A stretch of 64,000 nucleotides of DNA, taken from assembly GCA_029559475.1 (NCBI GenBank), contig JAKQBN010000013.1:25462-89461 (forward strand), in the 5' to 3' direction. Below are positions 1-64,000 of the stretch, one piece after another. Source of the stretch: a bacterium (GTDB lineage: Bacteria > UBA4055). The number at the start of each line of letters is the position of its first letter. The stretch's first letter is position 1. The notes below the pieces were generated by a model that ran no database searches, was not told where the DNA came from, and saw nothing but the letters and a program-made list of their open reading frames with translations. Position numbers and translations under genes: made by a program.

Positions 1-1328
1 TCGATCATTGCATCCGCTACTTTTTTGAAGCCGGCGATGTTGGATCCTTTTACATAGTTTACAAAACCTTTTTTGTCTTTTCCGTATTTAACGCCTGCGT
101 CATGAATATTTTTCATGATAGTTTTAAGCTTGGCATCAACTTCTTCTTTAGACCATGCTAATTTCATAGAGTTCTGGCTCATTTCAAGTCCTGAAGTAGC
201 TACTCCGCCGGCATTAGCTGCTTTACCGGGTGCGAAAGCGATCTGCTCGTGTATGAAATATTCGACCGCGTCTGCAGTACAGCCCATATTAGATGTTTCA
301 ACTACATATTTACATCCGTTTTTAACCAGCTTTTTCGCATCGTCGAGGTTCAGCTCGTTCTGAATTGCGCACGGGAAAGCCATATCGCATTTTACTTCCC
401 ATGGTTTTTTGCCTGCGAAGAATTTTGCGCCCGGGAATTTCTTAGCGTAAGGAGCAACAACGTCGTTATTCGATGCTCTTAACTCAAGCAGGTAATCGAA
501 TTTTGCCTGTGTGTTAACTCCATCCTTGTCGTAAATATACCCGTCAGGTCCGGAGATCGTAACTACCGTACCACCAAGTTCAGTGGCTTTTATTACAGTA
601 CCCCAGGTTACGTTGCCGAAACCTGAACATGCTATTGTTTTACCTTTCATTTTATCTTTTTTGTATTTGAGCATTTCGTCAGCATAGTATACCGATCCGA
701 ATCCTGTTGCTTCGGGTCTGATCAGCGATCCGCCCCAGTTAAGACCTTTACCTGTTAAAACGCCTGTGTTCTCATCTCTTAACCTTTTGTACTGGCCGTA
801 CATGAAACCGATTTCTCTTCCGCCGACACCAATGTCTCCTGCGGGAACGTCAGTTTCCGGTCCGATATATTTCTGAAGTTCTGTCATGAACGAACGGCAG
901 AATCTTAATACTTCATTGTCTGATTTGCCTTTAGGATTGAAATCGGAACCGCCTTTACCTCCGCCCATGGGAAGAGTTGTAAGACTGTTCTTGAACATCT
1001 GCTCGAATCCGAGGAATTTCAGTCCGCCGAGAGTTACGCTCGGATGGAATCTTAAACCGCCTTTATACGGGCCGATAGCGTTGTTGAACTGAACTCTGTA
1101 GCCTTTGTTGACCTGAACCTCGCCCTTATCGTCTTCCCACTCTACTTTGAACATGAACACTCTGTCCGGTTCTGTGATCCTGTCGAGTATTTTGGCTTTC
1201 AGATAACGCGGGTTTTCGTTGACCATGTCAATAACTGATTCGACAACCTCTTTTGCAGCCTGAATGAATTCGGGTTGAGCCGGGTTTTTTCTCTCTAGTT
1301 CCGCCATGAATTCTTTTAGTTTGTACAT
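1..1328 (-). CDS. gdhA: NADP-type glutamate dehydrogenase, 3' end cut by the window edge
   Basis: Absent from the ORF track because it runs off the left edge; I translated it from the minus strand. It starts MYKLKEFMAELERKNPAQPEF and stays open to base 1, about 442 residues, so only a few C-terminal residues are missing against the usual ~447-450. The hexameric GdhA signatures are present: KGGLRFHPSV, the substrate-binding lysine stretch PMGGGKGGSDFNPKG, GPETDVPAGDIGVGGREIG, the nucleotide-binding GFGNVTWGT, and ETSNMGCTADA. The enzyme interconverts 2-oxoglutarate plus ammonia and glutamate in the cytosol; with the fermentation genes nearby it may run in the catabolic direction (inference). 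The ATG at 1328 has AGG about 8 bases upstream and a strong promoter 70-100 bases upstream. It is monocistronic as far as can be seen. Confidence 0.96.
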   Translation of the reverse strand, partial: MYKLKEFMAELERKNPAQPEFIQAAKEVVESVIDMVNENPRYLKAKILDRITEPDRVFMFKVEWEDDKGEVQVNKGYRVQFNNAIGPYKGGLRFHPSVTLGGLKFLGFEQMFKNSLTTLPMGGGKGGSDFNPKGKSDNEVLRFCRSFMTELQKYIGPETDVPAGDIGVGGREIGFMYGQYKRLRDENTGVLTGKGLNWGGSLIRPEATGFGSVYYADEMLKYKKDKMKGKTIACSGFGNVTWGTVIKATELGGTVVTISGPDGYIYDKDGVNTQAKFDYLLELRASNNDVVAPYAKKFPGAKFFAGKKPWEVKCDMAFPCAIQNELNLDDAKKLVKNGCKYVVETSNMGCTADAVEYFIHEQIAFAPGKAANAGGVATSGLEMSQNSMKLAWSKEEVDAKLKTIMKNIHDAGVKYGKDKKGFVNYVKGSNIAGFKKVADAMI

Positions 1329-1399
1329 TTTTTCCTCGCATGTTTTATTTCTTTTATAGTATTGTTACTTTTTTTCACAATACCACGCATTTTGTCACA

Positions 1400-1428
1400 A
1401 ATATATATATAGTCTATATATCGGTCAA
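1400..1428 (-). promoter_or_regulatory. Sigma-70-type promoter of gdhA
   Basis: On the minus strand TTGACC, a 17-base spacer and TATATT lie 72-100 bases upstream of the gdhA ATG. The boxes sit downstream of the tRNA-Leu terminator, so gdhA appears to be transcribed independently of the tRNA. Confidence 0.7.
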
Positions 1429-1463
1429 GAGAAATTTTAACAATCTTTTTTATATAAAATGAA

Positions 1464-1486
1464 AAGGAGCGCACAAAGCGCTCCTT
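1464..1486 (-). terminator. Rho-independent terminator after tRNA-Leu
   Basis: A perfect 9-bp stem (AAGGAGCGC / GCGCTCCTT) with a 5-base loop begins 4 bases past the end of the tRNA. On the minus strand it is followed by a T-rich stretch (TTTCATTTTATA). Confidence 0.85.
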
Positions 1487-1489
1487 GAA

Positions 1490-1571
1490 TGCGGATAGAG
1501 GGATTTGAACCCCCACACCGTAAGGCACCAGATCCTAAGTCTGGCGTGTCTGCCAGTTCCACCATACCCGC
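1490..1571 (-). tRNA. tRNA-Leu (anticodon TAG)
   Basis: The minus strand folds into a class II tRNA. The acceptor 5' strand GCGGGTA pairs with TATCCGC. The anticodon stem-loop is CCAGA-CTTAGGA-TCTGG, giving anticodon TAG. A long variable arm (TGCCTTACGGTGT) and a T-loop GGTTCAAATCC are present. The discriminator base is A and the CCA tail is not encoded (TTC follows). It has its own promoter and terminator, so it is a single-gene unit reading CTA leucine codons and probably other CTN codons. Confidence 0.96.
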
Positions 1572-1582
1572 AAAACAGCGCA

Positions 1583-1611
1583 AATATAGTTATTCACGTT
1601 TTCATTGTCAA
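1583..1611 (-). promoter_or_regulatory. Promoter of tRNA-Leu
   Basis: On the minus strand a perfect TTGACA, a 17-base spacer and TATATT lie 12 bases before the mature tRNA 5' end. This is the closest match to the sigma-70 consensus in the window. Confidence 0.85.
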
Positions 1612-1642
1612 GCAATTTTTTGACAGAAATATTAAATTGCAT

Positions 1643-1670
1643 TTGCTGTTTTTATAGTTTAAATTATACT
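1643..1670 (+). promoter_or_regulatory. Possible promoter of the carboxyltransferase operon
   Basis: TTGCTG, a 16-base spacer and TATACT lie about 40 bases before the first ATG of the operon. The -35 box is weak. A TTGACA at about 1619 is an alternative -35 but lacks a good -10 at the right spacing. Confidence 0.4.
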
Positions 1671-1710
1671 GCCGTTAACCGGTATTGTTTAAATTGAGAC
1701 GGAGGAATTA

Positions 1711-3249
1711 ATGCTTGAAAAAGTAAAGCTTCTAGTTGCGAAAATGAGACATCTTGAAAAGGGCGGCGGAGAAGACAAGATAATCAAAAGGAAAGAAAAA
1801 GGTCTTATGACCGCAAGGGAGAGAATTGAATATCTTCTTGATAAAAATACTTTTAATGAAATTGACCTTTTTGTTGAACATCAGGCCAGGGATTTCGGGC
1901 TGGATAAACAAAAACTCGCAGGAGACGGCGTAGTTACCGGATTCGGCAAGATTGACGGACGTCCCGTCTGCATATTCGCTCAGGATTTTACTGTAGCCGG
2001 CGGTTCGCTTGGAAAAATGCATGCCGCTAAAATTACCAAAGTAATGGATATAGCTTCGAATATGGGTATGCCTATAATCGGAATTAACGATTCAGGAGGT
2101 GCGAGGATCCAGGAAGGCGTTGACTCTCTTGCAGGCTACGGAGAAATATTTTATAGAAATACAATAAACAGCGGCAAGATACCGCAGATATCAGTTATAA
2201 TGGGTCCCTGCGCAGGCGGAGCGGTATACTCTCCTGCCATAACGGATTTCGTTTTCATGGTCGATAAACTTTCTCAGATGTTCATTACAGGACCGAAAGT
2301 GATCGAATCCGTGTTAAATGAAAAGATAGATCCCGAAAGCCTTGGAGGTGCAAGGGTACATAACGAAATTACAGGGAACGCGCACTTTTTCGGAACTTCT
2401 GAAAAACAGACCCTGGAACAGATAAAAGACCTCCTCAGCTATCTTCCTTCATCTTGGGATAAGCCTCTTCCTGAAACCAGGCCGAGACCGCCCAAAAGCA
2501 AAAAAAGCATTCAAAAGATACTTCCTAAAGAAGTTAAGTTCTCGTACGATATGAAGGACATTATTGAACTTCTGGTAGATGATTCGCAGTTCCTTGAAGT
2601 TCAGCAGCTTTTCGCACCGAATATTACAGTAGGGTTCGCGCGCATGGACGGAAAGCCGGTGGGTATTGTGGCCAACAATCCTAAATATCTTGCCGGAGTT
2701 CTTGATGTTGATTCCAGCGATAAAGCAGCGAGATTCGTCAGGTTCTGCGATTCTTTCGGAATTCCGATCATTACCCTTGTCGATCTTCCCGGTTACCTTC
2801 CGGGCATAGATCAGGAGCATTACGGAGTCATCAGACACGGCGCAAAACTTCTTTTCGCTTATTCAGAGGCTACTGTTCCTACCGTTACTATTATTGTAAG
2901 AAAAGCTTACGGCGGTGGATATATCGCAATGGCCTCAAAACATCTGAGGACAGATTTTGTCTACGCATGGCCGACCGCAGAGATAGCCGTAATGGGAGCC
3001 GAGGGTGCCTGCAATATAATCTTCGCAAAAGAGATAGCTGAAGCAAAAAATCCGGATGAGATGAAAAAAGCTAAAGTTGAGGAATATAAGGAAAAATATT
3101 CAAATCCGTACAATGCGGCCTCAAAAGCTTACGTCGATGCCGTAATAACTCCAGATGAAACAAGAGAAAGGATCATCGCATCTCTTGAGCTTGCTAAACA
3201 CAAGGAAAAACTGAAAAAGCTTCACAAGCACGATTCTATTCCGCTTTGA
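1711..3249 (+). CDS. Acyl-CoA (propionyl-/methylmalonyl-CoA) carboxyltransferase subunit
   Basis: A 512-aa protein of the PccB/MmdA family, which moves carboxyl groups between biotin and an acyl-CoA. The N-terminal crotonase-like half has SGGARIQEGVDSLAGYGEIF and the oxyanion region MGPCAGGAVYSPAITDFVFM; the C-terminal half has GYLPGIDQEHYGVIRHGAKL and YGGGYIAMASKHL. Length is normal for a free beta subunit. The ATG at 1711 follows GGAGG. A biotin carrier gene is 25 bases downstream, but neither a biotin carboxylase nor a sodium-pumping membrane beta subunit is in the window. It could therefore belong to a propionyl-CoA carboxylase, a methylmalonyl-CoA decarboxylase or a transcarboxylase; sequence alone does not decide. 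Cytosolic. Confidence 0.92.
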   Translation: MLEKVKLLVAKMRHLEKGGGEDKIIKRKEKGLMTARERIEYLLDKNTFNEIDLFVEHQARDFGLDKQKLAGDGVVTGFGKIDGRPVCIFAQDFTVAGGSLGKMHAAKITKVMDIASNMGMPIIGINDSGGARIQEGVDSLAGYGEIFYRNTINSGKIPQISVIMGPCAGGAVYSPAITDFVFMVDKLSQMFITGPKVIESVLNEKIDPESLGGARVHNEITGNAHFFGTSEKQTLEQIKDLLSYLPSSWDKPLPETRPRPPKSKKSIQKILPKEVKFSYDMKDIIELLVDDSQFLEVQQLFAPNITVGFARMDGKPVGIVANNPKYLAGVLDVDSSDKAARFVRFCDSFGIPIITLVDLPGYLPGIDQEHYGVIRHGAKLLFAYSEATVPTVTIIVRKAYGGGYIAMASKHLRTDFVYAWPTAEIAVMGAEGACNIIFAKEIAEAKNPDEMKKAKVEEYKEKYSNPYNAASKAYVDAVITPDETRERIIASLELAKHKEKLKKLHKHDSIPL

Positions 3250-3289
3250 TCTTTTTCCCATATCAATTAATTAAATGATGAAGGCTGAT

Positions 3290-3727
3290 ATGTCGAACAA
3301 AGATGATAAAGATAATATTGACGATAAAAATAATCCGGCTGCAGAGACTTCCGCTGAAAAAGATGACGGAAAAGATGAAATTCTTGAAGAAGAGCTAATC
3401 TATACTGAGAACGATATTGTGACTCTGGACGGGGAGGAATATCACACGAATTTTACGAACAAATATCTGACCGCAAAAAATTATGTTCCAAGGCTGAAAG
3501 ATGTTGAAATGAGGGCATTTCTCCCGGGTCAGATAATCAAAGTTTACATCAAGAAAAAGAAAAAAGTTAAAGCCTTTGAAAAACTTATATCGTTCGAGGC
3601 AATGAAAATGATAAACGAAATTACTTTGAACGACGATGTAAAGATCGATGAAGTGTTCGTAAAAAAAGGCGACACTGTTGAAAAGAATCAGCTTCTGTTC
3701 AAATATAAAGTGATACCGAAAAAGTAA
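3290..3727 (+). CDS. Biotin carboxyl carrier protein
   Basis: About 145 aa. A highly charged Asp/Glu/Lys N-terminal stretch (residues 1-45) precedes a C-terminal biotinyl/lipoyl domain with the biotin attachment motif EAMKMINEI. The lysine of AMKM is the expected biotinylation site. The track starts at 3275, but AAGG at 3281 is well spaced for the ATG at 3290 (MSNKDDKDN), and nothing resembling a ribosome-binding site precedes 3275. It should carry carboxybiotin for the carboxyltransferase immediately upstream. It is not the FabE-type AccB: the charged N-terminus and genetic partner match the Mmd/Pcc carrier type. Confidence 0.88.
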   Translation: MSNKDDKDNIDDKNNPAAETSAEKDDGKDEILEEELIYTENDIVTLDGEEYHTNFTNKYLTAKNYVPRLKDVEMRAFLPGQIIKVYIKKKKKVKAFEKLISFEAMKMINEITLNDDVKIDEVFVKKGDTVEKNQLLFKYKVIPKK

Positions 3728-3748
3728 TAATTTAATAAACGTACTGTC

Positions 3749-5788
3749 ATGGAATTAATGTCGCCTGCGGGCAACAGTGAATCTTTTTATGCCGCCGTTA
3801 ATGGCGGTGCTGAAGCCGTTTATCTTGGGTTGAACCTTTTTAACGCGCGTAAACCGGCAAGAAATTTTTCATTCGAAGAAATTTCCGGAATAATTTCATT
3901 TGCGCATGCTAAAAATGTCAAAGTCTATATTACTTTAAATACCGACCTAAAATCGTCCGAGCTTGAAAATGCTTCCAAAATTCTATCCTTTCTGAATGAA
4001 ATTAAAGCTGATGCAATTATCGTAAAAGATATTGCTCTTATTTATCTGATAGACAAATATTTCTCTCCTTTCGAATTTCATTTAAGCACGCAGTTCGGAA
4101 TTTCGAACACTGCCGGTATGTTCATGGCGGAAAAGCTTGGAGCGTCAAGGGTGGTTCTCGCCCGTGAACTGAATCTTGATGAAATCAAAGCTCTGAGTGA
4201 GCCTTTTTATCCGAAAACGGAAGTTTTTGTTCAGGGTTCGATGTGCTTTTCATTTTCAGGAAAATGCCTGATGTCGAGCTGGTTCGGGGGGAAATCCGCG
4301 AACAGGGGCAGCTGCCAGGCGCCTTGCAGATTTAGGTTTGAAAAAGAACTCAGCGGAGATTTCAAACCCTATTTTTCAATGAAGGATCTTAATCTTTCTA
4401 ATGATCTGACAGATCTTGAAAAAGCCGGTGTAGCAGCTCTCAAGATTGAAGGACGGCTTAAAAGCGCCGAATGGGTGGGTGAAATAACAAAATATTATAG
4501 AAATCTGCTCGACAATAAAGTTTCTGACGGTTCAGATCCTTCGCGTTTTTCCGGACGGGAGCAGGGAAGCGGATTTTACGGCGGGCTTGAAAACCTTATT
4601 ACATCGAAAAATTCAGGCACTGTTAAAATGGAGATCAGTTCTAAACCTCAGGACCGCCGCGAAAGGCACAACGGTTACGATCTCCGGATAACCGCAGATT
4701 CTGAAATATACATTAATATCCTTACTGATCTCGGGGATGCGGAGTACAGGACCAAAGTTAAGAAACTGGTTAATGAAAAAAGAGGCATAAACCTTTCTGA
4801 GATAGAAACCCGGCTCAGAGACGTTTCTTTCGGTAATCTTTATTTGAACAGAATAAGCCTGAACAACGATATTTTGATAACAAAATCCCAGCTCAATAAT
4901 ATCGTGTCCGATCTTGGAGCTATAATTGCCCCGCTGAGCAGAAAAGAGATCAAATTCTTAAAGAACATCAAGCTGCCTTTCAAACTTGAATACGAGCTGG
5001 CTAATCCTGAATGTAACCCGAAAAATTCCATAGAAGTATGTTTCGGAAACGCAAATATACTCAAGATATTCGCGGATGATATTGATAAAATATCTAATGA
5101 GATCAAGGATTCAGGTATAAAGAAAGTTATAGTTTCTCATGCGCATTTTTCGGACATCGCAAAGATAAAAGAGCTTTCAAACAGGGTCAGGGTCGAAATA
5201 TCCCTCTTCCCCATTCTTTTTGAGAACGATCTCGAAGACTGCAGAAAGATCATAACGGAACTTGAACATACTAATAATATTTCTTACGAGGCGAACGATA
5301 TAGGCCATTTAAGGCTGCTTAAAAATACATCTAAGAAGATCGACTGCGGCCCGGGTCTGTCACCCTACAATTTTATTGCTGTAAAACAGCTTGAAAAGCT
5401 CGGTCTCGATTCCACCCACATTCCGCTTGAAGCCGATATTGAAACGATCGACGGATTAAAAAATTCTTCGCTGCCTTTAAGGATGACTATCTTTTCGAAG
5501 ATCCCGCTGTTCTACACAAGAGCCGCATCTGAAAACTTCAATGAAGGCACATCATTCACTGAACGGGAAAATTATAGATTTTCAGTTCATAAATTTAACG
5601 ACATAAGCATATTCAGCTCAGATGACTATTTTACTATACAAGATATCGACCTTTCATTTTTGAAAGTTCACGAGATCATAATCGATCTCTCCGGTGAAAC
5701 CGACATTCTCAACAAATTTCAGGCACTTAAAAGGGATCCGTCAAAATTCCCCGGTCTGAATTTCAATCTGAAGAGAAGGCTGTTCTGA
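3749..5788 (+). CDS. U32 family protein (prephenate-dependent RNA hydroxylase type)
   Basis: A 679-aa protein starting MELMSPAGNSESFYAAVNGGAEAVY, the U32 N-terminal barrel. The family signature is clear around residues 150-190 (EVFVQGSMCFSFSGKCLMSS, then SCQAPCR) and includes the cysteines thought to bind a cluster. Family members include TrhP/TrhO-pathway tRNA-U34 hydroxylases and RlhA, the 23S rRNA C2501 hydroxylase; older annotations say 'collagenase-like peptidase'. The long C-terminal extension is typical of the RlhA-like longer group. It starts 22 bases after the biotin carrier gene and overlaps the next gene by one base (TGATG), so the two are translationally coupled. Which RNA it modifies cannot be told. 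Confidence 0.85.
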   Translation: MELMSPAGNSESFYAAVNGGAEAVYLGLNLFNARKPARNFSFEEISGIISFAHAKNVKVYITLNTDLKSSELENASKILSFLNEIKADAIIVKDIALIYLIDKYFSPFEFHLSTQFGISNTAGMFMAEKLGASRVVLARELNLDEIKALSEPFYPKTEVFVQGSMCFSFSGKCLMSSWFGGKSANRGSCQAPCRFRFEKELSGDFKPYFSMKDLNLSNDLTDLEKAGVAALKIEGRLKSAEWVGEITKYYRNLLDNKVSDGSDPSRFSGREQGSGFYGGLENLITSKNSGTVKMEISSKPQDRRERHNGYDLRITADSEIYINILTDLGDAEYRTKVKKLVNEKRGINLSEIETRLRDVSFGNLYLNRISLNNDILITKSQLNNIVSDLGAIIAPLSRKEIKFLKNIKLPFKLEYELANPECNPKNSIEVCFGNANILKIFADDIDKISNEIKDSGIKKVIVSHAHFSDIAKIKELSNRVRVEISLFPILFENDLEDCRKIITELEHTNNISYEANDIGHLRLLKNTSKKIDCGPGLSPYNFIAVKQLEKLGLDSTHIPLEADIETIDGLKNSSLPLRMTIFSKIPLFYTRAASENFNEGTSFTERENYRFSVHKFNDISIFSSDDYFTIQDIDLSFLKVHEIIIDLSGETDILNKFQALKRDPSKFPGLNFNLKRRLF

Positions 5789-6708
5789 TGGACTATTCTG
5801 AAATTATTAACAGAATAGGCGACCATTGGAAACTGAAATACGGAAAAAAGATCTTCAAAATTACAATGCACGGTGATTTTACCTGCCCGAACTTGGATGG
5901 TACTGTCGGAAACGAAGGCTGCATCTACTGCAATATGAAAGCGCTTGAACCCTATATCGATCTCAAAGAAAATAGTGAAATTGAACATCACATGAAATAT
6001 CTGAAAGAACGGAACGGCGCTGAAGGATTCATCGCCTATTTTCAGGATTATTCTTCGACATATCCCGTTCAAAGTATAGAAGATAAATTCAAATATCTGG
6101 ATCAGCTCTATCGCAATGCTGTCTCCCATCCCGATATCGTCGGAATTTCAGTCTCGACAAGACCGGATGCGATCTCTAAAACCGAACTTGAAATCTTAAA
6201 ATCCTTAAATACCGATGTCACTATCGAGCTGGGTCTTCAGACGATAAATGAAAGTGACCTTGAATGGATAGGCAGAGGACATACGGTCAAACAATTTACG
6301 GATGCTGTTGAACTTATTTCAGGCTACGGATTTGATATAGTTGCTCACATAATTCTCGGTCTGCCGAATGAAACCGACGAAGAAATAATTGAACTTGCTC
6401 GTTTTATAAACTCAAGTAAATTGAATGGTGTCAAGATCCATCAGCTTACTGTTCTCAAGAATACAAGGCTGGAGAAGCTGTATAATGATAATAAGGCGCC
6501 TGAGATTCTGTCTGAAAATGAGTATTTCAGAAGGCTCGGGATACTTGTTTCGTATCTGAAAAAAGATGTTGTTATTCACAGGCTCTACACAGACGCGCCT
6601 TCAAAAGACCTTGTCGCACCGCTCTGGTGTTCCAATAAAACCGGACTTCAGGACAGGATATTCAAGTATTTTATTGAAAACGGAATAAGACAAGGTTCAA
6701 TTCGTTGA
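5788..6708 (+). CDS. TIGR01212-family radical SAM protein (YhcC/YtqA-like)
   Basis: 306 aa. The N-terminus (GKKIFKITMHGDFTCPNLDG then GCIYCN) carries the unusual C-x11-C-x2-C cluster spacing of the YhcC/TIGR01212 group instead of CxxxCxxC. YFQDYSSTY, VSTRPDA and ELGLQT are further family signatures; the usual length is about 300-320. The substrate of this family is not established; an RNA-modification role is often supposed, and coupling to a U32 RNA hydroxylase-type gene (TGATG overlap) agrees. No terminator is obvious after the stop; a convergent gene ends 66 bases on. Confidence 0.88.
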   Translation: MDYSEIINRIGDHWKLKYGKKIFKITMHGDFTCPNLDGTVGNEGCIYCNMKALEPYIDLKENSEIEHHMKYLKERNGAEGFIAYFQDYSSTYPVQSIEDKFKYLDQLYRNAVSHPDIVGISVSTRPDAISKTELEILKSLNTDVTIELGLQTINESDLEWIGRGHTVKQFTDAVELISGYGFDIVAHIILGLPNETDEEIIELARFINSSKLNGVKIHQLTVLKNTRLEKLYNDNKAPEILSENEYFRRLGILVSYLKKDVVIHRLYTDAPSKDLVAPLWCSNKTGLQDRIFKYFIENGIRQGSIR

Positions 6709-6774
6709 AGAAAGAGAAAGACAGACCTTCGAAAGAATAGGATTGCACAGGATCTATAAATTCTCCATAACTAA

Positions 6775-7083
6775 CTAATCATTATCTTTTCCCAAATTGA
6801 ATTCAAAATTTTTCTCACCAGTACCTGAATCCTTTTTCCTATTAGATGTTTTTGTGACATTAAAGCTGTTGCTGAACAGAAGTCTGCTGAGAACAAGCAA
6901 TCCGATCGCTTGCCAGAAGCTGATCTCTTTAACTCCAAAGATATCGCTTATTGTCTCAGCCCAAATCCATTGAACGAACAAACCTGCAAGAAAAAATAAA
7001 CCAGCCAAAGCTGCAATGATTATTGGAGCAATCAGAGTGATGAATAAAACTTTGTGCTTTTTAAATGATTTTGAAAAGCTCAT
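6775..7083 (-). CDS. Small two-TM membrane protein of the ECF sigma cassette
   Basis: 102 aa. Two hydrophobic segments are visible: about residues 12-38 (VLFITLIAPIIIAALAGLFF onward) and about 52-70 (FWQAIGLLVLSRLLF). The tail is charged and disordered. The pattern 'FGV.EISFWQAIGLLVLSRLLF' is one I associate with small membrane proteins next to ECF sigma factors in FCB genomes (recall, not a search). It is the last gene of a three-gene minus-strand run, 9 bases after the previous stop, with GGAGG just before its ATG. It may help sense envelope state or anchor the anti-sigma function; this is inference. Confidence 0.7.
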   Translation of the reverse strand: MSFSKSFKKHKVLFITLIAPIIIAALAGLFFLAGLFVQWIWAETISDIFGVKEISFWQAIGLLVLSRLLFSNSFNVTKTSNRKKDSGTGEKNFEFNLGKDND

Positions 7084-7092
7084 TTTGCCCTC

Positions 7093-7359
7093 CTAGAAAT
7101 TTAATTTAATTTTTATGTTATTCTTTTTAATGAATTTTTCATTCATGAACCATAGTACTTCGAAGAATGGGATTAAACCTGCTATCTTCAACATGACTCT
7201 ATTAATAATTATTGTTAATATGCTGTTTTGATTTTCAATTTCTTTTGACTCTGACAAACATCTAGATTTTGAATAATCAAGAATGCTCGTTTTAAGTGTT
7301 TCTGAAATTTCAGGCTGCTTTAATTCTTTCAATATATTCTCAAGTTCTTTTACCTTCAT
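7093..7359 (-). CDS. Small hydrophobic-tail protein, candidate anti-sigma factor
   Basis: 88 aa, not recognised. The N-terminal half is charged and helical (MKVKELENILKELKQPEIS...), and a hydrophobic segment follows at about residues 45-72 (ILTIIINRVMLKIAGLIPFF). A short soluble part then a membrane segment, encoded directly after the sigma stop (ATG adjoins TAA), is the layout of an anti-sigma factor, but no zinc-binding HxxxCxxC anti-sigma motif is present. The function is inferred from position only. Confidence 0.6.
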   Translation of the reverse strand: MKVKELENILKELKQPEISETLKTSILDYSKSRCLSESKEIENQNSILTIIINRVMLKIAGLIPFFEVLWFMNEKFIKKNNIKIKLNF

Positions 7360-7920
7360 TTATGCCTCCTCATAATATTGTTTAAGGTACTTTACCGCAT
7401 ACAGGTATCGACCGGTAACTGTATTCCTGCTTAGTTTTTTTATTTCTGCTATCTCTGAAAAAGAAAAACCTGAATATACATGAAGATGCAAAATAGTATG
7501 AAATTCGTTTTTCTTTTCTGATAATTTCTTCATAGCAGTTTTTAGTTTCTCAAGATTGGGCTTTTTATCGAATTCAGTCTCGAAATCAGAAATATCCTCG
7601 GGCAGTTCTCTGCCCCCTTCGTAATCAATCTCCTCGGCATAAGATATTGAGTCTTTAAATTTATCTCTCACTCTGCTGCTAATCACATTCATTGCGATTG
7701 CGAACAAATAGCTTTTCGGTTTATCTATCTCTCTTTCAAAAAGCGCATTTATAAATTTCCTGAATGTTTCCTGGAAAATATCATCTGCAAAATCTGGATA
7801 TGTTTTTCCGCAGATGAATCCGTAAAGTTTATCCTTGTACCTGTCGAAGAATTTCTCAAAAGCTAAACTATCTCCTCTTTTAACATACATATCCAGTAAT
7901 TCTTTATCGCTTTTCATCAT
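7360..7920 (-). CDS. ECF-type RNA polymerase sigma factor
   Basis: 186 aa. Region 2 is visible at about residues 20-90 (FEKFFDRYKDKLYGFIC, then DDIFQETFRKFI and PKSYLFAIAMNVI). Region 4 with its helix-turn-helix is at about 140-180 (FHTILHLHVYSGFSFSEIAE, then NTVTGRYLYAVKYLKQYY). There is no region 1 or 3, as expected of ECF factors. AGGAG directly abuts two in-frame ATGs (7920 and 7917); the second is slightly better spaced. It leads a tight cassette with the two small membrane proteins and probably autoregulates, as such factors usually do (inference). Confidence 0.88.
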   Translation of the reverse strand: MMKSDKELLDMYVKRGDSLAFEKFFDRYKDKLYGFICGKTYPDFADDIFQETFRKFINALFEREIDKPKSYLFAIAMNVISSRVRDKFKDSISYAEEIDYEGGRELPEDISDFETEFDKKPNLEKLKTAMKKLSEKKNEFHTILHLHVYSGFSFSEIAEIKKLSRNTVTGRYLYAVKYLKQYYEEA

Positions 7921-8015
7921 CTCCTGCCGGATTTTTCCTTTTCGATAACATAGACTCCTTTTTTAACAACTGGTTGTAATAAATTTTATAAAATAATTCA
8001 AATTCTTTCGTATAG

Positions 8016-9305
8016 CTACTTTCCCAAAAGCCATTTCCATGCTGGAATAATTCTTATTTCGTAACCGTTAATTTCTTCTGATCCCTCATCGTTAAATGTT
8101 ATAACAGTCAGATCTTTTACTTTTAAAAACTCAGCCGACTTAATAAGCGCTCTATATTCCCTCTTTTTAACTTCTTCGTCGTTAAGATTGTAGCTAACTT
8201 GTATCAGGCTTTGAATCTTTTTGCCTTTAGAAACTACAAAATCAACTTCATAACCTTCTTTGGTACGATAATAGTTAATTTGAGCTTTCCTTCTGTGAAG
8301 CTCAAGATAGACAATGTTTTCTAAAGCTCTCGTTTCGTCAATTCCTTCGCCGTAACAAACCGAATTGGCCAGCGCCCAGTCTGCGCAATAGATCTTTCTG
8401 TAGTTCCTGAGCCTTATTTTTTCGGACCTGCTGTAAATCTCGACGGCATATATCATGAATGCGTCTGAAAGGTAAGAAAGGTATTTGTAAAGAGTTTCGT
8501 TGGAGAAAGAGAAACCTGCATCTTTTAAATTGCCTGCTATTTTGTTTACAGTCATCGGACAGGCGGTTCTTGATATCAGCGAATCTGCAAAAGAGCGAAG
8601 AAGGGTTAAATTAATGTTATCTTCATTATGCGCCTCCGCAATGTCTCTTAATATCATTGTGTCCCAATATGACCTGAGCATATCTCCGTGAAGTTTTTCA
8701 GATATATTGAAAAGTCCCGGCATTCCACCCTGTTCAAGGTATATTTTAAAATATCTTCTCAGGAAACCTATACCTTTAGATGAAGCGGTATCTTCTTCAA
8801 TATTATAATGTCTTAAAAATTCTCTAAATGAGAAAGGTGTAAGTTCAAAGGGAAAAAATTTACCTCTCAAAGCTGAAGAGTATTCGCCTCTCTGAAGGGT
8901 TGCAGTAGAACCTGTGATAAGTACCCTGTGTGTGTTTGATTCTATAAGATAAAGAATGTAATCTTCCCATCCTTTTATTCTGTGTATTTCATCAAAGATA
9001 AACAAGACTGTCTCTTTATTCCTTTTTTCTGGATAAAGGCCATAATAGGCATCATCTATAAGACTGAGTTTATCTGAGGTTATATTTATAATTCTATGAT
9101 CATTGAACTGGATCCGGCATACATTTTTTTTATCTGTTTCATATTCTGACTGAAATGTTCTATAAGTTTTACCGCTTCTTCTTGTGCCTACGATCCCTAC
9201 AGCTACATTCGGTATGAATTCGATCTCAAGATCCCTTTCGGTCAAGGCTTCTTTTTCTCTTTGCTGGTTGTCGGTAATTATTCTCTGAAATATTTCCATA
9301 TTCAT
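8016..9305 (-). CDS. AAA_14/DUF4143-type ATPase
   Basis: 429 aa. Walker A is GIVGTRRSGKTYRTF at about residue 40, and Walker B is VLFIFDEIHRIKGWEDY at about 100. A sensor-like VLITGSTATLQRGEYSSALRGK and FELTPFSFREFL are typical of this ATPase family. The C-terminal DUF4143 part has YRTKEGYEVDFVV, a restriction-endonuclease-like pattern (E..DFVV). These genes are common and mobile in anaerobes and archaea; many are thought to be toxin-like or of unknown function. The start at 9305 has AGAGGTG six bases upstream. It stands alone and is divergent from the ankyrin gene. Confidence 0.85.
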   Translation of the reverse strand: MNMEIFQRIITDNQQREKEALTERDLEIEFIPNVAVGIVGTRRSGKTYRTFQSEYETDKKNVCRIQFNDHRIINITSDKLSLIDDAYYGLYPEKRNKETVLFIFDEIHRIKGWEDYILYLIESNTHRVLITGSTATLQRGEYSSALRGKFFPFELTPFSFREFLRHYNIEEDTASSKGIGFLRRYFKIYLEQGGMPGLFNISEKLHGDMLRSYWDTMILRDIAEAHNEDNINLTLLRSFADSLISRTACPMTVNKIAGNLKDAGFSFSNETLYKYLSYLSDAFMIYAVEIYSRSEKIRLRNYRKIYCADWALANSVCYGEGIDETRALENIVYLELHRRKAQINYYRTKEGYEVDFVVSKGKKIQSLIQVSYNLNDEEVKKREYRALIKSAEFLKVKDLTVITFNDEGSEEINGYEIRIIPAWKWLLGK

Positions 9306-9477
9306 GACTGCACCTCTCTAATTCATTCTTTTCAAAAGGTAAATATAATATATTATCTTTCTTTTTGCAAGATAGATAAATGCAAATATCTTTCTTTTGT
9401 TTAGTTTTCCATTCAAATTCCCAACTCCCCTTTTCATCCCATAAATTCTCCGTTCTATCGGATTTAATATGTGATTT

Positions 9478-9522
9478 TCCCGGCAGAGTGTTAACTTTTA
9501 TCAAAAGTAAAAAACCGGGAGG
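9478..9522 (+). promoter_or_regulatory. Hairpin over the ribosome-binding site of the ankyrin-MBL gene
   Basis: TCCCGG (9478-9483) can pair with CCGGGA (9515-9520), with an inner 6-bp hairpin ACTTTT-ATC-AAAAGT (9494-9508) between them. The 3' arm covers most of the ribosome-binding site GGGAGG (9517-9522) that serves the ATG at 9528. This could limit translation, or be chance. The rest of the 222-base divergent gap (9306-9527) holds nothing else I recognise. Confidence 0.3.
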
Positions 9523-9527
9523 TTATT

Positions 9528-11249
9528 ATGTTGAAGAAAATCACAGCCGCGCTTATATTTGTAGTAGCGCTGGCATTAAACGGAGGTCTTATGGATATCA
9601 AAACGGCTGTTACGAACGGCGATCTTACGCTTGTAAGGTCGATGATCGAAGGGGACAAAAGTCTTCTTGAATCGAAGATCGACACTTATTTCACGCCTTT
9701 GAACCTGGCCAGCTACGAAGGGAAAACCGACATCGTTAAATATCTTCTTTCGAAAGGTGCTGACATCGATACGAAAGATAAGGAAGGAAGCAATCCGCTT
9801 CAGAACGCGGCTGCAAGAGGTCATTTCGAGATCGTAAAGCTGCTTGTAGAAAAAGGCAGCAATGTAAATTACAAAGATGACAATGGCGTTACTCCCCTTC
9901 ATTTCGGATGCATGTCCGGAAATCTTGATATTGTAAAATATCTGGTGGAAAAAGGTGCGGATTTAAATGCAACGTCAAAGATCGGAAGAAAGCCTGCGGT
10001 CGACGCGGTTTTCGGCGGTAACTTTGAAGTTCTGAAATATCTGGAAAGTAAAGGCGCAAGTATGAAAGGTCTTGAAGCCGGTGCAGGAAGCACTCCGCTT
10101 CACATCGCTACCGGAAGAGGTAATATAGACATGATTAAGTACTTTGTATCTAAAGGATACGATGTTAATAAAAAGAACGATGCGAGCCAGACGCCTTTTA
10201 CATGGGCCATAGGCGGCGGAAATACTGAGATCCTTAGACTGTTTATTGAGAATGGTGCCGATGTTAACTTTAAAGACAGATTAACAGGTAAAACCACACT
10301 CCATTTTGCCAGTGTGAGAGGTAATGCGGAGCTGGCGGATTTTTTGGTTAAAAAAGGCGCGGATGTAAACATCAAAGATAATAACGGTAAAACACCTTTG
10401 TTCTACGCTTCATATTATGATAATGAAATAATAGAAAAATTACTTAAAAAGAGTAAAGCTGAATCTATTGACACTTCAAGCCTGAACAAGGGTCTGGATC
10501 TAACCGGCGGCGATGCTAAGATATTCTATTTCTTTCACAGCGGAATGGGTGTAAAGACAAAAGATCATCTTCTCATTTTCGACTATTTTGAAGATGCAAG
10601 AGCGGTAAAACCGACTAATCCGAACATCAACAACGGATATGTAACTCCGGCAGATATTAAAGATCAAAATGTGATAGTATTCATCTCGCATGAGCACGAA
10701 GATCATTTCTTCCCTGCGGTTTTTGAATGGGCAAAAGTTTGTAAAAACATCAGTTTCGTAGCAGGATTTGATCCTAAATCAGATGTCAGGAACCTGAATA
10801 TTATTACAGGAAGAAATAAACTCACTGTAGGCGGAGTTGATATTACGACGATACCTTCAACGGACACCGGAGTCGCTTTTTTTGTAAAAGCTGATGGAAT
10901 TTCGGTCTATCATTCGGGAGATCATGCAAACATGACGCAGGATATGAGCGGACCTTTTGACGAAGAAATTGACTATTTAGTCTCAACCTGCGGAAAAGCG
11001 GACATTGCTTTCTTCCCTGTTACAGGATGCAATTTTAGAGATCATGCCGCTTTAAAAGCAGGCGTCAAATATGCAATTGAAAAAATGAATCCGGGAATTA
11101 CCGTTCCTATGCACGCTTGGGATAACGAAATCCAATTAAGACTTTTTAGAGACGAAGCGGTCAAAGAAGGCGTGAAAGCCGAGTTCTTCTGTCCGGAAAG
11201 CAAAGGGGACAGATTTATTTTCAACAAAAAATCTATCGGTATGAATTGA
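9528..11249 (+). CDS. Exported ankyrin-repeat / metallo-beta-lactamase-fold fusion
   Basis: 573 aa. A hydrophobic N-terminus (MLKKITAALIFVVALALNGG) suggests export. About eight ankyrin repeats fill residues 25-310 (TPLNLASYEGKTDIVKYLLSKGADI, TPLHFGCMSGNLDIVKYLVE and so on). Residues 330-573 form a UlaG-like metallo-beta-lactamase fold: SHEHEDHFF is the HxHxDH metal motif, HSGDH is the next ligand region, and VPMHAWDNE is the late His region. All the usual metal ligands look intact, so a hydrolase acting on a small ester or phosphodiester is plausible; the substrate is unknown. The ATG follows GGGAGG by five bases. The next gene follows after 54 bases on the same strand. Confidence 0.85.
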   Translation: MLKKITAALIFVVALALNGGLMDIKTAVTNGDLTLVRSMIEGDKSLLESKIDTYFTPLNLASYEGKTDIVKYLLSKGADIDTKDKEGSNPLQNAAARGHFEIVKLLVEKGSNVNYKDDNGVTPLHFGCMSGNLDIVKYLVEKGADLNATSKIGRKPAVDAVFGGNFEVLKYLESKGASMKGLEAGAGSTPLHIATGRGNIDMIKYFVSKGYDVNKKNDASQTPFTWAIGGGNTEILRLFIENGADVNFKDRLTGKTTLHFASVRGNAELADFLVKKGADVNIKDNNGKTPLFYASYYDNEIIEKLLKKSKAESIDTSSLNKGLDLTGGDAKIFYFFHSGMGVKTKDHLLIFDYFEDARAVKPTNPNINNGYVTPADIKDQNVIVFISHEHEDHFFPAVFEWAKVCKNISFVAGFDPKSDVRNLNIITGRNKLTVGGVDITTIPSTDTGVAFFVKADGISVYHSGDHANMTQDMSGPFDEEIDYLVSTCGKADIAFFPVTGCNFRDHAALKAGVKYAIEKMNPGITVPMHAWDNEIQLRLFRDEAVKEGVKAEFFCPESKGDRFIFNKKSIGMN

Positions 11250-11303
11250 TTTCGATAGAAAAATAGTTTATTATTACCTTAAAATTACATCGGGGTAAAA
11301 ATT

Positions 11304-12338
11304 ATGAGCAGCGATATGACCTATAAAAAGTTCGGTGGTTTTAAAGCCGTAGTTAAAGAATTCAACATGATGAAGCGTACTGAGCTGAACGATATTTTTA
11401 CCCTGATGAATAATTCATTTAAAGATTTTATAAAAGGGCCGGCTTTCTGTAAGATCAACTACATTTCCAGCGTGACCGAAGGTTATTTGGTTGAAGCCGG
11501 ATACCCTGTGGACGACAGCCTTGAGACCGCAGGTGATTTTTTACTTAAAGATTTTGGTGAACTTAAAGTGCTCGCTGTTGTAGCTGATCAGGGGCTGAAG
11601 AACCTTTCGGAAAAATATACCGAAGTTTACGGTTACGCATATAAAAAAGGAATGATCTCTGACGAATTCGTGATAGAAGTCTATCCTGAAGGTAGAACGG
11701 AAGGTAAAGTAGAACTTCTTTTCGTAGAGCATTTGTGGACAGAATTATTCCTGAAAAACTGCAGGTCGATTTTGAATCATACGGATAACGATGAAATCAA
11801 CAAATCCGCATCAGGTATATGCTCAGAAATAGAAATGGGCGAACGGTTCGAAAGAATAAAAAAAATGGTCGATATAGTTGACAGAAATAAAGAACATGCC
11901 AAATATAAAATATTATCGGGCTGTTCCCATATTTTCCCGACCGATCAGCTCAAAAAACTCAGAAACACTTATGTCGAAGCTGAAAAGAAAGGATCAGATC
12001 CCGTTGATGCGGTAATTGAATTCATGAAAGCCGATCCCGGCTGGGCAGAACCGCCTGTCAGAAACGGGAACGAAATATACGCAGAAAAAAAGCCCCGTGA
12101 CCCTAAAGCATTTGCCGAAGCAAAGACCGATCTCGAAAGAAAAAAGGCTTACTGCTTCTGTCCGCCAATAAGAGAGAATTTAGATAAAGGCATGAGCAAA
12201 ACCTATTGCTACTGCGGAGCCGGATGGTACCGCCAGCAGTGGGAAGCCGCCACAAATAAAGAAGTCAGGGTGGAGATCCTGACTTCGATATTGAACGGCG
12301 ATGATAAATGCAGCTTTAAAGTTATTTTACCGGAATAA
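11304..12338 (+). CDS. GyrI-like sensor domain fused to a Cys-rich domain (unknown function)
   Basis: 344 aa, probably cytosolic. Residues 1-150 resemble a GyrI-like/AraC effector-binding domain (EAGYPVDDS, then LKVLAVVADQGLKNLSEKY and a late IEVYPEG). Residues 180-344 form a second domain with KKAYCFCPPIRE, TYCYCGAGWYRQQWE and a C-terminal GDDKCSFKVILPE. This ending recalls DUF6144 / ATC-hydrolase-like proteins, a low-confidence resemblance from memory. No DNA-binding domain is present, so it is more likely a small-molecule binding or modifying protein than a regulator. It may share a transcript with the upstream ankyrin-MBL gene. Confidence 0.6.
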   Translation: MSSDMTYKKFGGFKAVVKEFNMMKRTELNDIFTLMNNSFKDFIKGPAFCKINYISSVTEGYLVEAGYPVDDSLETAGDFLLKDFGELKVLAVVADQGLKNLSEKYTEVYGYAYKKGMISDEFVIEVYPEGRTEGKVELLFVEHLWTELFLKNCRSILNHTDNDEINKSASGICSEIEMGERFERIKKMVDIVDRNKEHAKYKILSGCSHIFPTDQLKKLRNTYVEAEKKGSDPVDAVIEFMKADPGWAEPPVRNGNEIYAEKKPRDPKAFAEAKTDLERKKAYCFCPPIRENLDKGMSKTYCYCGAGWYRQQWEAATNKEVRVEILTSILNGDDKCSFKVILPE

Positions 12339-12341
12339 AAA

Positions 12342-14114
12342 TTATTTTATCAATAACATTTTCTTACTTAGCTTAGTGCTTCCTGTTTCGAGGGTATAGA
12401 AATATATTCCGCTGTTGAGATTTTCTGCATTGAAATAAACTTCGTGCTTACCGACTGATACTGTACCGTTCACAAGCTCTTTTACAAACTGTCCTTCTGA
12501 ATTGAAAACCGACAGTGTGACCTGTTCTTCCTTCGGAAGCGAGAAACTGATCTCAGTTTCAGGATTGAACGGGTTCGGATAGTTCTGTGATAATGAAATA
12601 TATGAAGGTAAAGAATTAGTTTCAATTGTAGACGGCATCATTATCTGCATCGGGTTGCCGGTTCCGGGCGCAAGACTTTCAAATCCGCTTACTACAGGCG
12701 ATGAAGAATTGTCTAGTAAAAATGTACGCATATCTCCCCAGTATGTATCAGGTATCATATAAGGTCTTGATTTATCTTCTACGATTATTTGAATTTCATC
12801 TCCGCTTTCCCAAGAGTAAACAAAATTACCTGGATTAAAATAAAACACCGAATAAATTCCGCCAAGCATGGTAAATCCGCATCCCGGACTGTCCTTGTCT
12901 AATATTTCAGCCGGATTGTCGTTATTCCATACTTTGAATTCTATGTTTGCATAAGGCTCGGTGCTAAAATCCAGTTCGCTCCCGTCAACATCAACGAGAT
13001 GATAATAGATCACTCTCGGTCCGCCGCCTGTTAGACCTTTATTCGGATGAATCTGACCCGAAACGGTATCTGTATTGTCTGTAATCACTTTCGATGAAGG
13101 CCATACAGCAGCTTCCGTTACACTTGCGAGCAAAGCCATGCCAGGTTCCACATCGAAAATGTTCGCCCACCCGAATACGGATTCTGCGCTCGTAGAGAAC
13201 TGCTGTGTGGAATTGTTGTATTTTGAGATAGCATTACATACTGCAATGTCGTTTCCTAGTAATTCTGTATCCGTTAATCCGGCTTTTGACAACGGTACGC
13301 AGATCGGATTATTATCGGTCCCGGCGGTAGTTATCAGGTTGTACTGAACTGCAATGCTATCACCCTCCACTATGAAATCAAAATTGTTCTTAGCATTAAT
13401 CAGGTATGCCCCGCCTGTCTGAACAGAAAAGTCTGTTAACCAGCCTAGACCGGGATAATAACCCGCTGTTTCCCAACCCTGTGCAACAGGATCAAATTTC
13501 GATACTGCGTCAATATTTGTGTGTGTCGGGTCGAAATCGCTTGCATTAGTCCAGCCGTTTTGAACCGGAAGTCCGACAAAATTCAGGTCGGTACCTGTGG
13601 TCGTCACGCACGGATATATGAAAGTTTTTGTATCAGAACCTGATTCCCATGTTAGCATGTAAGGCATTCCTGAGCCTTCAATACCGAGATCTTCAAACCC
13701 TAGCTCAACAAATGGCTCATCACCTTCGATAACATAATCTGCAAGAGCTGAACAATGACCACCAGAGCCGTCATTCCAGTCGATCATCTCTATATGAAGA
13801 ATGTTGCCGACTCCCCAAGCAGGAAAATGCTGAAGGTCAACCATAGATACTCCTCTTAATGGGTATTCTACAGGATCGGGATACATCGCAACACCGCATT
13901 GAGCAAGACTGTCCGCCTGTGTAATTAATGTAAAGCCACCTATTGACGGACCGGTTCCCTGGTTTAACCATGCCCTGTAGGTAACACCGTCAATATTCTC
14001 ATTTGTAAACTCATTTCCGGAACGATCAAGCATACCGAAATATATTACTTTCGGCATTGATGCAAAAACATTAATTGCACTCAAAATAGCAATTACAATA
14101 ATTAACTTTTTCAT
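12342..14114 (-). CDS. T9SS-exported protein with a duplicated module
   Basis: 590 aa. Signal peptide MKKLIIVIAILSAINVFAS, and a C-terminal T9SS sorting module (LSQNYPNPFNPETEISFSLP ... LNSGIYFYTLE ... KKMLLIK). The part in between is not recognised but has internal symmetry: residues ~20-140 (MPKVIYFGMLDRSGNEF) and ~350-470 (GPRVIYYHLVDVDGSELDF) look like copies of one domain, each with a 'W.sGd' segment. Two further copies of a 'TTGTD.N..G.P' unit lie between them. The 3' end is convergent with the upstream gene, 3 bases from its stop. The role is probably as an outer surface or secreted protein. Confidence 0.8.
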   Translation of the reverse strand: MKKLIIVIAILSAINVFASMPKVIYFGMLDRSGNEFTNENIDGVTYRAWLNQGTGPSIGGFTLITQADSLAQCGVAMYPDPVEYPLRGVSMVDLQHFPAWGVGNILHIEMIDWNDGSGGHCSALADYVIEGDEPFVELGFEDLGIEGSGMPYMLTWESGSDTKTFIYPCVTTTGTDLNFVGLPVQNGWTNASDFDPTHTNIDAVSKFDPVAQGWETAGYYPGLGWLTDFSVQTGGAYLINAKNNFDFIVEGDSIAVQYNLITTAGTDNNPICVPLSKAGLTDTELLGNDIAVCNAISKYNNSTQQFSTSAESVFGWANIFDVEPGMALLASVTEAAVWPSSKVITDNTDTVSGQIHPNKGLTGGGPRVIYYHLVDVDGSELDFSTEPYANIEFKVWNNDNPAEILDKDSPGCGFTMLGGIYSVFYFNPGNFVYSWESGDEIQIIVEDKSRPYMIPDTYWGDMRTFLLDNSSSPVVSGFESLAPGTGNPMQIMMPSTIETNSLPSYISLSQNYPNPFNPETEISFSLPKEEQVTLSVFNSEGQFVKELVNGTVSVGKHEVYFNAENLNSGIYFYTLETGSTKLSKKMLLIK

Positions 14115-14188
14115 AATACTTCTCCTATTTTACTCTCCTGATAGTAAAATACTAAAATATTATGATAAAACAAATAATAATTATAAAA

Positions 14189-17100
14189 TTATTTATCGTA
14201 ACCTTTTTCTTCTCTCAGATTCAAAGCATCTTTGAATGACATAGTTTGAGTACCTGAACATCTGCATGAAAATCCGTCTATGAATGAATATACAACAGGG
14301 AGAACGAGAAGAGTAAGTATAGTGGCGAAACCGAGACCGAAAACGATGCTGACAGCCATAGGTTTCCACATTTTGACCGACTCTGAAGAAGATATTATCA
14401 TAGGTACAAGCCCGAAAATGGTTGTAATTGTAGTAAGAAGTATCGGCCTGAGCCTTGTTTTACCTGCGTTTATCAGGCTGTTCCACCTGTCGGTGCCAGA
14501 CTCTCTTTCTTTATTGATAAAATCGACCATTACGATCGAATCGTTCACGACGATCCCTGCAAGAGCCACTACCGCAATCATAGATAGAATTGAGAATGGT
14601 GTATGAGTGCTTATAAGACCGATTATAACTCCTATAAATGCGAACGGTATAGTGATCATAACTATTAAAGGCTGAATGTACGACTTGAACTGTGCGCCAA
14701 GGATCATATAGATCATAATCATAGCCAATAGAAAAGCGATGTAAAGTGATCCGAAACTTTTCTTTCTCTCATCCGCCGCGCCACCTGCTTCGATCTTGTA
14801 GCCGGGATGATCTTTTTCAAAATTCTCCAGCGCTCCTGAAATGTTCTTGATCTTGTTACCGAAAAGCAGTTCGTTTGCTTCATCAGGAGTTCTCATGAAT
14901 GTTTTGCCGCCTGAAGTATAAGAACCTGTGCTTGCCGTAATTGTGATCGCCCTTTTTCCGTCCCTTCTCGATATTCTTGAGATAGTATTAGATATCTCGA
15001 ATTTCGCCACATCTTTTAGAATTACCTTCTTACCGGTTTTTGTATTGATTTTCAGATTCTCGATCTTATCCGCGGTATCGAACTGATGCTCGGGAAGAAT
15101 TACTCTGATATTATATTTTTCTGACCTTTCGCTGTACTCCGAGATTATCTTTCCTACTGAAGAGACCCTAACGAACGAAGCAATCTCGGAAAGGCTTATA
15201 CCATAAATGGCAAGTTTATCATAATCCGGATAAATTTTTAACTCCTTTTTGCCCGAATCGAAATTGTCGTCAATATCGGTTACGCCTTCGATCCCCGACA
15301 AAGTTCTCTTAACATTTTCAGAAAGCTCCTCGAGTTTCTTGAGGTCGTCTCCGGTGATCCTTAATTCGACATCTTCACCTGTGGGCGGACCTGATCTTCC
15401 GGTAAAGAATTTATAGCTTACGATCTCAGGTATTCCGTTCAGAAATTTTCTGATATCGCCTGTTACTACATTGAGATCTACGGTAAGACTGTCGGCGTCG
15501 ATAAGATCGAGCCTGAATTCCATAAGATTAGTCCCTTCGTCCCAGAACGATCTGTCCTGCTGCTGGCCGATGTTGGTATTCAGCGACTGGAAATTCTCCT
15601 GATACGGCAGAGACATCAGATATTTCTCGATCCTTGATGCCAGCGAATCTGTCTGGTCGAGATGTGCTCCCGAGAACGTTTCGGCTTTCACTGTAAGCGT
15701 GGCCGGAGCTGTTTTCGGGAAAAATTCGAACTTTATATACCCTCTTACCACTGTAATTAATGAAATAATTAAAGCTATTATCAAAAGCGACATAACAAGA
15801 GTTCTTCTTTTTAAAAATCCGATAAGCAGACGGCCGTAGCTTTTGACGACCTTTTTAAAAAAATGACTCTCGGCCTTTATTTTATCGTGAGGTTTTGCGA
15901 AATCGGCAAGATGCGACGGCAGCATCAGCACAGCTTCGAAAAGCGAAGTAAAAAGTGCTATTGATACAACTATCGGAAATACGGATAGGAATTTTCCCAT
16001 ATTCCCTTCTAGCATTAAAAGCGGAAGAAAAGCCGCAATTGTGGTCATGACTGCTGCTACGATCGGCCATAGTATTTCTTTCGTACCTGCCACAGCGGCG
16101 TCTTTCGGACTCATTCCAATCTCGATGTTCCTGTGAACATTTTCAATTACGACGATCGCGTCATCAACTACCATACCTAGAACCAGAACAAGAGCAAACA
16201 GGCTTAGATTATTTATTGTTATTCCGAAATAATGCATCAGCCAGAAAGTCATCAGGAAAGAAAAAGGTATACCCCACGCGGCTAAAATTGCGTATCTCCA
16301 GCCGATAAATATTAAAAGCGTCAGAAAAACCAGTATCACACCGAAAACGGCCGATGAAGACAGCGTGCTTATATTTCTGTTTACTTCTATAGATTCGTCG
16401 TTAATTATCTTAGCATTCACATTTGAATATTTATCTTTAACGGTAACTACATATTTTTTTATGTTCTCTATGATGTCGAGAATATTCCCATCAGCGTTCT
16501 GATATACATAAAGATTTATGCTTTCTTTTCCGTTCAGTCGAGTTTTAACGTTTATATCTTCATAAGTGTCTGTGACCGCCGCGATGTCTCTGACCCTTAT
16601 CACACTTCCGTTATCGAATGCTTTGAGCACGACGAACTCTATCTGGTCAACGGATAAGAACTCCCCCATCGTCCTTATTAAAACTTCTGAATTACCCGCA
16701 AAAATGCTGCCTCCCGGCAGATTGAGATTTCTGGCTCTGACCGCAGTTTCAATATCTGAAAAACTGATGTTGAAATATTCCATTTTGTTGATGTCAGGCT
16801 CTATCCTGATCTCTCTGTTCTTTGAGCCTTTGAGCTCAACTTTGGACACATAATTTATTTTCGCCAGATCGTCCTTAATATTCTCGGCGATCCTCTTTAT
16901 TCCGTCAGGAGTATATGATTCGCCTTCTACAGCTATAGTACAGACCGATTTCATCTCCCTGATGCTGATATTCTGCATATACGGTTCGCTTGCATCTTCC
17001 GGAAGGTTCTTAACTTTATCCAGCTCTCTCGAAACATCCGCCCAAGCTTTGTCAATATCGGCATTCGTAGTAAGGTTTAGTGTTACTACGGCTCTTCCCT

Positions 17101-17356
17101 CGTACGCGACTGAAGTTATATAGTCAATATCTGTTATATCCGAGAGTTCATCTTCGATCTCCTTTATGATAAGAGACTCGATCTCGTCCGGCGCGACTCC
17201 GGGATATGTTACCGTGATCATGAACATCCCCCATTCTATCTGAGGCATGGATTCTTTAGGAATTCTGTAAGTATAAAATATTCCGAGAATGATTATTATT
17301 ATCATGGCCATATTGACCAGAACTGGATTTTCTACCGAGAATTTTGGAAGGTTCAT
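14189..17356 (-). CDS. RND-family efflux permease (AcrB/HAE1 type)
   Basis: 1055 aa, full length for an RND transporter. It starts MNLPKFSVENPVLVNMAMII. The two repeats have TM1 and TM7 (about residues 10-30 and 520-540), each followed by a large periplasmic loop. The proton-relay helix is present as VLGMVVDDAIVVIENVHR (Asp-Asp). The C-terminal repeat has AGIVVNDSIVMVDF. The absence of CusA-type methionine or metal motifs suggests small-molecule (HAE-type) cargo. It is encoded 17 bases after the adaptor gene, so the pair is one operon. No TolC-like outer-membrane channel gene is nearby, so that partner must be encoded elsewhere. Confidence 0.93.
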   Translation of the reverse strand: MNLPKFSVENPVLVNMAMIIIIILGIFYTYRIPKESMPQIEWGMFMITVTYPGVAPDEIESLIIKEIEDELSDITDIDYITSVAYEGRAVVTLNLTTNADIDKAWADVSRELDKVKNLPEDASEPYMQNISIREMKSVCTIAVEGESYTPDGIKRIAENIKDDLAKINYVSKVELKGSKNREIRIEPDINKMEYFNISFSDIETAVRARNLNLPGGSIFAGNSEVLIRTMGEFLSVDQIEFVVLKAFDNGSVIRVRDIAAVTDTYEDINVKTRLNGKESINLYVYQNADGNILDIIENIKKYVVTVKDKYSNVNAKIINDESIEVNRNISTLSSSAVFGVILVFLTLLIFIGWRYAILAAWGIPFSFLMTFWLMHYFGITINNLSLFALVLVLGMVVDDAIVVIENVHRNIEIGMSPKDAAVAGTKEILWPIVAAVMTTIAAFLPLLMLEGNMGKFLSVFPIVVSIALFTSLFEAVLMLPSHLADFAKPHDKIKAESHFFKKVVKSYGRLLIGFLKRRTLVMSLLIIALIISLITVVRGYIKFEFFPKTAPATLTVKAETFSGAHLDQTDSLASRIEKYLMSLPYQENFQSLNTNIGQQQDRSFWDEGTNLMEFRLDLIDADSLTVDLNVVTGDIRKFLNGIPEIVSYKFFTGRSGPPTGEDVELRITGDDLKKLEELSENVKRTLSGIEGVTDIDDNFDSGKKELKIYPDYDKLAIYGISLSEIASFVRVSSVGKIISEYSERSEKYNIRVILPEHQFDTADKIENLKINTKTGKKVILKDVAKFEISNTISRISRRDGKRAITITASTGSYTSGGKTFMRTPDEANELLFGNKIKNISGALENFEKDHPGYKIEAGGAADERKKSFGSLYIAFLLAMIMIYMILGAQFKSYIQPLIVMITIPFAFIGVIIGLISTHTPFSILSMIAVVALAGIVVNDSIVMVDFINKERESGTDRWNSLINAGKTRLRPILLTTITTIFGLVPMIISSSESVKMWKPMAVSIVFGLGFATILTLLVLPVVYSFIDGFSCRCSGTQTMSFKDALNLREEKGYDK

Positions 17357-17373
17357 TCTAATCCTCTTCTGCT

Positions 17374-18465
17374 TTAATTTTTATTTTCTTCGGTGAAGAT
17401 CCTGACGCTTGTTCCGTCTGACAGTGATTCGATACCTGAGGTTATTAATGTTTCGCCCGGTTCGAGCCCGGTTGTTATAACGACGCGGTTACCGTATTTT
17501 TTACCTATGGAGATCTCTTTCTTTACGGCTTTATAATTAGCGCTAACGGTATATACATAATACTTTCCGTATTCTTCTATAATGTTGTCAAAATCCGTAT
17601 AAATAACATTTTCCAGCTTAGATGACTCGATCTGCCCCCGCACTATCATGCCCGGCAGAAGTTCTTTTCCGGGGTTCTCTATAATTATTTCGACAGGATA
17701 GTTACCTGTCGCGTCCGGTTTCTTACCTATACCTGTAACGGTCCCGTGTACCGATTTTTCGTTGCCGTTTTGGAAAACTATTACATTATTCCCGTTTTTA
17801 ACAGAAACAACATCATTCTCGGTTATGCCTGTCTTTATTAACAACTTTGAACAGTCTATTATTGAAGCTACTGCCTGCCCTGTAGCTACGAACTGACCTT
17901 CTTTGATGTTGATCTGTGCTATTGAACCGTCAACAGGCGATATGAATTTTGAATTCTCGAAGTTTATTCTCGCACGTTCAAGACCTGCTCTAGCCGCCTC
18001 GACCGAAGCCTCAGCTTTTTTTAATGAACTTTCAGAATTTGTGAGTTCGAATTTTGACACTTTGTCAGTTTCGTAGAGTTTTCTGGAAGCTTCTGTTTTT
18101 ATTCTTACAGCGTCGAGATTAGCCTCTGCGGATTTTAGCTCGGACGCCGTCTGGTCGTAAGTGATCCTATAATTTTCGGAGTCAAGGTAAGCTATGGCTT
18201 CGCCTTTACTTATTCTCTCCCCGAGATTTTTTTCTATCGTTCTTACTTTTCCTGCGACTTCACTGTAATAAACTATATCGGTTATTCCTTCTAGTTTTCC
18301 TGTTATTTCAGCGTAAAGCTGAAGAGGTTTCTGCTGTACTGTCTCTGTTTTTACAGAGGGGATCGTGTTATCCGGCGAATTATCCTGCTTTTTTGACTTG
18401 TCATCTGTTTTCGTGCAAGACAGAATTAATAACACAGTTAAAATTATCATCACATATTTTTTCAT
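17374..18465 (-). CDS. RND efflux periplasmic adaptor (membrane fusion protein)
   Basis: 363 aa lipoprotein: MKKYVMIILTVLLILSCTK contains the lipobox LLILSC. Order of parts: beta-barrel/lipoyl strand GKVRTIEKNLGERISKGEAI, an alpha-helical hairpin at about residues 95-165 (coiled coil AEANLDAVRIKTEAS..., KKAEASVEAARAGLERAR), the second lipoyl half FISPVDGSIAQINIKEGQF, then the barrel and membrane-proximal domains (GIGKKPDATGNYPVEIII; VITTGLEPGETLITSG). This is the normal HlyD/AcrA layout. It links the inner-membrane permease of the next gene to an outer-membrane channel. It is the first gene of the two-gene minus-strand operon. Confidence 0.92.
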   Translation of the reverse strand: MKKYVMIILTVLLILSCTKTDDKSKKQDNSPDNTIPSVKTETVQQKPLQLYAEITGKLEGITDIVYYSEVAGKVRTIEKNLGERISKGEAIAYLDSENYRITYDQTASELKSAEANLDAVRIKTEASRKLYETDKVSKFELTNSESSLKKAEASVEAARAGLERARINFENSKFISPVDGSIAQINIKEGQFVATGQAVASIIDCSKLLIKTGITENDVVSVKNGNNVIVFQNGNEKSVHGTVTGIGKKPDATGNYPVEIIIENPGKELLPGMIVRGQIESSKLENVIYTDFDNIIEEYGKYYVYTVSANYKAVKKEISIGKKYGNRVVITTGLEPGETLITSGIESLSDGTSVRIFTEENKN

Positions 18466-18560
18466 TTTATCACCCTAAATTTAAATATTTTTTTCCCGGT
18501 TTTAATTCTTTTTGTGTTAACGTTGAATTATGCAATTAATTTTAACGAATTTCAATATAA

Positions 18561-19193
18561 TTATATTGCCGCAAAAGCCCTTACTGGCGAACCGTCAGCA
18601 TTCTCTATCTTTAAAGGTATGCAGTAGAAATCGAACAATCCGGCAGGTAACTTATATAGACCCTTGAGATTCTCGATAATGCATATATCCTTCGATAGAA
18701 TGATCTTATGAAGTTTCATATCAGTTGAAGTTACAGGATCAATAGAGATATAATCTAACCCGATAGCCTTCAATCTGAATTTTGTCAGCCTTTCCGCGGC
18801 TTCTTCTGTAAGTACCGGATAACTTTCTAGATAGCTTTTCTTATTCCACTTTTTGCTCCAGCCTGAATTGAAAAGAACGAAATCTGCTTTTAAGATCAGT
18901 TTCTCGAATTCATTAATAAATCCTGCTGTTATTTCTTTTTCTTTAGAGCAGTTAATGCATACAGCTTTCCCGATAAAATTGCTTATCGGAAATTTATCGA
19001 GCGTTCTCCCTTCTTTAATCATGTGGTAAGGAGCGTCAATATGTGTACCGTTGTGGGTAATTGTTTTAAGCTCCAGTACCGCATAGCCTGTCTTTTCATG
19101 TGTATCCGCCTTTCTCAGACTGACTTTCGGGCTGCCGGGATATACATTGATCTTTTCATTCATAGTATGGGTAAGGTCTATAATCTTTTTCAT
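18561..19193 (-). CDS. Cyclase-family metal hydrolase (kynurenine formamidase-like)
   Basis: About 210 aa from the chosen start MKKIIDLTHTMNEKINVYPG; the track's 12-residue extension (start 19229) has no match in the family. The metal motif HNGTHIDAPYH (HxGTHxDxPxH) and GLDYISIDPV are clear signatures of the KynB/isatin hydrolase/cyclase superfamily (Mn or Zn amidohydrolases). With no tryptophan-degradation genes nearby, kynurenine specificity is unsupported; an amidase or formamidase of unknown substrate is the safer call. Divergent from the DTW gene; their starts are about 100 bases apart. Confidence 0.85.
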   Translation of the reverse strand: MKKIIDLTHTMNEKINVYPGSPKVSLRKADTHEKTGYAVLELKTITHNGTHIDAPYHMIKEGRTLDKFPISNFIGKAVCINCSKEKEITAGFINEFEKLILKADFVLFNSGWSKKWNKKSYLESYPVLTEEAAERLTKFRLKAIGLDYISIDPVTSTDMKLHKIILSKDICIIENLKGLYKLPAGLFDFYCIPLKIENADGSPVRAFAAI

Positions 19194-19296
19194 AGCTTTT
19201 CCTGTTATAATCCGCACAAATATAATCATGTTTTATGACTTTGAAAAGCTTATTTTTAGTTCTATATTTAACAGGTTGAATTATAAAGAGCTGAAA

Positions 19297-19887
19297 ATGT
19301 CGCATAATAAACATAGAGCTGAAAAATGTCCTCACTGTAGACTTTTTAAAGCTATATGCATCTGCGGAGATATTAAAGTTTACAGCCTTAGAACCCGTGT
19401 GACCCTGATGATGCATGTGAAGGAGGTTAAACGTGCGACCAACACCGGGAAATTAGCCTCATTGATGCTTTCCAACAGCTCAACTGTGCTTATCGGCGAA
19501 CCGGACAGACCTGCTAAAAGAGACGATATTGTGCTTGATGGATATGAAAACCTTGTTCTTTATCCGAACGCTACGCAGATTATCGAAAGATCATTTCTCG
19601 ATACACTTGAAAAGCCTGTGAATCTGATCGTTCTTGACGGCAATTATAATCAGGCCGGTAAAATGTTCCGTTCAGAGATAATTGAAGGCGTAAAAAGGGT
19701 CAGACTTCCTGCCGGACAGAAAAGCGATTATGAGATCCGCAAATCACGAAATATTGAAAGGATCTCGACCATTGAGGCTATCGTTAATGCGATAGAGATC
19801 ATTGAGAACGGTCCGTGCGTCGATCATATCCGCAGGATATTTCTTAAAATGGTCAATGACCTGCAGACCAAGACCGGCATGTTTTAG
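19297..19887 (+). CDS. DTW-domain protein (TapT/YfiP-like), altered DTW motif
   Basis: About 196 aa from MSHNKHRAEKCPHC; an upstream ATG at 19228 is possible but adds residues unlike the family. Four cysteines (CPHC ... ICIC) form the N-terminal zinc site, followed by MHVKEVKRATNTGKLA, VLYPNA and KSRNIERISTIEAI. The family uses SAM to add 3-amino-3-carboxypropyl to uridine in tRNA (acp3U47 in E. coli). The name-giving 'D.TW' region reads LDGNYNQAGKM here where TapT has LDGTW.QA.KM: Thr-Trp is replaced by Asn-Tyr. Substrate range or activity could differ. The gene is single and converges on the malic enzyme operon. Confidence 0.82.
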   Translation: MSHNKHRAEKCPHCRLFKAICICGDIKVYSLRTRVTLMMHVKEVKRATNTGKLASLMLSNSSTVLIGEPDRPAKRDDIVLDGYENLVLYPNATQIIERSFLDTLEKPVNLIVLDGNYNQAGKMFRSEIIEGVKRVRLPAGQKSDYEIRKSRNIERISTIEAIVNAIEIIENGPCVDHIRRIFLKMVNDLQTKTGMF

Positions 19888-19947
19888 CTTATACTTATCA
19901 ATAAAAACCAGTATTTCTTAGCCTGTCATCATTCATCGAGAAGCGAA

Positions 19948-20039
19948 ATCCGTTTACCGTCTTTGCCCGCATGTACGATACCAGCTCCATAATAGCGATT
20001 TAAAGGATGAAGCAGGATGAGCTTAGAGATGAAGTTATG
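19948..20039 (+). repeat. Intergenic repeat copy A
   Basis: This 92-base stretch between the DTW gene and the malic enzyme gene aligns with the reverse complement of 41349-41441. The last 81 bases align without a gap and about six in ten match by eye, including exact blocks AATAGCGAT and GATGAAGCAGG at the same 6-base spacing. No open reading frame is shared. It may be a degenerate mobile repeat or a structured element. The remaining bases of the 178-base gap show nothing recognisable. Confidence 0.55.
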
Positions 20040-20065
20040 ATTAGCTTTTCTGCTCAAATAAAATT

Positions 20066-21517
20066 CTAAACTTGTCTTATAGCTTTATCGAGAGCGTCCT
20101 GAAGCATGGATTCTTCGGGTGTTCTTATAAAACCGTTATCCGTCAGTGACTTCGTCAAATTTCTTGAATATTCAATATCGGCTTTAGCCTTATTATAGGC
20201 TTCCTGCCATGAAATTTGCACCCTCGCGACCCCGTCTTTTATCGCCTGAACAGCCACATCGGCGGCCTCTATCGGAAAGACATCCGCCTCATCCATGGTC
20301 GGAACGATATTTTCGGGATCGATCCCTCTCTTTTCGGCATAATCAGCCAACGAATGGGCAGCCGCGATAGCCATGTTGTCCGTGATCTTTCTTGCTCTGA
20401 TAAGAAGAGCACCTTTGAGTATACCGGGAAATCCGATCGAATTATTCACCTGGTTAGGAAAATCACCTCTGCCTGTCGCCACGATAAAAGCACCGGCTTC
20501 TTTAGCGGCATAAGGATAAATTTCAGGCACGGGGTTCGCGCATGAAAAAACGATAGCTTTATCTGCCATAGAAGCTATCCATTCCTTTTTTACAGTATCA
20601 GGGCCCGGTGTCGAAAGCGCAATGAGCGCATCCGCGCCCTTCATAGCTTCTTCTATGGTCAATATCTGATCTTTATTTGTTGACTTGCAGAGTTCCCATT
20701 TCCTGTAATATCTATTGTCCGCTTCAATGTCCGCTCGGCCTTTGTGAAGTGATCCCTTAGAATCGAATATGATAATTTTACCGGGATCGCCGCCGTCCGT
20801 GATTATCAGACGGGCAATCGTCGTGTTCGAGGCTCCGGCGCCTAAAAGAACGATCCTCGCGTCGCCAAGTTTTTTTCCGGCGAGCTTAAGCGCATTGATC
20901 AGTCCGGCCAGTGTAACGCTCGCCGTTCCCTGCGCGTCGTCGTGCCAGACGGGTATTTCGCATTCTTCGCGGAGCACATCCAGCACTTTAAAGCAGTTCG
21001 GCTGGGAAATATCCTCCAGATTGACCGCTCCGAAAGAATGCTGAAGCATTTTAACGAAATCTATTATCCTGTCCGGATCGTTCTTTCCGTTCTTCCCTCT
21101 GCTGTCGATGCAGAGAGGAACTGCGTCCACGCCGCCCAGGTATTTCATCAGAAAGGCTTTGCCTTCCATAACACCGAGGCCCCCGGGCGGTGTGCAGTCG
21201 CCGTCGCCGAGAACGCGTGTCGAATCACTTACGACAGCAACGAGATTCCCGCGATTAGAAAGATCGAAAGACGCATCATTATCATCCCTTATATCTGTTG
21301 ATACTTTCGACACACCGGGAGTATAATAAACATTGAACCAGTTGAAACCGAAAACACCGGCTTTGGGAACCGTCTGTATCTTCCCCTGATAGAATTTGTG
21401 GACAGAAACCGAAAGTTCTTTTAAAAACAATGTTTTCGCTTTAGCGATCTGATCCTGCGAAAAATCATCGGGAAAGGCTTTATCCAGATTGGATAGATCG
21501 GTTTTTATCTTCTCCAT
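20066..21517 (-). CDS. Malic enzyme (malate dehydrogenase, oxaloacetate-decarboxylating)
   Basis: 483 aa, the single-domain prokaryotic type without a phosphotransacetylase tail. Seen: the catalytic Tyr region WFNVYYTPGVSKVS, the PPGGLGVMEGKAFLMKYLGG block, the metal-binding WHDDAQGTASVTLAGL, and the nucleotide fold VLLGAGASNTTIARLI. It converts malate to pyruvate and CO2 with NAD(P) reduction, or the reverse. The start overlaps the end of the fumarase beta gene by 13 bases, so it is translated as part of the EamA-fumarase operon. The chain fumarate to malate to pyruvate is thus encoded by three consecutive genes. Confidence 0.93.
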   Translation of the reverse strand: MEKIKTDLSNLDKAFPDDFSQDQIAKAKTLFLKELSVSVHKFYQGKIQTVPKAGVFGFNWFNVYYTPGVSKVSTDIRDDNDASFDLSNRGNLVAVVSDSTRVLGDGDCTPPGGLGVMEGKAFLMKYLGGVDAVPLCIDSRGKNGKNDPDRIIDFVKMLQHSFGAVNLEDISQPNCFKVLDVLREECEIPVWHDDAQGTASVTLAGLINALKLAGKKLGDARIVLLGAGASNTTIARLIITDGGDPGKIIIFDSKGSLHKGRADIEADNRYYRKWELCKSTNKDQILTIEEAMKGADALIALSTPGPDTVKKEWIASMADKAIVFSCANPVPEIYPYAAKEAGAFIVATGRGDFPNQVNNSIGFPGILKGALLIRARKITDNMAIAAAHSLADYAEKRGIDPENIVPTMDEADVFPIEAADVAVQAIKDGVARVQISWQEAYNKAKADIEYSRNLTKSLTDNGFIRTPEESMLQDALDKAIRQV

Positions 21518-22056
21518 TGCTCAATACCCCTTACAAAAATATCGTTGCCGTAAATGTCGTTGGCCACTATACATGGAAAATTCTCGACTTCCAGTATCCT
21601 GACAGCTTCGTGACCGAGCTCCTCAAAAGCTATTACTGTTGATTTCTTAATTGCAGAAGTCAGAACGACTGCCGCTCCGCCGACCGCGACAAGATAAACA
21701 GCCTTGTGCTTTTTCATGGACTCTATCACTGCCCTGTCCCTCTGCCCTTTTCCTATAGTTGCTTTCAGCCCTTTTTCGATAAGCTGTGGTGTGTACGGAT
21801 CCAGCCTGTAACTTGAAGTCGGACCTGCCGATCCTATGACCCTTCCTTCCGGTTCGGGTGTCGGTCCTGTATAATAAATTATCTGGCCTCTAACATTGAA
21901 AGGCAGTTTTTCATTTTTTATCATCATATATAAAAATCTTTTATGAGCTTCGTCTCTCATGGCGTAAATAGTGCCGGATATAAATACTTTATCCCCTGCT
22001 TTAAGTTCACTCAGCACATTCAGTCTGAGCGGAGCTTTTAAGTAATGCGTTTTGAT
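21505..22056 (-). CDS. Class I fumarate hydratase, beta subunit (likely ATC start)
   Basis: Swivelling C-terminal half of Fe-S fumarase/tartrate dehydratase (GTIYAMRDEAHKRF, GSAGPTSSYRLDPYTPQLIE, IGKGQRD). The track starts at GTG 22017, but conserved N-terminal residues KTHYLKAPL lie upstream in frame, and an excellent ribosome-binding site AGGAGG sits 6 bases before an ATC codon at 22056. There is no ATG, GTG or TTG start between that site and the GTG, and the GTG has no ribosome-binding site. I therefore place the start at ATC (183 aa). The alternatives are the shorter GTG form or a base error in ATG. It forms the holoenzyme with the alpha subunit just upstream. Confidence 0.85.
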   Translation of the reverse strand: MKTHYLKAPLRLNVLSELKAGDKVFISGTIYAMRDEAHKRFLYMMIKNEKLPFNVRGQIIYYTGPTPEPEGRVIGSAGPTSSYRLDPYTPQLIEKGLKATIGKGQRDRAVIESMKKHKAVYLVAVGGAAVVLTSAIKKSTVIAFEELGHEAVRILEVENFPCIVANDIYGNDIFVRGIEQWRR

Positions 22057-22066
22057 CTTATACCTC

Positions 22067-22912
22067 CTACAGGATTATCGTTTTGTGCCTGTTCGCGTGA
22101 CATTGAATATTCACTGCGACGGGCAGACTTGCGATGTGACATGGCTCGATCATTATATGAACTGAAAGAGCTGTAATTGTTCCTCCAAGTCCCATCGGTC
22201 CGATTCCGAGTCTGTTTATATCTTTTAGTAGCTCTTTTTCAAGTTGAGCCCAGTTTGGATCTTTATTCGGTTTTCCGGTTTCTCTCAGAAGAGCTTTCTT
22301 TGACAATATCGCGCATCTTTCCAGATTACCGCCTACTCCGACTCCAACAATGATCGGAGGGCACGGCCTTCCTCCCGAGCCTCTTACTTTTTCCAGAACG
22401 AAGTTTTTTATCTCCTTAAGTCCGTCAGAAGCCCTGAGCATCCTTACCTCGCTCATGTTCTCGGCTCCGCTACCTTTAGGCATAACCGTCAGTGATAATT
22501 TATTCCCAGGAACGATATCGGTGTGAATTATCGCAGGCGTATTATCGTTCGTGTTCAGTCTTTTGAATACGGGATCGGATATCACTGATTTTCTTAGGTA
22601 TCCTTCAGTATATCCCTGCCTTACTCCCTCGTTAACGGCTTCAGAAAAGATCCCTCCTGTTATGTGTAAGTCCTGACCTATTTCAGCGAATACTACTGCT
22701 ATTCCCGTATCCTGACAGACAGGCATTTTTTCTTTTTTCGCCATTTCTTGATTTTTTATAATTACTGATAGCACTTCTTTTCCTATATCCGACTGCTCTT
22801 CCTCAAAAGCTTTTTTGATCCTGTCTTTCAGGTCGGTCGTTGTGGAATAATTAGCTTCAATACAAAGATTTTTTACCGCTTTTATGATCTCTTCAGTTTT
22901 TATTTCACGCAT
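22067..22912 (-). CDS. Class I fumarate hydratase, alpha subunit
   Basis: 281 aa. N-terminal catalytic half of the two-subunit Fe-S fumarase (fumarate + water to malate). The three cluster cysteines are in MPVCQDTGIAVVFAEIG, GGNLERCAILSKKALLRE and MIEPCHIASLPVAVN. SGGRPCPPIIVGVGVGG and GPMGLGGTITALSVHI are typical blocks. Oxygen-sensitive 4Fe-4S enzymes of this class suit an anaerobe. The stop TAG lies only 10 bases before the beta-subunit start, and the 5' end overlaps the EamA gene by 13 bases. L-tartrate dehydratase is the main alternative; the neighbouring malic enzyme favours fumarase. Confidence 0.9.
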   Translation of the reverse strand: MREIKTEEIIKAVKNLCIEANYSTTTDLKDRIKKAFEEEQSDIGKEVLSVIIKNQEMAKKEKMPVCQDTGIAVVFAEIGQDLHITGGIFSEAVNEGVRQGYTEGYLRKSVISDPVFKRLNTNDNTPAIIHTDIVPGNKLSLTVMPKGSGAENMSEVRMLRASDGLKEIKNFVLEKVRGSGGRPCPPIIVGVGVGGNLERCAILSKKALLRETGKPNKDPNWAQLEKELLKDINRLGIGPMGLGGTITALSVHIMIEPCHIASLPVAVNIQCHANRHKTIIL

Positions 22913-23796
22913 TCAGGCTCCGCTTTATTTGACGGTTTTGCTTTTAGTATTAAATAACTCCCCGCAGCAGACAGCATAAGTCCGACATAAAAGTTCGCTC
23001 TTACGGGCTGAGAAATGATAATGTAGTATAAAAGAGCTGCTACGGCCGGTTTGAATAAAAATATCAGCGATGAGGCGACAGGTCCCATTTTTTTAATCGC
23101 TGTTAAAAAAGTAATGTAACTTATTCCAGTCACGAAAATTCCGAGATATAGAATTTTTAATACTCTGATACCTGAATCGAAGATCACGGGCGACACATCA
23201 GCTGAACCTTTGATAAGAAAATAGATCATTATAAAAATAAGTCCGAAGAAGAAAGACCCGATGTTGACTGTCATAGGCTTATACTTTGCCACTGCATCCC
23301 TGTTGAGGATAGTAAAATATGCAAAAGAAACCGCCCCCGCCAAAGCAAACAGTGCGCCGGTCTCGAATCTGATACTGTTAAAATCCTTTATCAGAACTGC
23401 CGATAATCCAATGATACCGAGTATAAAGCCTGATACTTTCCGGTATGATAGTATCTCGTGCTTCATTATTAAAGAAATTATGTAAACAAAGATGGGATTG
23501 GATGATATTATCAGCGCTACCACGGCAGGGTCAGCATATTTAATGGCATACTGAAGCATTGTCATCGAAAAAAATATGTTAATAAAACCTAGAACTGCAT
23601 AAGAGCCATAATCCCGGATCCCGGGTTTCTTAAGATCTTTAATATCTCCCGTGATCACTGCATATAAAACAATTCCTGCCAGACCGATAAAAAATCTTAT
23701 AAAAGTCATTTCAAAAGGTCCGAGGTAATTCATAAGATCCTTTGAAACGACCTCGATCGAACTGAAGAAAATTAAAGTGATGACAAAATAAAGCAA
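22900..23796 (-). CDS. EamA-family (DMT) transporter
   Basis: 298 aa with about ten hydrophobic helices in two EamA repeats (LIFFSSIEVVSKDLMNYLGPFEMTFIRFF..., AVLGFINIFFSM; second half GALFALAGAVSFAYFTILNRD, then PVASSLIFLFKPAVAALLYY). DMT exporters usually move amino acids or metabolites across the inner membrane; the cargo is unknown, but co-transcription with fumarase and malic enzyme hints at an organic-acid or amino-acid link. The start is TTG, strongly supported by AAGGAG five bases upstream, with a consensus promoter further up. It is the first gene of the operon. Confidence 0.88.
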   Translation of the reverse strand: MLYFVITLIFFSSIEVVSKDLMNYLGPFEMTFIRFFIGLAGIVLYAVITGDIKDLKKPGIRDYGSYAVLGFINIFFSMTMLQYAIKYADPAVVALIISSNPIFVYIISLIMKHEILSYRKVSGFILGIIGLSAVLIKDFNSIRFETGALFALAGAVSFAYFTILNRDAVAKYKPMTVNIGSFFFGLIFIMIYFLIKGSADVSPVIFDSGIRVLKILYLGIFVTGISYITFLTAIKKMGPVASSLIFLFKPAVAALLYYIIISQPVRANFYVGLMLSAAGSYLILKAKPSNKAEPECVK

Positions 23797-23839
23797 GTGT
23801 ACTCCTTATCATCGAGTAAACGAGGAAGTTAAGATTTTA

Positions 23840-23868
23840 ATTGTATTAATTCAATAGCGATATGACAA
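23840..23868 (-). promoter_or_regulatory. Promoter of the EamA-fumarase-malic enzyme operon
   Basis: On the minus strand TTGTCA, a 17-base spacer and TACAAT end 44 bases before the TTG start codon of the EamA gene. Both boxes differ from consensus at one position. Confidence 0.7.
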
Positions 23869-24028
23869 CTTTTTTTCTTATTTTGATCTAACTTATAAAA
23901 AACGGAAATAACAATGAATCTGACCAAATCAATAAACAATAAAATGATAGCCGGCATCAGAAGAATAAATCAAGCCTGCAGTTGAAATCCAGAGTTTTTT
24001 CTTTCTGTTCTTTAGATAAAATAATATC

Positions 24029-24057
24029 TTGACTAAAATATACAAAAAAATTATTTT
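24029..24057 (+). promoter_or_regulatory. Probable promoter of ptb-buk
   Basis: TTGACT, a 17-base AT-only spacer apart from one C, and TATTTT end 51 bases before the ptb ATG. Confidence 0.5.
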
Positions 24058-24108
24058 TGAGAACTTTCAGTACGAATTGAAATAATTAATTAAAAATAAG
24101 GGGAGATC

Positions 24109-25014
24109 ATGCCTGTTACAAAACTTGAACAAATGTTCGAAATCCTGAAGTCAAAACCTAAAAAAAGACTCGTTGCCGCTTATGCAATTGATTCTCATAC
24201 TATAGAAGCCGTTAACGCAGCGGTCGATCTCGGTATAGTAGAAGGAACACTTGTCGGATCTAAAGCTGAGATAGAAAAAGTCTGTAAGGCTGAAAAGATA
24301 GACATAAGTAAATTTCAGATCGTGGATGAGGCTGATGAAATGAAAGCGACACAGAAAGCTGTTGCTATCATAAATGAAGGTAAAGCAGATTTTATCATGA
24401 AAGGTCTCGTCAGCACCGATAAATATATGAGAGCCATACTTGACAAGGAAAAAGGACTGATGCCTCCAAAAGCGATTCTCAGCCATGTAACAGTTGTAGA
24501 AGTTCCTACGTACCCGAAACTCCTTATCGTCAGCGACGTAGCAATAATACCTGCTCCGGATCTTCCCCAGAAAATAGCGATAACCAATTACGTTATAAAT
24601 ACTGCCGGCGTGCTCGGAATTGAAAAACCGAAAGTAGCTATGATCGCCGCAACAGAACAGATGTCTGCCGGAATGCCTGCCTGTGTTGACGCGGCAATAA
24701 TATCCAAAATGTGCGACCGCGGACAGATTAAGAACGCTTTCGTTGACGGGCCGCTTGCAATGGACGTAGCTATAGATGCAGAAAGCGTGAAGATAAAGAA
24801 ACTTGTAAGCCCTGTCGCAGGTGATGCCGACTGTCTCGTTTTCCCGAATATCGAATCAGGTAACGTGTTCTTCAAAACCTGTACGAAATTTGCGGGCGGA
24901 GAACTTGCGGCTGTTGTCGTAGGCGCTAAATGCCCGGCGGTATTAACTTCCAGAGGCGACAGCTCGAAAACGAAAACTTATTCGATCGCGCTTGCCTGCA
25001 TGATGTCAAAATAA
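24109..25014 (+). CDS. ptb: Phosphate butyryltransferase
   Basis: 301 aa, normal for Ptb. Family blocks seen: GKADFIMKGLVSTDKYMRAIL, SHVTVVEVPTYPKLLIVSDV, AAVPxM-like ATEQMSAGMPACVDAAIISK, RGQIKNAFVDGPLAMDVAID, DADCLVFPNIESGNVFFK and the ending VLTSRGDSSKTKTYSIALA. It converts butyryl-CoA (or another short acyl-CoA) and phosphate to acyl-phosphate and CoA. GGGGAGATC precedes the ATG. Butyrate kinase follows after 34 bases, giving a two-gene ATP-yielding module. Branched-chain acyl-CoAs from amino-acid fermentation are equally possible substrates. Confidence 0.93.
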   Translation: MPVTKLEQMFEILKSKPKKRLVAAYAIDSHTIEAVNAAVDLGIVEGTLVGSKAEIEKVCKAEKIDISKFQIVDEADEMKATQKAVAIINEGKADFIMKGLVSTDKYMRAILDKEKGLMPPKAILSHVTVVEVPTYPKLLIVSDVAIIPAPDLPQKIAITNYVINTAGVLGIEKPKVAMIAATEQMSAGMPACVDAAIISKMCDRGQIKNAFVDGPLAMDVAIDAESVKIKKLVSPVAGDADCLVFPNIESGNVFFKTCTKFAGGELAAVVVGAKCPAVLTSRGDSSKTKTYSIALACMMSK

Positions 25015-25048
25015 ATATTAATATTAACATAAAAAAACGGAGTGAGAG

Positions 25049-26125
25049 ATGGAAACAAGAATGATCCTGGCAATAAATCCCGGGTCCACATCTACAAAGA
25101 TCGCTGTTTACGACGGGGAAAAACAGATTTTTCTGAAAAATCTTAAACATACTGTTGAAGAACTCGCGCCTTTCAAAAAGATCACTGATCAGTTCGATTT
25201 CAGAAAAGATGTCATTCTGAAAGAGCTGAAAGAAGCCGGCATACAGCTTGAAACATTAAAGATCATCGTCGGCAGAGGCGGTCTTGTTAAACCGGTTCCT
25301 TCAGGAGTGTTTCTCGTCAATGAGAAGATGAAACATGATCTTAAGAACAGCAATAAAGAACACGCAAGTAATCTTGGCGGTCTTATAGCTGATGACATTG
25401 TAAAATCATTAAATAACGGAGCTGTAGCGGTCATAGCAGATCCGGTCGTAGTTGATGAACTTGATGATGTTGCGAGGATATCAGGTCATCCGCTGTTCCA
25501 CAGAGTATCGATATTCCACGCACTGAACCAGAAAGCTGTAGCCAGAAAATACGCTAAAAGCGTTACAAAGAAATATGAAGACGTGAATGTAATAGTCGCG
25601 CATCTCGGAGGAGGAATTTCTGTAGGTGCTCACAGAAAAGGCAGGGTAATAGACGTGAATCAGGCTCTTGACGGCGAAGGTCCGTTCAGCCCCGAAAGAA
25701 GCGGTACTTTACCAGTCGGAGATGTATGCGCTATGGCATTCAGCGGAAAATACACTCATGAAGAAATGAAACTTATGTTCAAAGGAAAAGGCGGATTCGC
25801 AGCTTATCTCGGAACTAACGATGCTTATGAAGTTGAAAAAAGATGCATGGCCGGCGACCAGGAAGCTATCAAGATCCACGATGCGATGATCTATCAGGTC
25901 GCGAAAGACATCGGCGCTTATTCTACTGTGCTTAAAGGCGAAGTTGACGCTATAATCCTTACGGGCGGGATAGCCTACAATAAGGATTTTAACGTGAAGA
26001 TAGAAGAAAGAGTGGCTTGGATAGCGCCTGTTGTGGTTTATCCCGGCGAAGACGAAATGGCAGCTTTAGCCATGAACGGCCTTATGGTGATCGAGAAAGA
26101 GATCGATCCGGTAATCTATACATAG
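25049..26125 (+). CDS. buk: Butyrate kinase
   Basis: 358 aa, ASKHA-fold acyl-phosphate kinase. The phosphate-binding start AINPGSTSTKIAVYDGEKQ, GRGGLVKPVPSGVFLVN, VIADPVVVDELDDVARISGH, VAHLGGGISVGAHRKGRVIDV, GEGPFSPERSGTLPVGDV and DAIILTGGIAYN all match Buk rather than acetate kinase. It makes butyrate (or a branched acid) and ATP from the Ptb product in the cytosol. The track start ATG (METRMILAINPG) is preceded by GGAGTGAGAG. A strong terminator closes the pair. Confidence 0.94.
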   Translation: METRMILAINPGSTSTKIAVYDGEKQIFLKNLKHTVEELAPFKKITDQFDFRKDVILKELKEAGIQLETLKIIVGRGGLVKPVPSGVFLVNEKMKHDLKNSNKEHASNLGGLIADDIVKSLNNGAVAVIADPVVVDELDDVARISGHPLFHRVSIFHALNQKAVARKYAKSVTKKYEDVNVIVAHLGGGISVGAHRKGRVIDVNQALDGEGPFSPERSGTLPVGDVCAMAFSGKYTHEEMKLMFKGKGGFAAYLGTNDAYEVEKRCMAGDQEAIKIHDAMIYQVAKDIGAYSTVLKGEVDAIILTGGIAYNKDFNVKIEERVAWIAPVVVYPGEDEMAALAMNGLMVIEKEIDPVIYT

Positions 26126-26150
26126 TTAATTATTATTCCTATGCAGAACT

Positions 26151-26173
26151 AAAGCCCCGATCCCGGGGCTTTA
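26151..26173 (+). terminator. Terminator of ptb-buk
   Basis: A perfect 9-bp stem AAAGCCCCG / CGGGGCTTT with a 4-base loop is followed by AATTTTAT. It lies between convergent buk and gmhA and may work for both strands, with a weaker T-tract on the minus side. Confidence 0.85.
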
Positions 26174-26189
26174 ATTTTATCTCAAATGA

Positions 26190-26780
26190 TCATTGCTCAT
26201 AATTTTCAGGGAACATGGTTCTTTCTATGCCTTCAACGACAGTATGAAGTATGAACATGTGGATCTCCTGTATCCTGTCGCTGGTACGACCGTTAACTAT
26301 GATCTCTATGCCCGCTTTTCCTTTAAGATCTCCTCCATCCTTACCCAGAAAAAGCACAGTATGCATTTTATGGTCAGAAGCTTTATGAAGGGCTTTTATA
26401 ATATTAGGCGAGTTTCCGCTTGTTGAAAGCCCTATAAAAACATCACCTTTCATTCCGAGCGCTTCAATGCTTCTTGAAAAGATTTCTTCGAAGCCGTAAT
26501 CGTTCGAAGTACAAGTGATGTGCGAGGGATCCGATAAAGCTATTGCAGGCAGCGGTTTCCTGTCTGATCTGAACCTTCCCGTAAGTTCTTCGGCGAAATG
26601 CATTGCGTCGGTCATTGATCCTCCGTTTCCGCAGATAATTACTTTTCTGCCGGTATCGAATGCTCCTATGATCAGTTTAACAACAGCGTCGATCTTCTCA
26701 AAATTCTTTTCAATGTTTATAAATTCGCCTAAAAGCCTGTAACCTTCGGCAAAAGATTCCTCGATCTTTTTTCTGGGCAT
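26190..26780 (-). CDS. gmhA: Sedoheptulose 7-phosphate isomerase (SIS domain)
   Basis: 196 aa. The SIS fold has ICGNGGSMTDAMHFAEELTGRF, SNDYGFEEIFSRSIEALG and GLSTSGNSPNIIKAL, all close to GmhA; the late HMFILHTVVEGIE is also typical. It makes D-glycero-D-manno-heptose 7-phosphate, the first step to ADP-heptose for lipopolysaccharide core or S-layer glycans, in the cytosol. The other heptose genes are not in the window. It follows the hexapeptide acyltransferase gene by 11 bases on the same strand. A related SIS isomerase such as DiaA is less likely given the conserved E and H residues. Confidence 0.88.
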   Translation of the reverse strand: MPRKKIEESFAEGYRLLGEFINIEKNFEKIDAVVKLIIGAFDTGRKVIICGNGGSMTDAMHFAEELTGRFRSDRKPLPAIALSDPSHITCTSNDYGFEEIFSRSIEALGMKGDVFIGLSTSGNSPNIIKALHKASDHKMHTVLFLGKDGGDLKGKAGIEIIVNGRTSDRIQEIHMFILHTVVEGIERTMFPENYEQ

Positions 26781-26791
26781 AACATTCTCCC

Positions 26792-27514
26792 TTATATGTT
26801 ATTTTTTAAAAGCTGATCTTCAGGCACATCGCCGAATTCTTTTGCGGGAACTCCGGCATAAATTTTTCCGGCCGGAACATCTTTTGTCACAAGCGCTCCT
26901 GCCGCGACCATTGCGTCCTCTCCTATCGTAATTCCGGGAAGGATTGTCGCATGAACTCCTATTCTTCCGCCTCTTTTAACAGTTACGCCCTTAAAATATT
27001 TGAATCTTTCTTTCGATCTTCCGGCATAATTATCATTGCTTGTAGCTACACAAGGCGCAATAAAACAATAATCTTCAATAACAGACATGGCTGTAATGTA
27101 TGTATTCGATTCGATCTTACACTTTTTCCCGACTGAGCATTTTGATTCTATAAGCACCCCTCTTCCTATTATCGTCATCTCCCCTACGCTAACATTGAAC
27201 TGGACCGCAGCCTGATCCGCAATAAGAACTTTATCTCCTATATCAGCTCCTGCGTATACAACAACTCCCGCACCAATTAGTACACCGTTCCCTATCTTTG
27301 CAGGAGGAGGTACTTCATCTGTAGCCATAGCCGAATTAGGAGATTTCAATTTGCTTTTTCCGATAACAGAATTGTCATCTATCCTTACATTATCACCTAT
27401 TGTCGTACCGTCGTGAATAACAACATTATTACCGAAAATGCAGTTTTTTCCGATTTGTACATCAGCTCCAATAAAAAAGTTGGATCCGGTTTTAGGCTGA
27501 TTTAATTCTTTCAT
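26792..27514 (-). CDS. Hexapeptide-repeat (left-handed beta-helix) acyltransferase
   Basis: About 240 aa from MKELNQPKTGSNFFIGADV; GGGGGA five bases upstream of this ATG favours it over the track's longer start at 27565. Most of the length is hexapeptide repeats (IGKNCIFGNNVVIHDGTTIGDNVRI...), with an inserted loop at about residues 60-75, and it ends in the typical IYAGVPAKEFGDVP cap. These are LpxA/WbbJ-type CoA- or ACP-dependent acyl/acetyl transferases acting on sugars in surface polysaccharide synthesis. Co-transcription with gmhA supports an envelope glycan role. Confidence 0.87.
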   Translation of the reverse strand: MKELNQPKTGSNFFIGADVQIGKNCIFGNNVVIHDGTTIGDNVRIDDNSVIGKSKLKSPNSAMATDEVPPPAKIGNGVLIGAGVVVYAGADIGDKVLIADQAAVQFNVSVGEMTIIGRGVLIESKCSVGKKCKIESNTYITAMSVIEDYCFIAPCVATSNDNYAGRSKERFKYFKGVTVKRGGRIGVHATILPGITIGEDAMVAAGALVTKDVPAGKIYAGVPAKEFGDVPEDQLLKNNI

Positions 27515-27650
27515 TCGTCCCCCGGTATTTAATAGAGTTGCAGTAAATAATATGAAAATAAACATATGATCCGCAAGAAAAATATTTATTCAATTTACAA
27601 AACCGAATAAATTCATTATTTTTCTTTCAAAGAACTGGGGGATTACAATA

Positions 27651-30116
27651 ATGAAATACTTGCTTTTAATAATCACAATCCTATATTCATTTTCTTTCGC
27701 AGGGCTTATAAACATCAATCCGGATCCCGACGGAGAACCATGGTGGATCGGCGGTATATCAGAACCTTCAGAAGAACTCATGCAGAGAATAAATTCACTG
27801 CCCGAGCTTAAACTTACCGATATCTACAAACATAGAAAAGATCCCCTTCCGGTTTCGGTCGATAATTCGTCTCTCCAGTTTTTCAGACCTGTTTTCAGCC
27901 AGTCCGGAGGAAGCTGCGGTCAGGCCAGCGGAATAGGATATAACTTTACTTATGAAATGAATTTAGTAAGAAATACTTCAGCTTCAGATTCATCCAACCA
28001 ATACCCGACTCATCACACATATAATTTTTTAAATGAAGGCGACGGCGGGATCGGTTCATGGTATTTTGACGGATGGGATATAATAAAGTCAAACGGCTGC
28101 CCCGACCTGAAGACTTACGGCGGTATTTACCCTGACGATCCGACTTACAGGCATCAGCTTTGGACCGACGGCTATGACAAATATGAAAAAGGCATGAATA
28201 ACCGTGTACAGGAGCAGTTCACTATCCCTGTCGACACTCCTGAAGGTTTAGAGACTCTGAAGCAGTATTTAGTCGATCACGCTGAAGGATCGCTATACGG
28301 CGGCATCGTGAATTTCGCGGCCGGGATCGGCGGAACATATAAAATAGGAAGAATAGCTGCCGGTCTTCCCCATGCTAACGAATACATTATCAGGCAGTGG
28401 CATTATGAAATGAACCACGCCATGACTATTGTTGGATATGACGATTCTGTCAGAGTGGACTGCAACGCCGACGGAAAATATACGAACAATAAAGATATCA
28501 ACGGCGATAGCGTTGTAGATATGAAGGACTGGGAGATAGGAGCTCTTCTTATGGTAAATTCCTACGGTACCGACTGGCCGAATACGGGAATGGGCGGAAA
28601 ATGCTGGATTTCATACAGAACTCTGGCTATGGATATTTCAGTTGGCGGAATTTGGGGAAATGCCGTCCATTCGATGAGAGTAAGAGAATCTTTTTCGCCT
28701 TCGCTAAAACTAAAGGCAAAGATAGAACACACGAACCGCTCAGCCTTGAAAGTTTATGCCGGTATTTCGCAGGACACGACTGATACTGAGCCGGCAAACA
28801 GTACTTTATTTCCTCTCTTTCTTTATCAGGGCGGTGAATACGGAATGCGCGGGGATAGTGACACACTTGAGTTCGGGCTGGATATAACACCTCTCCTTTC
28901 GTATGTTGTGCCCGGACAGCCTGCTAAATTATTCCTCTGCATCGGCGAGAACGATCCCGGTTCAATTTATGACGGATCTGTTCTTTCTTTCTCTGTCTTC
29001 GAAGCTGATTCAACCGAAACTGCATCTACTTCAATGCCGATAACAATTAATAATCACGCTACAACGTACATACCCTTGATATTATCGCCGCAATTCGACG
29101 CACCTTTAATAACAACAGCGTATTTACCTTCTGCGGTCAGGGGAGAATTATACTCGACGGTATTGGCTGCTCAGAACGGTACACAACCTTATACATGGTC
29201 TCTTTCGATCGATTATACCGAACTGACTAATGATAGCCTTTTCCCTTATCTGAACGACAGCCTTATTGTTACAAGCGATCCCGATGACGGCATAGCTGAA
29301 GTCGATCTCGGATTCGATTTTCCTTTCTACGGGAAAATTTACAACGGTATAACAGTAAGTACAGACGGCTCGATACTTTTCGGAGATGAATTCGAAAGCG
29401 TGCGTAGCGAAGGCGCTATTATGAAAACCCGGACTATTACGCCTTACGGCTCCGACCTTATGAGCTACGATATTTACGGTGAAGGAATATTTATTTATAA
29501 AACGGCAAATTATGCTGTGATACGATGGCTTACATCTTTATATGACATGCCTGAAGTCGACCTTGAATTCGCCGTAAAGCTATCTTCTGACGGAAGGATC
29601 GAATTCTTTTACGCTGACGATCTAACAACCGGCCTTTCATGGGCGGCAGGTATCTCGGGCGGCAACCCGAACAGCACCGTAATTTCTGCTTTATCCGGAA
29701 CCGCGGATCCTTCAGGAATGAAAACAGCGTTCGCTCCGGATCCTTTCCCATATGGTATAGAGCTGAGTTCAGATGGTATTTTAGCCGGCACGTTATCAGG
29801 CGATCCCGGTACATGGTATCTTAACTTTATTGTTAAGGACAACAGCAATATTTCATCGTTCAAAACTCTAGAATTCAGGCTTATTGAACCTCTTTTAACA
29901 CCTTCCGGACTCACGATATCAGTTTCTTATGATAGTGTACGGCTTGACTGGATACAGGTAGACGGAGCAGAATCTTACAGCATCTACAGATGCGATCAGC
30001 CCTTCGGTTCATTTTCAAAAATTGCATCTTCACCGGATCTTTATTATATTGACAGCCCGATCTTGGGATATGACAAGCTGTTCTATTATGTAATAGCTGA
30101 GAAGTATAAAAAATAA
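27651..30116 (+). CDS. Exported papain-like (C1) protease with Ca-loop insert, no T9SS tail
   Basis: 821 aa. Signal peptide MKYLLLIITILYSFSFAG. The C1-type catalytic set is visible: oxyanion Gln and nucleophile Cys in FSQSGGSCGQASGIGY (~residue 90), His in NHAMTIVGYDD (~257), Asn in MVNSYGTDW (~305). Between His and Asn sits CNADGKYTNNKDINGDSVVD, two dockerin/EF-hand-like Ca loops. Beta-sandwich domains follow (YSTVLAAQNGTQPYTWS; a region with DLGFDFPFYGKIYNG, then FFYADDLTTGLSWAAGISGG), ending in a fibronectin-III-like domain. Unlike its neighbour it has no YPNPFNP sorting module and stops at YVIAEKYKK. It is followed 11 bases later by a paralogue. Confidence 0.85.
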   Translation: MKYLLLIITILYSFSFAGLININPDPDGEPWWIGGISEPSEELMQRINSLPELKLTDIYKHRKDPLPVSVDNSSLQFFRPVFSQSGGSCGQASGIGYNFTYEMNLVRNTSASDSSNQYPTHHTYNFLNEGDGGIGSWYFDGWDIIKSNGCPDLKTYGGIYPDDPTYRHQLWTDGYDKYEKGMNNRVQEQFTIPVDTPEGLETLKQYLVDHAEGSLYGGIVNFAAGIGGTYKIGRIAAGLPHANEYIIRQWHYEMNHAMTIVGYDDSVRVDCNADGKYTNNKDINGDSVVDMKDWEIGALLMVNSYGTDWPNTGMGGKCWISYRTLAMDISVGGIWGNAVHSMRVRESFSPSLKLKAKIEHTNRSALKVYAGISQDTTDTEPANSTLFPLFLYQGGEYGMRGDSDTLEFGLDITPLLSYVVPGQPAKLFLCIGENDPGSIYDGSVLSFSVFEADSTETASTSMPITINNHATTYIPLILSPQFDAPLITTAYLPSAVRGELYSTVLAAQNGTQPYTWSLSIDYTELTNDSLFPYLNDSLIVTSDPDDGIAEVDLGFDFPFYGKIYNGITVSTDGSILFGDEFESVRSEGAIMKTRTITPYGSDLMSYDIYGEGIFIYKTANYAVIRWLTSLYDMPEVDLEFAVKLSSDGRIEFFYADDLTTGLSWAAGISGGNPNSTVISALSGTADPSGMKTAFAPDPFPYGIELSSDGILAGTLSGDPGTWYLNFIVKDNSNISSFKTLEFRLIEPLLTPSGLTISVSYDSVRLDWIQVDGAESYSIYRCDQPFGSFSKIASSPDLYYIDSPILGYDKLFYYVIAEKYKK

Positions 30117-30127
30117 ACGAGGAACGC

Positions 30128-32689
30128 ATGAAAAAATTAGTAATTGCGCTTATGGTTTTATCAGCAGGCTTAGTTTTCGGCGAGCTTGTGAATCTTAATC
30201 CGGATCCGAACGGAGAACAGTGGCTGGCAGGAGGATGGAAAATACCTTCAGCTGAAGAAATGAAGATCATAGATTCATATCCTAAACTAAGGCTGCCGGA
30301 AAAGTATAAAGGTAAAGAAATTCCTTATAAACTGGACAATTCACAGCTACAGTATTTCCGGCCGATATTCAACCAGATGGGCGGAAGCTGCGCGCAGGCA
30401 AGCGGTGTCGGATATAATTTCACATACGAAATGAATTCAATAAACGGCACAAGCGCAAATATTACAGACAACCAGTACCCTACTCACTATACTTATAATT
30501 TTCTGAACAGCGGATCAGGTGACATCGGTTCGACCTATTTCGGAGGATGGGATATAATCAATGCAGGAGGAATTCCGAACGTAACTACATACGGAGGTAT
30601 GTGGCCGTCAACCGATTCGGAAACCATGCATAAATTATGGATGAACGGGTTTGATAAATATGAATCGGGGATGAGCAGAAGGATCCTGGAAGTTATTACA
30701 ATTCCTGTAAACACGCCTGAAGGCCTTGAGACTTTAAAACAGTATTTTAATGATTACTGCGACGGTTCCGCGACCGGCGGAATTGTGAATTTTGCAGCTG
30801 GTGTAAGCTGGGTCAGTATCAGCGTTCTTCCTGAAGGTACCGAGAATGCCGGTCAGTCAGTTCTCTGGAAATGGGATTCATCAGTAAATCACGCCATGAC
30901 TTTTGTCGGATATAATGATTCTATTAAATGCGATTATAACGGCGACGGCAGATTTACGAACGATCTTGACTGGGCCGGCGGAATAGATTCGAACGGAGTT
31001 AACATTCCTGACGGCAAAGTAGACATGAAAGACTGGGAGATCGGCGCGGTGCTGATGGCTAATTCATGGGGATTAGGCTGGGTGAACGGAGGAAAGATAT
31101 GGGTCGCCTACAGAACTTTGGCTATGAGTCTTGCTGAGGGAGGAATATGGACTAATGCGGTTCATACTATAAGGATAAGGGATGATTTCTCGCCGTCACT
31201 TTATATGAAAGCGACCATAAGCTTCAGCGACAGGGAGGAACTGAAAATTTTCGCGGGTGTTTCATCAGATACGCTTGCCTCTGTACCGGATCATGTTTTA
31301 AGTTTTCCGCATTTTAACAGCCAGGGCGGTGAGTATCCTATGACAGGTACAGCTAATTCACTTGAAATAGGCCTGGATATCAGTCCCCTTCTTTCATTCG
31401 TAGCACCGGATCAGAAAGCAAAATTCTTCATTTGCGTTGAACATAGCGAGAAAGGTGTTACTTCAGGCAGAGGAAACATTTCATCTTTCTCGGTTATAGA
31501 CAGCAACGGAACCCAGTATGTAAGCCCGCAGACAAACGAGACGATTATTCCTAACTCAACCTCATATGCAGGAGTAACAGCCTCTTTCATTTTTGACGCT
31601 CCCGAGATCGCTGATGAAACTCTTCCTCAAGCGCTTCCGGGCATTCAGTACAACCACCAGCTTTCTGTTCAGAACGGAACTGCTCCCTATAAATGGGACG
31701 TGATTTGCGATTATTCTGAAACAGAAAATTACGGAGAGTTCGACGCAACTGCAGATACACCTATAACTTTTACAAACGATGATGACAGTGATGCTGTGAT
31801 AGAACTGCCTTTCCTGTTCCCGTTCTACGGAGTTCTTTACGATAAGGTCACAGTCATAACAGACGGTTCAATAAAGCTGGAAGAAGGGTTCGATTATATC
31901 AGGACCGAAGGTGATATAATGTCATTCAAAACTATAACCTGCTATGGTGCGGATCTTATGATCTATCCGGACCAGGGAGACGGAGTTTTTTATTCCGTAA
32001 ACGACAGCTGCCTTACTGTAAGATGGAAAACCTCGATGTATGATCTTCCTGATGTCAATCTGGAATTTGAGACAAAGATATATTCAGACTCCAGAATTGA
32101 ATTCTTTTACGGGGATTCTCTGACAACAGGGATAGCCTGGGCATCCGGAATATCTAACGGAAAAGTGACCGACGCTATAATATCTTCAACTTCCGGCCTG
32201 AATGATGCTTCAGTAATGAAAACCGCTTTCGAAACCGATCCTTATCCTTACGGCTTAAGCTTGAGCCCGGACGGCATTTTCGGCGGAATTATCAGTACTG
32301 CGGGTAAAACATGGAATGTAAAATTCAGAGTTACTGATGATAGAAACATTTCAGGAATAAAAGTACTGCCCTTCAGCACTGCTACCGGGATCGGAGACGA
32401 CGAACCGGCCGGAATTTCGGATTTTATACTTGATCAGAACTATCCGAATCCGTTTAATCCTGTTACAACTATAAGATTCGAACTGAAGAACACTATTAAT
32501 GTATCTCTTCATATATATAATACGCGGGGAGAGAAGGTTGATACTCTTATAGAGAATGAAATTCTTAAGAAAGGATCTTACAAATATGAATGGAAAACTG
32601 CGGAAAGACTTTCTTCCGGGGTTTATTATTTCGGACTTGAGACCGATAAGGGATACAGGCAGATAAGAAAAATGACTCTGATCAAATAA
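30128..32689 (+). CDS. Papain-like (C1) protease, T9SS-exported paralogue
   Basis: 853 aa. Signal peptide MKKLVIALMVLSAGLVFG. Same layout as the preceding gene: Cys in FNQMGGSCAQASGVGYNF, His in VNHAMTFVGYND, a longer Ca-loop insert (CDYNGDGRFTNDLDW ... DGKVDMKDWEIG), and Asn in LMANSWGLGWVNGGKIWV. The same beta-sandwich domains follow (LPFLFPFYGVLYDKVTV; FFYGDSLTTGIAWASGISNG). It ends with a full T9SS module: DQNYPNPFNPVTTIRFEL ... LSSGVYYFGLET ... RKMTLIK. The pair is clearly a tandem duplication with divergence, and the proteins probably digest extracellular protein. GAGGAACGC before the ATG serves as ribosome-binding site. Confidence 0.88.
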   Translation: MKKLVIALMVLSAGLVFGELVNLNPDPNGEQWLAGGWKIPSAEEMKIIDSYPKLRLPEKYKGKEIPYKLDNSQLQYFRPIFNQMGGSCAQASGVGYNFTYEMNSINGTSANITDNQYPTHYTYNFLNSGSGDIGSTYFGGWDIINAGGIPNVTTYGGMWPSTDSETMHKLWMNGFDKYESGMSRRILEVITIPVNTPEGLETLKQYFNDYCDGSATGGIVNFAAGVSWVSISVLPEGTENAGQSVLWKWDSSVNHAMTFVGYNDSIKCDYNGDGRFTNDLDWAGGIDSNGVNIPDGKVDMKDWEIGAVLMANSWGLGWVNGGKIWVAYRTLAMSLAEGGIWTNAVHTIRIRDDFSPSLYMKATISFSDREELKIFAGVSSDTLASVPDHVLSFPHFNSQGGEYPMTGTANSLEIGLDISPLLSFVAPDQKAKFFICVEHSEKGVTSGRGNISSFSVIDSNGTQYVSPQTNETIIPNSTSYAGVTASFIFDAPEIADETLPQALPGIQYNHQLSVQNGTAPYKWDVICDYSETENYGEFDATADTPITFTNDDDSDAVIELPFLFPFYGVLYDKVTVITDGSIKLEEGFDYIRTEGDIMSFKTITCYGADLMIYPDQGDGVFYSVNDSCLTVRWKTSMYDLPDVNLEFETKIYSDSRIEFFYGDSLTTGIAWASGISNGKVTDAIISSTSGLNDASVMKTAFETDPYPYGLSLSPDGIFGGIISTAGKTWNVKFRVTDDRNISGIKVLPFSTATGIGDDEPAGISDFILDQNYPNPFNPVTTIRFELKNTINVSLHIYNTRGEKVDTLIENEILKKGSYKYEWKTAERLSSGVYYFGLETDKGYRQIRKMTLIK

Positions 32690-32708
32690 ATATGCGGAAT
32701 TATTTTTG

Positions 32709-32737
32709 TTGCTTAGAGTAAATTAATTATTTATATT
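32709..32737 (+). promoter_or_regulatory. Promoter of rpsU
   Basis: TTGCTT, a 17-base spacer and TATATT end 44 bases before the rpsU start. Confidence 0.6.
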
Positions 32738-32781
32738 GACCCCGCAAATTAAGTATCGCGCCTTAAAGGAGGTGAAACGTA

Positions 32782-32985
32782 GTGATACACATTAAAGTAA
32801 GAGACGGAGAACATTTCGAAAAAGCCCTCAAAAGATTTACAAAAACTTTTGAAAAAAGCGGCGTACTCGCTGAATTAAGGCTTAGAGAAAGATACGAAAA
32901 ACCTACTTGGGTGAACAGAAGAGAAAGGATCCAGGCTACGAGAAAGCAGCAGAAGATCACAAGGATGCAGAACAGAGGTTTCTAA
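32782..32985 (+). CDS. rpsU: 30S ribosomal protein S21
   Basis: 67 aa: [20 protein letters not shown]..., followed by [11 protein letters not shown] and a basic tail [14 protein letters not shown], the normal length and pattern of bS21. The start codon is GTG, strongly set by AAAGGAGGTGA nine bases upstream. It has its own promoter and a perfect terminator. The almost complete Shine-Dalgarno before it shows that anti-SD pairing is used in this organism, unlike many Bacteroidota. Confidence 0.96.
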
Positions 32986-33007
32986 TTCATTATTATTTAT
33001 AGAATAA

Positions 33008-33034
33008 AAAAGAGTGACGCGTCACTCTTTTTTT
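33008..33034 (+). terminator. Terminator of rpsU
   Basis: A perfect palindrome AAAGAGTGACG / CGTCACTCTTT is followed by a T-run (TTTTTTTATT). It ends about 30 bases before the cvpA start. Confidence 0.9.
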
Positions 33035-33068
33035 ATTATATTAACAGGTATATAATGAAGGAGATGAA

Positions 33069-33785
33069 ATGAACTTTATAGATATTCTCGTTGTGGTGGT
33101 TATAGCTTTATTCGCCGTTATCGGTTTTTTGAAGGGTTTCATTCCGCAGCTGTTCCAGTTCGCCGGCATCTTCTGCGCTTTTTATTTTAATACTCCTGTA
33201 AGCAGATTTATCTCCTCAGCTGTTTCGGATGAACCGGAGGGCGTATTACTGATGCTTGTTCAGATCGCCGCATTCCTGTTTATATTCGGAGTGTTTTTCG
33301 TTGCCGGGATGATCATCAGTAAAACAGTTGATTCTGTGCTTACGTCTCTGCCTAACAGAATAGCCGGTATAATTTTCGGAGCCGTTAACGGATTTTTCGT
33401 TGTATGCCTTATATTTATAATCATAAGAGCTTTTCCTGCAGGCGATACTTTTTTAAAGAAATACGTTACTCCAGATAAATTCACGGATGATATAATAGAT
33501 CAGAGCATTGAGCTGGCCGGAAATGATCTTTCCGCCCAAGGATTGAAGAATAAAGCGAATGAAGCTGTTAAGAATGCTTTTACGGAAAGTAAGACTGATA
33601 ATGTTGATTCTTCAGCTGCCGATACAACAGAAACAGAGGCTACAAAAATTTATTCCAGGCTAGGATACGGAGCATACAGAATATCAATGCTGATGGATCC
33701 GTTCGTCCAGAATACAAAATCCGTACTTTCAAAAAAATATGAAGACGTCATTGAAATAAAGACACAGGATAAAATAAATGGATAA
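33069..33785 (+). CDS. CvpA family membrane protein
   Basis: 238 aa. Four hydrophobic helices fill residues 1-125 (MNFIDILVVVVIALFAVIGFLKGF, IPQLFQFAGIFCAFYF, MLVQIAAFLFIFGVFFVAGMII, GIIFGAVNGFFVVCLIFIII), the CvpA/YkzB fold first tied to colicin V production. The C-terminal 100 residues are a polar tail (SKTDNVDSSAADTTETEATK). The role of CvpA proteins is not settled; envelope homeostasis is usual. The last 8 bases overlap clpC, so the two are coupled. GAAGGAGATGA precedes the ATG. Confidence 0.85.
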   Translation: MNFIDILVVVVIALFAVIGFLKGFIPQLFQFAGIFCAFYFNTPVSRFISSAVSDEPEGVLLMLVQIAAFLFIFGVFFVAGMIISKTVDSVLTSLPNRIAGIIFGAVNGFFVVCLIFIIIRAFPAGDTFLKKYVTPDKFTDDIIDQSIELAGNDLSAQGLKNKANEAVKNAFTESKTDNVDSSAADTTETEATKIYSRLGYGAYRISMLMDPFVQNTKSVLSKKYEDVIEIKTQDKING

Positions 33786-36228
33786 CAGTTTTTCATCGAG
33801 GCTGAACAAAGTTATTGATCTGTCTAAAGAAATAACTATTCAGAACGGACACGACACAGTTTATCCCGGCCATCTTGCTATGGGAATTCTGAGGCTGAAT
33901 GAAGGCGGCGCTGTAAATATTCTGAATAAACTGAACTGTGATCTGGCTGCACTATACAGAGACCTCGCTAACGGAATGACAAAGAACAAAGAGCTGATCA
34001 AGCTCGGATTTATACCGCTCAGCCACGAAAGCGACAGGATATTGTCACAGGCGGTTATCGAAGCTGCTGAAATGTCCGGAACTTATACCGGAACTGAACA
34101 TCTTCTGTTATCTCTGACTAAAGCAGTAAACACTTTTACGGAAAGGATCTTAAGATTTCACGGAATAACATATCAGAGAGTAAAACAGGTACTTCTTACA
34201 GGCAGCGGATTAAAATCCGGGAAAATCCCGGCAATGGATAAGAACGAACCGCAGACCGAAATTTCAATAGATATGTTCTCGCATGACATTACTCAGCTTG
34301 CAAGGGACGGAAAACTTGACCCGGTAATAGGAAGAAATGAGGAGATCGAACGCATAGTTCAGATTCTTTCAAGAAGGAAGAAGAATAATCCGATTCTTAT
34401 AGGAGAACCGGGAACTGGAAAGACCGCCATAGTCGAAGGTCTGGCAGTTAAGATAATAGAGAAATCAGTACCTTCAGTTCTGCTGGGTAAAAGGATACTC
34501 GGCCTCGATCTCGGTATGCTTATAGCCGGAACAAAGTACAGGGGGCAGTTCGAAGAAAGAGTTAAAGCGATAATTAAAGAGATCGAGAATGACAGGAACA
34601 CTATCCTGTTCCTCGATGAAATTCATACTATTGTCGGAGCAGGAAGCACTACAGGATCGATGGATGCCTCGAATATGTTCAAACCAGCACTTGCACGTGG
34701 TGATATTCAGTGCATAGGTGCAACTACGCTGGATGAGTACAGAACAACGATCGAAAAGGACGGCGCGCTGGAAAGAAGGTTTCAGAAAGTGCTTGTCGAT
34801 CCGCCCTCGATACAGGAAACTTATGATATCCTGAAGGGTCTTCAGACTAAATATGAAAGCCATCATAAGGTGAAATATTCCGATGAGAGCCTTGCCGCGG
34901 CCGCTGAATTAAGCGACAGATACATACCCGACAGATTTCTTCCGGATAAAGCTATAGATGTAATCGATGAAGCAGGTGCGAAAAAGCACCTTTCGATAAA
35001 AGTGCCTTCGAAGATCGCTGAACTAGAAAGTCAGATAGATACTCTGAATAAAGAAAAAATTTTCAAGATCGAAAAGCAGCAGTTCGAGAAAGCAGCTGTG
35101 CTCAGAGATAAAATTAATGAATTGAAAATTAAACTCGAAAAGGAAAGGGATCACTGGCATAAATCCCTCTCCAACAAAGTTTTCAATATATCGGTTGATA
35201 ATATAAGAGATATCATTTCGATGATGACATCCATACCCATTTCAAAGCTGGAAGTTTCAGAAAGCAACAGGCTTAACCGCATATCGAAATCTATATCAAA
35301 GAGAATAATAGATCAGCCGGAAGCGGTGGAAGCAGTTATCCGCAGAGTAAAAAGATCAAGAACAGGTTTTAAAGATCCTAAAAGACCCATAGGGTCGTTT
35401 TTATTTCTGGGACCGACTGGAGTCGGTAAAACTGAATTTGCCAAAGTACTCTCGGAAGAAATTTTCGAATCCGACAAGGGTCTTATAAAAATTGATATGA
35501 GCGAATACATGGAAAAGTTTAACGTCTCGAGGATGATCGGATCTCCCCCGGGTTATGTCGGCTACGGTGAAGGCGGCCAGCTCAGCGAGCAGGTAAGAAG
35601 GCATCCTTATTCTGTAGTACTTTTCGATGAAATAGAAAAAGCGCATCCCGATGTTTTCGGCATGCTTCTTCAGGTTCTTGACGAAGGTACTCTGACCGAC
35701 GGGAACGGCAGAAAAATTGATTTTAAGAACACTATAATTATTTTCACTTCGAATGTGGGTACGAAAAATTTCTCGAATTCTGAAAATATAGGATTCGGAA
35801 GCAAGGGCAGTTTTGAGGAAAAAGAAATAAAAATGAAAGAAACGACTAGAAAAACAGCCGAGAAATATTTCAGACCGGAGTTCCTGAACAGGATCGACGA
35901 AGTTATAGTTTTCAATCATCTGTCTGAAAACGCAGTTCTTCAGATAATTTCCAATCATATTGAAAATTCGTGCGATAAATTATCGAAGATAGATATAAAC
36001 CTTACAGTTTCGCCAAAGGTAAAGAACTATATTATGGATGAATCTTATGACATCGAAAGCGGTGCTAGACCTCTCAAAAGAGCTGTTGAAAATCTGATCG
36101 AGGACCCGGTGGCGGAAAAAATCGTTTCAGGCGAGTTCAAATACGGAGATTCAGTCAGCATTAATGTATGTAAAAATAAACTTATTTATAGTAAATCTGC
36201 CAAATCAGCCGTCAGATACGAAAAGTGA
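33778..36228 (+). CDS. clpC: ATP-dependent Clp protease ATPase subunit ClpC
   Basis: 816 aa. Clp-N repeats at residues 1-145 (HDTVYPGHLAMGILRL; GTYTGTEHLLLSL). AAA-1 has Walker A GEPGTGKTAIVEGL and Walker B ILFLDEIHTIVGAG. The middle domain carries a UVR-like motif (KIEKQQFEKAAVLRDKINEL), which marks ClpC rather than ClpB. AAA-2 has GPTGVGKTEFAK and VVLFDEIEKAHPDVFG. The ClpP-docking loop is present as ENIGFGSKG (IGF). It unfolds substrates and feeds them to ClpP, which is not in the window. There is no McsA/McsB/CtsR operon beside it, unlike Bacillota. Confidence 0.94.
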   Translation: MDNSFSSRLNKVIDLSKEITIQNGHDTVYPGHLAMGILRLNEGGAVNILNKLNCDLAALYRDLANGMTKNKELIKLGFIPLSHESDRILSQAVIEAAEMSGTYTGTEHLLLSLTKAVNTFTERILRFHGITYQRVKQVLLTGSGLKSGKIPAMDKNEPQTEISIDMFSHDITQLARDGKLDPVIGRNEEIERIVQILSRRKKNNPILIGEPGTGKTAIVEGLAVKIIEKSVPSVLLGKRILGLDLGMLIAGTKYRGQFEERVKAIIKEIENDRNTILFLDEIHTIVGAGSTTGSMDASNMFKPALARGDIQCIGATTLDEYRTTIEKDGALERRFQKVLVDPPSIQETYDILKGLQTKYESHHKVKYSDESLAAAAELSDRYIPDRFLPDKAIDVIDEAGAKKHLSIKVPSKIAELESQIDTLNKEKIFKIEKQQFEKAAVLRDKINELKIKLEKERDHWHKSLSNKVFNISVDNIRDIISMMTSIPISKLEVSESNRLNRISKSISKRIIDQPEAVEAVIRRVKRSRTGFKDPKRPIGSFLFLGPTGVGKTEFAKVLSEEIFESDKGLIKIDMSEYMEKFNVSRMIGSPPGYVGYGEGGQLSEQVRRHPYSVVLFDEIEKAHPDVFGMLLQVLDEGTLTDGNGRKIDFKNTIIIFTSNVGTKNFSNSENIGFGSKGSFEEKEIKMKETTRKTAEKYFRPEFLNRIDEVIVFNHLSENAVLQIISNHIENSCDKLSKIDINLTVSPKVKNYIMDESYDIESGARPLKRAVENLIEDPVAEKIVSGEFKYGDSVSINVCKNKLIYSKSAKSAVRYEK

Positions 36229-36484
36229 AAATTGACCTTTATGTGAACAAGTTGTCAACAATGTCTGATTCAGGAAAAATTTTATGAAAATTTTTCTTGA
36301 CACAGAGCTTGTATCCTGATTTAATTCAGCTCAACAGATATTTAAAAATTATATATAAAACACTTTAACTGTTACAATTACCCGTTGTCTTTCAATGTCA
36401 AGAAAAAAATCAGGAATTTTTTTTAAAAATTTATCGGTTTACGCTGTTATTATTTTGTGAATAAGTTTGTGAAAACAACCGGAT
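36229..36484. other. Intergenic gap with a 12-bp inverted repeat
   Basis: 256 bases between convergent clpC and the 246-aa gene. TTTTTCTTGACA (36291-36302) recurs inverted as TGTCAAGAAAAA (36396-36407). The left copy could form a plus-strand promoter (TTGACA-17-TTTAAT); the right one lacks a clear -10. No open reading frame or terminator hairpin was recognised. Confidence 0.35.
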
Positions 36485-37225
36485 TTACTGTTTCTTTCGC
36501 ACTTTATAAATACCTTCATAGCTTCTCCCCAGTATTCCCTGAGGAGTTTTTACTATTATAAACATGTTCGGTTTTAAAACTAATTTCGTTTCCAGAAAAG
36601 CAATAGCGTTCTTTGCGCTTTCTGCTTTGTACATCATAATTCTCATTTCCTTTCCGTTCTTGACTTTCTTTTCCTCTGAAATGAATTCCGCTTCAGGTTT
36701 TATATCATTCGCTGTATTTTTCTCATCGATTATATTTTTTTCGGCACTTTCTTCCTTTTCTTCCGGAACCGTTTTTTCAACTTCCTTTTCAACTTCCTTT
36801 TCAACTTCCTTTTTAACTTCTTTTTTATTCTTCTGAACCGGTCTCTTTTCGTTTATCAGCGCACCTTTATTCTTTAAAAAAGCATTTTTAGCTTCGTCGT
36901 ACATATCTTCAGTCATTCCTGATCCGCAAAGTACAGCCTCAAACTCCTCACTCCCTGTTGAATAATAGCCGTATATAAAAGGTAAAGTACAGATTAATTC
37001 CTCAGAATCTTCGGCGATCTTTATGCAGCTGATCTCCATTAGAGCTCTTACAGCATCTGTTTCGTCAATAAATTTATATAGCAGAAAAGGATCGAACTTT
37101 TTACTGTTCTTTCTTTCGAGCCAGTACCCGGTAGCCTGTTCAACACTGCTATGAAATGTTCCCCGGTTGTCTGACTGGAGGAATCTTGAATCCTTCTTTT
37201 TGATTAACTTCTCTAAAAATCCCAT
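36485..37225 (-). CDS. Hypothetical protein with charged KKEVEKEV repeat linker
   Basis: 246 aa, not recognised. Residues 1-125 look globular (FHSSVEQATGYWLERKNSKK; ALMEISCIKIAEDSEELICT). Residues 126-190 are a highly charged linker with EVKKEVEKEVEKEVEK, encoded by a 12-base tandem repeat. Residues 190-246 form a second small domain (GKEMRIMMYKAESAKNAIAFLETKLVLKPN ... GILGRSYEGIYKVRKK). No signal peptide or membrane segment. A GNAT acetyltransferase gene lies 7 bases upstream on the same strand, so the two are probably co-transcribed. Confidence 0.7.
   Translation of the reverse strand: MGFLEKLIKKKDSRFLQSDNRGTFHSSVEQATGYWLERKNSKKFDPFLLYKFIDETDAVRALMEISCIKIAEDSEELICTLPFIYGYYSTGSEEFEAVLCGSGMTEDMYDEAKNAFLKNKGALINEKRPVQKNKKEVKKEVEKEVEKEVEKTVPEEKEESAEKNIIDEKNTANDIKPEAEFISEEKKVKNGKEMRIMMYKAESAKNAIAFLETKLVLKPNMFIIVKTPQGILGRSYEGIYKVRKKQ
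36778..36825 (-). repeat. 12-base tandem repeat inside the 246-aa gene
   Basis: CAACTTCCTTTT (plus strand) occurs three times in a row, with a fourth diverged unit TAACTTCTTTTT. On the coding strand it gives the KKEV/EKEV repeat. Being a multiple of three it can expand or shrink without breaking the frame. Confidence 0.8.
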
Positions 37226-37232
37226 TTAGCAG

Positions 37233-37649
37233 CTACAGCTCCTTGATCATTTTTACGTGTTCAATCCCGGCCTCGAAGAAATTATCCCCGACCGGTTCAT
37301 ATCCGAGCTTCAGATAAAAAGGAACGGCGTGAATCTGAGAGTTCAGATAAAGGCTTTTAATACCTTTTTTCATGGCCGTTTCTTCTAGCTTATTCATTAT
37401 CATAGAGCCGAAATTCATTCCTCGGAATTCTTCGAGAACTGCGATCCTTCCTATATGGCCGTCCTTCTGCATTCTGCCGGTAGCTATCGGCTGACCGTTC
37501 TTGGTGAGAAGAACATGATAAGATCCTCCGTCTTTCCCGTCAATTTCTATTTCTTCCGGCACGTTCTGCCCTTCGATAAAAACCTTATGTCTGACAGATC
37601 TTATTTGATCTTTGAAAGTATTATAATCAGCTTCGAATATATCCAGCAT
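37233..37649 (-). CDS. GNAT-family N-acetyltransferase
   Basis: About 138 aa from MLDIFEADYNTFKDQIRSVR; AAAGGAAG is spaced for this ATG, not the track's 37667. It has the ElaA/YjcF-like pattern: VRHKVFIEGQNVPEEIEIDG, GQPIATGRM, the acetyl-CoA loop RIAVLEEFRGMNFGSMIM (R/Q-x-x-G-x-G/A with Asn-Phe in the middle) and AVPFYLKLGYEPVG. The substrate of this subgroup is unknown. It probably forms a two-gene unit with the downstream hypothetical protein. Confidence 0.87.
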   Translation of the reverse strand: MLDIFEADYNTFKDQIRSVRHKVFIEGQNVPEEIEIDGKDGGSYHVLLTKNGQPIATGRMQKDGHIGRIAVLEEFRGMNFGSMIMNKLEETAMKKGIKSLYLNSQIHAVPFYLKLGYEPVGDNFFEAGIEHVKMIKEL

Positions 37650-37771
37650 TTTTCTTCCTTTGTGCATTTTATAGCAAATTAACCAATTTTAACTCTTTTG
37701 ACAAATATTTTTATACTAATTTTAATTAATTATTATTACCTTTATTAGCGCATATTAAAAGGAAAAACGAA

Positions 37772-38416
37772 ATGACTGAAAATGATTTAAACGATCTGAA
37801 ACGAACTTACAAAAATATTAAACCGGATATTATTGAGAGACTGAAATTATTCAGGGAAAATTTCTCCAAAATGGATAATAATGATATTTTCGCCGAACTT
37901 TCATTCTGTACTCTTACACCTCAGTCGAAAGCTAAATCCTGCTGGAAATGCATAGAATCTATTCGCGACAGCCGCATGCTCTACGAGGGCTGCGCTGACG
38001 AATTGAGAAACAGCATAAAAGGCGTCAGATTTCATAATAATAAAAGCGCATACATCGTTCATAATAGAGACTTCGTTTTTAAAATGGATTTTAAGAAGTT
38101 CATCATAGAAAATTCTCATGATATAATCAATTTAAGAAAATGGCTTGTTGACAATATCAAAGGCTACAGCTATAAAGAAGCCGGCCATTTTTTGAGGAAT
38201 ATAGGATTAGGTTCGGAAATAGCCATTCTCGACAGGCACATTCTTAAAAATCTGGTTTTATTCGGCGTAATAGACGAAATTCCAAAATCATTGAACGAAA
38301 AGAAATATCTTGAGACCGAAGCTAAAATGTCTTCTTTTTCAAAAAGAATAAAAATACCTATGGACCATCTCGATATTCTTTTATGGTACAAACAGACTGG
38401 AGAAATTTTTAAATAA
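37772..38416 (+). CDS. N-glycosylase/DNA lyase (Ogg2-type 8-oxoguanine glycosylase)
   Basis: 214 aa, the usual size of the short Ogg2 family. ELSFCTLTPQSKAKSCWKCI and GVRFHNNKSAYIV are family blocks. The helix-hairpin-helix with its catalytic Lys and Asp is GYSYKEAGHFLRNIGLG followed by AILDRHILK. It removes oxidised guanine and nicks the abasic site. Ogg2 is known mainly from archaea and anaerobic bacteria. It is followed 3 bases later by the parvulin gene and then rnr, so it probably leads a three-gene operon. Confidence 0.88.
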   Translation: MTENDLNDLKRTYKNIKPDIIERLKLFRENFSKMDNNDIFAELSFCTLTPQSKAKSCWKCIESIRDSRMLYEGCADELRNSIKGVRFHNNKSAYIVHNRDFVFKMDFKKFIIENSHDIINLRKWLVDNIKGYSYKEAGHFLRNIGLGSEIAILDRHILKNLVLFGVIDEIPKSLNEKKYLETEAKMSSFSKRIKIPMDHLDILLWYKQTGEIFK

Positions 38417-38431
38417 AAAATGGAGATAGAA

Positions 38432-39295
38432 ATGATCAAGGTGAACGACCGCGAAATATCTGAAAGAGATTTTGATATGGCCTGCATGGAAAGAAAATAT
38501 GTGTTCAGAAAAGAAAAACTTGAGAAAGCTGATATCGAAGAAGTGACGGATATTCTTATCGATGCCGTTCTCATGCTGGAACAGGCTGAAAAAGAAAATA
38601 TTGAGTACGACGCTGCAGAAGTTGATGCGACAATTTCAAAAATGAAGAAAAGCTTCAAAACCGAGGATGATTTTTTGAAAGCCCTTTCAAAAACGGGCGA
38701 CAATAATGATTCTATAAAAGAAAGGATCGCGAGAAACCTCAAACTGCGCAATTTTGTTCAGAAGAAATTCATTGCCGATACAGTGGTTTCCGATGATGAT
38801 CTGAATAAGTATTATGAGAATTACCCCGAACGATTTAATAAAGGCGAGGAGGTAAGGGCTTCGCACATTCTTTTCGGAGAAGGTGATAAAGAACAGGCGC
38901 TGGAAATTCATGAGCAGTTACTTAATGGGGCTGATTTCACCGAGCTTGCTAAAAATCATTCGCAGTGCCCGAGCGGACAGAACGGAGGCGACCTTGGATA
39001 TTTCGATAAAGGCAAGATGGTGCCTGAATTCGAACAGGCGGCTTTTGAGATGGAGACCGGAGAAATATCCGACCTCGTTCAAACCCAGTTCGGATATCAT
39101 ATAATAAAACTTACCGACAGAAGAACCGGCGGAAAATTCGAGCTTAATGAAATTAAAGAACAGCTGAGGCAGAGCATGGCTAATTCGATCTTGAATCACA
39201 AGATAAAGTCTTACACGGTTTCTTTAAGAGAAAAGGCTGATATAGTCATAGACAGGGACAAACTCGAAGCAAGGATTAATGCAGCCGGTAAATAG
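38432..39295 (+). CDS. Parvulin-type peptidyl-prolyl isomerase without signal peptide
   Basis: About 287 aa from MIKVNDREISERDFD; GGAGATAG is better spaced for this ATG than for the track's 38420. The N-terminal SurA/PrsA-like helical chaperone part (residues 1-125) is followed by one parvulin domain: VRASHILFGEGDKEQAL, FTELAKNHSQCPSGQNGGDLGYFDKGKMV and FGYHIIKLTDRR. No signal peptide or lipobox is seen, so it should be cytosolic, unlike SurA or PrsA. It lies between the Ogg2 gene and rnr with 12-base spacing to rnr. Confidence 0.88.
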   Translation: MIKVNDREISERDFDMACMERKYVFRKEKLEKADIEEVTDILIDAVLMLEQAEKENIEYDAAEVDATISKMKKSFKTEDDFLKALSKTGDNNDSIKERIARNLKLRNFVQKKFIADTVVSDDDLNKYYENYPERFNKGEEVRASHILFGEGDKEQALEIHEQLLNGADFTELAKNHSQCPSGQNGGDLGYFDKGKMVPEFEQAAFEMETGEISDLVQTQFGYHIIKLTDRRTGGKFELNEIKEQLRQSMANSILNHKIKSYTVSLREKADIVIDRDKLEARINAAGK

Positions 39296-39307
39296 AAGGA
39301 GGCAGTT

Positions 39308-41314
39308 ATGAAAAAAAGTAAAAAATACGAAAAACCGTCACAAAGGCTTTTCGATGCTCCGAAGCCGAAAGAATTTATAAAAAAGAACGAACGGTCATAT
39401 ACAGGAAACATTTCTATCAAGAAGAACGGCAGCGGAAAAGTCGTTTCTAACGAGATCGAAGGCGATATTTTCATTCCGAGGATTTACGTGAACGGAGCTT
39501 ATGACGGTGATGAAGTGGAATTCGTGCTCATCCAGACGCCAAAATTCTGGGATATAGAAGGCAAGGTCGTTAAAATTCTTAAAAGGGATAAAACCGAGTA
39601 TGTAGGCGAGATCAGACATATTTCAGGAGCGCTGCACGTGATCTGCGACAACGGGCTGAACGTCAGGCTTAACAGGAAGAAAACCGAGAAGAAATGGGAA
39701 GAACTTCCTGACGGAACTATTGTTGTAATAGACGTGGACGACTGGAGAGATCAGGTTAACGCCCATATAATCGAAGTGCTCGGAAATAAAGAAGACCCGC
39801 ACGTTTCTCTTATGAAGATCGCCCGAAAGCACGGTTTTGTAGAAAGATTTTCAAAAGAAGTTCAGGACAGCCTCGAGCAATACTCGCAGGAATTTGTTGA
39901 CCATAAGATACCCGACAGAACTGATATCAGGCATGAAAAGATCTTTACTATCGATCCTGCAGACGCGAAGGATTTTGATGATGCTATATCAATAAATAAA
40001 CTTCCGGACGGTTCGTTCGACCTCGGTGTTCATATTGCTGACGTATCAGCCTATATTCCCGAAGGCGGTCCATTGGATCAGGAAGCTGCAGCGAGAGGGA
40101 CTTCATTATATCTCCCGTCTTCGGTCATTCCGATGCTGCCCAGAAAGCTATCAAACTATCTCTGCAGTCTTAATCCTGATGTGGACAGACTTTCGTTCTC
40201 CTGTTTTATGAGGATAAGTAAAGACGGTGATATCTCAAATTATCACTTTAAAGAGACGGTGATGAGATCTGCTTTCCGTTTCAATTATCTCGAATTCCAG
40301 CAGCTTCTTGATGCTGCGCTGGCCGGTAAAGATACCGATCCTGTATATAACGATTTCAGGCAGCTTGCGGTATGGTCTAAAGAGCTGAAGGATATTCTGA
40401 AGGCTAAAAGGTTAAGAGAGGGCGGTATCGAGTTCGAACTTCCCGAGATCAAAGTCGTAGTGGATGAGGAAGGCAAAACCGTGGATATTCACCGCTATCA
40501 GCTTTACGAATCAAACAGTATAATCGAGGATTTTATGCTCGCTGCCAATAAATGCGCTGCGCACTTTCTGCACTCGAAGGAAGATAAACTGCCAGGAGTG
40601 TACAGGATACACGAAAAACCTTCGATGGAAAAGATCAGTGATTTCTTCGAGGATATGGCCGCAAGCGGTATCAAATTTAAAGTGTCTGAGGATCCGACTA
40701 ATCATTTCTACATGCAGGATCTTTTAAAGCTTATCAAGCAGTCTCCGAACGGTGATTATCTCGCTAACAACTTCCTGCGCGCGATGATGAAAGCGAAATA
40801 TTCTACGAATAACATAGGTCATTACGGCCTCGCGTTCGATCTATATACTCATTTCACTTCTCCGATAAGAAGGTATCCAGACCTTATGGTTCACAGGCTG
40901 ATCAAAAAGCATCTGAAAAGACTTACTATAAATAAAGCCCGCGATAATAAAAAGTTCGTGGAGAGCCTGTGTATGTATGCTTCCGAGCGAGAGGTTAAGG
41001 CTATAAAAGCAGAATATGAAGCCAGAGATCTGAAGATAGTCGAGTTCATGGCTGATAAGATCGGTAAAAAGTTCAATGCTGTTATCGTTACGGTCGTTCC
41101 TTACGGAGTATATGTAAGAATGGAAGACTGGCCGGTCGAAGGCCTTGTCAGAGCCAGAGATCAGCACAAAGACCTTTACGAATATGATGAAAAGAAAAGA
41201 CTGTTCAAAGGACGCAGGTCCGGTGACGAACTTTTCGTCGGCAAAGAGGTTACGGTACTGCTTAAGGGAGTAAGCAAAGAGCTTCTTACGATAGATTTCG
41301 ATCTAGTGAAGTAA
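39308..41314 (+). CDS. rnr: Ribonuclease R
   Basis: 668 aa. Cold-shock domains fill the N-terminal ~190 residues (YTGNISIKKNGSGKVVS...). The RNB catalytic core has TIDPADAKDFDDAISI (metal Asp cluster), DVSAYIPEGGPLDQEAAARG, SLYLPSSVIPMLPRKLSNYLCSL and HFTSPIRRYPDLMVHRLIKK. An S1 domain ends the protein (KFNAVIVTVVPYGVYVRM). It is a 3'-5' exonuclease for structured RNA. It is somewhat short because the basic tail after S1 is nearly missing. GAAGGAGG precedes the ATG. It is the last gene of the ogg-ppi-rnr run. Confidence 0.94.
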   Translation: MKKSKKYEKPSQRLFDAPKPKEFIKKNERSYTGNISIKKNGSGKVVSNEIEGDIFIPRIYVNGAYDGDEVEFVLIQTPKFWDIEGKVVKILKRDKTEYVGEIRHISGALHVICDNGLNVRLNRKKTEKKWEELPDGTIVVIDVDDWRDQVNAHIIEVLGNKEDPHVSLMKIARKHGFVERFSKEVQDSLEQYSQEFVDHKIPDRTDIRHEKIFTIDPADAKDFDDAISINKLPDGSFDLGVHIADVSAYIPEGGPLDQEAAARGTSLYLPSSVIPMLPRKLSNYLCSLNPDVDRLSFSCFMRISKDGDISNYHFKETVMRSAFRFNYLEFQQLLDAALAGKDTDPVYNDFRQLAVWSKELKDILKAKRLREGGIEFELPEIKVVVDEEGKTVDIHRYQLYESNSIIEDFMLAANKCAAHFLHSKEDKLPGVYRIHEKPSMEKISDFFEDMAASGIKFKVSEDPTNHFYMQDLLKLIKQSPNGDYLANNFLRAMMKAKYSTNNIGHYGLAFDLYTHFTSPIRRYPDLMVHRLIKKHLKRLTINKARDNKKFVESLCMYASEREVKAIKAEYEARDLKIVEFMADKIGKKFNAVIVTVVPYGVYVRMEDWPVEGLVRARDQHKDLYEYDEKKRLFKGRRSGDELFVGKEVTVLLKGVSKELLTIDFDLVK

Positions 41315-41348
41315 AACTGGTGAAGTTATACCTTATATAAATGCTCGA

Positions 41349-41441
41349 CATAAGTTCACCTTAAAACGTACCCTGCTTCATCAGGCAGATCGCTATTTTA
41401 TATCATTAACCGCACCGACAGGTAAAGAGGTGTAACGGGAT
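41349..41441 (-). repeat. Intergenic repeat copy B
   Basis: The reverse complement of this stretch aligns with 19948-20039 (see copy A), including AATAGCGAT and GATGAAGCAGG. Outside it, GGTGAAGTTAT (from 41330) can pair with ATAAGTTCACC (to 41360), giving a hairpin at one edge. The rest of the 297-base gap before the next gene is AT-rich with no reading frame. Confidence 0.55.
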
Positions 41442-41611
41442 CCGTTTGTATCTGAATTGTGTCTCACCATGTGACCAGCGGAGACTATTAAAGCGAGCAA
41501 AATTTATTTATTTTCATTTTTTATTTTTTTATTTGTCATTATATTACATTTCAGAAAGTAAATATTAAGTTTCTGAATGAACAGACAACTTATAAATATC
41601 GGAGGTTATGT

Positions 41612-43108
41612 ATGAAAATGGTAATTCTGTATTTGTTTTTGATCGTCTTTGCATTAAATGCTCAAGTGATTGTGTGGGAAAAAAAAATTGATATCGGAAC
41701 AACTGTCAACTCAGTAACTTCATTTGATAAATGTACAGATGGGAGCTACATTGCCACGATCGCTTCAAATACCTCTGTTCTGAACAGCATATTAACAGGT
41801 GTGGTCAGGATTGATTCCTGCGGCAGTATTCTTTATAGCCATAATTACGGCCATATTTCTAATTCGTCAGATTCTAAAGTACTTCAAAACAACGATAATT
41901 ACATTCTCGTAGGTGATTCTACAGATACCGGCGGTTGGATAAGCACTGAATTATTCATTTATAACTATAACTCTGCAGGACAAAGAACAGGCAGCATTAA
42001 ATTCAATTATTTCCCCGAAAGCTTTAACTACCTGAATTCAAAAACACCTCATTCCGGAGGTGTCACCATTCAATATTCAGTATGCGACATATCTGATTTC
42101 GAACGTAAACAGCACGGTCGTATCACTAGATATGGTCCTTCATTAAATCATTTAGCTACGTATCAGTCTTCAGAATCTCCTCCGGATTCGCTAAGTTTCT
42201 GGTTTGATACTCTCGGACAAAGTAATTATCCGTATGAAGATTCTTTTTCAGATTTTCTTTCTGTAAACGACGGTATACTTGTTTCAGGGCGTTGGGGAGA
42301 TTGCTACTGGGGATGGGACATGCTTGAATTACCTTTTATTAAGTTCTATTCCTCTGAAAAAGGCAAGGTATGGGAACATTATTATTTATGCGCATATGAA
42401 ACTCCTGATTGGATAGGTACGCCTATAGGATATAGACAGAGCTTTATAAATCTTACCGTTAATGCGGATAATGATTATGCTTTATCTAAACATTGGATTG
42501 ATTTCGACAGAGATTACAGAAGCGTAAATGACAGTACCGAAATGTTTATTACAAAAATCGATCTAAATACCGGAGATCTGGTATGGTCTGTAAATTATCC
42601 TTATAATATTGACCAGTTACTTAACTGTGGCGATGATCTTTTCTATATCAGAAACGGTACTGAGGTCAAGAAAGTATCAATAAGTGGAGATAGTGTAGAA
42701 ACTTTGTGGGTTACAAACTTTCCGAACACTGGTAATATTTCTCCTTGTTATGGCGGATACATTTCATCTTCGATCCTTAACGATGACCTCTATGTTTACA
42801 GGTATTACGAGTATTCCGGAATAGAAATCGGAACTGTACCTTCGGTAACACAACTTTATCAGAACTATCCGAATCCGTTCAATCCTGAAACTGAAATCAG
42901 CTTCGACATGAATAGAGAAACAAATATCAGACTTTCGATTTACAATACTAAAGGTGAATTTGTCGAATCGGTTGCTGAAGGAAAATTCGCAGCAGGGCCG
43001 CATAAAGCAGTCTTTAAGGCGGATGGTCTGAATTCAGGTATTTATTTCTATAGGCTCGAATCGGACGGTGTAGTAGTGGATTCGAAACGGATGCTGCTGC
43101 TCAAATAA
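41612..43108 (+). CDS. T9SS-exported protein, beta-propeller-like
   Basis: 498 aa. Signal peptide MKMVILYLFLIVFALNAQ. The body resembles the 'VWEK..dig....s....dg.yi....' repeat proteins that are common T9SS cargo (probable beta-propeller with units such as DGSYIATIASNTS, NDNYILVGDSTDTGG, NDGILVSGRWGDCYWG, NADNDYALSKHW), without a known catalytic motif. The C-terminus has the sorting module YQNYPNPFNPETEISFDM ... LNSGIYFYRLES ... SKRMLLLK. The ribosome-binding region ATATCGGAGGTTATGTATG is identical to that of the next T9SS gene. Confidence 0.8.
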   Translation: MKMVILYLFLIVFALNAQVIVWEKKIDIGTTVNSVTSFDKCTDGSYIATIASNTSVLNSILTGVVRIDSCGSILYSHNYGHISNSSDSKVLQNNDNYILVGDSTDTGGWISTELFIYNYNSAGQRTGSIKFNYFPESFNYLNSKTPHSGGVTIQYSVCDISDFERKQHGRITRYGPSLNHLATYQSSESPPDSLSFWFDTLGQSNYPYEDSFSDFLSVNDGILVSGRWGDCYWGWDMLELPFIKFYSSEKGKVWEHYYLCAYETPDWIGTPIGYRQSFINLTVNADNDYALSKHWIDFDRDYRSVNDSTEMFITKIDLNTGDLVWSVNYPYNIDQLLNCGDDLFYIRNGTEVKKVSISGDSVETLWVTNFPNTGNISPCYGGYISSSILNDDLYVYRYYEYSGIEIGTVPSVTQLYQNYPNPFNPETEISFDMNRETNIRLSIYNTKGEFVESVAEGKFAAGPHKAVFKADGLNSGIYFYRLESDGVVVDSKRMLLLK

Positions 43109-43191
43109 TATGACGGTTGAAATATGTTATTATTCTCATTTTCAAAATCAATTTGTCGTTATATTACTCTTATGAATATCGGAGGTTATGT

Positions 43192-45936
43192 ATGAAAAAG
43201 GTTATACTTATATTTGTTATCGTAACAGCGCTGTCATCTTTCGGTTCCGTATCCGAAACATCAAAAGACTCGCTTCTTCTGAATGAAAATTTCGAAAGCG
43301 GAACTTTTCCTCCTGACGGCTGGACTCTCGAAAACAAATATCCGGAAGTTTCAGACGGCGGATTCAATTACGGGATATACGGTGTCAATTTAGGAGACAT
43401 TTCGGATATCTGGAATGGAAACCAGGCCTTCCATAATTTCATATATGGAGATCAGGATGACTGGTTGATAACCCCAAAAATTCTTGTCCCGCTTGCAAAT
43501 GCGACATTCATATCATTTATGCAGCATACTACTTATCTATCATACTATGAATATCACGGCGTATGCGTATCCGCTGATAAAATAAACTGGACAGAGATCT
43601 ATACCGGCTTTCCGGCTGAAGATCCTTTAAATCCTGACTGCAGCGTATGGCAAAACACAATACTCGATCTTTCTTCATATAAAGGACAGGAAATTTATAT
43701 CGGATTCAACTACAGGGGATTTTATGCCGACAGCTGGCATATAGACGACGTTAAGATAGTATATGATGAAAACGGGCCGGAAATAATTTCTGTCTCAGGA
43801 AATCCGGATCTAATGCCTGTAATAGGCGCATACGTTAGTAATCCGATTTTTATTAAGCTTGAAGTTTATGACATATCGGATGTATCATCAATAACAGGTC
43901 ATTATAATATCAGTTCAAGCTCCGGAGATATTATATTCACCAGAACAAAGAACACTTCGGTCTGGACAGGTTCTGTTCCTGCTATGAACGATCCTGCATC
44001 AGGTACGATATATTTCGATATGATGGACATCGGAGGAATAAGTTCCGTATCTCAAAATTACGAGATTCAGTTCTTTCCGGACTCTCTGGTTCCGGTGATA
44101 AATTACTGCACCGGACTTACAACCTTCATTGATCTGCCTATGAACATAGAAATAGCCTTTGAAGATGAATCCACTATAGCACAGGTTACCGGCCATTATT
44201 CAAAAGACAGCTGGGCTACGCAGTACGATTTCGAGCTGAGTCCTTCAAAAGCAAATGAATATTTATATACGGGAACTATTCCGGCTGAAAGTCATGAAAC
44301 TCCTGATGGCGAAGTTAAATTTACAATTACCGATTCTTCAGATAACACGCTAGTGTCCAAAGTATATAATGCCCGATGGTACGACGGCACTCACATACAG
44401 GTAGAAACTTTCGATGAATTCTTCGATCCGGCCGACTGGAGTTTTTCCGGAAGCTGGGGGCTGGAATCTTCTGAATACATATCATCTCCGAACTCACTTA
44501 CCGAAAGCCCTGATGGAGATTATACACAGAACAATAGTTCTGCAGCGGTATGGGAAAAAAGTTTCGATCTCCCTTCTTTTGATTATGCTTTTGTAAGTTT
44601 TTGGTGCAAATACGAGATCGAACTTGACTTCGATTATATTTATCTTGAGCTGAGTGATGATAACGGATCGACATGGACACGCTTAAAAACATGGACAGGT
44701 TCAAATACTGAATGGCATATAGAAGAATGCGATCTCTCGCGTTATATCGGCATCTCCGGATTAAATCTCCGATGGCTTTTTAAAAGTGACGGCGGGATCG
44801 AAATGAACGGAATGAACATAGATGATGTTTACCTTTCCGGTTACTATAATTTTAATACTCCGCCTTATATATTTCACGATGGACCGGAATTTCTGGAAGG
44901 ATCTCTTTATGCTTATGAAAGTTCGTACTCACTTCTCGATATAAACGGTATAAATTCAACATGGGTGGAGTATAAAATCTCTTTTTCTGACACTGTCTTT
45001 ACAGTGCAGCCGCAATATTCAGAACCTAACTTCTTCAATTTCTCCATACCCGCATATCCTGCCGGAACACGAATAGATTACACCATTATCGCTGTTGATG
45101 CTTCTGAGGATCACCTTGAAAGAAGGGCCGGACCCTTCTCATATATCGCCGGATACCATGATATATACGACTGCGGTATCGTCAGCTACTATCTGCCAGT
45201 AAATACCGGAAACGCGGTTGCGGTCAGGCTGGACGAATCTTACGACCTGTGGTATCTTGCAGGTATTTTGATAAGGAATTTTGCCGATGCCGGCCATTCT
45301 TCGGCTGTCATGAAGGTTCATATTTGGCTTGATGATTCCGGAGTTCCGGGCGAAGATATTATTTCTCCTTTCGATGTTTCACCTGAAGCTGATATTGATG
45401 ATCCTCTGGCTTTTACCTATATCGGTGAAAGCAGTTTCGGTCCTGTGTCTGTACAGGGGACTTACTGGATCGGATTCTCCGCTCCCTACGGTACTGTTTA
45501 TACTACAGAGGAGTCGGTTTACGAACCTGATGTAACGGCATATGAAAGATCGTTCGCGGGGTCATGGAACGGCAGCGGCTGGTCATGGATTCCTCAGCCT
45601 CAATATAATTACCACATTAGAGCTGTCTATGGCTTGGATAACGGAATAAATTCTGAGAATTCAACTCCCGCTTCCTGTGTTCTTTATCAGAACTATCCTA
45701 ACCCGTTTAATCACGAGACCCGGATCAGGTTCGAATTGAACGCTGATCAATATATCAGGCTTGCCGTTTATAATATTCAAGGCGAGTTCGTAAGTGTCGT
45801 TGCTGACGGAAAATTCTTAAAAGGATCACATAAAGTATCGTTTAACGGAAATAATCTCAATTCTGGAATTTATTTCTGCAGGCTGGAAATCGATGGTGAG
45901 ATAAAAGCTTCTAAAAGGATGCTGCTTTTAAAATAG
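43192..45936 (+). CDS. T9SS-exported multi-domain adhesin-like protein (cleaved-adhesin domain)
   Basis: About 914 aa from MKKVILIFVIVTALSSFGS. The track start at 43117 adds 25 residues with no ribosome-binding site, whereas GGAGG lies 8 bases before 43192. Residues ~20-190 form a cleaved-adhesin/MAM-like jelly roll (ENFESGTFPPDGWTLENKYP ... DDWLITPKI ... DSWHIDDVKIVYD), the domain known from gingipain adhesins. A second copy appears later (VETFDEFFDPADWSFSGSWG ... GMNIDDVYLSGYY). The T9SS module is LYQNYPNPFNHETRIRFEL ... LNSGIYFCRLEI ... SKRMLLLK; note PFNH in place of PFNP. Probably binds glycans or protein on the cell surface. Confidence 0.83.
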   Translation: MKKVILIFVIVTALSSFGSVSETSKDSLLLNENFESGTFPPDGWTLENKYPEVSDGGFNYGIYGVNLGDISDIWNGNQAFHNFIYGDQDDWLITPKILVPLANATFISFMQHTTYLSYYEYHGVCVSADKINWTEIYTGFPAEDPLNPDCSVWQNTILDLSSYKGQEIYIGFNYRGFYADSWHIDDVKIVYDENGPEIISVSGNPDLMPVIGAYVSNPIFIKLEVYDISDVSSITGHYNISSSSGDIIFTRTKNTSVWTGSVPAMNDPASGTIYFDMMDIGGISSVSQNYEIQFFPDSLVPVINYCTGLTTFIDLPMNIEIAFEDESTIAQVTGHYSKDSWATQYDFELSPSKANEYLYTGTIPAESHETPDGEVKFTITDSSDNTLVSKVYNARWYDGTHIQVETFDEFFDPADWSFSGSWGLESSEYISSPNSLTESPDGDYTQNNSSAAVWEKSFDLPSFDYAFVSFWCKYEIELDFDYIYLELSDDNGSTWTRLKTWTGSNTEWHIEECDLSRYIGISGLNLRWLFKSDGGIEMNGMNIDDVYLSGYYNFNTPPYIFHDGPEFLEGSLYAYESSYSLLDINGINSTWVEYKISFSDTVFTVQPQYSEPNFFNFSIPAYPAGTRIDYTIIAVDASEDHLERRAGPFSYIAGYHDIYDCGIVSYYLPVNTGNAVAVRLDESYDLWYLAGILIRNFADAGHSSAVMKVHIWLDDSGVPGEDIISPFDVSPEADIDDPLAFTYIGESSFGPVSVQGTYWIGFSAPYGTVYTTEESVYEPDVTAYERSFAGSWNGSGWSWIPQPQYNYHIRAVYGLDNGINSENSTPASCVLYQNYPNPFNHETRIRFELNADQYIRLAVYNIQGEFVSVVADGKFLKGSHKVSFNGNNLNSGIYFCRLEIDGEIKASKRMLLLK

Positions 45937-45944
45937 AAATTACT

Positions 45945-46175
45945 TTATTCTTCGAGATACATTTTGCCTTTCGTAGTAATGTCGGCGAGCATTTTGCCGT
46001 CTTCGCTTCCTCTAAGATCGATGAGCCCTTTTCTTTCGAGAGCGTATTCGATGGATTTGGAATACTCAGCCGCCTCTTTTGGGCCTAACGAATTCATTAA
46101 AGCGGAATAAATTGTCGAAGAGCCGTTTCTCTTCAGATAATTGAGAACTAATTCTATTAATTGTTTCTCGTGCAT
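45945..46175 (-). CDS. Small winged-helix-like hypothetical protein
   Basis: 76 aa: MHEKQLIELVLNYLKRNGSST..., then SKSIEYALERKGLIDLRGSEDGKMLADITTKGKMYLEE. The order helix, helix, helix, then a strand-turn-strand (MLADITTKGKMYL) looks like a compact winged helix. I do not recognise the family. GGAGGAGG precedes the ATG, so translation is likely strong. Convergent with the T9SS gene (8 bases apart) and divergent from the DUF748 gene; no partner on its strand. Confidence 0.65.
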   Translation of the reverse strand: MHEKQLIELVLNYLKRNGSSTIYSALMNSLGPKEAAEYSKSIEYALERKGLIDLRGSEDGKMLADITTKGKMYLEE

Positions 46176-46333
46176 TTTTTCCTCCTCCTCAACACAATTA
46201 TAATATAAATTTATAAACCCGCTAAATCAACTAAAAAGAACGTAGTTTTGTTATTGATATACAAAAAGCGTTTTATTATATTCAGATATATTTTATTACA
46301 TTCATTAATGAATAATAGAAGGATTTGCCTGAA

Positions 46334-49288
46334 ATGAAGAACATTTTAAAGAACAAAACGCTGAAAAATCCGATTTTCTGGATCGTTTCACTATATGTAT
46401 TTTATTTACTTACCGCGGCTTTTCTACTGCCCTATATAGCAAAAAAGAAGGCGGTAGAATTTGTAAAAACCGAATACGGCAGAGATCTTGACATTGAAAA
46501 AATATATTTTAATCCCTTCACTCTCAAGGTAACGGTCAAAAACCTCGTGTTCCACGAAACCGACGGCGGAATTTTTGTCAAATGGGACGAATTCGGAATA
46601 AATCCGGCTTTATTCCCGCTTGTAAAGAAAAACATCGTTATACAGGACGTGTATATTACTACTTCGGATATAAACATTGTTAGAATGAAGGACGGAGAAT
46701 TTAATTTCAGCTCGCTTATAAAAGAAGATAAAGAAGAAAAACCTGAACAAACTGAAGAAAAAAGCTCCTGGAAATTTACCATTGAAAGTCTGAGGCTCAA
46801 TAATGTAGGATTTTACTACAAAGACTTTACCTACAGTCCCGAATTCAGGCTTGACCTATTAAATATTTCGATCGATACGAAAAACATCGTCTTCGGCGGT
46901 CCCGAGGAATCAAAAACAAAACTTAACTTCGATTTTCAGAACGGCGGATCGTTCGCGCTTGAAGGAGATTTCATAATAGATCCGATGAAAGCCGATTTTA
47001 ACATAAAACTGAAAGATATGAACCTTACGTCTTTCAATACCATAATGCAGAGCGTATCAGAAATCCAGTTTAAGAACGGGCTCTTCGATATTGATGTTAA
47101 CATACTGCTGAAAGATAATCTGGCAAAAAACAGACCTGACTTCAGCCTCAACGGGATCGCAGGTCTAAGTGATATCGAACTCAGCGAGCTGAAAAGCGAT
47201 TCTATGCTCTTAAAATTCTCGAATCTGAAAACTGATATAAGAACGATGAGTTTTGATCCTTTCGTTCTTGATATAAACGAGATCAGGCTCGATAAATTAT
47301 ATGCCGGAGTAACAAGGTCATCTGACGGAAAAATTAATATAGCTCAGGCTTTTGTAAAAGAAAATGAAGCCGTTCAGACGGCGGATTCTGTATCTGTAGA
47401 AAATACTGAGAAATCAGCCGAGAACATACCTGATATAAGGATCAGAAAAGTCATTCTCGCGGACAATACCGTTGATTATTCGGACATGAGCACACCTGAG
47501 CCATTTTATACTAATGTTAATGCATTCAATTTCACAGCGGACAACATCAGACTGTTCGCTCCTGACAGCTCGGGTTTCGACATGACCTTCAGAATTAGTG
47601 AAAGCGGTGAAAACAGGATCGCGGGAACATTCCGCCACGAGCCGCTGTATGTAAGAGCGGTAACATCATTAAGAAATATAGATCTTACTCCGGCGAATTC
47701 ATTCATGCCTGACAGCTACATGATTAAACTTACGTCGGCAACACTATCTTCAGAGATTAAAACAACTTACGATTCAGCTGCAAAGAAATCGAAATTAAAA
47801 GCCGGCGGGGACATCTTCTTTGAGAATTTTGCCTTTACGGACAGCACCGGCAAGAATATTCTAAGCTGGAAGGAAATATCAGTTAACGACGGTAAATTCG
47901 AGCTCGATCCGCTAAAATCCCGGGTTTCTCTGATCAAATTAAAAGATCTTCACAGCGATATAATCATATCTAAGAATAAAGAATTAAATCTGGCTGCCGC
48001 GTTCGGATCGAAGACCGCCGGTGCCGATTCACCAGAGAATGAAAAAGAAAAATCCGCTCCAGCTGATACTGTTCAGACCTCAAATAAAAAACTCGACATC
48101 ATTATTAAGAAAATCAGCCTTGAGAATAATTCGATCAATTTCGCAGATTTCAGCCTTCCGTTCCCGTTCGCTACGAATATCGAGAAAATCAACAGTACCG
48201 TTAACAACATCGATCTGAGCAGCGAGGAAAGAACTAACATCAGCTTCAAAGGTATCGCCGACAAATCCGGAACAGCTTCGATAAAAGGCGATATGTTCCT
48301 TCTTGAACCGTTAAAAAATTCCCAGATGAACATCGACTTCGAGAAGATCAGCCTGATACAATATTCGCCTTATTCCGCGAAGTATGTCGGAAATTTTATC
48401 AACTCGGGAAGCCTTTCCTTGTACGTTAGATATGTCATCCAGAACTCCATGCTTTCTTCTGAAGATAAGCTGATAATTGATAAGATCACGTTCGGTAAGG
48501 AATTCGACAGTTATGATAAGATACATCTTCCCATAAAGCTTGCTATAGCCCTTCTTAAGGACAAGAACGGCGTAATAGATTTTGATATTGAGGTAAAAGG
48601 TAATCTCGCTGACCCGGAGATAAATACGGGATCACTCATTTGGCAGGCTCTCAAAAAAGTTCTGACAAGCGTAGCTACATCTCCGATAAGATTTCTCGCG
48701 AACTCGCTCGGTTTAAAAGATGCCGAAAGCTACGAGTTCGTAGAATTTCCTTTAGGCGAGACAGTGCTGCCCGAAACGGAAATAAAAAAACTTGATGAGC
48801 TTTCAAAAGCTCTTAGAGAAAAACCCGACCTGAAACTTAATGTCACAGGTTTGGCAAGCAGGAAATTCGACAGGGTAACGATTCAGGACAGGAAGCTGAG
48901 AAAACAGGTTTTAGAAGAAAATAAATCACCTTATGATTCATTAAATACTTTCGAAAGAAAGAACATTCTGGAAAAAATGCTCATGCGCATAGACACAGCG
49001 GTAAGCATCGACTCAATAAGAACGATCTATACAAAAAAGGATAAAAAAACCGTCTCTTTCGATACACTTAAATACAACAGTAAACTTTTCTCGATGAACA
49101 GGTCGAGACAGAACACTGACGATATTGAGATCATAGTTCTTACGACAGAAAGGGCTAACGCGGTAAAATCTCATTTGACTGCGCGCGATTCAGTCGCGGA
49201 AGAACAGATTATAATAATGCCGGGCGAACTTATCGACGACGATAAGATCAAAACGGTAAAAACCAAGCTTAATATTGAACTAAAATAA
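46334..49288 (+). CDS. DUF748/AsmA-like envelope protein
   Basis: About 984 aa. The track uses TTG 46325; ATG 46334 (MKNILKNKTL) is 10 bases after AAGGA and seems likelier. One N-terminal transmembrane helix (IFWIVSLYVFYLLTAAFLLP) is followed by long repeated beta-groove segments, as in AsmA/DUF748 proteins (DLDIEKIYFNPFTLKVTVKN; PFYTNVNAFNFTADNIRL; NNSINFADFSLPFPFATNIE). The C-terminus has the DUF748 ending EFPLGETVLPETEIKKLDEL. Related AsmA-like proteins bridge the periplasm and help lipid transport to the outer membrane; that role is inferred. Tricorn-like protease follows after 21 bases. Confidence 0.87.
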   Translation: MKNILKNKTLKNPIFWIVSLYVFYLLTAAFLLPYIAKKKAVEFVKTEYGRDLDIEKIYFNPFTLKVTVKNLVFHETDGGIFVKWDEFGINPALFPLVKKNIVIQDVYITTSDINIVRMKDGEFNFSSLIKEDKEEKPEQTEEKSSWKFTIESLRLNNVGFYYKDFTYSPEFRLDLLNISIDTKNIVFGGPEESKTKLNFDFQNGGSFALEGDFIIDPMKADFNIKLKDMNLTSFNTIMQSVSEIQFKNGLFDIDVNILLKDNLAKNRPDFSLNGIAGLSDIELSELKSDSMLLKFSNLKTDIRTMSFDPFVLDINEIRLDKLYAGVTRSSDGKINIAQAFVKENEAVQTADSVSVENTEKSAENIPDIRIRKVILADNTVDYSDMSTPEPFYTNVNAFNFTADNIRLFAPDSSGFDMTFRISESGENRIAGTFRHEPLYVRAVTSLRNIDLTPANSFMPDSYMIKLTSATLSSEIKTTYDSAAKKSKLKAGGDIFFENFAFTDSTGKNILSWKEISVNDGKFELDPLKSRVSLIKLKDLHSDIIISKNKELNLAAAFGSKTAGADSPENEKEKSAPADTVQTSNKKLDIIIKKISLENNSINFADFSLPFPFATNIEKINSTVNNIDLSSEERTNISFKGIADKSGTASIKGDMFLLEPLKNSQMNIDFEKISLIQYSPYSAKYVGNFINSGSLSLYVRYVIQNSMLSSEDKLIIDKITFGKEFDSYDKIHLPIKLAIALLKDKNGVIDFDIEVKGNLADPEINTGSLIWQALKKVLTSVATSPIRFLANSLGLKDAESYEFVEFPLGETVLPETEIKKLDELSKALREKPDLKLNVTGLASRKFDRVTIQDRKLRKQVLEENKSPYDSLNTFERKNILEKMLMRIDTAVSIDSIRTIYTKKDKKTVSFDTLKYNSKLFSMNRSRQNTDDIEIIVLTTERANAVKSHLTARDSVAEEQIIIMPGELIDDDKIKTVKTKLNIELK

Positions 49289-49309
49289 CTTTTAATAAAG
49301 GAGCGGATC

Positions 49310-52300
49310 ATGAAGCATAACGGATACTACAGATTTCCGACTGTCAGAAATAACGAAATCGTTTTTGTGAGTGAAGATGATCTTTGGAAAGTACCTCTAA
49401 ACGGAGGAACAGCCGTAAGGATAACAGCTAATACAGCCGCTGTTTCATCACCGAAAATTTCTCCCGACGGAAAATTTCTGGTCTATATCTCTCAGGAAGA
49501 AGGAATGCCTGAAGTGTATGTTAAATCAATGTCAGGGGGAGAACAGAAAAGGCTGACGTTCTTAGGTGCGCGTACCAATGTTCTCGGATGGTCGGACGAC
49601 AGTAAATACATATACTTCTCAAGCAGTTTCGAGCAGCCTTTCGATTCGAGCATCTACAAAATATCCCGAGACGGCGGACAGGAAGAGAAAATTCCCGTCG
49701 GATATGCCAATCAGATCTCATTCGGCAAAAAGGGTACAGTAATAGCAAGACATGCGGGCGATCCTGCGAGATGGAAAAGGTACAGGGGAGGTACTGCCGG
49801 AGAAATATGGATCGACGAGAACGGGAAAGGCGAATTCAGGCAGATACTTAAAGATCTCAGATCGAACCTTGCCTGCCCGATGTGGATAAATGACAGAATT
49901 TATTTTATATCAGACCACGAGGGTATAGGCAACATTTATTCATGCGATCTTAAAGGTAAAAATGTAAAAAGGCATTCCGACCACAGTGAATTCTATGCAA
50001 GATATGCAGATACTGACGGAAAAACCATCGTATATCATTCGGGAGCAGACCTTTATAAGATCGATGTCGCTAAGAATAAGTGCGAGATGATAAAAGTTGA
50101 ATACGTCAGTTCGCATACTCAAACCAACAGAAAATTCATTGATGCTCAGGCATATCTTGAGGGCTGTGATCTGCACCCGAAGGGAACGCATCTTGCCGTA
50201 GCATCAAGAGGAAAACTCGTTTCATTCGCGAACTGGACCGGAGCTGTCAGACAGGCCGGAAAAAAAGACTCTGTAAGATACAGACTGCCTACATGGCTTC
50301 ATGACGGGAAAAAATACGCGGCCGTATCAGACGAGCTCGACGGCGAGGACAGAATTATAATAGTCGATACTGAGACCGGTAAAGAAACCCTTTTGAAAAA
50401 CATAATGACAGGAAGAGTGAGAGGGATCTTCCCGTCGCCTAAAACCGATCAGCTGATAATCTGCAACCATAAGAACGATATGATCCTTGTGGACTATAAA
50501 AAGAACACATCGAAGCTGATCGACCGCAGCGATAACCACAGGATATTCAGCGTAAACTGGAGTCCCGACGCAAAATGGATAACCTATTCATTTTTCAACA
50601 CAATGCAGACCTGCCTTATCAAGGTCGCTGAGGTATCAACTGCACGTACGCATGAAGTTACGAAGCCTGTAAAAACTGACTCGGATCCGGTATTTTCATC
50701 CGACGGTAAATATATCTTTTTTGCAGGCGACAGAATATTCTATCCGGTGAACGATGCGCTGCAGTTCGAATTAAGCTTTTTAAAATCAACGAAGCTGTAC
50801 GCTCTGCCGTTATCCAAAGATACTAAATCACCGTTCGAGCAGGATCCGAAATCACCAGCCGGGGAACAGCCTCCTAAAGATGATGATAAGAAAAAGAAAG
50901 ATAAGGATAAAAAAGAAGAACTGAACGTGAAAATAGACTTCGACGGCATTGAAAAAAGAGTCGTAGAATTCCCGATCACGGCAGGCGCGTATTCAACGCC
51001 TTCATCTTATAAAAATCAGTTACTATATGTTGAGTATCCGAGGGATGGTGTCGCATCTGATCATGATAACGACTGGGGAGAAGGCGGACCGCAGCTCAAT
51101 CTGAAGGTCTTCAATTTCGATGACATGAAGGAAGAGACCATTATTTCAGGTATTTCTGATTATAAATTAAGCCTGACTGGCGATACGATGCTGGTCAGAA
51201 AGGGAAAAGAACTTAGCGTGTATAAGACGGGAGCCAAACCTGATGACAAGGCTAAGGAGAAATATTCGCTTCAGGGCGGAGGGATCGATCTTTCCAGGAT
51301 CAGGATCGGTATAATTCCGAGAGAAGAGTGGAAGCAGATGTACCGTGAAGCATGGTTATTGCAGAGGGAGCATTTCTGGACTGAAAATATGAGTAAAATA
51401 GACTGGGCTGAAGTTTTCAAAAGATATTATCCGCTGACTGACCGCGTGGGAAGCAGAGGCGAATTCTCCGATCTTATCTGGGAAATGCAGGGCGAATTGG
51501 GAACATCGCACTGCTACGAATTCATGGGCGATTACAGAAAATCTGTTCAGTATCCTCTGGGTAAACTCGGATGCGGATATAAACTTGCTCCAGACGGAAA
51601 GTCATATATGTTTGAGAACATAATGTATGGCGAATCCGGTGAAAGGCATGAGATATCGCCGCTTCTCGCACCGGGAGTAAATGTTAAAAACGGCGATCTG
51701 CTTATCGCGGTGAACGGAACTCCTGTAAATAAAACCGTTCATCCCAGAGAACTTCTCGTAAATTATCCCGATCATGAAGTATGCCTGACCGTAAAGAGAA
51801 AAGGCGAAAAGGAAAATAAAGATGTTACAGTTAAAACTCTCGGATTCGAATCGAAGCTTCTTTACCGTAACTGGGTCGAAAAAAACAGAGAATATGTTCA
51901 TAAAGCCGGAAAGGGCAGGATCGGATACATTCATATACCAAATATGGGGAATGACGGTTTTGCAGAATTCCACAGGACTTTTTTAACCGAGTATGCTTAT
52001 GACGGCCTTATCGTCGATGTCAGATACAACGGCGGAGGTTATGTATCGCAGCTCCTTCTTGAGAAACTGAACAGAAAGATAATAGGCTATGATACTATAA
52101 GATGGTCGAAATCGCCGGAATCTTATCCTTCCGAAGCAGTTCACGGACCTATCGTAGCTCTGACGAACGAATTCGCGGGATCGGACGGCGACATATTCAG
52201 CCACTCTTTCAAGCTGATGAAAATAGGAAAGCTTCTGGGGAAAAGAACCTGGGGCGGAGTTATAGGTATAAACGGCCAGTATTCTCTCGTTGACGGCACG

Positions 52301-52537
52301 ATCACGACACAGCCTGAATACTCATTCTGGTTCAAGGATGTTCAGTGGGGAGTGGAGAATTACGGAACTGATCCTGATATTGAAATAGACAACACTCCGG
52401 CGGACTATGTGAAAGGTAAAGATAATCAGCTTGAGAAAGCATTAGAGTTCGCGCTGGATGAGCTGAAGAAAAAACCTGTCGTCAAACCGAAATTCGATAA
52501 AAGACCGGATCTGTCTCTGCCGAAGCTTCCAAAATAG
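49310..52537 (+). CDS. Tricorn-like S41 family protease
   Basis: 1075 aa. The N-terminal half is TolB/WD40-like beta-propellers (SSPKISPDGKFLVYISQEEG; NVLGWSDDSKYIYFSSSFEQ). A lysine-rich linker is at ~520-545 (DDDKKKKDKDKKEE). A helical part and a PDZ domain follow (APGVNVKNGDLLIAVNGTPV), then the S41 serine protease core with GRIGYIHIPNMGNDGFAEF, DVRYNGGGYVSQLL and the nucleophile in NEFAGSDGDIFSHSFK. This is the tricorn core-protease architecture and length (~1070), which trims peptides made by upstream proteases. No signal peptide, so cytosolic; ATG follows AAAGGAGCGGATC. It may finish the digestion of peptides imported after extracellular proteolysis. Confidence 0.92.
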   Translation: MKHNGYYRFPTVRNNEIVFVSEDDLWKVPLNGGTAVRITANTAAVSSPKISPDGKFLVYISQEEGMPEVYVKSMSGGEQKRLTFLGARTNVLGWSDDSKYIYFSSSFEQPFDSSIYKISRDGGQEEKIPVGYANQISFGKKGTVIARHAGDPARWKRYRGGTAGEIWIDENGKGEFRQILKDLRSNLACPMWINDRIYFISDHEGIGNIYSCDLKGKNVKRHSDHSEFYARYADTDGKTIVYHSGADLYKIDVAKNKCEMIKVEYVSSHTQTNRKFIDAQAYLEGCDLHPKGTHLAVASRGKLVSFANWTGAVRQAGKKDSVRYRLPTWLHDGKKYAAVSDELDGEDRIIIVDTETGKETLLKNIMTGRVRGIFPSPKTDQLIICNHKNDMILVDYKKNTSKLIDRSDNHRIFSVNWSPDAKWITYSFFNTMQTCLIKVAEVSTARTHEVTKPVKTDSDPVFSSDGKYIFFAGDRIFYPVNDALQFELSFLKSTKLYALPLSKDTKSPFEQDPKSPAGEQPPKDDDKKKKDKDKKEELNVKIDFDGIEKRVVEFPITAGAYSTPSSYKNQLLYVEYPRDGVASDHDNDWGEGGPQLNLKVFNFDDMKEETIISGISDYKLSLTGDTMLVRKGKELSVYKTGAKPDDKAKEKYSLQGGGIDLSRIRIGIIPREEWKQMYREAWLLQREHFWTENMSKIDWAEVFKRYYPLTDRVGSRGEFSDLIWEMQGELGTSHCYEFMGDYRKSVQYPLGKLGCGYKLAPDGKSYMFENIMYGESGERHEISPLLAPGVNVKNGDLLIAVNGTPVNKTVHPRELLVNYPDHEVCLTVKRKGEKENKDVTVKTLGFESKLLYRNWVEKNREYVHKAGKGRIGYIHIPNMGNDGFAEFHRTFLTEYAYDGLIVDVRYNGGGYVSQLLLEKLNRKIIGYDTIRWSKSPESYPSEAVHGPIVALTNEFAGSDGDIFSHSFKLMKIGKLLGKRTWGGVIGINGQYSLVDGTITTQPEYSFWFKDVQWGVENYGTDPDIEIDNTPADYVKGKDNQLEKALEFALDELKKKPVVKPKFDKRPDLSLPKLPK

Positions 52538-52575
52538 CAGAACATTACTTAAGTATCAAACCTGGAGAACTGAAT

Positions 52576-53076
52576 ATGAGATCATTTTTTACAACATTAG
52601 TACTTATAACTGCATCGGCGGCATTTTCTTACGGTATCATCAAAGGAACCGTGGTAAATCCGGAAAACGTTCCTATGCCTGAAGCAAATGTAACTCTATC
52701 GGGAACGAATATCGGTTCCGCAACGGATGATACCGGCCGTTACTTGATCAAAAACATTCCGGCAGGAATCTATAATGTCAAATGCTCTTTTATAGGGCAT
52801 CAGGATGTCTATTTAAAGAGTTTAATGGTACAGGATGATTCGGTCAGAGTTGTAGATTTCCTTATGTTCCCTATGGAATATCAGCTGCCTGAAATATCAG
52901 CCGAGCAGGACAAGGAGGATATAAACAGTATTATCCGCTTCAGAGATCTTGCGCAGATGGAGCTGATTCAGGAAATGATGGTTGCCGAACCCGAGCTGAA
53001 AGGAAAGATAGATGTAAAAACGAAACCGGGATTCTGGGAAATGCTCAGATATTATATTTACAGGATCTTCAATTAA
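52576..53076 (+). CDS. Exported protein with carboxypeptidase-regulatory-like (TonB-receptor plug-type) domain
   Basis: 166 aa. Signal peptide MRSFFTTLVLITASAAFSYG. Residues 20-105 form a CarboxypepD_reg-like beta-sandwich (IIKGTVVNPENVPMPEANVT; ATDDTGRYLIKNIPAGIYNV), the domain found at the N-terminus of SusC/TonB receptors. A short acidic helix and an ending FWEMLRYYIYRIFN follow. The length is far too short for a receptor barrel, so it is a stand-alone domain protein or the remnant of one. The stop codon directly adjoins the next ATG, so it is coupled to the PBP4-like gene. Confidence 0.75.
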   Translation: MRSFFTTLVLITASAAFSYGIIKGTVVNPENVPMPEANVTLSGTNIGSATDDTGRYLIKNIPAGIYNVKCSFIGHQDVYLKSLMVQDDSVRVVDFLMFPMEYQLPEISAEQDKEDINSIIRFRDLAQMELIQEMMVAEPELKGKIDVKTKPGFWEMLRYYIYRIFN

Positions 53077-54534
53077 ATGAAAAATATCGTTTTAATTACT
53101 GCAGCAGCTTTGTTCATATTATCCTGCTCCGGACACAAACAGAGCCTGACGGAAGAAGCGGCTCACTACGATCCTGTAAAGCTGTATATAAAAGATGTTC
53201 ATCTTGAGGATCTTCCAGCAGAACTTTCTGTGATTGCGGATCCAAGAAGCGGGATCTGGTCGATTTGTTTTTACGACCTCGACAGGAAAGAGACGTTATT
53301 CGAGTATAATAAAAATAAGAATCTTATCCCCGCATCGAATCTGAAAATAGTAACGACAGCGGCAGCTTTGAAAGTACTCGGACCTGATTACAGGTTCAAA
53401 ACTGAATTCTACACGGACGGATATATCGACAGGGATCTCAAAACACTTTTCGGTAATCTTTATGTGAAGGGGTCCGGCGATCCGTCTTTCAATCCGGGAG
53501 CATTTAAAGCTCTGGCTGATTCATTAAAAAGAGCAAAAGACATCGATTTTATTGACGGTGAACTAAAAATAATTACTCCTTTCAAACAGGAAGAAGCATA
53601 CGGGAAAAGCTGGGACATAGATGATATCTCATACTATTATGCCGCTGTCATCTCTCCTCTGACCCTTAGCGAGAACCTTTCAAAGATCGAAATATCAAAA
53701 GGTGAAGTCGAGATCAGCCCGTTCTATCCCTTTAAGCTTGGCCTCGATACGATCCCAGGATTAAGCAGCCCCGATTTCTACAGACTGCCCGGAACTGATT
53801 CCGTTGTTGTAAAGTCTGATTTTAAGAAAAAAATTACAGGCTATGTTACTGTAAATAATCCCGATATCTTTTTTAAGCACAGCCTGATAAAGAACTTCGG
53901 AAAAAGCGGCATTATTTTCAACGGAAATAGAGTTTCTCCCGCCGACACCACTAAATATCCGTTCTATACGCATTACAGCGACAGCCTTTATAAGCTTATA
54001 GATAAATGCAACGGCGAGAGCAATAATCTTTACGCTGAGCAAATATTCAGGGAGACCGCAGAAGTTTTCGCATCCGATACTGCGTTGACTGATTCTTTAC
54101 ATAACATACCGGCAACGTATAACAATCTGCTCAGGATAAATTCCGATCTGTATTCGAGAATTTTCGGGATCAATAATTTCACCATCTGTGACGGCAGCGG
54201 ACTTTCGAGGCAGAATCTGATTTCTTCTGACAAATTCGTTAAAATACTTGCGGCTATGTATGAAGATGAAAGCTTCGTTACATATATTTCGTCACTGCCT
54301 CAGCCGGGAAACACCGGAACATTAAAGAACAGATTCAAAGATGAAGACCTTCAGAACAGGGTGTTCGCGAAGACCGGAGCTTTAACGGGTGTGAACTGCG
54401 TATCCGGCTACATTCTTACAAAAAACAATCACAGACTTGCATTTTCGATAATGAACAATTTTTATAACTTCGGGAGATCTGTCACCAACGGTTATTTCGA
54501 AGATATCATGGTCTATTTCTCAAATAATTTCTGA
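53077..54534 (+). CDS. dacB: D-alanyl-D-alanine carboxypeptidase/endopeptidase, PBP4 type (S13)
   Basis: 485 aa lipoprotein (MKNIVLITAAALFILSCSG, lipobox ending in Cys). S13 penicillin-binding motifs are in order: SxxK in LIPASNLKIVTTAAAL (~residue 90), SxN in CNGESNNLYAEQIF (~310), and KTG in FAKTGALTGVNCVSGY (~435), with the inserted domain of PBP4 between them (DGELKIITPFK...). It trims or cleaves peptidoglycan cross-links in the periplasm. It follows the small exported domain protein without a gap and precedes the alcohol dehydrogenase by 9 bases. Confidence 0.9.
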   Translation: MKNIVLITAAALFILSCSGHKQSLTEEAAHYDPVKLYIKDVHLEDLPAELSVIADPRSGIWSICFYDLDRKETLFEYNKNKNLIPASNLKIVTTAAALKVLGPDYRFKTEFYTDGYIDRDLKTLFGNLYVKGSGDPSFNPGAFKALADSLKRAKDIDFIDGELKIITPFKQEEAYGKSWDIDDISYYYAAVISPLTLSENLSKIEISKGEVEISPFYPFKLGLDTIPGLSSPDFYRLPGTDSVVVKSDFKKKITGYVTVNNPDIFFKHSLIKNFGKSGIIFNGNRVSPADTTKYPFYTHYSDSLYKLIDKCNGESNNLYAEQIFRETAEVFASDTALTDSLHNIPATYNNLLRINSDLYSRIFGINNFTICDGSGLSRQNLISSDKFVKILAAMYEDESFVTYISSLPQPGNTGTLKNRFKDEDLQNRVFAKTGALTGVNCVSGYILTKNNHRLAFSIMNNFYNFGRSVTNGYFEDIMVYFSNNF

Positions 54535-54543
54535 GGTGATATT

Positions 54544-55716
54544 ATGCTGAACTTCACAATGTCGCTGCCTACCGAGGTTTATTTCGGGCGGGATATGATA
54601 AACTCACTGCCTGAATATATTAAAAAACACGGCGGAACACGGGTGCTTCTCGCTTACGGCGGGGGGAGCATCAGGAAAAACGGTATTTACGATAAGATCG
54701 TCAGCCTTCTAAACGAAAACGGAATAGAATTCAAAGAGCTTTCAGGCATAAAACCTAATCCGAGGATCTCAAGCGTCCGCGAAGGCATAAAGATCATCCG
54801 GGATAATAAACTTGATTTTATTCTGGCTGCAGGCGGAGGAAGCGTGATCGACGCATGCAAAGGTATCGCTGCAGGCTGTACTTACGATGGCGATCCCTGG
54901 GATTTTTACTTAAGAAAAACCAGTCTTGAAAAGAAGCCTCTTCCGATCGGGGTTATTCTGACACTTGCAGCTACCGGATCTGAAACGAACTGGGGTACAG
55001 TAATATCAGATGATATCACACAACGAAAACTCCCTTTCAGGCACGAATTCCTGCGTCCGAAATTTGCTGTTCTCGATCCGGTTTACACATACAGCGTCCC
55101 CAAATATCATACTGCGGCCGGAATTACAGACATTATGGCTCATGTATTTGAACAATATTTCAGCCCAACTACTACAGCATATCTGACCGACAGGATGGCT
55201 GAAGCCGTCATGCGTACCGTAATTCACTATGCGCCTAATGTCATGGAAGATCCCGAAGACTATGAGGCTCGTGCCAACATACTTTTCGCCGGCACTTTAG
55301 CGCTTAATCAGCTGCTTTCTTATGGAAAGACAACAGACTGGGCAACTCACATGATCGAGCATGAAGTCAGTGCGATCTATGATATCAGCCACGGCGCAGG
55401 ACTGGCGGTACTTTTCCCGAACTGGATGAAGTATGTTCTTGAAGAGGACAATCTTCAGAAATTTATAGATTATGCGGTAAATGTCTGGGATGTCAACGAA
55501 ACCGGAAAAAGCAGGCTTGATATAGCTCTGGAAGGTATCGAGAGAACCCGCGAATTTTTTGACTTCCTTGATATGCCCTCTTCCCTTTCTGAATTCGGTA
55601 TTGATAATAAACGGCTTGAAGAAATGGCGGAAAAAGCCGTTGTTTTCGGCGAGCTTGGAACATTTAAAAAGCTTGGAAAAAAAGACGTTCTTGAAATTTT
55701 AAAAAATTCACGGTGA
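54544..55716 (+). CDS. Iron-containing alcohol dehydrogenase (butanol dehydrogenase type)
   Basis: 390 aa, close to BdhA/YqhD in length and pattern. The nucleotide region is LLAYGGGSIRKNGIYDKI and LAAGGGSVIDACKGIAAG. ATGSETNWGTVISDD follows. The metal-binding set is ITDIMAHVFEQYF (Asp, His) and MIEHEVSAIYDISHGAGLA (His, His). It reduces short-chain aldehydes with NAD(P)H and would act as an electron sink next to butyrate formation. GAGGTGAT precedes the ATG. It could be co-transcribed with the upstream dacB gene and the TPR gene that follows 3 bases later. Confidence 0.92.
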   Translation: MLNFTMSLPTEVYFGRDMINSLPEYIKKHGGTRVLLAYGGGSIRKNGIYDKIVSLLNENGIEFKELSGIKPNPRISSVREGIKIIRDNKLDFILAAGGGSVIDACKGIAAGCTYDGDPWDFYLRKTSLEKKPLPIGVILTLAATGSETNWGTVISDDITQRKLPFRHEFLRPKFAVLDPVYTYSVPKYHTAAGITDIMAHVFEQYFSPTTTAYLTDRMAEAVMRTVIHYAPNVMEDPEDYEARANILFAGTLALNQLLSYGKTTDWATHMIEHEVSAIYDISHGAGLAVLFPNWMKYVLEEDNLQKFIDYAVNVWDVNETGKSRLDIALEGIERTREFFDFLDMPSSLSEFGIDNKRLEEMAEKAVVFGELGTFKKLGKKDVLEILKNSR

Positions 55717-55719
55717 CTT

Positions 55720-57588
55720 TTGCAGGAACGGGAAGCAGAAAAAAACAAAAATAAAATCAGTAATCCTGCTGAATTTAAAAGACTTCAGACTTTTTCGGTT
55801 GTAATAAACATTTTATCAAGATCTGATATAGAAGGCAGGAACAAATATGTGTATAAAATTACTGTTATAGATAACCTTAATCAGGGCAGATTTATTGGTT
55901 ATAGCTTTGAGAAGAATAAAACAAGCATCGGGATGTATGTTGATTATGTTCTGTCTCAGCTTAAAGACAAGAATCTATTAAGCAAGGATTTTAACATAAG
56001 CAGCAGCATGGGATTTTTTGATATGCGAGATACCGGCTATCAGATTGAGAAGAATCTGCATAAGAAGAAAATTCCTGTAAAATATCAGCCTCTGTCTCAT
56101 AAAGATATTATTAAGAGCATATATAAAGAACTGGTTACCGGCAGTAATGAATTTTCAATTTCAGGTGATCTCGGATCAGGCACTCCGATTTTGCCTCCGG
56201 TTTTTATTGATTCTTTTATTAAAGATATTGACAAGATCGCGAAATTCTCTGATTTCTGGCAAAATTATTCGTATAACGAGCATGACAGAAAACTTCTTAT
56301 CGAAGCATTGAATGAAACTGCAGAAGAAGCTGATAATATTCAAAATGATTTTGATTTTGAAAAAGCATTGAATCTATACCAAAAACTGCATTTGGCGTCT
56401 ATTGAAATTCCGGGCGCGGCAGGACTTACGATAAAATTTATTTTAAAACAGGCAAAAGTTTACTTCCATCTTGAACAATACGAAAAAAGTAAAGATCTTT
56501 TACAATCGTTGATCAAGATGTCAGAAGGCAAAAAAGCTGTTTCGGAGGCAGGCGAAGCTTATTATTATCTCGGAATTATTTCTTCCTACTCGAATGATAA
56601 TAAAAGTGCGGAGAATTATTTTTCTAAAAGCATAAAATTATTCGAAAAGCTAAAAATTCGCGAGAAACATTATATTTACTGGTACTCTATAATAAGAAGA
56701 TACATTTCGATAAACAATTTAAAGAAAGCTCTGATAACTTCGAACAAATGCCTGAGAACAGCCTATAAAAATAATGATACCGGAGAAATGCCCGAGATCT
56801 ACAGCCTGAAAAGCGAAATATATATAAGACAGGAAAAATGTTCCTATGCGCTAGAAAATTTAAATCTGCAGCTTGATTACGCAAGACAGGTAAAAGATAT
56901 TATTTCCGAAGCAAGAGGTATTACTCAGATCTTTTCAATTTCAGCGTATTTATCAGTAATCCCTCAGGAAAAACTCGATGAATATCTTGCCAGGATCAAA
57001 AAATTATCTATAAAAATAAAGAAAAAATCTTATTATTACGATGCGCTCATAGCTATGGGAATCAATTTGAAAAAAAACAAGAACTTCAATGAAGCTGAGA
57101 AATATTTCAATAAAGCCGTTAAAGTTTACTCTGATCAAACAACTGACGCATCATCCCATGTTGTTAACATGATATATCTTGCAAAAATAAAATTGTACTC
57201 TAATAAATACTTGAGCGCTGTAAGGGTATTGAATAAAATGCTTAAGATCTGTGATAGCAAATGCATAGGTTATTATCCTGCTTACATAGAAAACTGTCTC
57301 GGAAGGATCTATTATGAAAGAAAACTGTATCTCAAATCCAATATACATTTAAGAAAAGCTTTGAAATATATTAAAAGAGATAAGAACAGCGATAATTTAC
57401 TAATCGCCAATACATACAAATTTCTGGGATATAACAATCTTGCGCTGGGGTATAAAAATACAGCTTATGATAATCTGAATTTTTCAATAAAAATTTATGA
57501 AAAACTCCTGAGAAAAAAATATGATCAGGAAATAGAAGAAACAACAAAGAAGATTAAAGATATTCTAACAAACCGTGTAAATTCCTAG
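55720..57588 (+). CDS. TPR protein with degenerate integrase-like N-terminal domain
   Basis: 622 aa; the start is TTG with only a weak GGTGA site, so the N-terminus is uncertain. Residues ~10-150 follow the order of an rve/IS481-type transposase core: FKRLQTFSVVINILSRSDI, NKYVYKITVIDNLNQGRFIG, YVDYVLSQLK, ISSSMGFF, KKKIPVKYQPLSHKDIIKSI. The three catalytic positions are lost: 'QTD' reads QTF, 'DNG' reads SMG, and the final Glu is replaced by Ile/Lys. Residues ~185-610 are about ten TPR units (AVSEAGEAYYYLGIISSYSN; NKNFNEAEKYFNKAVKVYSD; ANTYKFLGYNNLALGY). It was probably built from a mobile element and now serves in binding. A small secreted peptide gene lies 169 bases downstream. No signal peptide. 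Confidence 0.65.
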   Translation: MQEREAEKNKNKISNPAEFKRLQTFSVVINILSRSDIEGRNKYVYKITVIDNLNQGRFIGYSFEKNKTSIGMYVDYVLSQLKDKNLLSKDFNISSSMGFFDMRDTGYQIEKNLHKKKIPVKYQPLSHKDIIKSIYKELVTGSNEFSISGDLGSGTPILPPVFIDSFIKDIDKIAKFSDFWQNYSYNEHDRKLLIEALNETAEEADNIQNDFDFEKALNLYQKLHLASIEIPGAAGLTIKFILKQAKVYFHLEQYEKSKDLLQSLIKMSEGKKAVSEAGEAYYYLGIISSYSNDNKSAENYFSKSIKLFEKLKIREKHYIYWYSIIRRYISINNLKKALITSNKCLRTAYKNNDTGEMPEIYSLKSEIYIRQEKCSYALENLNLQLDYARQVKDIISEARGITQIFSISAYLSVIPQEKLDEYLARIKKLSIKIKKKSYYYDALIAMGINLKKNKNFNEAEKYFNKAVKVYSDQTTDASSHVVNMIYLAKIKLYSNKYLSAVRVLNKMLKICDSKCIGYYPAYIENCLGRIYYERKLYLKSNIHLRKALKYIKRDKNSDNLLIANTYKFLGYNNLALGYKNTAYDNLNFSIKIYEKLLRKKYDQEIEETTKKIKDILTNRVNS

Positions 57589-57714
57589 AACCATTTTTTT
57601 TATTCTATATCATATTAAATAAATATTAAATACATAATTTTTATTCTGTTTTTCATACAGCGACGAACATCATAAAAACCGCCTAAAACAGCGGTCTTAT
57701 TGTTGCTTTTTTCC

Positions 57715-57752
57715 AACCTCCGTAGTTTGCCTGCCAAACAACCAGCAGGAGG
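57715..57752 (+). promoter_or_regulatory. Leader hairpin covering the ribosome-binding site of the 59-aa peptide
   Basis: CCTCC (57717-57721) can pair with GGAGG (57748-57752), which is the ribosome-binding site for the ATG at 57758. Inside it GTTTG-CCTGC-CAAAC forms a second stem. The layout could switch translation of the peptide operon. The rest of the 169-base gap is AT-rich, with a weak ACCGC/GCGGT hairpin near 57678-57695. Confidence 0.35.
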
Positions 57753-57757
57753 CTGAA

Positions 57758-57937
57758 ATGAAAAAGTTAAAAAAATTATTGTTTGCCGCAGCTTTGGCTG
57801 CAACACTGTCGTATGGAACCGAAGTACTCGCTGACGAAATTTATCCTGATTGGCTTTGGACAGGCGCAGGCTGGGTTTACATTGGAGTATTAGATGGAGA
57901 TGATCCTGATCCGTTACCACCGCCGATCAAAAAATAA
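57758..57937 (+). CDS. Small secreted peptide, 59 aa (not in the ORF track)
   Basis: Just under the track's length cut. The sequence starts MKKLKKLLFAAALAATLSYG and has a good signal peptide ending VLA, with the likely cleavage before DEIYPDW. The predicted mature peptide is about 34 residues: aromatic in the first half (DWLWTGAGWVYIG) and acidic/proline-rich at the end (DGDDPDPLPPPIKK). AGGAGG lies 6 bases before the ATG. Its TAA overlaps the next gene's ATG (TAATG). I know no family. A signalling peptide, a secreted toxin or a RiPP-like precursor are all conceivable; it is the first gene of a four-gene coupled run. Confidence 0.75.
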   Translation: MKKLKKLLFAAALAATLSYGTEVLADEIYPDWLWTGAGWVYIGVLDGDDPDPLPPPIKK

Positions 57938-58281
57938 TGAAATGGGAGATTCATTCAGTAGTAAGGAGATGGGCAAAAGCGAACTGCACCGGGGCGATCT
58001 ACATTCTCTTCGGTCATCCTGCTGAGATCGAATTACTAAAAGATAAAGAAAAGTTTATCCTGTCAGAATTCGATCTTTGCGGTAATCTCTGCTCAGTTAT
58101 AATTGAAGCCTGTGAAATTTCAACGATAGTTAATTTCGGGAAGGCAAATGAAAAAAGATTGGCGGTAATGTATCTGAATAAAAGAAAAGAAGCAGTGAAA
58201 TCGGTAATAATTAAGTGGCATGACCACAACATTGCACTGCAGACGCGATCTTTTCGCATTATGGAACAACGGAATAAATGA
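57937..58281 (+). CDS. Hypothetical 114-aa protein of the peptide operon
   Basis: Starts MKWEIHSVVRRWAKANCTGA. Not recognised. It looks like a small alpha/beta protein (AIYILFGHPAEIELLKDKEK; LAVMYLNKRKEAVKSVIIKW) with two Cys in DLCGNLCS and a basic C-terminus. No signal peptide or membrane helix. It has no ribosome-binding site of its own and starts on the stop of the 59-aa peptide, so its synthesis depends on translation of that peptide. An overlapping minus-strand frame (58014-58403) is a shadow. It may be a partner or processing factor of the peptide, from position only. Confidence 0.6.
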   Translation: MKWEIHSVVRRWAKANCTGAIYILFGHPAEIELLKDKEKFILSEFDLCGNLCSVIIEACEISTIVNFGKANEKRLAVMYLNKRKEAVKSVIIKWHDHNIALQTRSFRIMEQRNK

Positions 58282-58445
58282 TGAATGGAAAGAATAGAAT
58301 AACAGGAACAAAAGAACCTACCGAGGGAACACCGGGTATCTCCCCTGCAGTAAAGAAAACGGTGTTCCTTCACCATTGTAATGAACATTGCTCTGGTGTG
58401 CAAATATTAAACAAGTACAAAATAACTGACCAGAGGAGTAAATGA
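58278..58445 (+). CDS. Small Cys/His peptide, 55 aa (not in the ORF track)
   Basis: The sequence starts MMNGKNRITGTKEPTEGTPG and contains the motif FLHHCNEHCSGVQI; with no signal peptide it should stay in the cytosol unless otherwise exported. HHC...HC could hold a metal or a disulfide. Both junctions are 4-base ATGA overlaps with the identical local sequence AAATGATGAA: one with the 114-aa gene, one with the sialidase-like gene. The coupled frame and overlap on both sides are the main evidence that it is real. A 9-bp inverted repeat (GGAACACCG 58326-58334 / CGGTGTTCC 58360-58368) lies inside the coding sequence. Confidence 0.55.
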   Translation: MMNGKNRITGTKEPTEGTPGISPAVKKTVFLHHCNEHCSGVQILNKYKITDQRSK

Positions 58446-59893
58446 TGAAACATATAATAGCCACAATATTATTAATCACAACTCTTCTTACAGCCCAGTT
58501 AGGCAACTGGAGCCCACCTGTGCAGCTGTCAATCGACGGTGTTCATCCATACAATATGATCGGTATACCTGCAATAACGGTTGACAACAACGGAACTATT
58601 CATGCTTTCTGGGTAAAAAGCATTGAAGAAGATGGCGGTGCTTTGCCTTGGGAATGGTATTCGCAGATCGAATACCGAAGATCAGCTGACGGCGGTAAAA
58701 CATGGGATGCAACTGAGAACCTGACACCAGATTATTTTGAACATAGAATTAATTACATGAAAGCTGTATGTGATTCAAAGAACAATGTACATCTTGTTTA
58801 TATGAGGGGCAGCGAAGGTTACGAAATTTTATATAAAAAGTTCGACGGGACTACATGGTCAGCACCGGAATTAATCGGATACGGTTCGTCATATTTAAGG
58901 ATGAACATTGACAGCGTTGACAGAATATATGCCACTTGGATGATAGGAAGAGAAGCATATTTTGCATATTACGATAACGGCGTTTGGTCTGATTACAAGC
59001 AAATTGGATCGGGAGAATACGGATTGGATGATCTTAAATTTGATCAGAATAACTTACTTTATGCAGTAGGTTCATGTTGGACAGATTTGACTCCATATTT
59101 GTTTATTTATGATAAGATGGTAGAAAATTGGATAAAGATCGAAGAGATGCCTAATGACACATTGGAATTTGGTGCTGCCAATGTTGTATCAAGAGATAAT
59201 GATGAGCTATTTATTAATATAAGTTATAGAACATATGCAAATAGTAAGGATTTTCATATGACTATGGAAATGAATACGGGAGAGTATTCATTTCCATATG
59301 AATACGGAGATAAGAATAATCCTGAAAGGGAAATGTATATGGATAAATATAATTATATACATCTTTTTGAGAAGCATTACTATGATTCTGATTATGTTAC
59401 TATGGGATTAATACACAATATTGGGAAGAATGAAATTTGGGAAACAACTGCAATTGACTCATCAAGTTATCATACATATTCGGAACCAAATGTAGCATTT
59501 GATAAGGTCAATAATAAGTTTTTTCTCCTTTACCAAAAATATGAAATAGATAATATGATTATGTACATAAATTTTCGTTCAAAGCAGAATACTACAGGAA
59601 TAGAAGATAATGATAGTCATTCAGTTGTAGACTTTAGATTAAATCAGAACTATCCAAATCCCTTTAACAATCAGACAAATATTTCATATGGATTATCTCA
59701 AACTTGTGAGGTTGAGCTATCAGTTTTTAATCCTAAAGGTCAAATCGTAGCTGTGCTTGTAAACTCAAAACAGAGTAAAGGTAACCATTCGATTCAATTC
59801 AATGCGGATAACTTGAACAGTGGAGTTTACTATTACCAATTAAAGACCGATGGAATTTTAAGGTCACTAAAGCGAATGGTTTATCTAAAATAA
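58442..59893 (+). CDS. T9SS-exported sialidase-like (BNR/Asp-box) protein
   Basis: 483 aa. Signal peptide MMKHIIATILLITTLLTAQLG. The body resembles a six-bladed sialidase-like propeller with an Asp box SADGGKTWDATENLT and repeated 'W..p..i..' units (TTWSAPELIGYGSSYLRMNI; YDNGVWSDYKQIGSGEYG). No clear catalytic Arg triad can be assigned, so enzymatic activity is uncertain. The T9SS module is LNQNYPNPFNNQTNISYGL ... LNSGVYYYQLKT ... KRMVYLK. It is the last gene of the coupled peptide run (ATGA overlap), with AGAGGAG before the twin ATGs. It is more AT-rich in its 3' two thirds than its neighbours. Confidence 0.82.
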   Translation: MMKHIIATILLITTLLTAQLGNWSPPVQLSIDGVHPYNMIGIPAITVDNNGTIHAFWVKSIEEDGGALPWEWYSQIEYRRSADGGKTWDATENLTPDYFEHRINYMKAVCDSKNNVHLVYMRGSEGYEILYKKFDGTTWSAPELIGYGSSYLRMNIDSVDRIYATWMIGREAYFAYYDNGVWSDYKQIGSGEYGLDDLKFDQNNLLYAVGSCWTDLTPYLFIYDKMVENWIKIEEMPNDTLEFGAANVVSRDNDELFINISYRTYANSKDFHMTMEMNTGEYSFPYEYGDKNNPEREMYMDKYNYIHLFEKHYYDSDYVTMGLIHNIGKNEIWETTAIDSSSYHTYSEPNVAFDKVNNKFFLLYQKYEIDNMIMYINFRSKQNTTGIEDNDSHSVVDFRLNQNYPNPFNNQTNISYGLSQTCEVELSVFNPKGQIVAVLVNSKQSKGNHSIQFNADNLNSGVYYYQLKTDGILRSLKRMVYLK

Positions 59894-59898
59894 AAAAT

Positions 59899-59988
59899 GG
59901 AGGTGCATATAAGGATACTATCGAGTAATACCGTGAAGTTTTGCCTGCAAGCCTGTTTCACGGATTAATGGATTCTGCCTGCACCTCC
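59899..59988 (+). promoter_or_regulatory. Large nested hairpin before the C13-like gene
   Basis: A perfect 9-bp outer stem GGAGGTGCA (59899-59907) / TGCACCTCC (59980-59988) encloses a 7-bp inner stem CCGTGAA (59931-59937) / TTCACGG (59957-59963). There is no U-run, so it is not a typical terminator. It could be a structured leader RNA or a mobile palindromic repeat. The loop contains TTTGCCTGC, also present in the leader of the 59-aa peptide. Confidence 0.45.
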
Positions 59989-60051
59989 CTATTAAATATA
60001 TGGAATATCAGGCGGACAGCACAACAGAAAAGTAAAAGTGAGGAAAAAAAA

Positions 60052-63000
60052 ATGTTGAAAAAAACTGTTTTGATGCTGATGTTAATATCAGCTGTCTGCA
60101 TAACACTGAACGCAGCCGAGAAATATGCGATCCTGATCGCTGGTGATTACACAGCCGCAAATGTGCCGGCAGATAAAAAGTGGAATGACGGACTCGGGAA
60201 TAATACCGAGTTCTGGAACGATCTTTATTTACAGTGGGAAATGCTGTACCAGAAAGGCTATAAAAAGGAAAATATTAAGGTTCTCTTTGCTCATGGAATT
60301 GATTTGTGGAATGTTGATGGCTTCCAATATATCGATCCTCGGTACCGCGCTTACAATGCTACAGGTAACATAGAAGATAGAATCGTTAATTATCCGGTTA
60401 CTACTACAGGATTAAATAGTGCGATTTCGGAAATATCCAGCACAAACGACGATTTTTTGTATGTCTGGGTGATGAGCCACGGTGGCGGTTCAACGCAGTC
60501 TAGTATAGGGTTCATAGGCACTGGAACACAACCGTCATTTTACGAAATGACTCCATCAGAATTTGCAGGAAAAATAAACGCAATCCCTGCATTTAAGAAA
60601 GAGATAGTGCTTTCATTAAATTATGCGCAGGGATTTAAGAATGTATTCACAGGTTCTAATGTTAGAGTTGAACTGTCCTCGACAAATACAAAAGCTCACC
60701 GTGCAGATGATAAAACAAAAATAGATACTTATTACCCATATCTGGAGAACGAATTGATTAACGGTAATATTTACTATCACGGGGAATTTAATTTTCATAA
60801 ATACTGCTCTTTAATGGGTCAGACTCAATATGGCTCGTCAATTTATCCGTCAGACGATACTTCGGGTCCATATCCTAATCCATTTAATATAGATATAGCT
60901 TCAACCGATGCTAATAATGACGGACAGTATAATTTTACTGAAAGTTACAATTGGATAGCTACACATCAATCCGATTTACTTAACAGTACATATACTGACT
61001 TTAAAGATAACGGTGAAGTCACGCCTTACTACACTTTTCCGATGGGAGATTATTCATCTTTAGATTACCCTACGCTTGTTTACAATTCTTTTGGATCTGC
61101 TATGGAGTATTTTGCATACCAGTATCCTACGAAAAAAGGTACTGTCGGGATAGCCGAAGATTTGAATATTGCTAATAATTTTTTTGATGTAAATCTGGGT
61201 TTGTATCCGAACAGCATAGCTACTATTTTAGACGATCACAAAATTGATGTTAATGAAGGTACATACAAAGCGGGAATCGTATTATCAAAAAATACTGTAC
61301 TGAAAGGTCAAAATAATAATCAGATCAGCCTATCCGGAGGTAGATTATCTTTGGATAATTCAATCGTAAAAGATATAAGAATAGATAATTACGCCGGATC
61401 CGTTTTTGTTGATAATTCATCGGAAATCAACAATGTTAAAACAACTCTCTTGAGCGGTAATATTGATTTTGAATATCCTACCGGAGTTAAATTATTACCG
61501 CAGGTGCTAAAACTTACAAATAATTCTGAATTAATGATAGAGCAAGGCAAGATACAGGGGAACTATAACACAGATAAACCTGATACAGTAAGCGTTACTG
61601 ACGGCAGCAGGTTGTCTATTGGCTATGAAGCAATATTTAACAGGATAATTCTTAAAATTGAACAATGGGGCATATATAATTATTCTAATAACGCAGTCTT
61701 TAACAACTCAGAGGTAAATGTAGCAAATTCAGGTCAGATCGTTTTCCCTTCTAACGGTACCTATACGCCAGCTGCTCCAATCTATGCATCGGCTGGCGGT
61801 CAATTATTAGTGGATGACAATGCTACACTAAACCTGAGTTCCGGTACTGTTGTAAACCTTCTTCCGGGCTCGCGTGTAACATTATCTGAAACCGCGATGC
61901 TGAATTCTGGAGGTTTTACTTTCCCTTCATCAACAGCTTTGCAGGTGGCAGATAAATCGAATATAAGCGGCAATCTCAGTTTCTCGGCAGGTTCTTCCTT
62001 CAAAACAGCCTGGCAGTCTGAAGTAAATCTAAAATCAGGCTCGATTGTAAAAATGAATCAGGCGAATTTATATGTTGATTACGGATCAACACTTGTAATC
62101 GAATTCGGAGCAAATTTAACTTTGTACGGTCCTATGAGAGTGATTATGTGCCCGGGATCAAAAATAATCAACCGCGGTATACTTTCAATCTCACCCGATG
62201 TTATATTTACGACAAATATTGATCCGACTAATCCTAATAAGTCACTTGATCCTTGGGACGGTGTTGTAAACGAGCCGGGGAGCTCATTTACAATTTCCGG
62301 TGCAGAATTCGAAAATGTGCAGACGGCAATAAACGGCGTTGGTTCCACTGTAAACATTAACAGATGTAAGTTTACTGACTGCACGAACGGAATAAATTTA
62401 TCAGCCTGCAGCAAGATTACAATAGCAAACAATATTTTTACAGGAAACGATAACGGTATAGCAGTTACTTTAATCCAATCAGATGGAAATGTAACTCACA
62501 ATACGATTACCGGATTTTACAAAGGAATTAACGTAATGTCTTGTTCGCCTACTCTTGTTCAGAATACTATAAGCGATTGCTATCTGAACGGGCTTTATGT
62601 GGCAGGAAACAACACCTATATGTCAATGGTAAACCCGATACAGATAGGCGGCACAATTAAAAGCGGAGATGAACTGGGAATTGATAATTCTGAGCTAAAT
62701 AATACGCTTCATAACAACGGGATCGACTATGTGCCTCCGCCGTTAATGTTCTCGAAAGCGTCTCAGATATATATGGTCTCCAACAGCAACATATATTTAG
62801 CAAAAGGATGGAACAACATATACAGCGATGCAAATCAGGTTCCCTGCATAAGAACAATAGGGCTTTTACCTGAAGGCGAACCGGTAAGAATGCAGCTTAT
62901 CTACGCACCGGAGAATTTCTGGGGTTACGGAACTGTAAATAATTCGTTATTCGCTCTCTCACTGCCTTATTACATTGACTATTCTTATAACCGCAGTTCT

Positions 63001-63804
63001 CCTTATGGAACTAACCCGGTTTACGCAAATGTTTCAGGAAATGAGAACGCTCAGAAATTATTGGGTAAGGCCTTCGGCTGTGAGCTTGACGGGAAGTATG
63101 ACAAAGCTATAAAGGAATACGAGAAAATAATCGATAAATATCCTGAAAGTACAGAGGCTATGGTAGCTTATGCAAAATTACCAGAAAATTATCAGATGTC
63201 TAAACTAAGTTTTGATCCTCTGCTTGCTGTATATGACAACAAGCTTGCGAATGAGAACTCGAACAAAAAATTCTTCAAAGAACTTAAAGTATCTTCACAT
63301 ATCAAAGCTAAGAATTATGATTCAGCGATTGCATTATCTGAGGAAATGAAGCTTGAAGCTGATACGGAAGAAGAACTGATCCTTTGCGACATTGATATCG
63401 CGATCGCGAATATGCTTAAAAACTCTAACAATAAATCAGGTAGTAAATTCGATCAGTCATCATTAAGCGAACTGCAGGATAAACTCAACGGAAGCAGAAG
63501 CAAAACTAATCCCTCGGATATAACTGAAGCTTCGTTACCTTTAGAATCGAAACTCTACCAGAACTACCCTAATCCGTTCAATCCTGTTACGCAGATCAAG
63601 TTTGATCTTGCTAAAACCACAGATGTTCAACTGAGCGTTTACAATGTAAGCGGCCAGATCGTGGCTGAACTCGCTGACGGAATCATGAATGCCGGAAGCC
63701 ATTCTGTTGAATTCGACGGCAGCAAATTAAATTCAGGTGTTTATTATTATACACTTGAAGCAAACGGTCAGAAATTAACAAGCAAGATGGTGCTTACGAA
63801 GTAA
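60052..63804 (+). CDS. Giant T9SS protein: inactive C13-like peptidase domain, beta-helix, TPR
   Basis: About 1250 aa from MLKKTVLMLMLISAVCITLNA (signal peptide); the track's 59941 start adds 37 residues read through the upstream hairpin, and GAGG precedes 60052. Residues ~20-330 follow the legumain/gingipain-like C13 fold: YAILIAGDYTAANV, FLYVWVMSHGGG with the catalytic His, and an EF-like ANNDGQYNFTESYN. The nucleophile block, normally 'EQCYSGGF', reads SLNYAQGF, so Cys is Asn. Residues ~350-960 are right-handed beta-helix rungs (CKFTDCTNGINLSACSKITI; NDNGIAVTLIQSDGNVTHNT). A short TPR-like part follows (YDKAIKEYEKIIDKYPES), then the T9SS module LYQNYPNPFNPVTQIKFDL. Probably a surface scaffold or binding protein. 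Confidence 0.82.
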   Translation: MLKKTVLMLMLISAVCITLNAAEKYAILIAGDYTAANVPADKKWNDGLGNNTEFWNDLYLQWEMLYQKGYKKENIKVLFAHGIDLWNVDGFQYIDPRYRAYNATGNIEDRIVNYPVTTTGLNSAISEISSTNDDFLYVWVMSHGGGSTQSSIGFIGTGTQPSFYEMTPSEFAGKINAIPAFKKEIVLSLNYAQGFKNVFTGSNVRVELSSTNTKAHRADDKTKIDTYYPYLENELINGNIYYHGEFNFHKYCSLMGQTQYGSSIYPSDDTSGPYPNPFNIDIASTDANNDGQYNFTESYNWIATHQSDLLNSTYTDFKDNGEVTPYYTFPMGDYSSLDYPTLVYNSFGSAMEYFAYQYPTKKGTVGIAEDLNIANNFFDVNLGLYPNSIATILDDHKIDVNEGTYKAGIVLSKNTVLKGQNNNQISLSGGRLSLDNSIVKDIRIDNYAGSVFVDNSSEINNVKTTLLSGNIDFEYPTGVKLLPQVLKLTNNSELMIEQGKIQGNYNTDKPDTVSVTDGSRLSIGYEAIFNRIILKIEQWGIYNYSNNAVFNNSEVNVANSGQIVFPSNGTYTPAAPIYASAGGQLLVDDNATLNLSSGTVVNLLPGSRVTLSETAMLNSGGFTFPSSTALQVADKSNISGNLSFSAGSSFKTAWQSEVNLKSGSIVKMNQANLYVDYGSTLVIEFGANLTLYGPMRVIMCPGSKIINRGILSISPDVIFTTNIDPTNPNKSLDPWDGVVNEPGSSFTISGAEFENVQTAINGVGSTVNINRCKFTDCTNGINLSACSKITIANNIFTGNDNGIAVTLIQSDGNVTHNTITGFYKGINVMSCSPTLVQNTISDCYLNGLYVAGNNTYMSMVNPIQIGGTIKSGDELGIDNSELNNTLHNNGIDYVPPPLMFSKASQIYMVSNSNIYLAKGWNNIYSDANQVPCIRTIGLLPEGEPVRMQLIYAPENFWGYGTVNNSLFALSLPYYIDYSYNRSSPYGTNPVYANVSGNENAQKLLGKAFGCELDGKYDKAIKEYEKIIDKYPESTEAMVAYAKLPENYQMSKLSFDPLLAVYDNKLANENSNKKFFKELKVSSHIKAKNYDSAIALSEEMKLEADTEEELILCDIDIAIANMLKNSNNKSGSKFDQSSLSELQDKLNGSRSKTNPSDITEASLPLESKLYQNYPNPFNPVTQIKFDLAKTTDVQLSVYNVSGQIVAELADGIMNAGSHSVEFDGSKLNSGVYYYTLEANGQKLTSKMVLTK

Positions 63805-63824
63805 TAATAGTCACTGACAGGCTC

Positions 63825-63857
63825 GGCAGGCAGTACTGCCTGCCGGGTTTGAGTTTT
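63825..63857 (+). terminator. Terminator of the giant T9SS gene
   Basis: A perfect 20-base palindrome GGCAGGCAGT/ACTGCCTGCC is followed by a T-rich stretch (GGGTTTGAGTTTT), 21 bases after the stop codon. Confidence 0.75.
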
Positions 63858-63978
63858 AGAAAAAGGAGTCAACTATTAATAAAATGAATTTTTAGAACCG
63901 CCCAAAACCCGTTCATTGACATAGTCAAGACAGTCCAAAAAAATCACGCTATTTCAAAGAGCATAAGACATTGATATT

Positions 63979-64000
63979 ATGGCTAAGCATTCGCAGGACA
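63979..64000 (+). CDS. Possible start of an IS3-type transposase gene, cut by the window edge
   Basis: The last 22 bases read MAKHSQD from an ATG. IS3-family OrfA proteins often begin 'M[AS]K[HY]S.[DE]FK'. Only seven residues are visible and there is no ribosome-binding site, so this is a hint. A TTGACA at 63916-63921 lies upstream with a poor -10. Nothing else is recognised in 63858-63978. Confidence 0.2.

Follow-up and report, generated by a model that had tools for sequence, protein, structure and literature searches.

Does a TPR protein gene that stands directly ahead of one encoding a small exported peptide form a peptide-sensing pair when the host is a diderm bacterium? Pairs of a TPR regulator and an exported peptide have been described for Bacillota and their phages, and the locus considered here has a comparable layout in a genome of Candidatus Delongbacteria, a group for which, to our knowledge, no cultured representative exists. 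The features of the locus, within the stretch of 64,000 nucleotides that was analysed (the window), are collected in Table 1. A preliminary description had reported a 622-aa TPR protein, a 59-aa peptide with a clean signal peptide, two small proteins and a propeller protein with a T9SS tail. The TPR, peptide and propeller ORFs are present as described; of the two small proteins, the 114-aa ORF holds up, whereas no homologue of the 55-aa ORF turned up in related loci, and it is probably, judging by that search, no gene or a private one. The genes do not, as was stated, all overlap by 1–4 bases: 169 bp separate the TPR gene from the peptide gene, and the TAATG overlap between the peptide gene and the 114-aa gene is not kept in relatives. 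The TPR ORF begins with TTG, 3 bp past the ADH stop. As a whole, the earlier observation is partly confirmed and its interpretation partly supported.

Table 1. Coordinates of the locus (window positions) and the basis of each assignment
Feature	Position	Strand	Basis
TPR regulator-family protein, 622 aa	55720..57588	+	Pfam TPR_12 1.5e-17, AF2, tree
Intergenic region, candidate promoter and degenerate A-rich box	57589..57757	+	motif/pattern searches vs shuffles
Exported peptide, 59 aa	57758..57937	+	family alignment, dN/dS; cleavage site by eye
114-aa cytosolic protein, fold without assignment	57937..58281	+	homologues in related loci
55-aa ORF, probably no gene or a private one	58278..58445	+	homologue search of related loci
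BNR-propeller protein, secreted, T9SS C-terminal sorting domain	58442..59893	+	domain matches, paralogues

Regulators derived from IS481-type transposases

The full-length regulators (583–746 aa) consist of a transposase HTH, a catalytically dead IS481-type RNase H domain and a TPR superhelix. The profile of the N-terminal module matches IS481-like transposases (e.g. L141 and L145), and many of the best conserved alignment columns sit in the HTH. Like IS481-family transposases (NCBIfam NF033577), the regulators have an N-terminal HTH_28 and HTH_32 followed by an RNase H fold; unlike them, they are devoid of all three catalytic acidic residues and carry a fused TPR region of about 400 aa. The window copy is without the HTH and comprises an RNase H-like remnant (about residues 25–180), its fold taken from the predicted structure (AF2 model, pLDDT 82.7), and a TPR superhelix (about residues 187–621). 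What had been called a degenerate nucleic-acid-enzyme domain is thus an RNase H-like DDE domain that has lost its catalytic residues, and the triad (D184, D257 and E300 of the reference L141) is replaced or deleted in all TPR proteins aligned. On the alignment, the regulators are no longer transposases, since none has an intact DDE triad. A Foldseek search against the PDB returned generic TPR superhelices (LGN, OGT), which are not diagnostic. A phage or plasmid origin was rejected, as relatives of the TPR protein were found neither in IMG/VR nor in plasmids, and relatives of the peptide were not found in phage records.

An exported peptide paired with one regulator clade

In the window peptide, the signal peptide extends to about residue 25 (cleavage between VLA and DE, read by eye) and precedes a mature part of about 34 aa (DEIYPDWLWTGAGWVYIGVLDGDDPDPLPPPIKK). 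The peptide belongs to a family marked by a W.W.G..W.Y.G core, a Pro-rich tail and a Sec-export signal, with 17 clear members of 53–61 aa in 10 of 13 Delongbacteria genomes and no convincing member among about 370 other bacteria. All 17 carry, as read by eye, MK[KR], a hydrophobic stretch and an AxA-like site. Two matches outside Delongbacteria (E 5e-4 and 1e-3) were discarded, as they cover model positions 1–34 only and lie in frames of >400 aa. Matches of the peptides to Phr_nterm, BRANT, NprX and LIC10301 (NCBIfam) were likewise set aside; they are weak and concern one member each, and the two whose positions were seen (Phr_nterm and LIC10301) fall in the N-terminal signal-peptide part. The mature core is kept alike among paralogues within one genome and is not diversified. 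Cysteine is absent save for one residue in L061, and the peptides are therefore not lanthipeptides. The preliminary description had made frame conservation a decisive point: in three pairs dN lies far below dS (0.034/0.32, 0.24/1.49 and 0.25/2.38; dN/dS about 0.1–0.2) rather than equalling it, and these substitution patterns indicate that purifying selection acts on the peptide frame.

Each of the 17 peptide genes stands immediately behind a TPR gene on the same strand, with a gap of 28–216 bp, and no instance was found away from these regulators; in L064 and L065, at contig edges, the C-terminus of a TPR protein directly precedes the peptide. In the tree, the peptide-bearing regulators all fall within one 100/100 clade, which comprises 16 regulators with a peptide, four without and seven interrupted at contig ends, and none of the outgroup regulators has one. 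That a signal-peptide ORF follows the TPR gene is therefore strongly borne out within this one clade: it holds at 16 of the 20 loci open to the test, or at 18 of 22 when two loci split between contigs are put together. The four peptide-less regulators in the clade sit on longer branches than their sisters (L044, 0.38 against 0.17; L048, 0.48; L130, 1.03; L131, 1.86), and L044 and L048 have lost the peptide and retained the TPR and 114-aa genes. Loss of the RNase H domain coincided with absence of the peptide in 2 of 2 cases. Distances between TPR proteins correlate with those between peptides (Mantel r 0.44, p 1e-4). With r 0.30 (p 0.004), however, the mature part does not follow the regulators more closely than the signal peptide does (r 0.40), so that the correlation may reflect linkage only. 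Taken from gene order and phylogeny, the pairing of regulator and peptide is real and conserved in Delongbacteria.

The gap between the two genes in the window carries a predicted promoter pattern of the Bacteroidota type (TTG-N20-TAGTTTG, about 57700–57730). The pattern, with the consensus TTG-N20-TANN(T)TTG, is present in all 7 intergenic regions of the window's subclade plus L047 (shuffle mean 0.146, maximum 2 of 1000), suggesting that the peptide gene has its own promoter. Directly upstream of it lies a family-wide A-rich box (IC 14.06 vs a shuffle maximum of 12.30), detected in intergenic regions trimmed of their last 18 bases; motifs from untrimmed regions were rejected as mostly RBS-like and C-rich stretches. 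The window box (57680–57701) is a degenerate, weak copy, ranking 209 of about 128,000 positions.

Downstream of the peptide the cargo, often exported proteins, differs among loci, whereas TPR and peptide are constant. In relatives the next gene begins some 23–70 bp past the peptide stop, in one case 270 bp past it, and small cytosolic proteins come after the peptide in many loci. The window/L047 subclade has homologues of the 114-aa protein in 7 further loci, after the peptide or, where this is lost, after the TPR gene, and in L046, L063 and L131 related TPR genes have propeller paralogues (34–49% identical) downstream. RNA around the window junction forms no stable structure (z +1.17), structure sequestering the RBS after the peptide was not consistent across loci, and an Rfam scan gave no match above the gathering score. 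Among importers, SBP_bac_5 (OppA-type) is absent from all 10 peptide-bearing genomes and occurs only in two genomes without the peptide (G004 and G006), while PTR2, OPT and SbmA are absent from all 13 (79–97% complete). The absence concerns these four types, and importers of another kind may exist.

Proposed mechanism and rival explanations

We propose the following course, in which (i) an IS481-type transposase was left without its catalytic triad and joined to a TPR superhelix, giving a one-component DNA-binding regulator; (ii) one regulator clade acquired a downstream peptide gene with its own promoter and, behind it, cargo that differs from locus to locus and often consists of exported proteins; (iii) the promoter ahead of the peptide gene would be under regulator control; (iv) the TPR groove would sense the peptide, either as unexported precursor or as mature peptide returning by some route; (v) peptide level or export status would set how strongly peptide and surface-protein operon are expressed. 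Rap proteins act via protein contacts; as its HTH is gone, the window copy would do the same rather than bind DNA itself. The domain architecture, the catalytic loss, the pairing, the selection on the peptide and the promoter pattern are observed; direct sensing through peptide binding, and control of the peptide promoter with feedback, are what we infer. That a domesticated-transposase regulator controls, and probably senses, its adjoining exported peptide is a tentative reading, held with a little less than even confidence; that Delongbacteria have peptide signalling with an origin independent of RRNPP, in which HTH–(dead RNase H)–TPR receptors from domesticated transposases sense their own Trp/Pro-rich exported peptide before export or after return and switch surface-protein operons, we regard as rather unlikely. 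For the mechanism we count the architecture with its conserved HTH columns, the confinement of all peptides to positions behind TPR genes of one clade, the low dN/dS, the distance correlation, the promoter and box that immediately precede the peptide gene, the variable cargo beside a constant TPR–peptide pair and the longer branches of peptide-less regulators. Against it we count the weak box in the window, the four in-clade regulators without a peptide, two of which keep the TPR and 114-aa genes, the lack of the four importer types in peptide-bearing genomes, the possible origin of the distance correlation in linkage and the single core common to paralogous peptides, which one would not expect if each were a signal of its own.

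The peptide could instead be output only, an exported envelope or extracellular product (structural, antimicrobial, metal- or sugar-binding) and the first target of a regulator that senses something else. Its own predicted promoter, the Trp/Tyr/Pro core kept across paralogues as for a functional fold, the lack of an importer family and the TPR genes retained without a peptide in L044 and L048 agree with this; however, such a peptide would be expected sometimes apart from these regulators, where none was found, and it stays the same while the cargo changes freely, so that we consider the explanation plausible but on balance doubtful. Control of the next gene by translation arrest, with the Trp/Gly motif and the C-terminal proline run stalling the ribosome until export pulls the chain, would suit the signal peptide, the conserved motif 8–20 residues ahead of PP(P), the position of the latter 2–6 codons before the stop and the closeness of the next gene. 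It is nevertheless improbable, given a downstream gene that is not conserved, unlike for SecM, MifM and VemP, the absence of a RAPP/RGPP motif, the lack of stable RNA structure at the window junction or consistently over the RBS elsewhere, and the short PP runs of L061 (IPPVKK).

True RRNPP-type quorum sensing, with export, processing to a short pheromone, re-import and TPR binding, fits the adjoining same-strand genes and the small Sec-signal peptide. Rap and NprR structures are among the many TPR proteins that the regulator profile hits, and the window signal peptide, as the only member, matches Phr_nterm weakly and below the cut-off. The long conserved mature core, the large receptors with a transposase HTH, the two membranes in the way and the lack of a known oligopeptide importer in peptide-bearing genomes nonetheless make it very improbable, and a mechanism of export and re-import finds no backing in these genomes. 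The alternatives named in the preliminary description, a toxin/immunity set or a RiPP precursor, could draw on the LanC-like genes of L050 and L058 and on the small cytosolic proteins behind the peptide, but partner genes are not constant, the LanC genes lie hundreds of bp off and are missing from other loci, and we would hardly expect either to apply.

Comparison with known systems

If the regulator senses the peptide, peptide sensing has evolved convergently outside Gram-positives; if it does not, the loci still represent a clear transposase domestication that led to a family of paralogous regulators in bacteria, to which an exported peptide is dedicated. The regulators and peptides are defined and a candidate promoter is at hand, which opens the way to direct tests in E. 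coli.

The layout is similar in SecM and RAPP arrest peptides (PMC7897499, PMC10951233), which share the short signal-peptide ORF, a conserved motif, Pro-Pro near the C-terminus and other genes downstream. In Delongbacteria, by contrast, the downstream gene varies, no Sec/YidC component occurs in the loci examined, and the constant neighbour is the upstream regulator. The RRNPP signature comprises a receptor of 250–500 aa and an adjacent small ORF of 10–100 aa within -60 to 400 bp, and published large-scale searches for such pairs covered Bacillota and viruses only (PMC10075063). With RRNPP(A) systems (Rap-Phr, NprR-NprX, PlcR-PapR, AimR-AimP) the loci have in common a cytosolic TPR protein that may or may not carry a DNA-binding HTH, a directly adjoining small gene with a Sec signal, paralogous pairs within one genome and orphan receptors without a peptide. 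The analogy of layout is fair because the pairing is strong within one clade and the frame is under purifying selection, and to this extent the original comparison stands. Membership does not follow: the receptors exceed the signature length, their HTH and middle domain are of IS481-type transposase origin in place of an HTH_3-type or Rap 3-helix bundle N-terminus, the mature peptide is long (about 34 aa) with a core common to all paralogues, and the host is a diderm outside Bacillota in which an OppA-type importer was not found in peptide-bearing genomes. The pairing looks equivalent to RRNPP and is built from other parts, namely an IS481 transposase, a TPR array and an unrelated peptide.

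A peptide family with a conserved core

The preliminary description, in which a TPR protein gene, a secreted peptide gene and a coupled operon all overlapped by 1-4 bases, is confirmed in part and with corrections: the TPR gene does not overlap the peptide gene, and a gap carrying a promoter pattern lies between them. A strong RNA hairpin (GGAGGUGCA...UGCACCUCC; MFE -34.2, z -4.23) separates the propeller gene from the T9SS gene that follows; it encloses a nested stem (CCGUGAAG...UUUCACGG) and matched no Rfam family.

Gene layout around the TPR gene in the window
Feature	Position or length	Strand
Iron-dependent alcohol dehydrogenase	end 55716	+
TPR ORF, 622 aa, TTG start	start 55720	+
Gap between TPR ORF and peptide ORF	169 bp	+
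Signal-peptide ORF, 59 aa	57758-57937	+
114-aa ORF	57937-58281	+
55-aa ORF	58278-58445	+
BNR-propeller protein with T9SS tail	58442-59893	+
RNA hairpin	59899-59989	

The 59-aa peptide is genuine and belongs to a family. A single-peptide search followed by a 17-member profile identified 17 clear loci, spread over 10 of the 13 Delongbacteria genomes analysed (one family, 7 genera); the related loci are from Candidatus Delongbacteria, one being listed as bacterium UBP11. Outside the phylum (386 genomes sampled, 373 from other phyla), just two weak matches were found, to the N-terminal part and inside long frames. Members share an MK[KR]-signal peptide, an acidic start, a W/Y core (Y/P-x-W-x-W-x-G-x-x-W-[VIL]-Y-x-G) and a Pro-rich tail. 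The W-x-W-x-x-G-x-W-x-Y spacing looks like that of a tryptophan-zipper type beta-hairpin. dN/dS is about 0.10 (0.034/0.32) for the peptides of loci L043 and L046, and 0.16 (L050-L064) and 0.11 (L060-L063) for two pairs whose large dS makes the values rough.

Domesticated transposases encoded upstream of the peptide

The full-length TPR proteins combine a transposase-type HTH_28/HTH_32, an RNase H-like domain with strands and helices in RNase H order, and about 400 aa of TPR (AF2 model of L093, pLDDT 82.9). Their N-terminal module alone matches IS481-like transposases of about 300-390 aa from other phyla (one of these, L141, matches NF033577 at 1.7e-36), relative to which the aligned TPR proteins have all three acidic catalytic positions substituted or deleted. 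No TPR fusion of this module was found outside Delongbacteria in the genome sample searched with it. The TPR proteins are domesticated transposases. The window copy (AF2 pLDDT 82.7) and its closest relatives L041, L043/L045 and L042 have lost the HTH and kept the RNase H remnant and the TPR array; the HTH status of L044 cannot be judged because it begins at a contig edge. L045 and L046 are halves of one gene, overlapping by 42 identical residues.

A tree of 37 regulators places every peptide-bearing one in a single clade (support 100/100), comprising 16 with a peptide, four without (L044, L048, L130, L131) and seven with downstream DNA cut by a contig end; behind the remaining 10 no peptide was found (nine checkable, one cut). 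L042 was scored as peptide-bearing, its peptide being broken by an assembly gap (NN) with the tail GIEPLPPPPPVKI still legible. Since the contig-edge peptides L064 and L065, which probably belong to regulators L052 and L129, are likewise directly preceded by the C-terminal end of a TPR gene, no family member was found apart from a TPR gene. Both in-clade regulators without the RNase H domain, L130 and L131, lack the peptide, a small sample.

L131 (2604-5767, contig C44 of the window's own genome) is a paralogous HTH-TPR regulator followed after 78 bp, and without an intervening peptide, by a propeller that shares 36% identity with the window propeller. Two genera that lack the peptide have a related HTH-TPR regulator whose gene overlaps dprA by 7-8 bases (L133 2470-5926, L134 2748-6220). 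A 408-aa ORF, by our reading of its N-terminus a putative MacB/FtsX-like permease, directly precedes the TPR gene in L050/L093 and L052/L095, overlapping it in L095.

Genes 3' of the peptide vary: they encode a 114-aa family, DUF3606, a 58-aa zinc-ribbon-like protein, an 85-aa family, response regulators, an FMN-binding/ferredoxin protein, LanC-like and YadA-like proteins and T9SS propellers, the window type also standing behind L046, L063 and L131 (34-49% identity). This cargo is exchanged, so that regulator and peptide together form the conserved unit. The LanC-like genes lie at L050 2911-3648, where the gene is joined to an AraC-type HTH_18, and L058 2090-3334. Hairpins lacking a T-run separate the peptide stop codon from the next gene in L047, L053 (GGCTGTGGAAACACAGCC), L054, L055, L060 and L063 and could allow peptide and cargo to be expressed at different levels.

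Proposed peptide control and comparison with RRNPP systems

The pre-peptide gap contains TTG-N20-TANN(T)TTG, the known Bacteroidota promoter form, in 6/6 loci of the window subclade and in L047, thus in 7 of 18 regions, against a mean of 0.146 and at most 2 in 1000 shuffles, a figure that overstates the surprise because the pattern was composed after viewing these sequences. Directly upstream, Gibbs sampling identified a 22-bp A-rich box (IC 14.06; shuffles: mean 11.75, maximum 12.30), which in leave-one-out analysis ranked between 1 and 6 inside the respective locus for 9 of the 12 other loci and only 209 in the 64-kb window; this fits, without proving, a regulator site. As the best reading, we propose that the regulator would control the peptide promoter and that its TPR groove may sense the peptide, perhaps before export. 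The serious rivals are that the peptide is output only and, with lower probability, that it is an arrest peptide. TPR and peptide co-diverge (Mantel r 0.44, with 0.30 for the mature part and 0.40 for the signal peptide), as would be expected from linked inheritance alone.

This regulator-peptide family is conserved and apparently undescribed: it is not the subject of any title among open-access papers naming Delongbacteria, and a literature search for related systems gave no match. The RRNPP-like interpretation offered previously is partly supported. The re-import route of RRNPP systems is not supported for these loci: SBP_bac_5 (OppA) is absent from all 10 peptide-bearing genomes, by chance improbably given their completeness of 79-97%, and occurs only in G004 and G006, two of the 13 Delongbacteria genomes, both without the peptide; PTR2, OPT and SbmA importers were found in none of the 13. 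Importers of other kinds are possible. In contrast to the route, the layout of the Bacillota systems (Rap-Phr, PlcR-PapR), a TPR receptor gene with an exported pro-peptide, is shared by the Delongbacteria loci.

Follow-up and report, generated by a model that had tools for sequence, protein, structure and literature searches.

A receptor-like gene, an exported peptide and a third gene form a cassette

The window, i.e., the whole stretch of 64,000 nucleotides analysed here, belongs to a 2.28-Mb draft assembly of Candidatus Delongbacteria. On its plus strand, downstream of a gene for an iron-containing alcohol dehydrogenase, lies an open reading frame (ORF) of 622 aa (55720..57588), which starts with TTG at 55720, stops at 57588 and has no internal stops; the window DNA is single-copy in its own genome. 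The encoded protein, here named the receptor (short form), joins a transposase-derived core to a TPR superhelix and has no HTH. The core, which is IS481-like (rve) and catalytically dead, spans aa 15-207 (55762..56340, plus strand) and is supported by hhalign, profile matches to intact transposases and fold. It includes IPP.F.D at about aa 158-164, a motif that belongs to the transposase C-terminus, and the transposase-derived portion ends at about aa 170. The TPR superhelix covers aa 187-621 (56278..57588, plus strand), based on Pfam TPR_12, the AF2 model and matches to LGN-like superhelices. The full-length AF2 model has ten helix pairs at aa 187-599 followed by one last, capping helix, so that the TPRs occupy the C-terminal two thirds of the protein (Pfam TPR_12, E 1.5e-17); Pfam TPR_MalT is a weak overlapping match.

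The receptor gene is followed, in this order, by a 59-aa ORF, a 114-aa ORF and the genes for two larger products, one of BNR type and one large protein. The 59-aa ORF (57758..57937, plus strand) is preceded by an AGGAGG ribosome site and encodes a putative exported peptide with a Sec-type signal peptide, a cleavage-like site VLA-DE, a W.W....W motif and a Pro-rich tail. Between the receptor and peptide genes we noted a terminator-like hairpin (57678..57695, plus strand), a consensus match only, and Rfam gave no convincing match in the vicinity of the peptide. The third cassette gene (114 aa, 57937..58281, plus strand) overlaps the peptide stop with its start and has no Pfam match. Beyond the cassette (58442-63804), the BNR-type protein and the 1287-aa protein each carry a T9SS sorting tail, and the start of the latter resembles by eye a caspase/legumain-type peptidase, with no Pfam peptidase match. 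In L108 and L111, too, the peptide is followed by a similar BNR-type/large-protein pair.

The core descends from an IS481-like transposase and has lost its catalytic triad

Searched alone as a single sequence against Pfam, NCBIfam and PDB sequences, the N-terminal approximately 190 aa matched nothing, and a scan of the genome contigs with the single window sequence found no relatives. Because databases did not reveal the resemblance, profiles were built. The core profile A2, made from 27 members, was aligned with a profile of intact transposases (A6) at an hhalign probability of 97.6 (E 2.9e-12, 164 columns), and a profile covering the core plus the HTH region reached 99.9 against the intact cousins (E 2.2e-31, 270 columns). 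Searched over 290 genomes, A2 also reached, beyond the phylum, DDE transposases with an intact triad (E 1.1e-21 and 1.5e-14). These intact transposases outside Delongbacteria carry the motifs ...IDIK..., ...QTDNGKEF... and ...SDVESFHNLIEEEFF..., with no TPR match in those scanned. Consistent with this, one family member (L056) is 27% identical over 248 aa to the intact transposase L164 by BLASTP (E 9e-27), and the PHROG transposase family phrog_8463 matches both L056 (E 6.6e-11) and the intact cousins. An hmmsearch of PDB with A2 matched nothing, and against a broad IS481/IS3 set A2 reached E 0.0055 with a probability of only 6.6; the nearer intact cousins (A6) settled the matter.

The hhalign alignment showed that the DDE triad is absent from the window protein: the first Asp is replaced by V28, the second by S96, and the segment with the Glu is missing. 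The register of the first strand is uncertain by two residues, which would place the first Asp on N30. The triad is intact in L164, L196, L199, L200 and L211, while none of the aligned family members has a recognisable one. The results confirm that the window core descends from an IS481-like (rve) transposase whose catalytic triad was lost. A first-pass annotation made from the window sequence had proposed this rve/IS481-like core fused to a TPR array, and both halves of the proposal stand, the core with clear support from profile-profile comparison; its statement that all three acidic catalytic positions had changed was right about the loss, whereas its placement of them at F, S/M and I/K did not hold. 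As a side observation, L164, L196, L199, L200 and L211 constitute an intact IS481-like group whose cores are missed or barely touched by the Pfam rve models; phrog_8463 does match L164 and L196.

The predicted structure points in the same direction, though weakly. In the AF2 model of the core (pLDDT 76.9), strands and helices follow each other as E-E-E-H-E, as expected of an RNase H-like fold, and DDE/rve proteins make up most of the model's top PDB matches, with IstA first (E 1.5e-3, probability 0.91-0.94). The best matches comprise IstA, retroviral integrases, MuA and a few unrelated entries, at E of about 1e-3 to 1e-2, and TM-scores versus DDE/rve structures are low, about 0.3. The modelled resemblance to IstA and retroviral integrases is therefore supportive, not decisive, for the rve assignment. 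The full-length model (pLDDT 84.1, the TPR part mostly above 90) has LGN, OGT and other long TPR superhelices as its nearest solved structures; LGN is among the good fits to the TPR part (TM by target up to 0.78), and the RRNPP receptors Rap, PlcR and NprR were absent from the top 50 PDB matches. LGN holds extended peptides in its groove. We set the full-length fold matches aside as functional evidence, as generic TPR superhelices dominate them.

A single domestication in Delongbacteria was followed by loss of the HTH domains

The A2 search of the 290 genomes detected members in 13/13 Delongbacteria genomes, all of them draft assemblies, and every relative with an organism name comes from a MAG of Candidatus Delongbacteria or UBP11. 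Long forms of the receptor keep both transposase HTH domains before the same core (HTH_28 in 17/17, HTH_32 in 16/17), and the window short form has neither. In a maximum-likelihood tree all 38 Delongbacteria rows fall in one clade (99/94), nested in intact transposases beside L196/L211. Every peptide-linked receptor lies inside one 25-row clade (100/99), and within it the HTH-less short forms, the window and five others, again make up one clade (100/100). Some terminal branches are long, mostly those of divergent members outside the 25-row clade. Complete receptors of the peptide-linked clade measure 583-744 aa, and receptor pairwise dN/dS is about 0.15-0.26 where dS is unsaturated.

The placement of the 38 proteins in a single clade among intact transposases indicates one domestication. 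In a single event, Delongbacteria captured an IS481-like transposase. Its DDE triad was lost, a TPR superhelix was added at the C-terminus, and paralogues of the gene multiplied; after the partnership of one large subclade with the peptide gene, both HTH domains disappeared from the lineage that contains the window protein. Domestication, proposed in the first-pass annotation, is thus borne out by the single clade, its presence in all 13 Delongbacteria genomes searched, the low dN/dS and the HTHs kept in the long forms. That reading was of one short-form protein only, and it missed the complete transposase layout of the long forms and the peptide cassette.

The residual reading of a decaying transposase pseudogene or a still-mobile element with neighbours by chance is strongly disfavoured: the core does derive from a transposase, but the ORFs are intact and form one clade in all 13 genomes with dN/dS well below 1, no aligned member has a recognisable triad, the window DNA is single-copy and the cassette is conserved.

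Separately, L003/L057 contain a long ORF with, by eye, a CHAT-type region at its end directly upstream of the receptor gene of the paralogue in the window's own genome (L057, a long form), and L215 has a long ORF with Pfam CHAT and TPR in the same position. A plasmid origin was unsupported; the plasmid matches are TPR regions, mostly cyanobacterial.

The partner peptide is conserved and linked to one receptor clade

The peptide ORFs of one large subclade encode 53-61 aa, with a signal peptide, W.W....W and a Pro-rich tail, and lie 28-216 bp downstream of the receptor gene (15 pairs). A peptide profile built from ten aligned members and searched over the 13 genomes retrieved 17 peptides at E <= 1.6e-10. 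As ten of these were the starting set, the independent evidence consists of the seven new ones, of which five, those with upstream sequence, are each preceded by a receptor gene and two lie where a contig begins. This search found no orphan peptide in the 13 genomes.

Within the 25-row clade a peptide accompanies 15 rows; for L044 it lies in L108, a locus on a different contig that probably continues L044. In L040 an assembly gap probably hides the peptide, and seven rows stop at contig ends. In the two remaining rows, L039 and L047, no peptide ORF was found and the third gene is kept. These two are possible orphan receptors. No peptide was found beside receptors outside the 25-row clade.

The W.W....W motif is present in 16/17 peptides and a ribosome site precedes nearly all of them. 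Signal-peptide-like N-termini were judged by inspection and alignment; the NCBIfam Phr_nterm match to the window peptide is below cut-off, covers the signal peptide only and occurs in 1/10 members. In the alignment of ten, the mature part is conserved besides the signal peptide, suggesting a function after export. Judged from its sequences, with a pairwise dN/dS of 0.10-0.25, the peptide is under purifying selection. Gibbs sampling upstream of the peptides yielded a motif, mostly 41-66 bp before the ATG, that scored better than shuffles; as it was unspecific across the window, we do not claim it as a binding site.

The third gene occurs in eight copies in the 13 genomes, each adjoining a receptor of the window's 9-row subclade, and nowhere else. 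At its place 3' of the peptide, L053, L055 and L058 carry 57-58-aa zinc-ribbon-like genes (PICS.C.KIR...SHSVCPEC); a DUF3606 gene is found 3' of the peptide in L051, and similar ORFs of 60-61 aa are present in L049 and L109. Near its cassette, L049 has a LanC-like gene (3414-4148) along with an HTH_18 domain, and L114 has LanC-like and Lant_dehydr_N genes (1-3331); both are candidate lanthipeptide loci that the regulator may control.

A putative peptide-responsive regulator

Taken together, these observations make a peptide-responsive regulator, RRNPP-like in operation yet outside RRNPP, the most likely reading, to which we give a probability of about 0.5; we infer ligand binding, regulation and signalling. 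The TPR superhelix would act as a cytoplasmic receptor for the neighbouring peptide, whether as precursor, mature peptide or fragment, and binding would change the conformation or the oligomeric state of the dead core. In the long forms this may alter HTH binding to promoters, probably including the peptide's own and those of adjacent operons, while the HTH-less window form may act via protein-protein contact, perhaps with the third-gene product or a long-form paralogue. Such a system would have evolved separately, from a transposase, and would work like RRNPP receptor-propeptide pairs.

The peptide and the third gene are still linked to receptors in the HTH-less clade, so the partnership is independent of promoter binding by that protein. 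The retention of the peptide beside HTH-less receptors is our best argument for a link at the protein level.

As regards uptake, the Opp binding protein (SBP_bac_5) was found only in G004 and G006, both peptide-less, and not in the other 11 of the 13 draft genomes, and OPT and SbmA importers were found in 0/13. A canonical loop of export and re-import is therefore unsupported for the peptide-bearing genomes; the peptide may enter by another importer, its precursor may be sensed intracellularly, or it may be an output and not the ligand. The loci of G004/G006 (L045, L046, L054, L056 and L217-L220) combine divergent receptors and Opp binding proteins with no peptides.

The last option, in which the peptide is a secreted bacteriocin-, RiPP- or surface-type product whose expression the neighbouring regulator controls under another signal, is rather unlikely, though the most probable of the rival readings. 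It would account for the LanC-like and Lant_dehydr_N genes near the cassettes of L049 and L114, for peptides that have their own ribosome sites and are spaced from the receptor gene, and for the failure to find a peptide importer (Opp in the peptide-bearing genomes, OPT and SbmA in all 13). However, the peptide stays linked to HTH-less receptors, which should not bind its promoter; moreover, maturation enzymes are absent near most cassettes, and the peptide is conserved instead of diversifying.

We regard as improbable that sensing occurs only inside the cell, with the TPR protein binding the unexported precursor to report export or envelope status and re-import never taking place. Sec-like signal peptides, receptors that are cytoplasmic by layout and the missing known importers are all consistent with this, but conservation extends to the mature part and not to the signal peptide alone, suggesting a post-export function.

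Less probable still is that the pair serves as a toxin-antitoxin or defence module, with the TPR protein holding in check a small hydrophobic peptide that is toxic. Several paralogous pairs per genome and the TPR-CHAT-type ORFs that flank some receptors could be read in this way, whereas receptors without a peptide persist, the PADLOC matches are generic TPR models that match none of the window proteins, and plasmid matches are confined to the TPR regions.

Returning to the peptide-responsive regulator, we tentatively extend it to an independent peptide-signalling system of a Gram-negative candidate phylum, with dead-transposase/TPR receptors in several pairs per genome, HTH-less receptors as protein-level modulators and a novel route of uptake or inside sensing; this broader picture is somewhat less than an even bet.

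Comparison with known systems

We found no literature on this dead-transposase/TPR family. Like IS481-like/phrog_8463 transposases, the family has two N-terminal HTHs (long forms), the RNase H-like core order and the C-terminal IPP..D; unlike them, it has lost the DDE triad, added a TPR superhelix and kept its cassette gene vertically, and the window form is HTH-less. The coupling of a DNA-binding domain to a TPR superhelix recalls MalT/AfsR-type regulators; in contrast to these, no ATPase domain was detected here and the DNA-binding part is different.

The RRNPP systems (Rap-Phr, PlcR-PapR, Rgg-Shp, AimR-AimP) share with the present family a cytoplasmic TPR protein, often with an HTH, beside a small exported peptide, and both include HTH-less and HTH-bearing receptors. 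The signature used to detect RRNPP is a TPR receptor directly adjoining an exported propeptide of 10-100 aa (PMC10075063). Here we found the receptor-propeptide adjacency (15 pairs) and secretion-tag-like N-termini, but neither the receptor length (250-500 aa in RRNPP, about 580-750 aa here), nor a fold closest to Rap/PlcR/NprR, nor an oligopeptide permease. The family differs further in its transposase-derived DNA-binding part, its host (Delongbacteria versus Firmicutes), its W-/Pro-rich mature peptide, its other fold neighbours and the Opp importer not found in peptide-bearing genomes.

Receptor-propeptide signalling has so far been described in Gram-positive Firmicutes and their mobile elements (PMC10075063). 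If our reading is true, Gram-negative bacteria evolved such signalling a second time, starting from a transposase, and both the rewiring of transposase DNA binding and the reading of peptides without a recognisable Opp become testable. The family would also clearly exemplify the conversion of a DDE transposase, in one traceable event, into a set of regulators with multiple paralogues, and its intact cousins allow comparison. In TldR and other exapted transposon proteins that act as transcription factors (PMC13418256), catalysis is likewise lost and gene regulation is the probable function. TldR comes from the RNA-guided nuclease TnpB, whereas the ancestor of the family here is a DDE transposase, to which a TPR sensor and a partner peptide were added.
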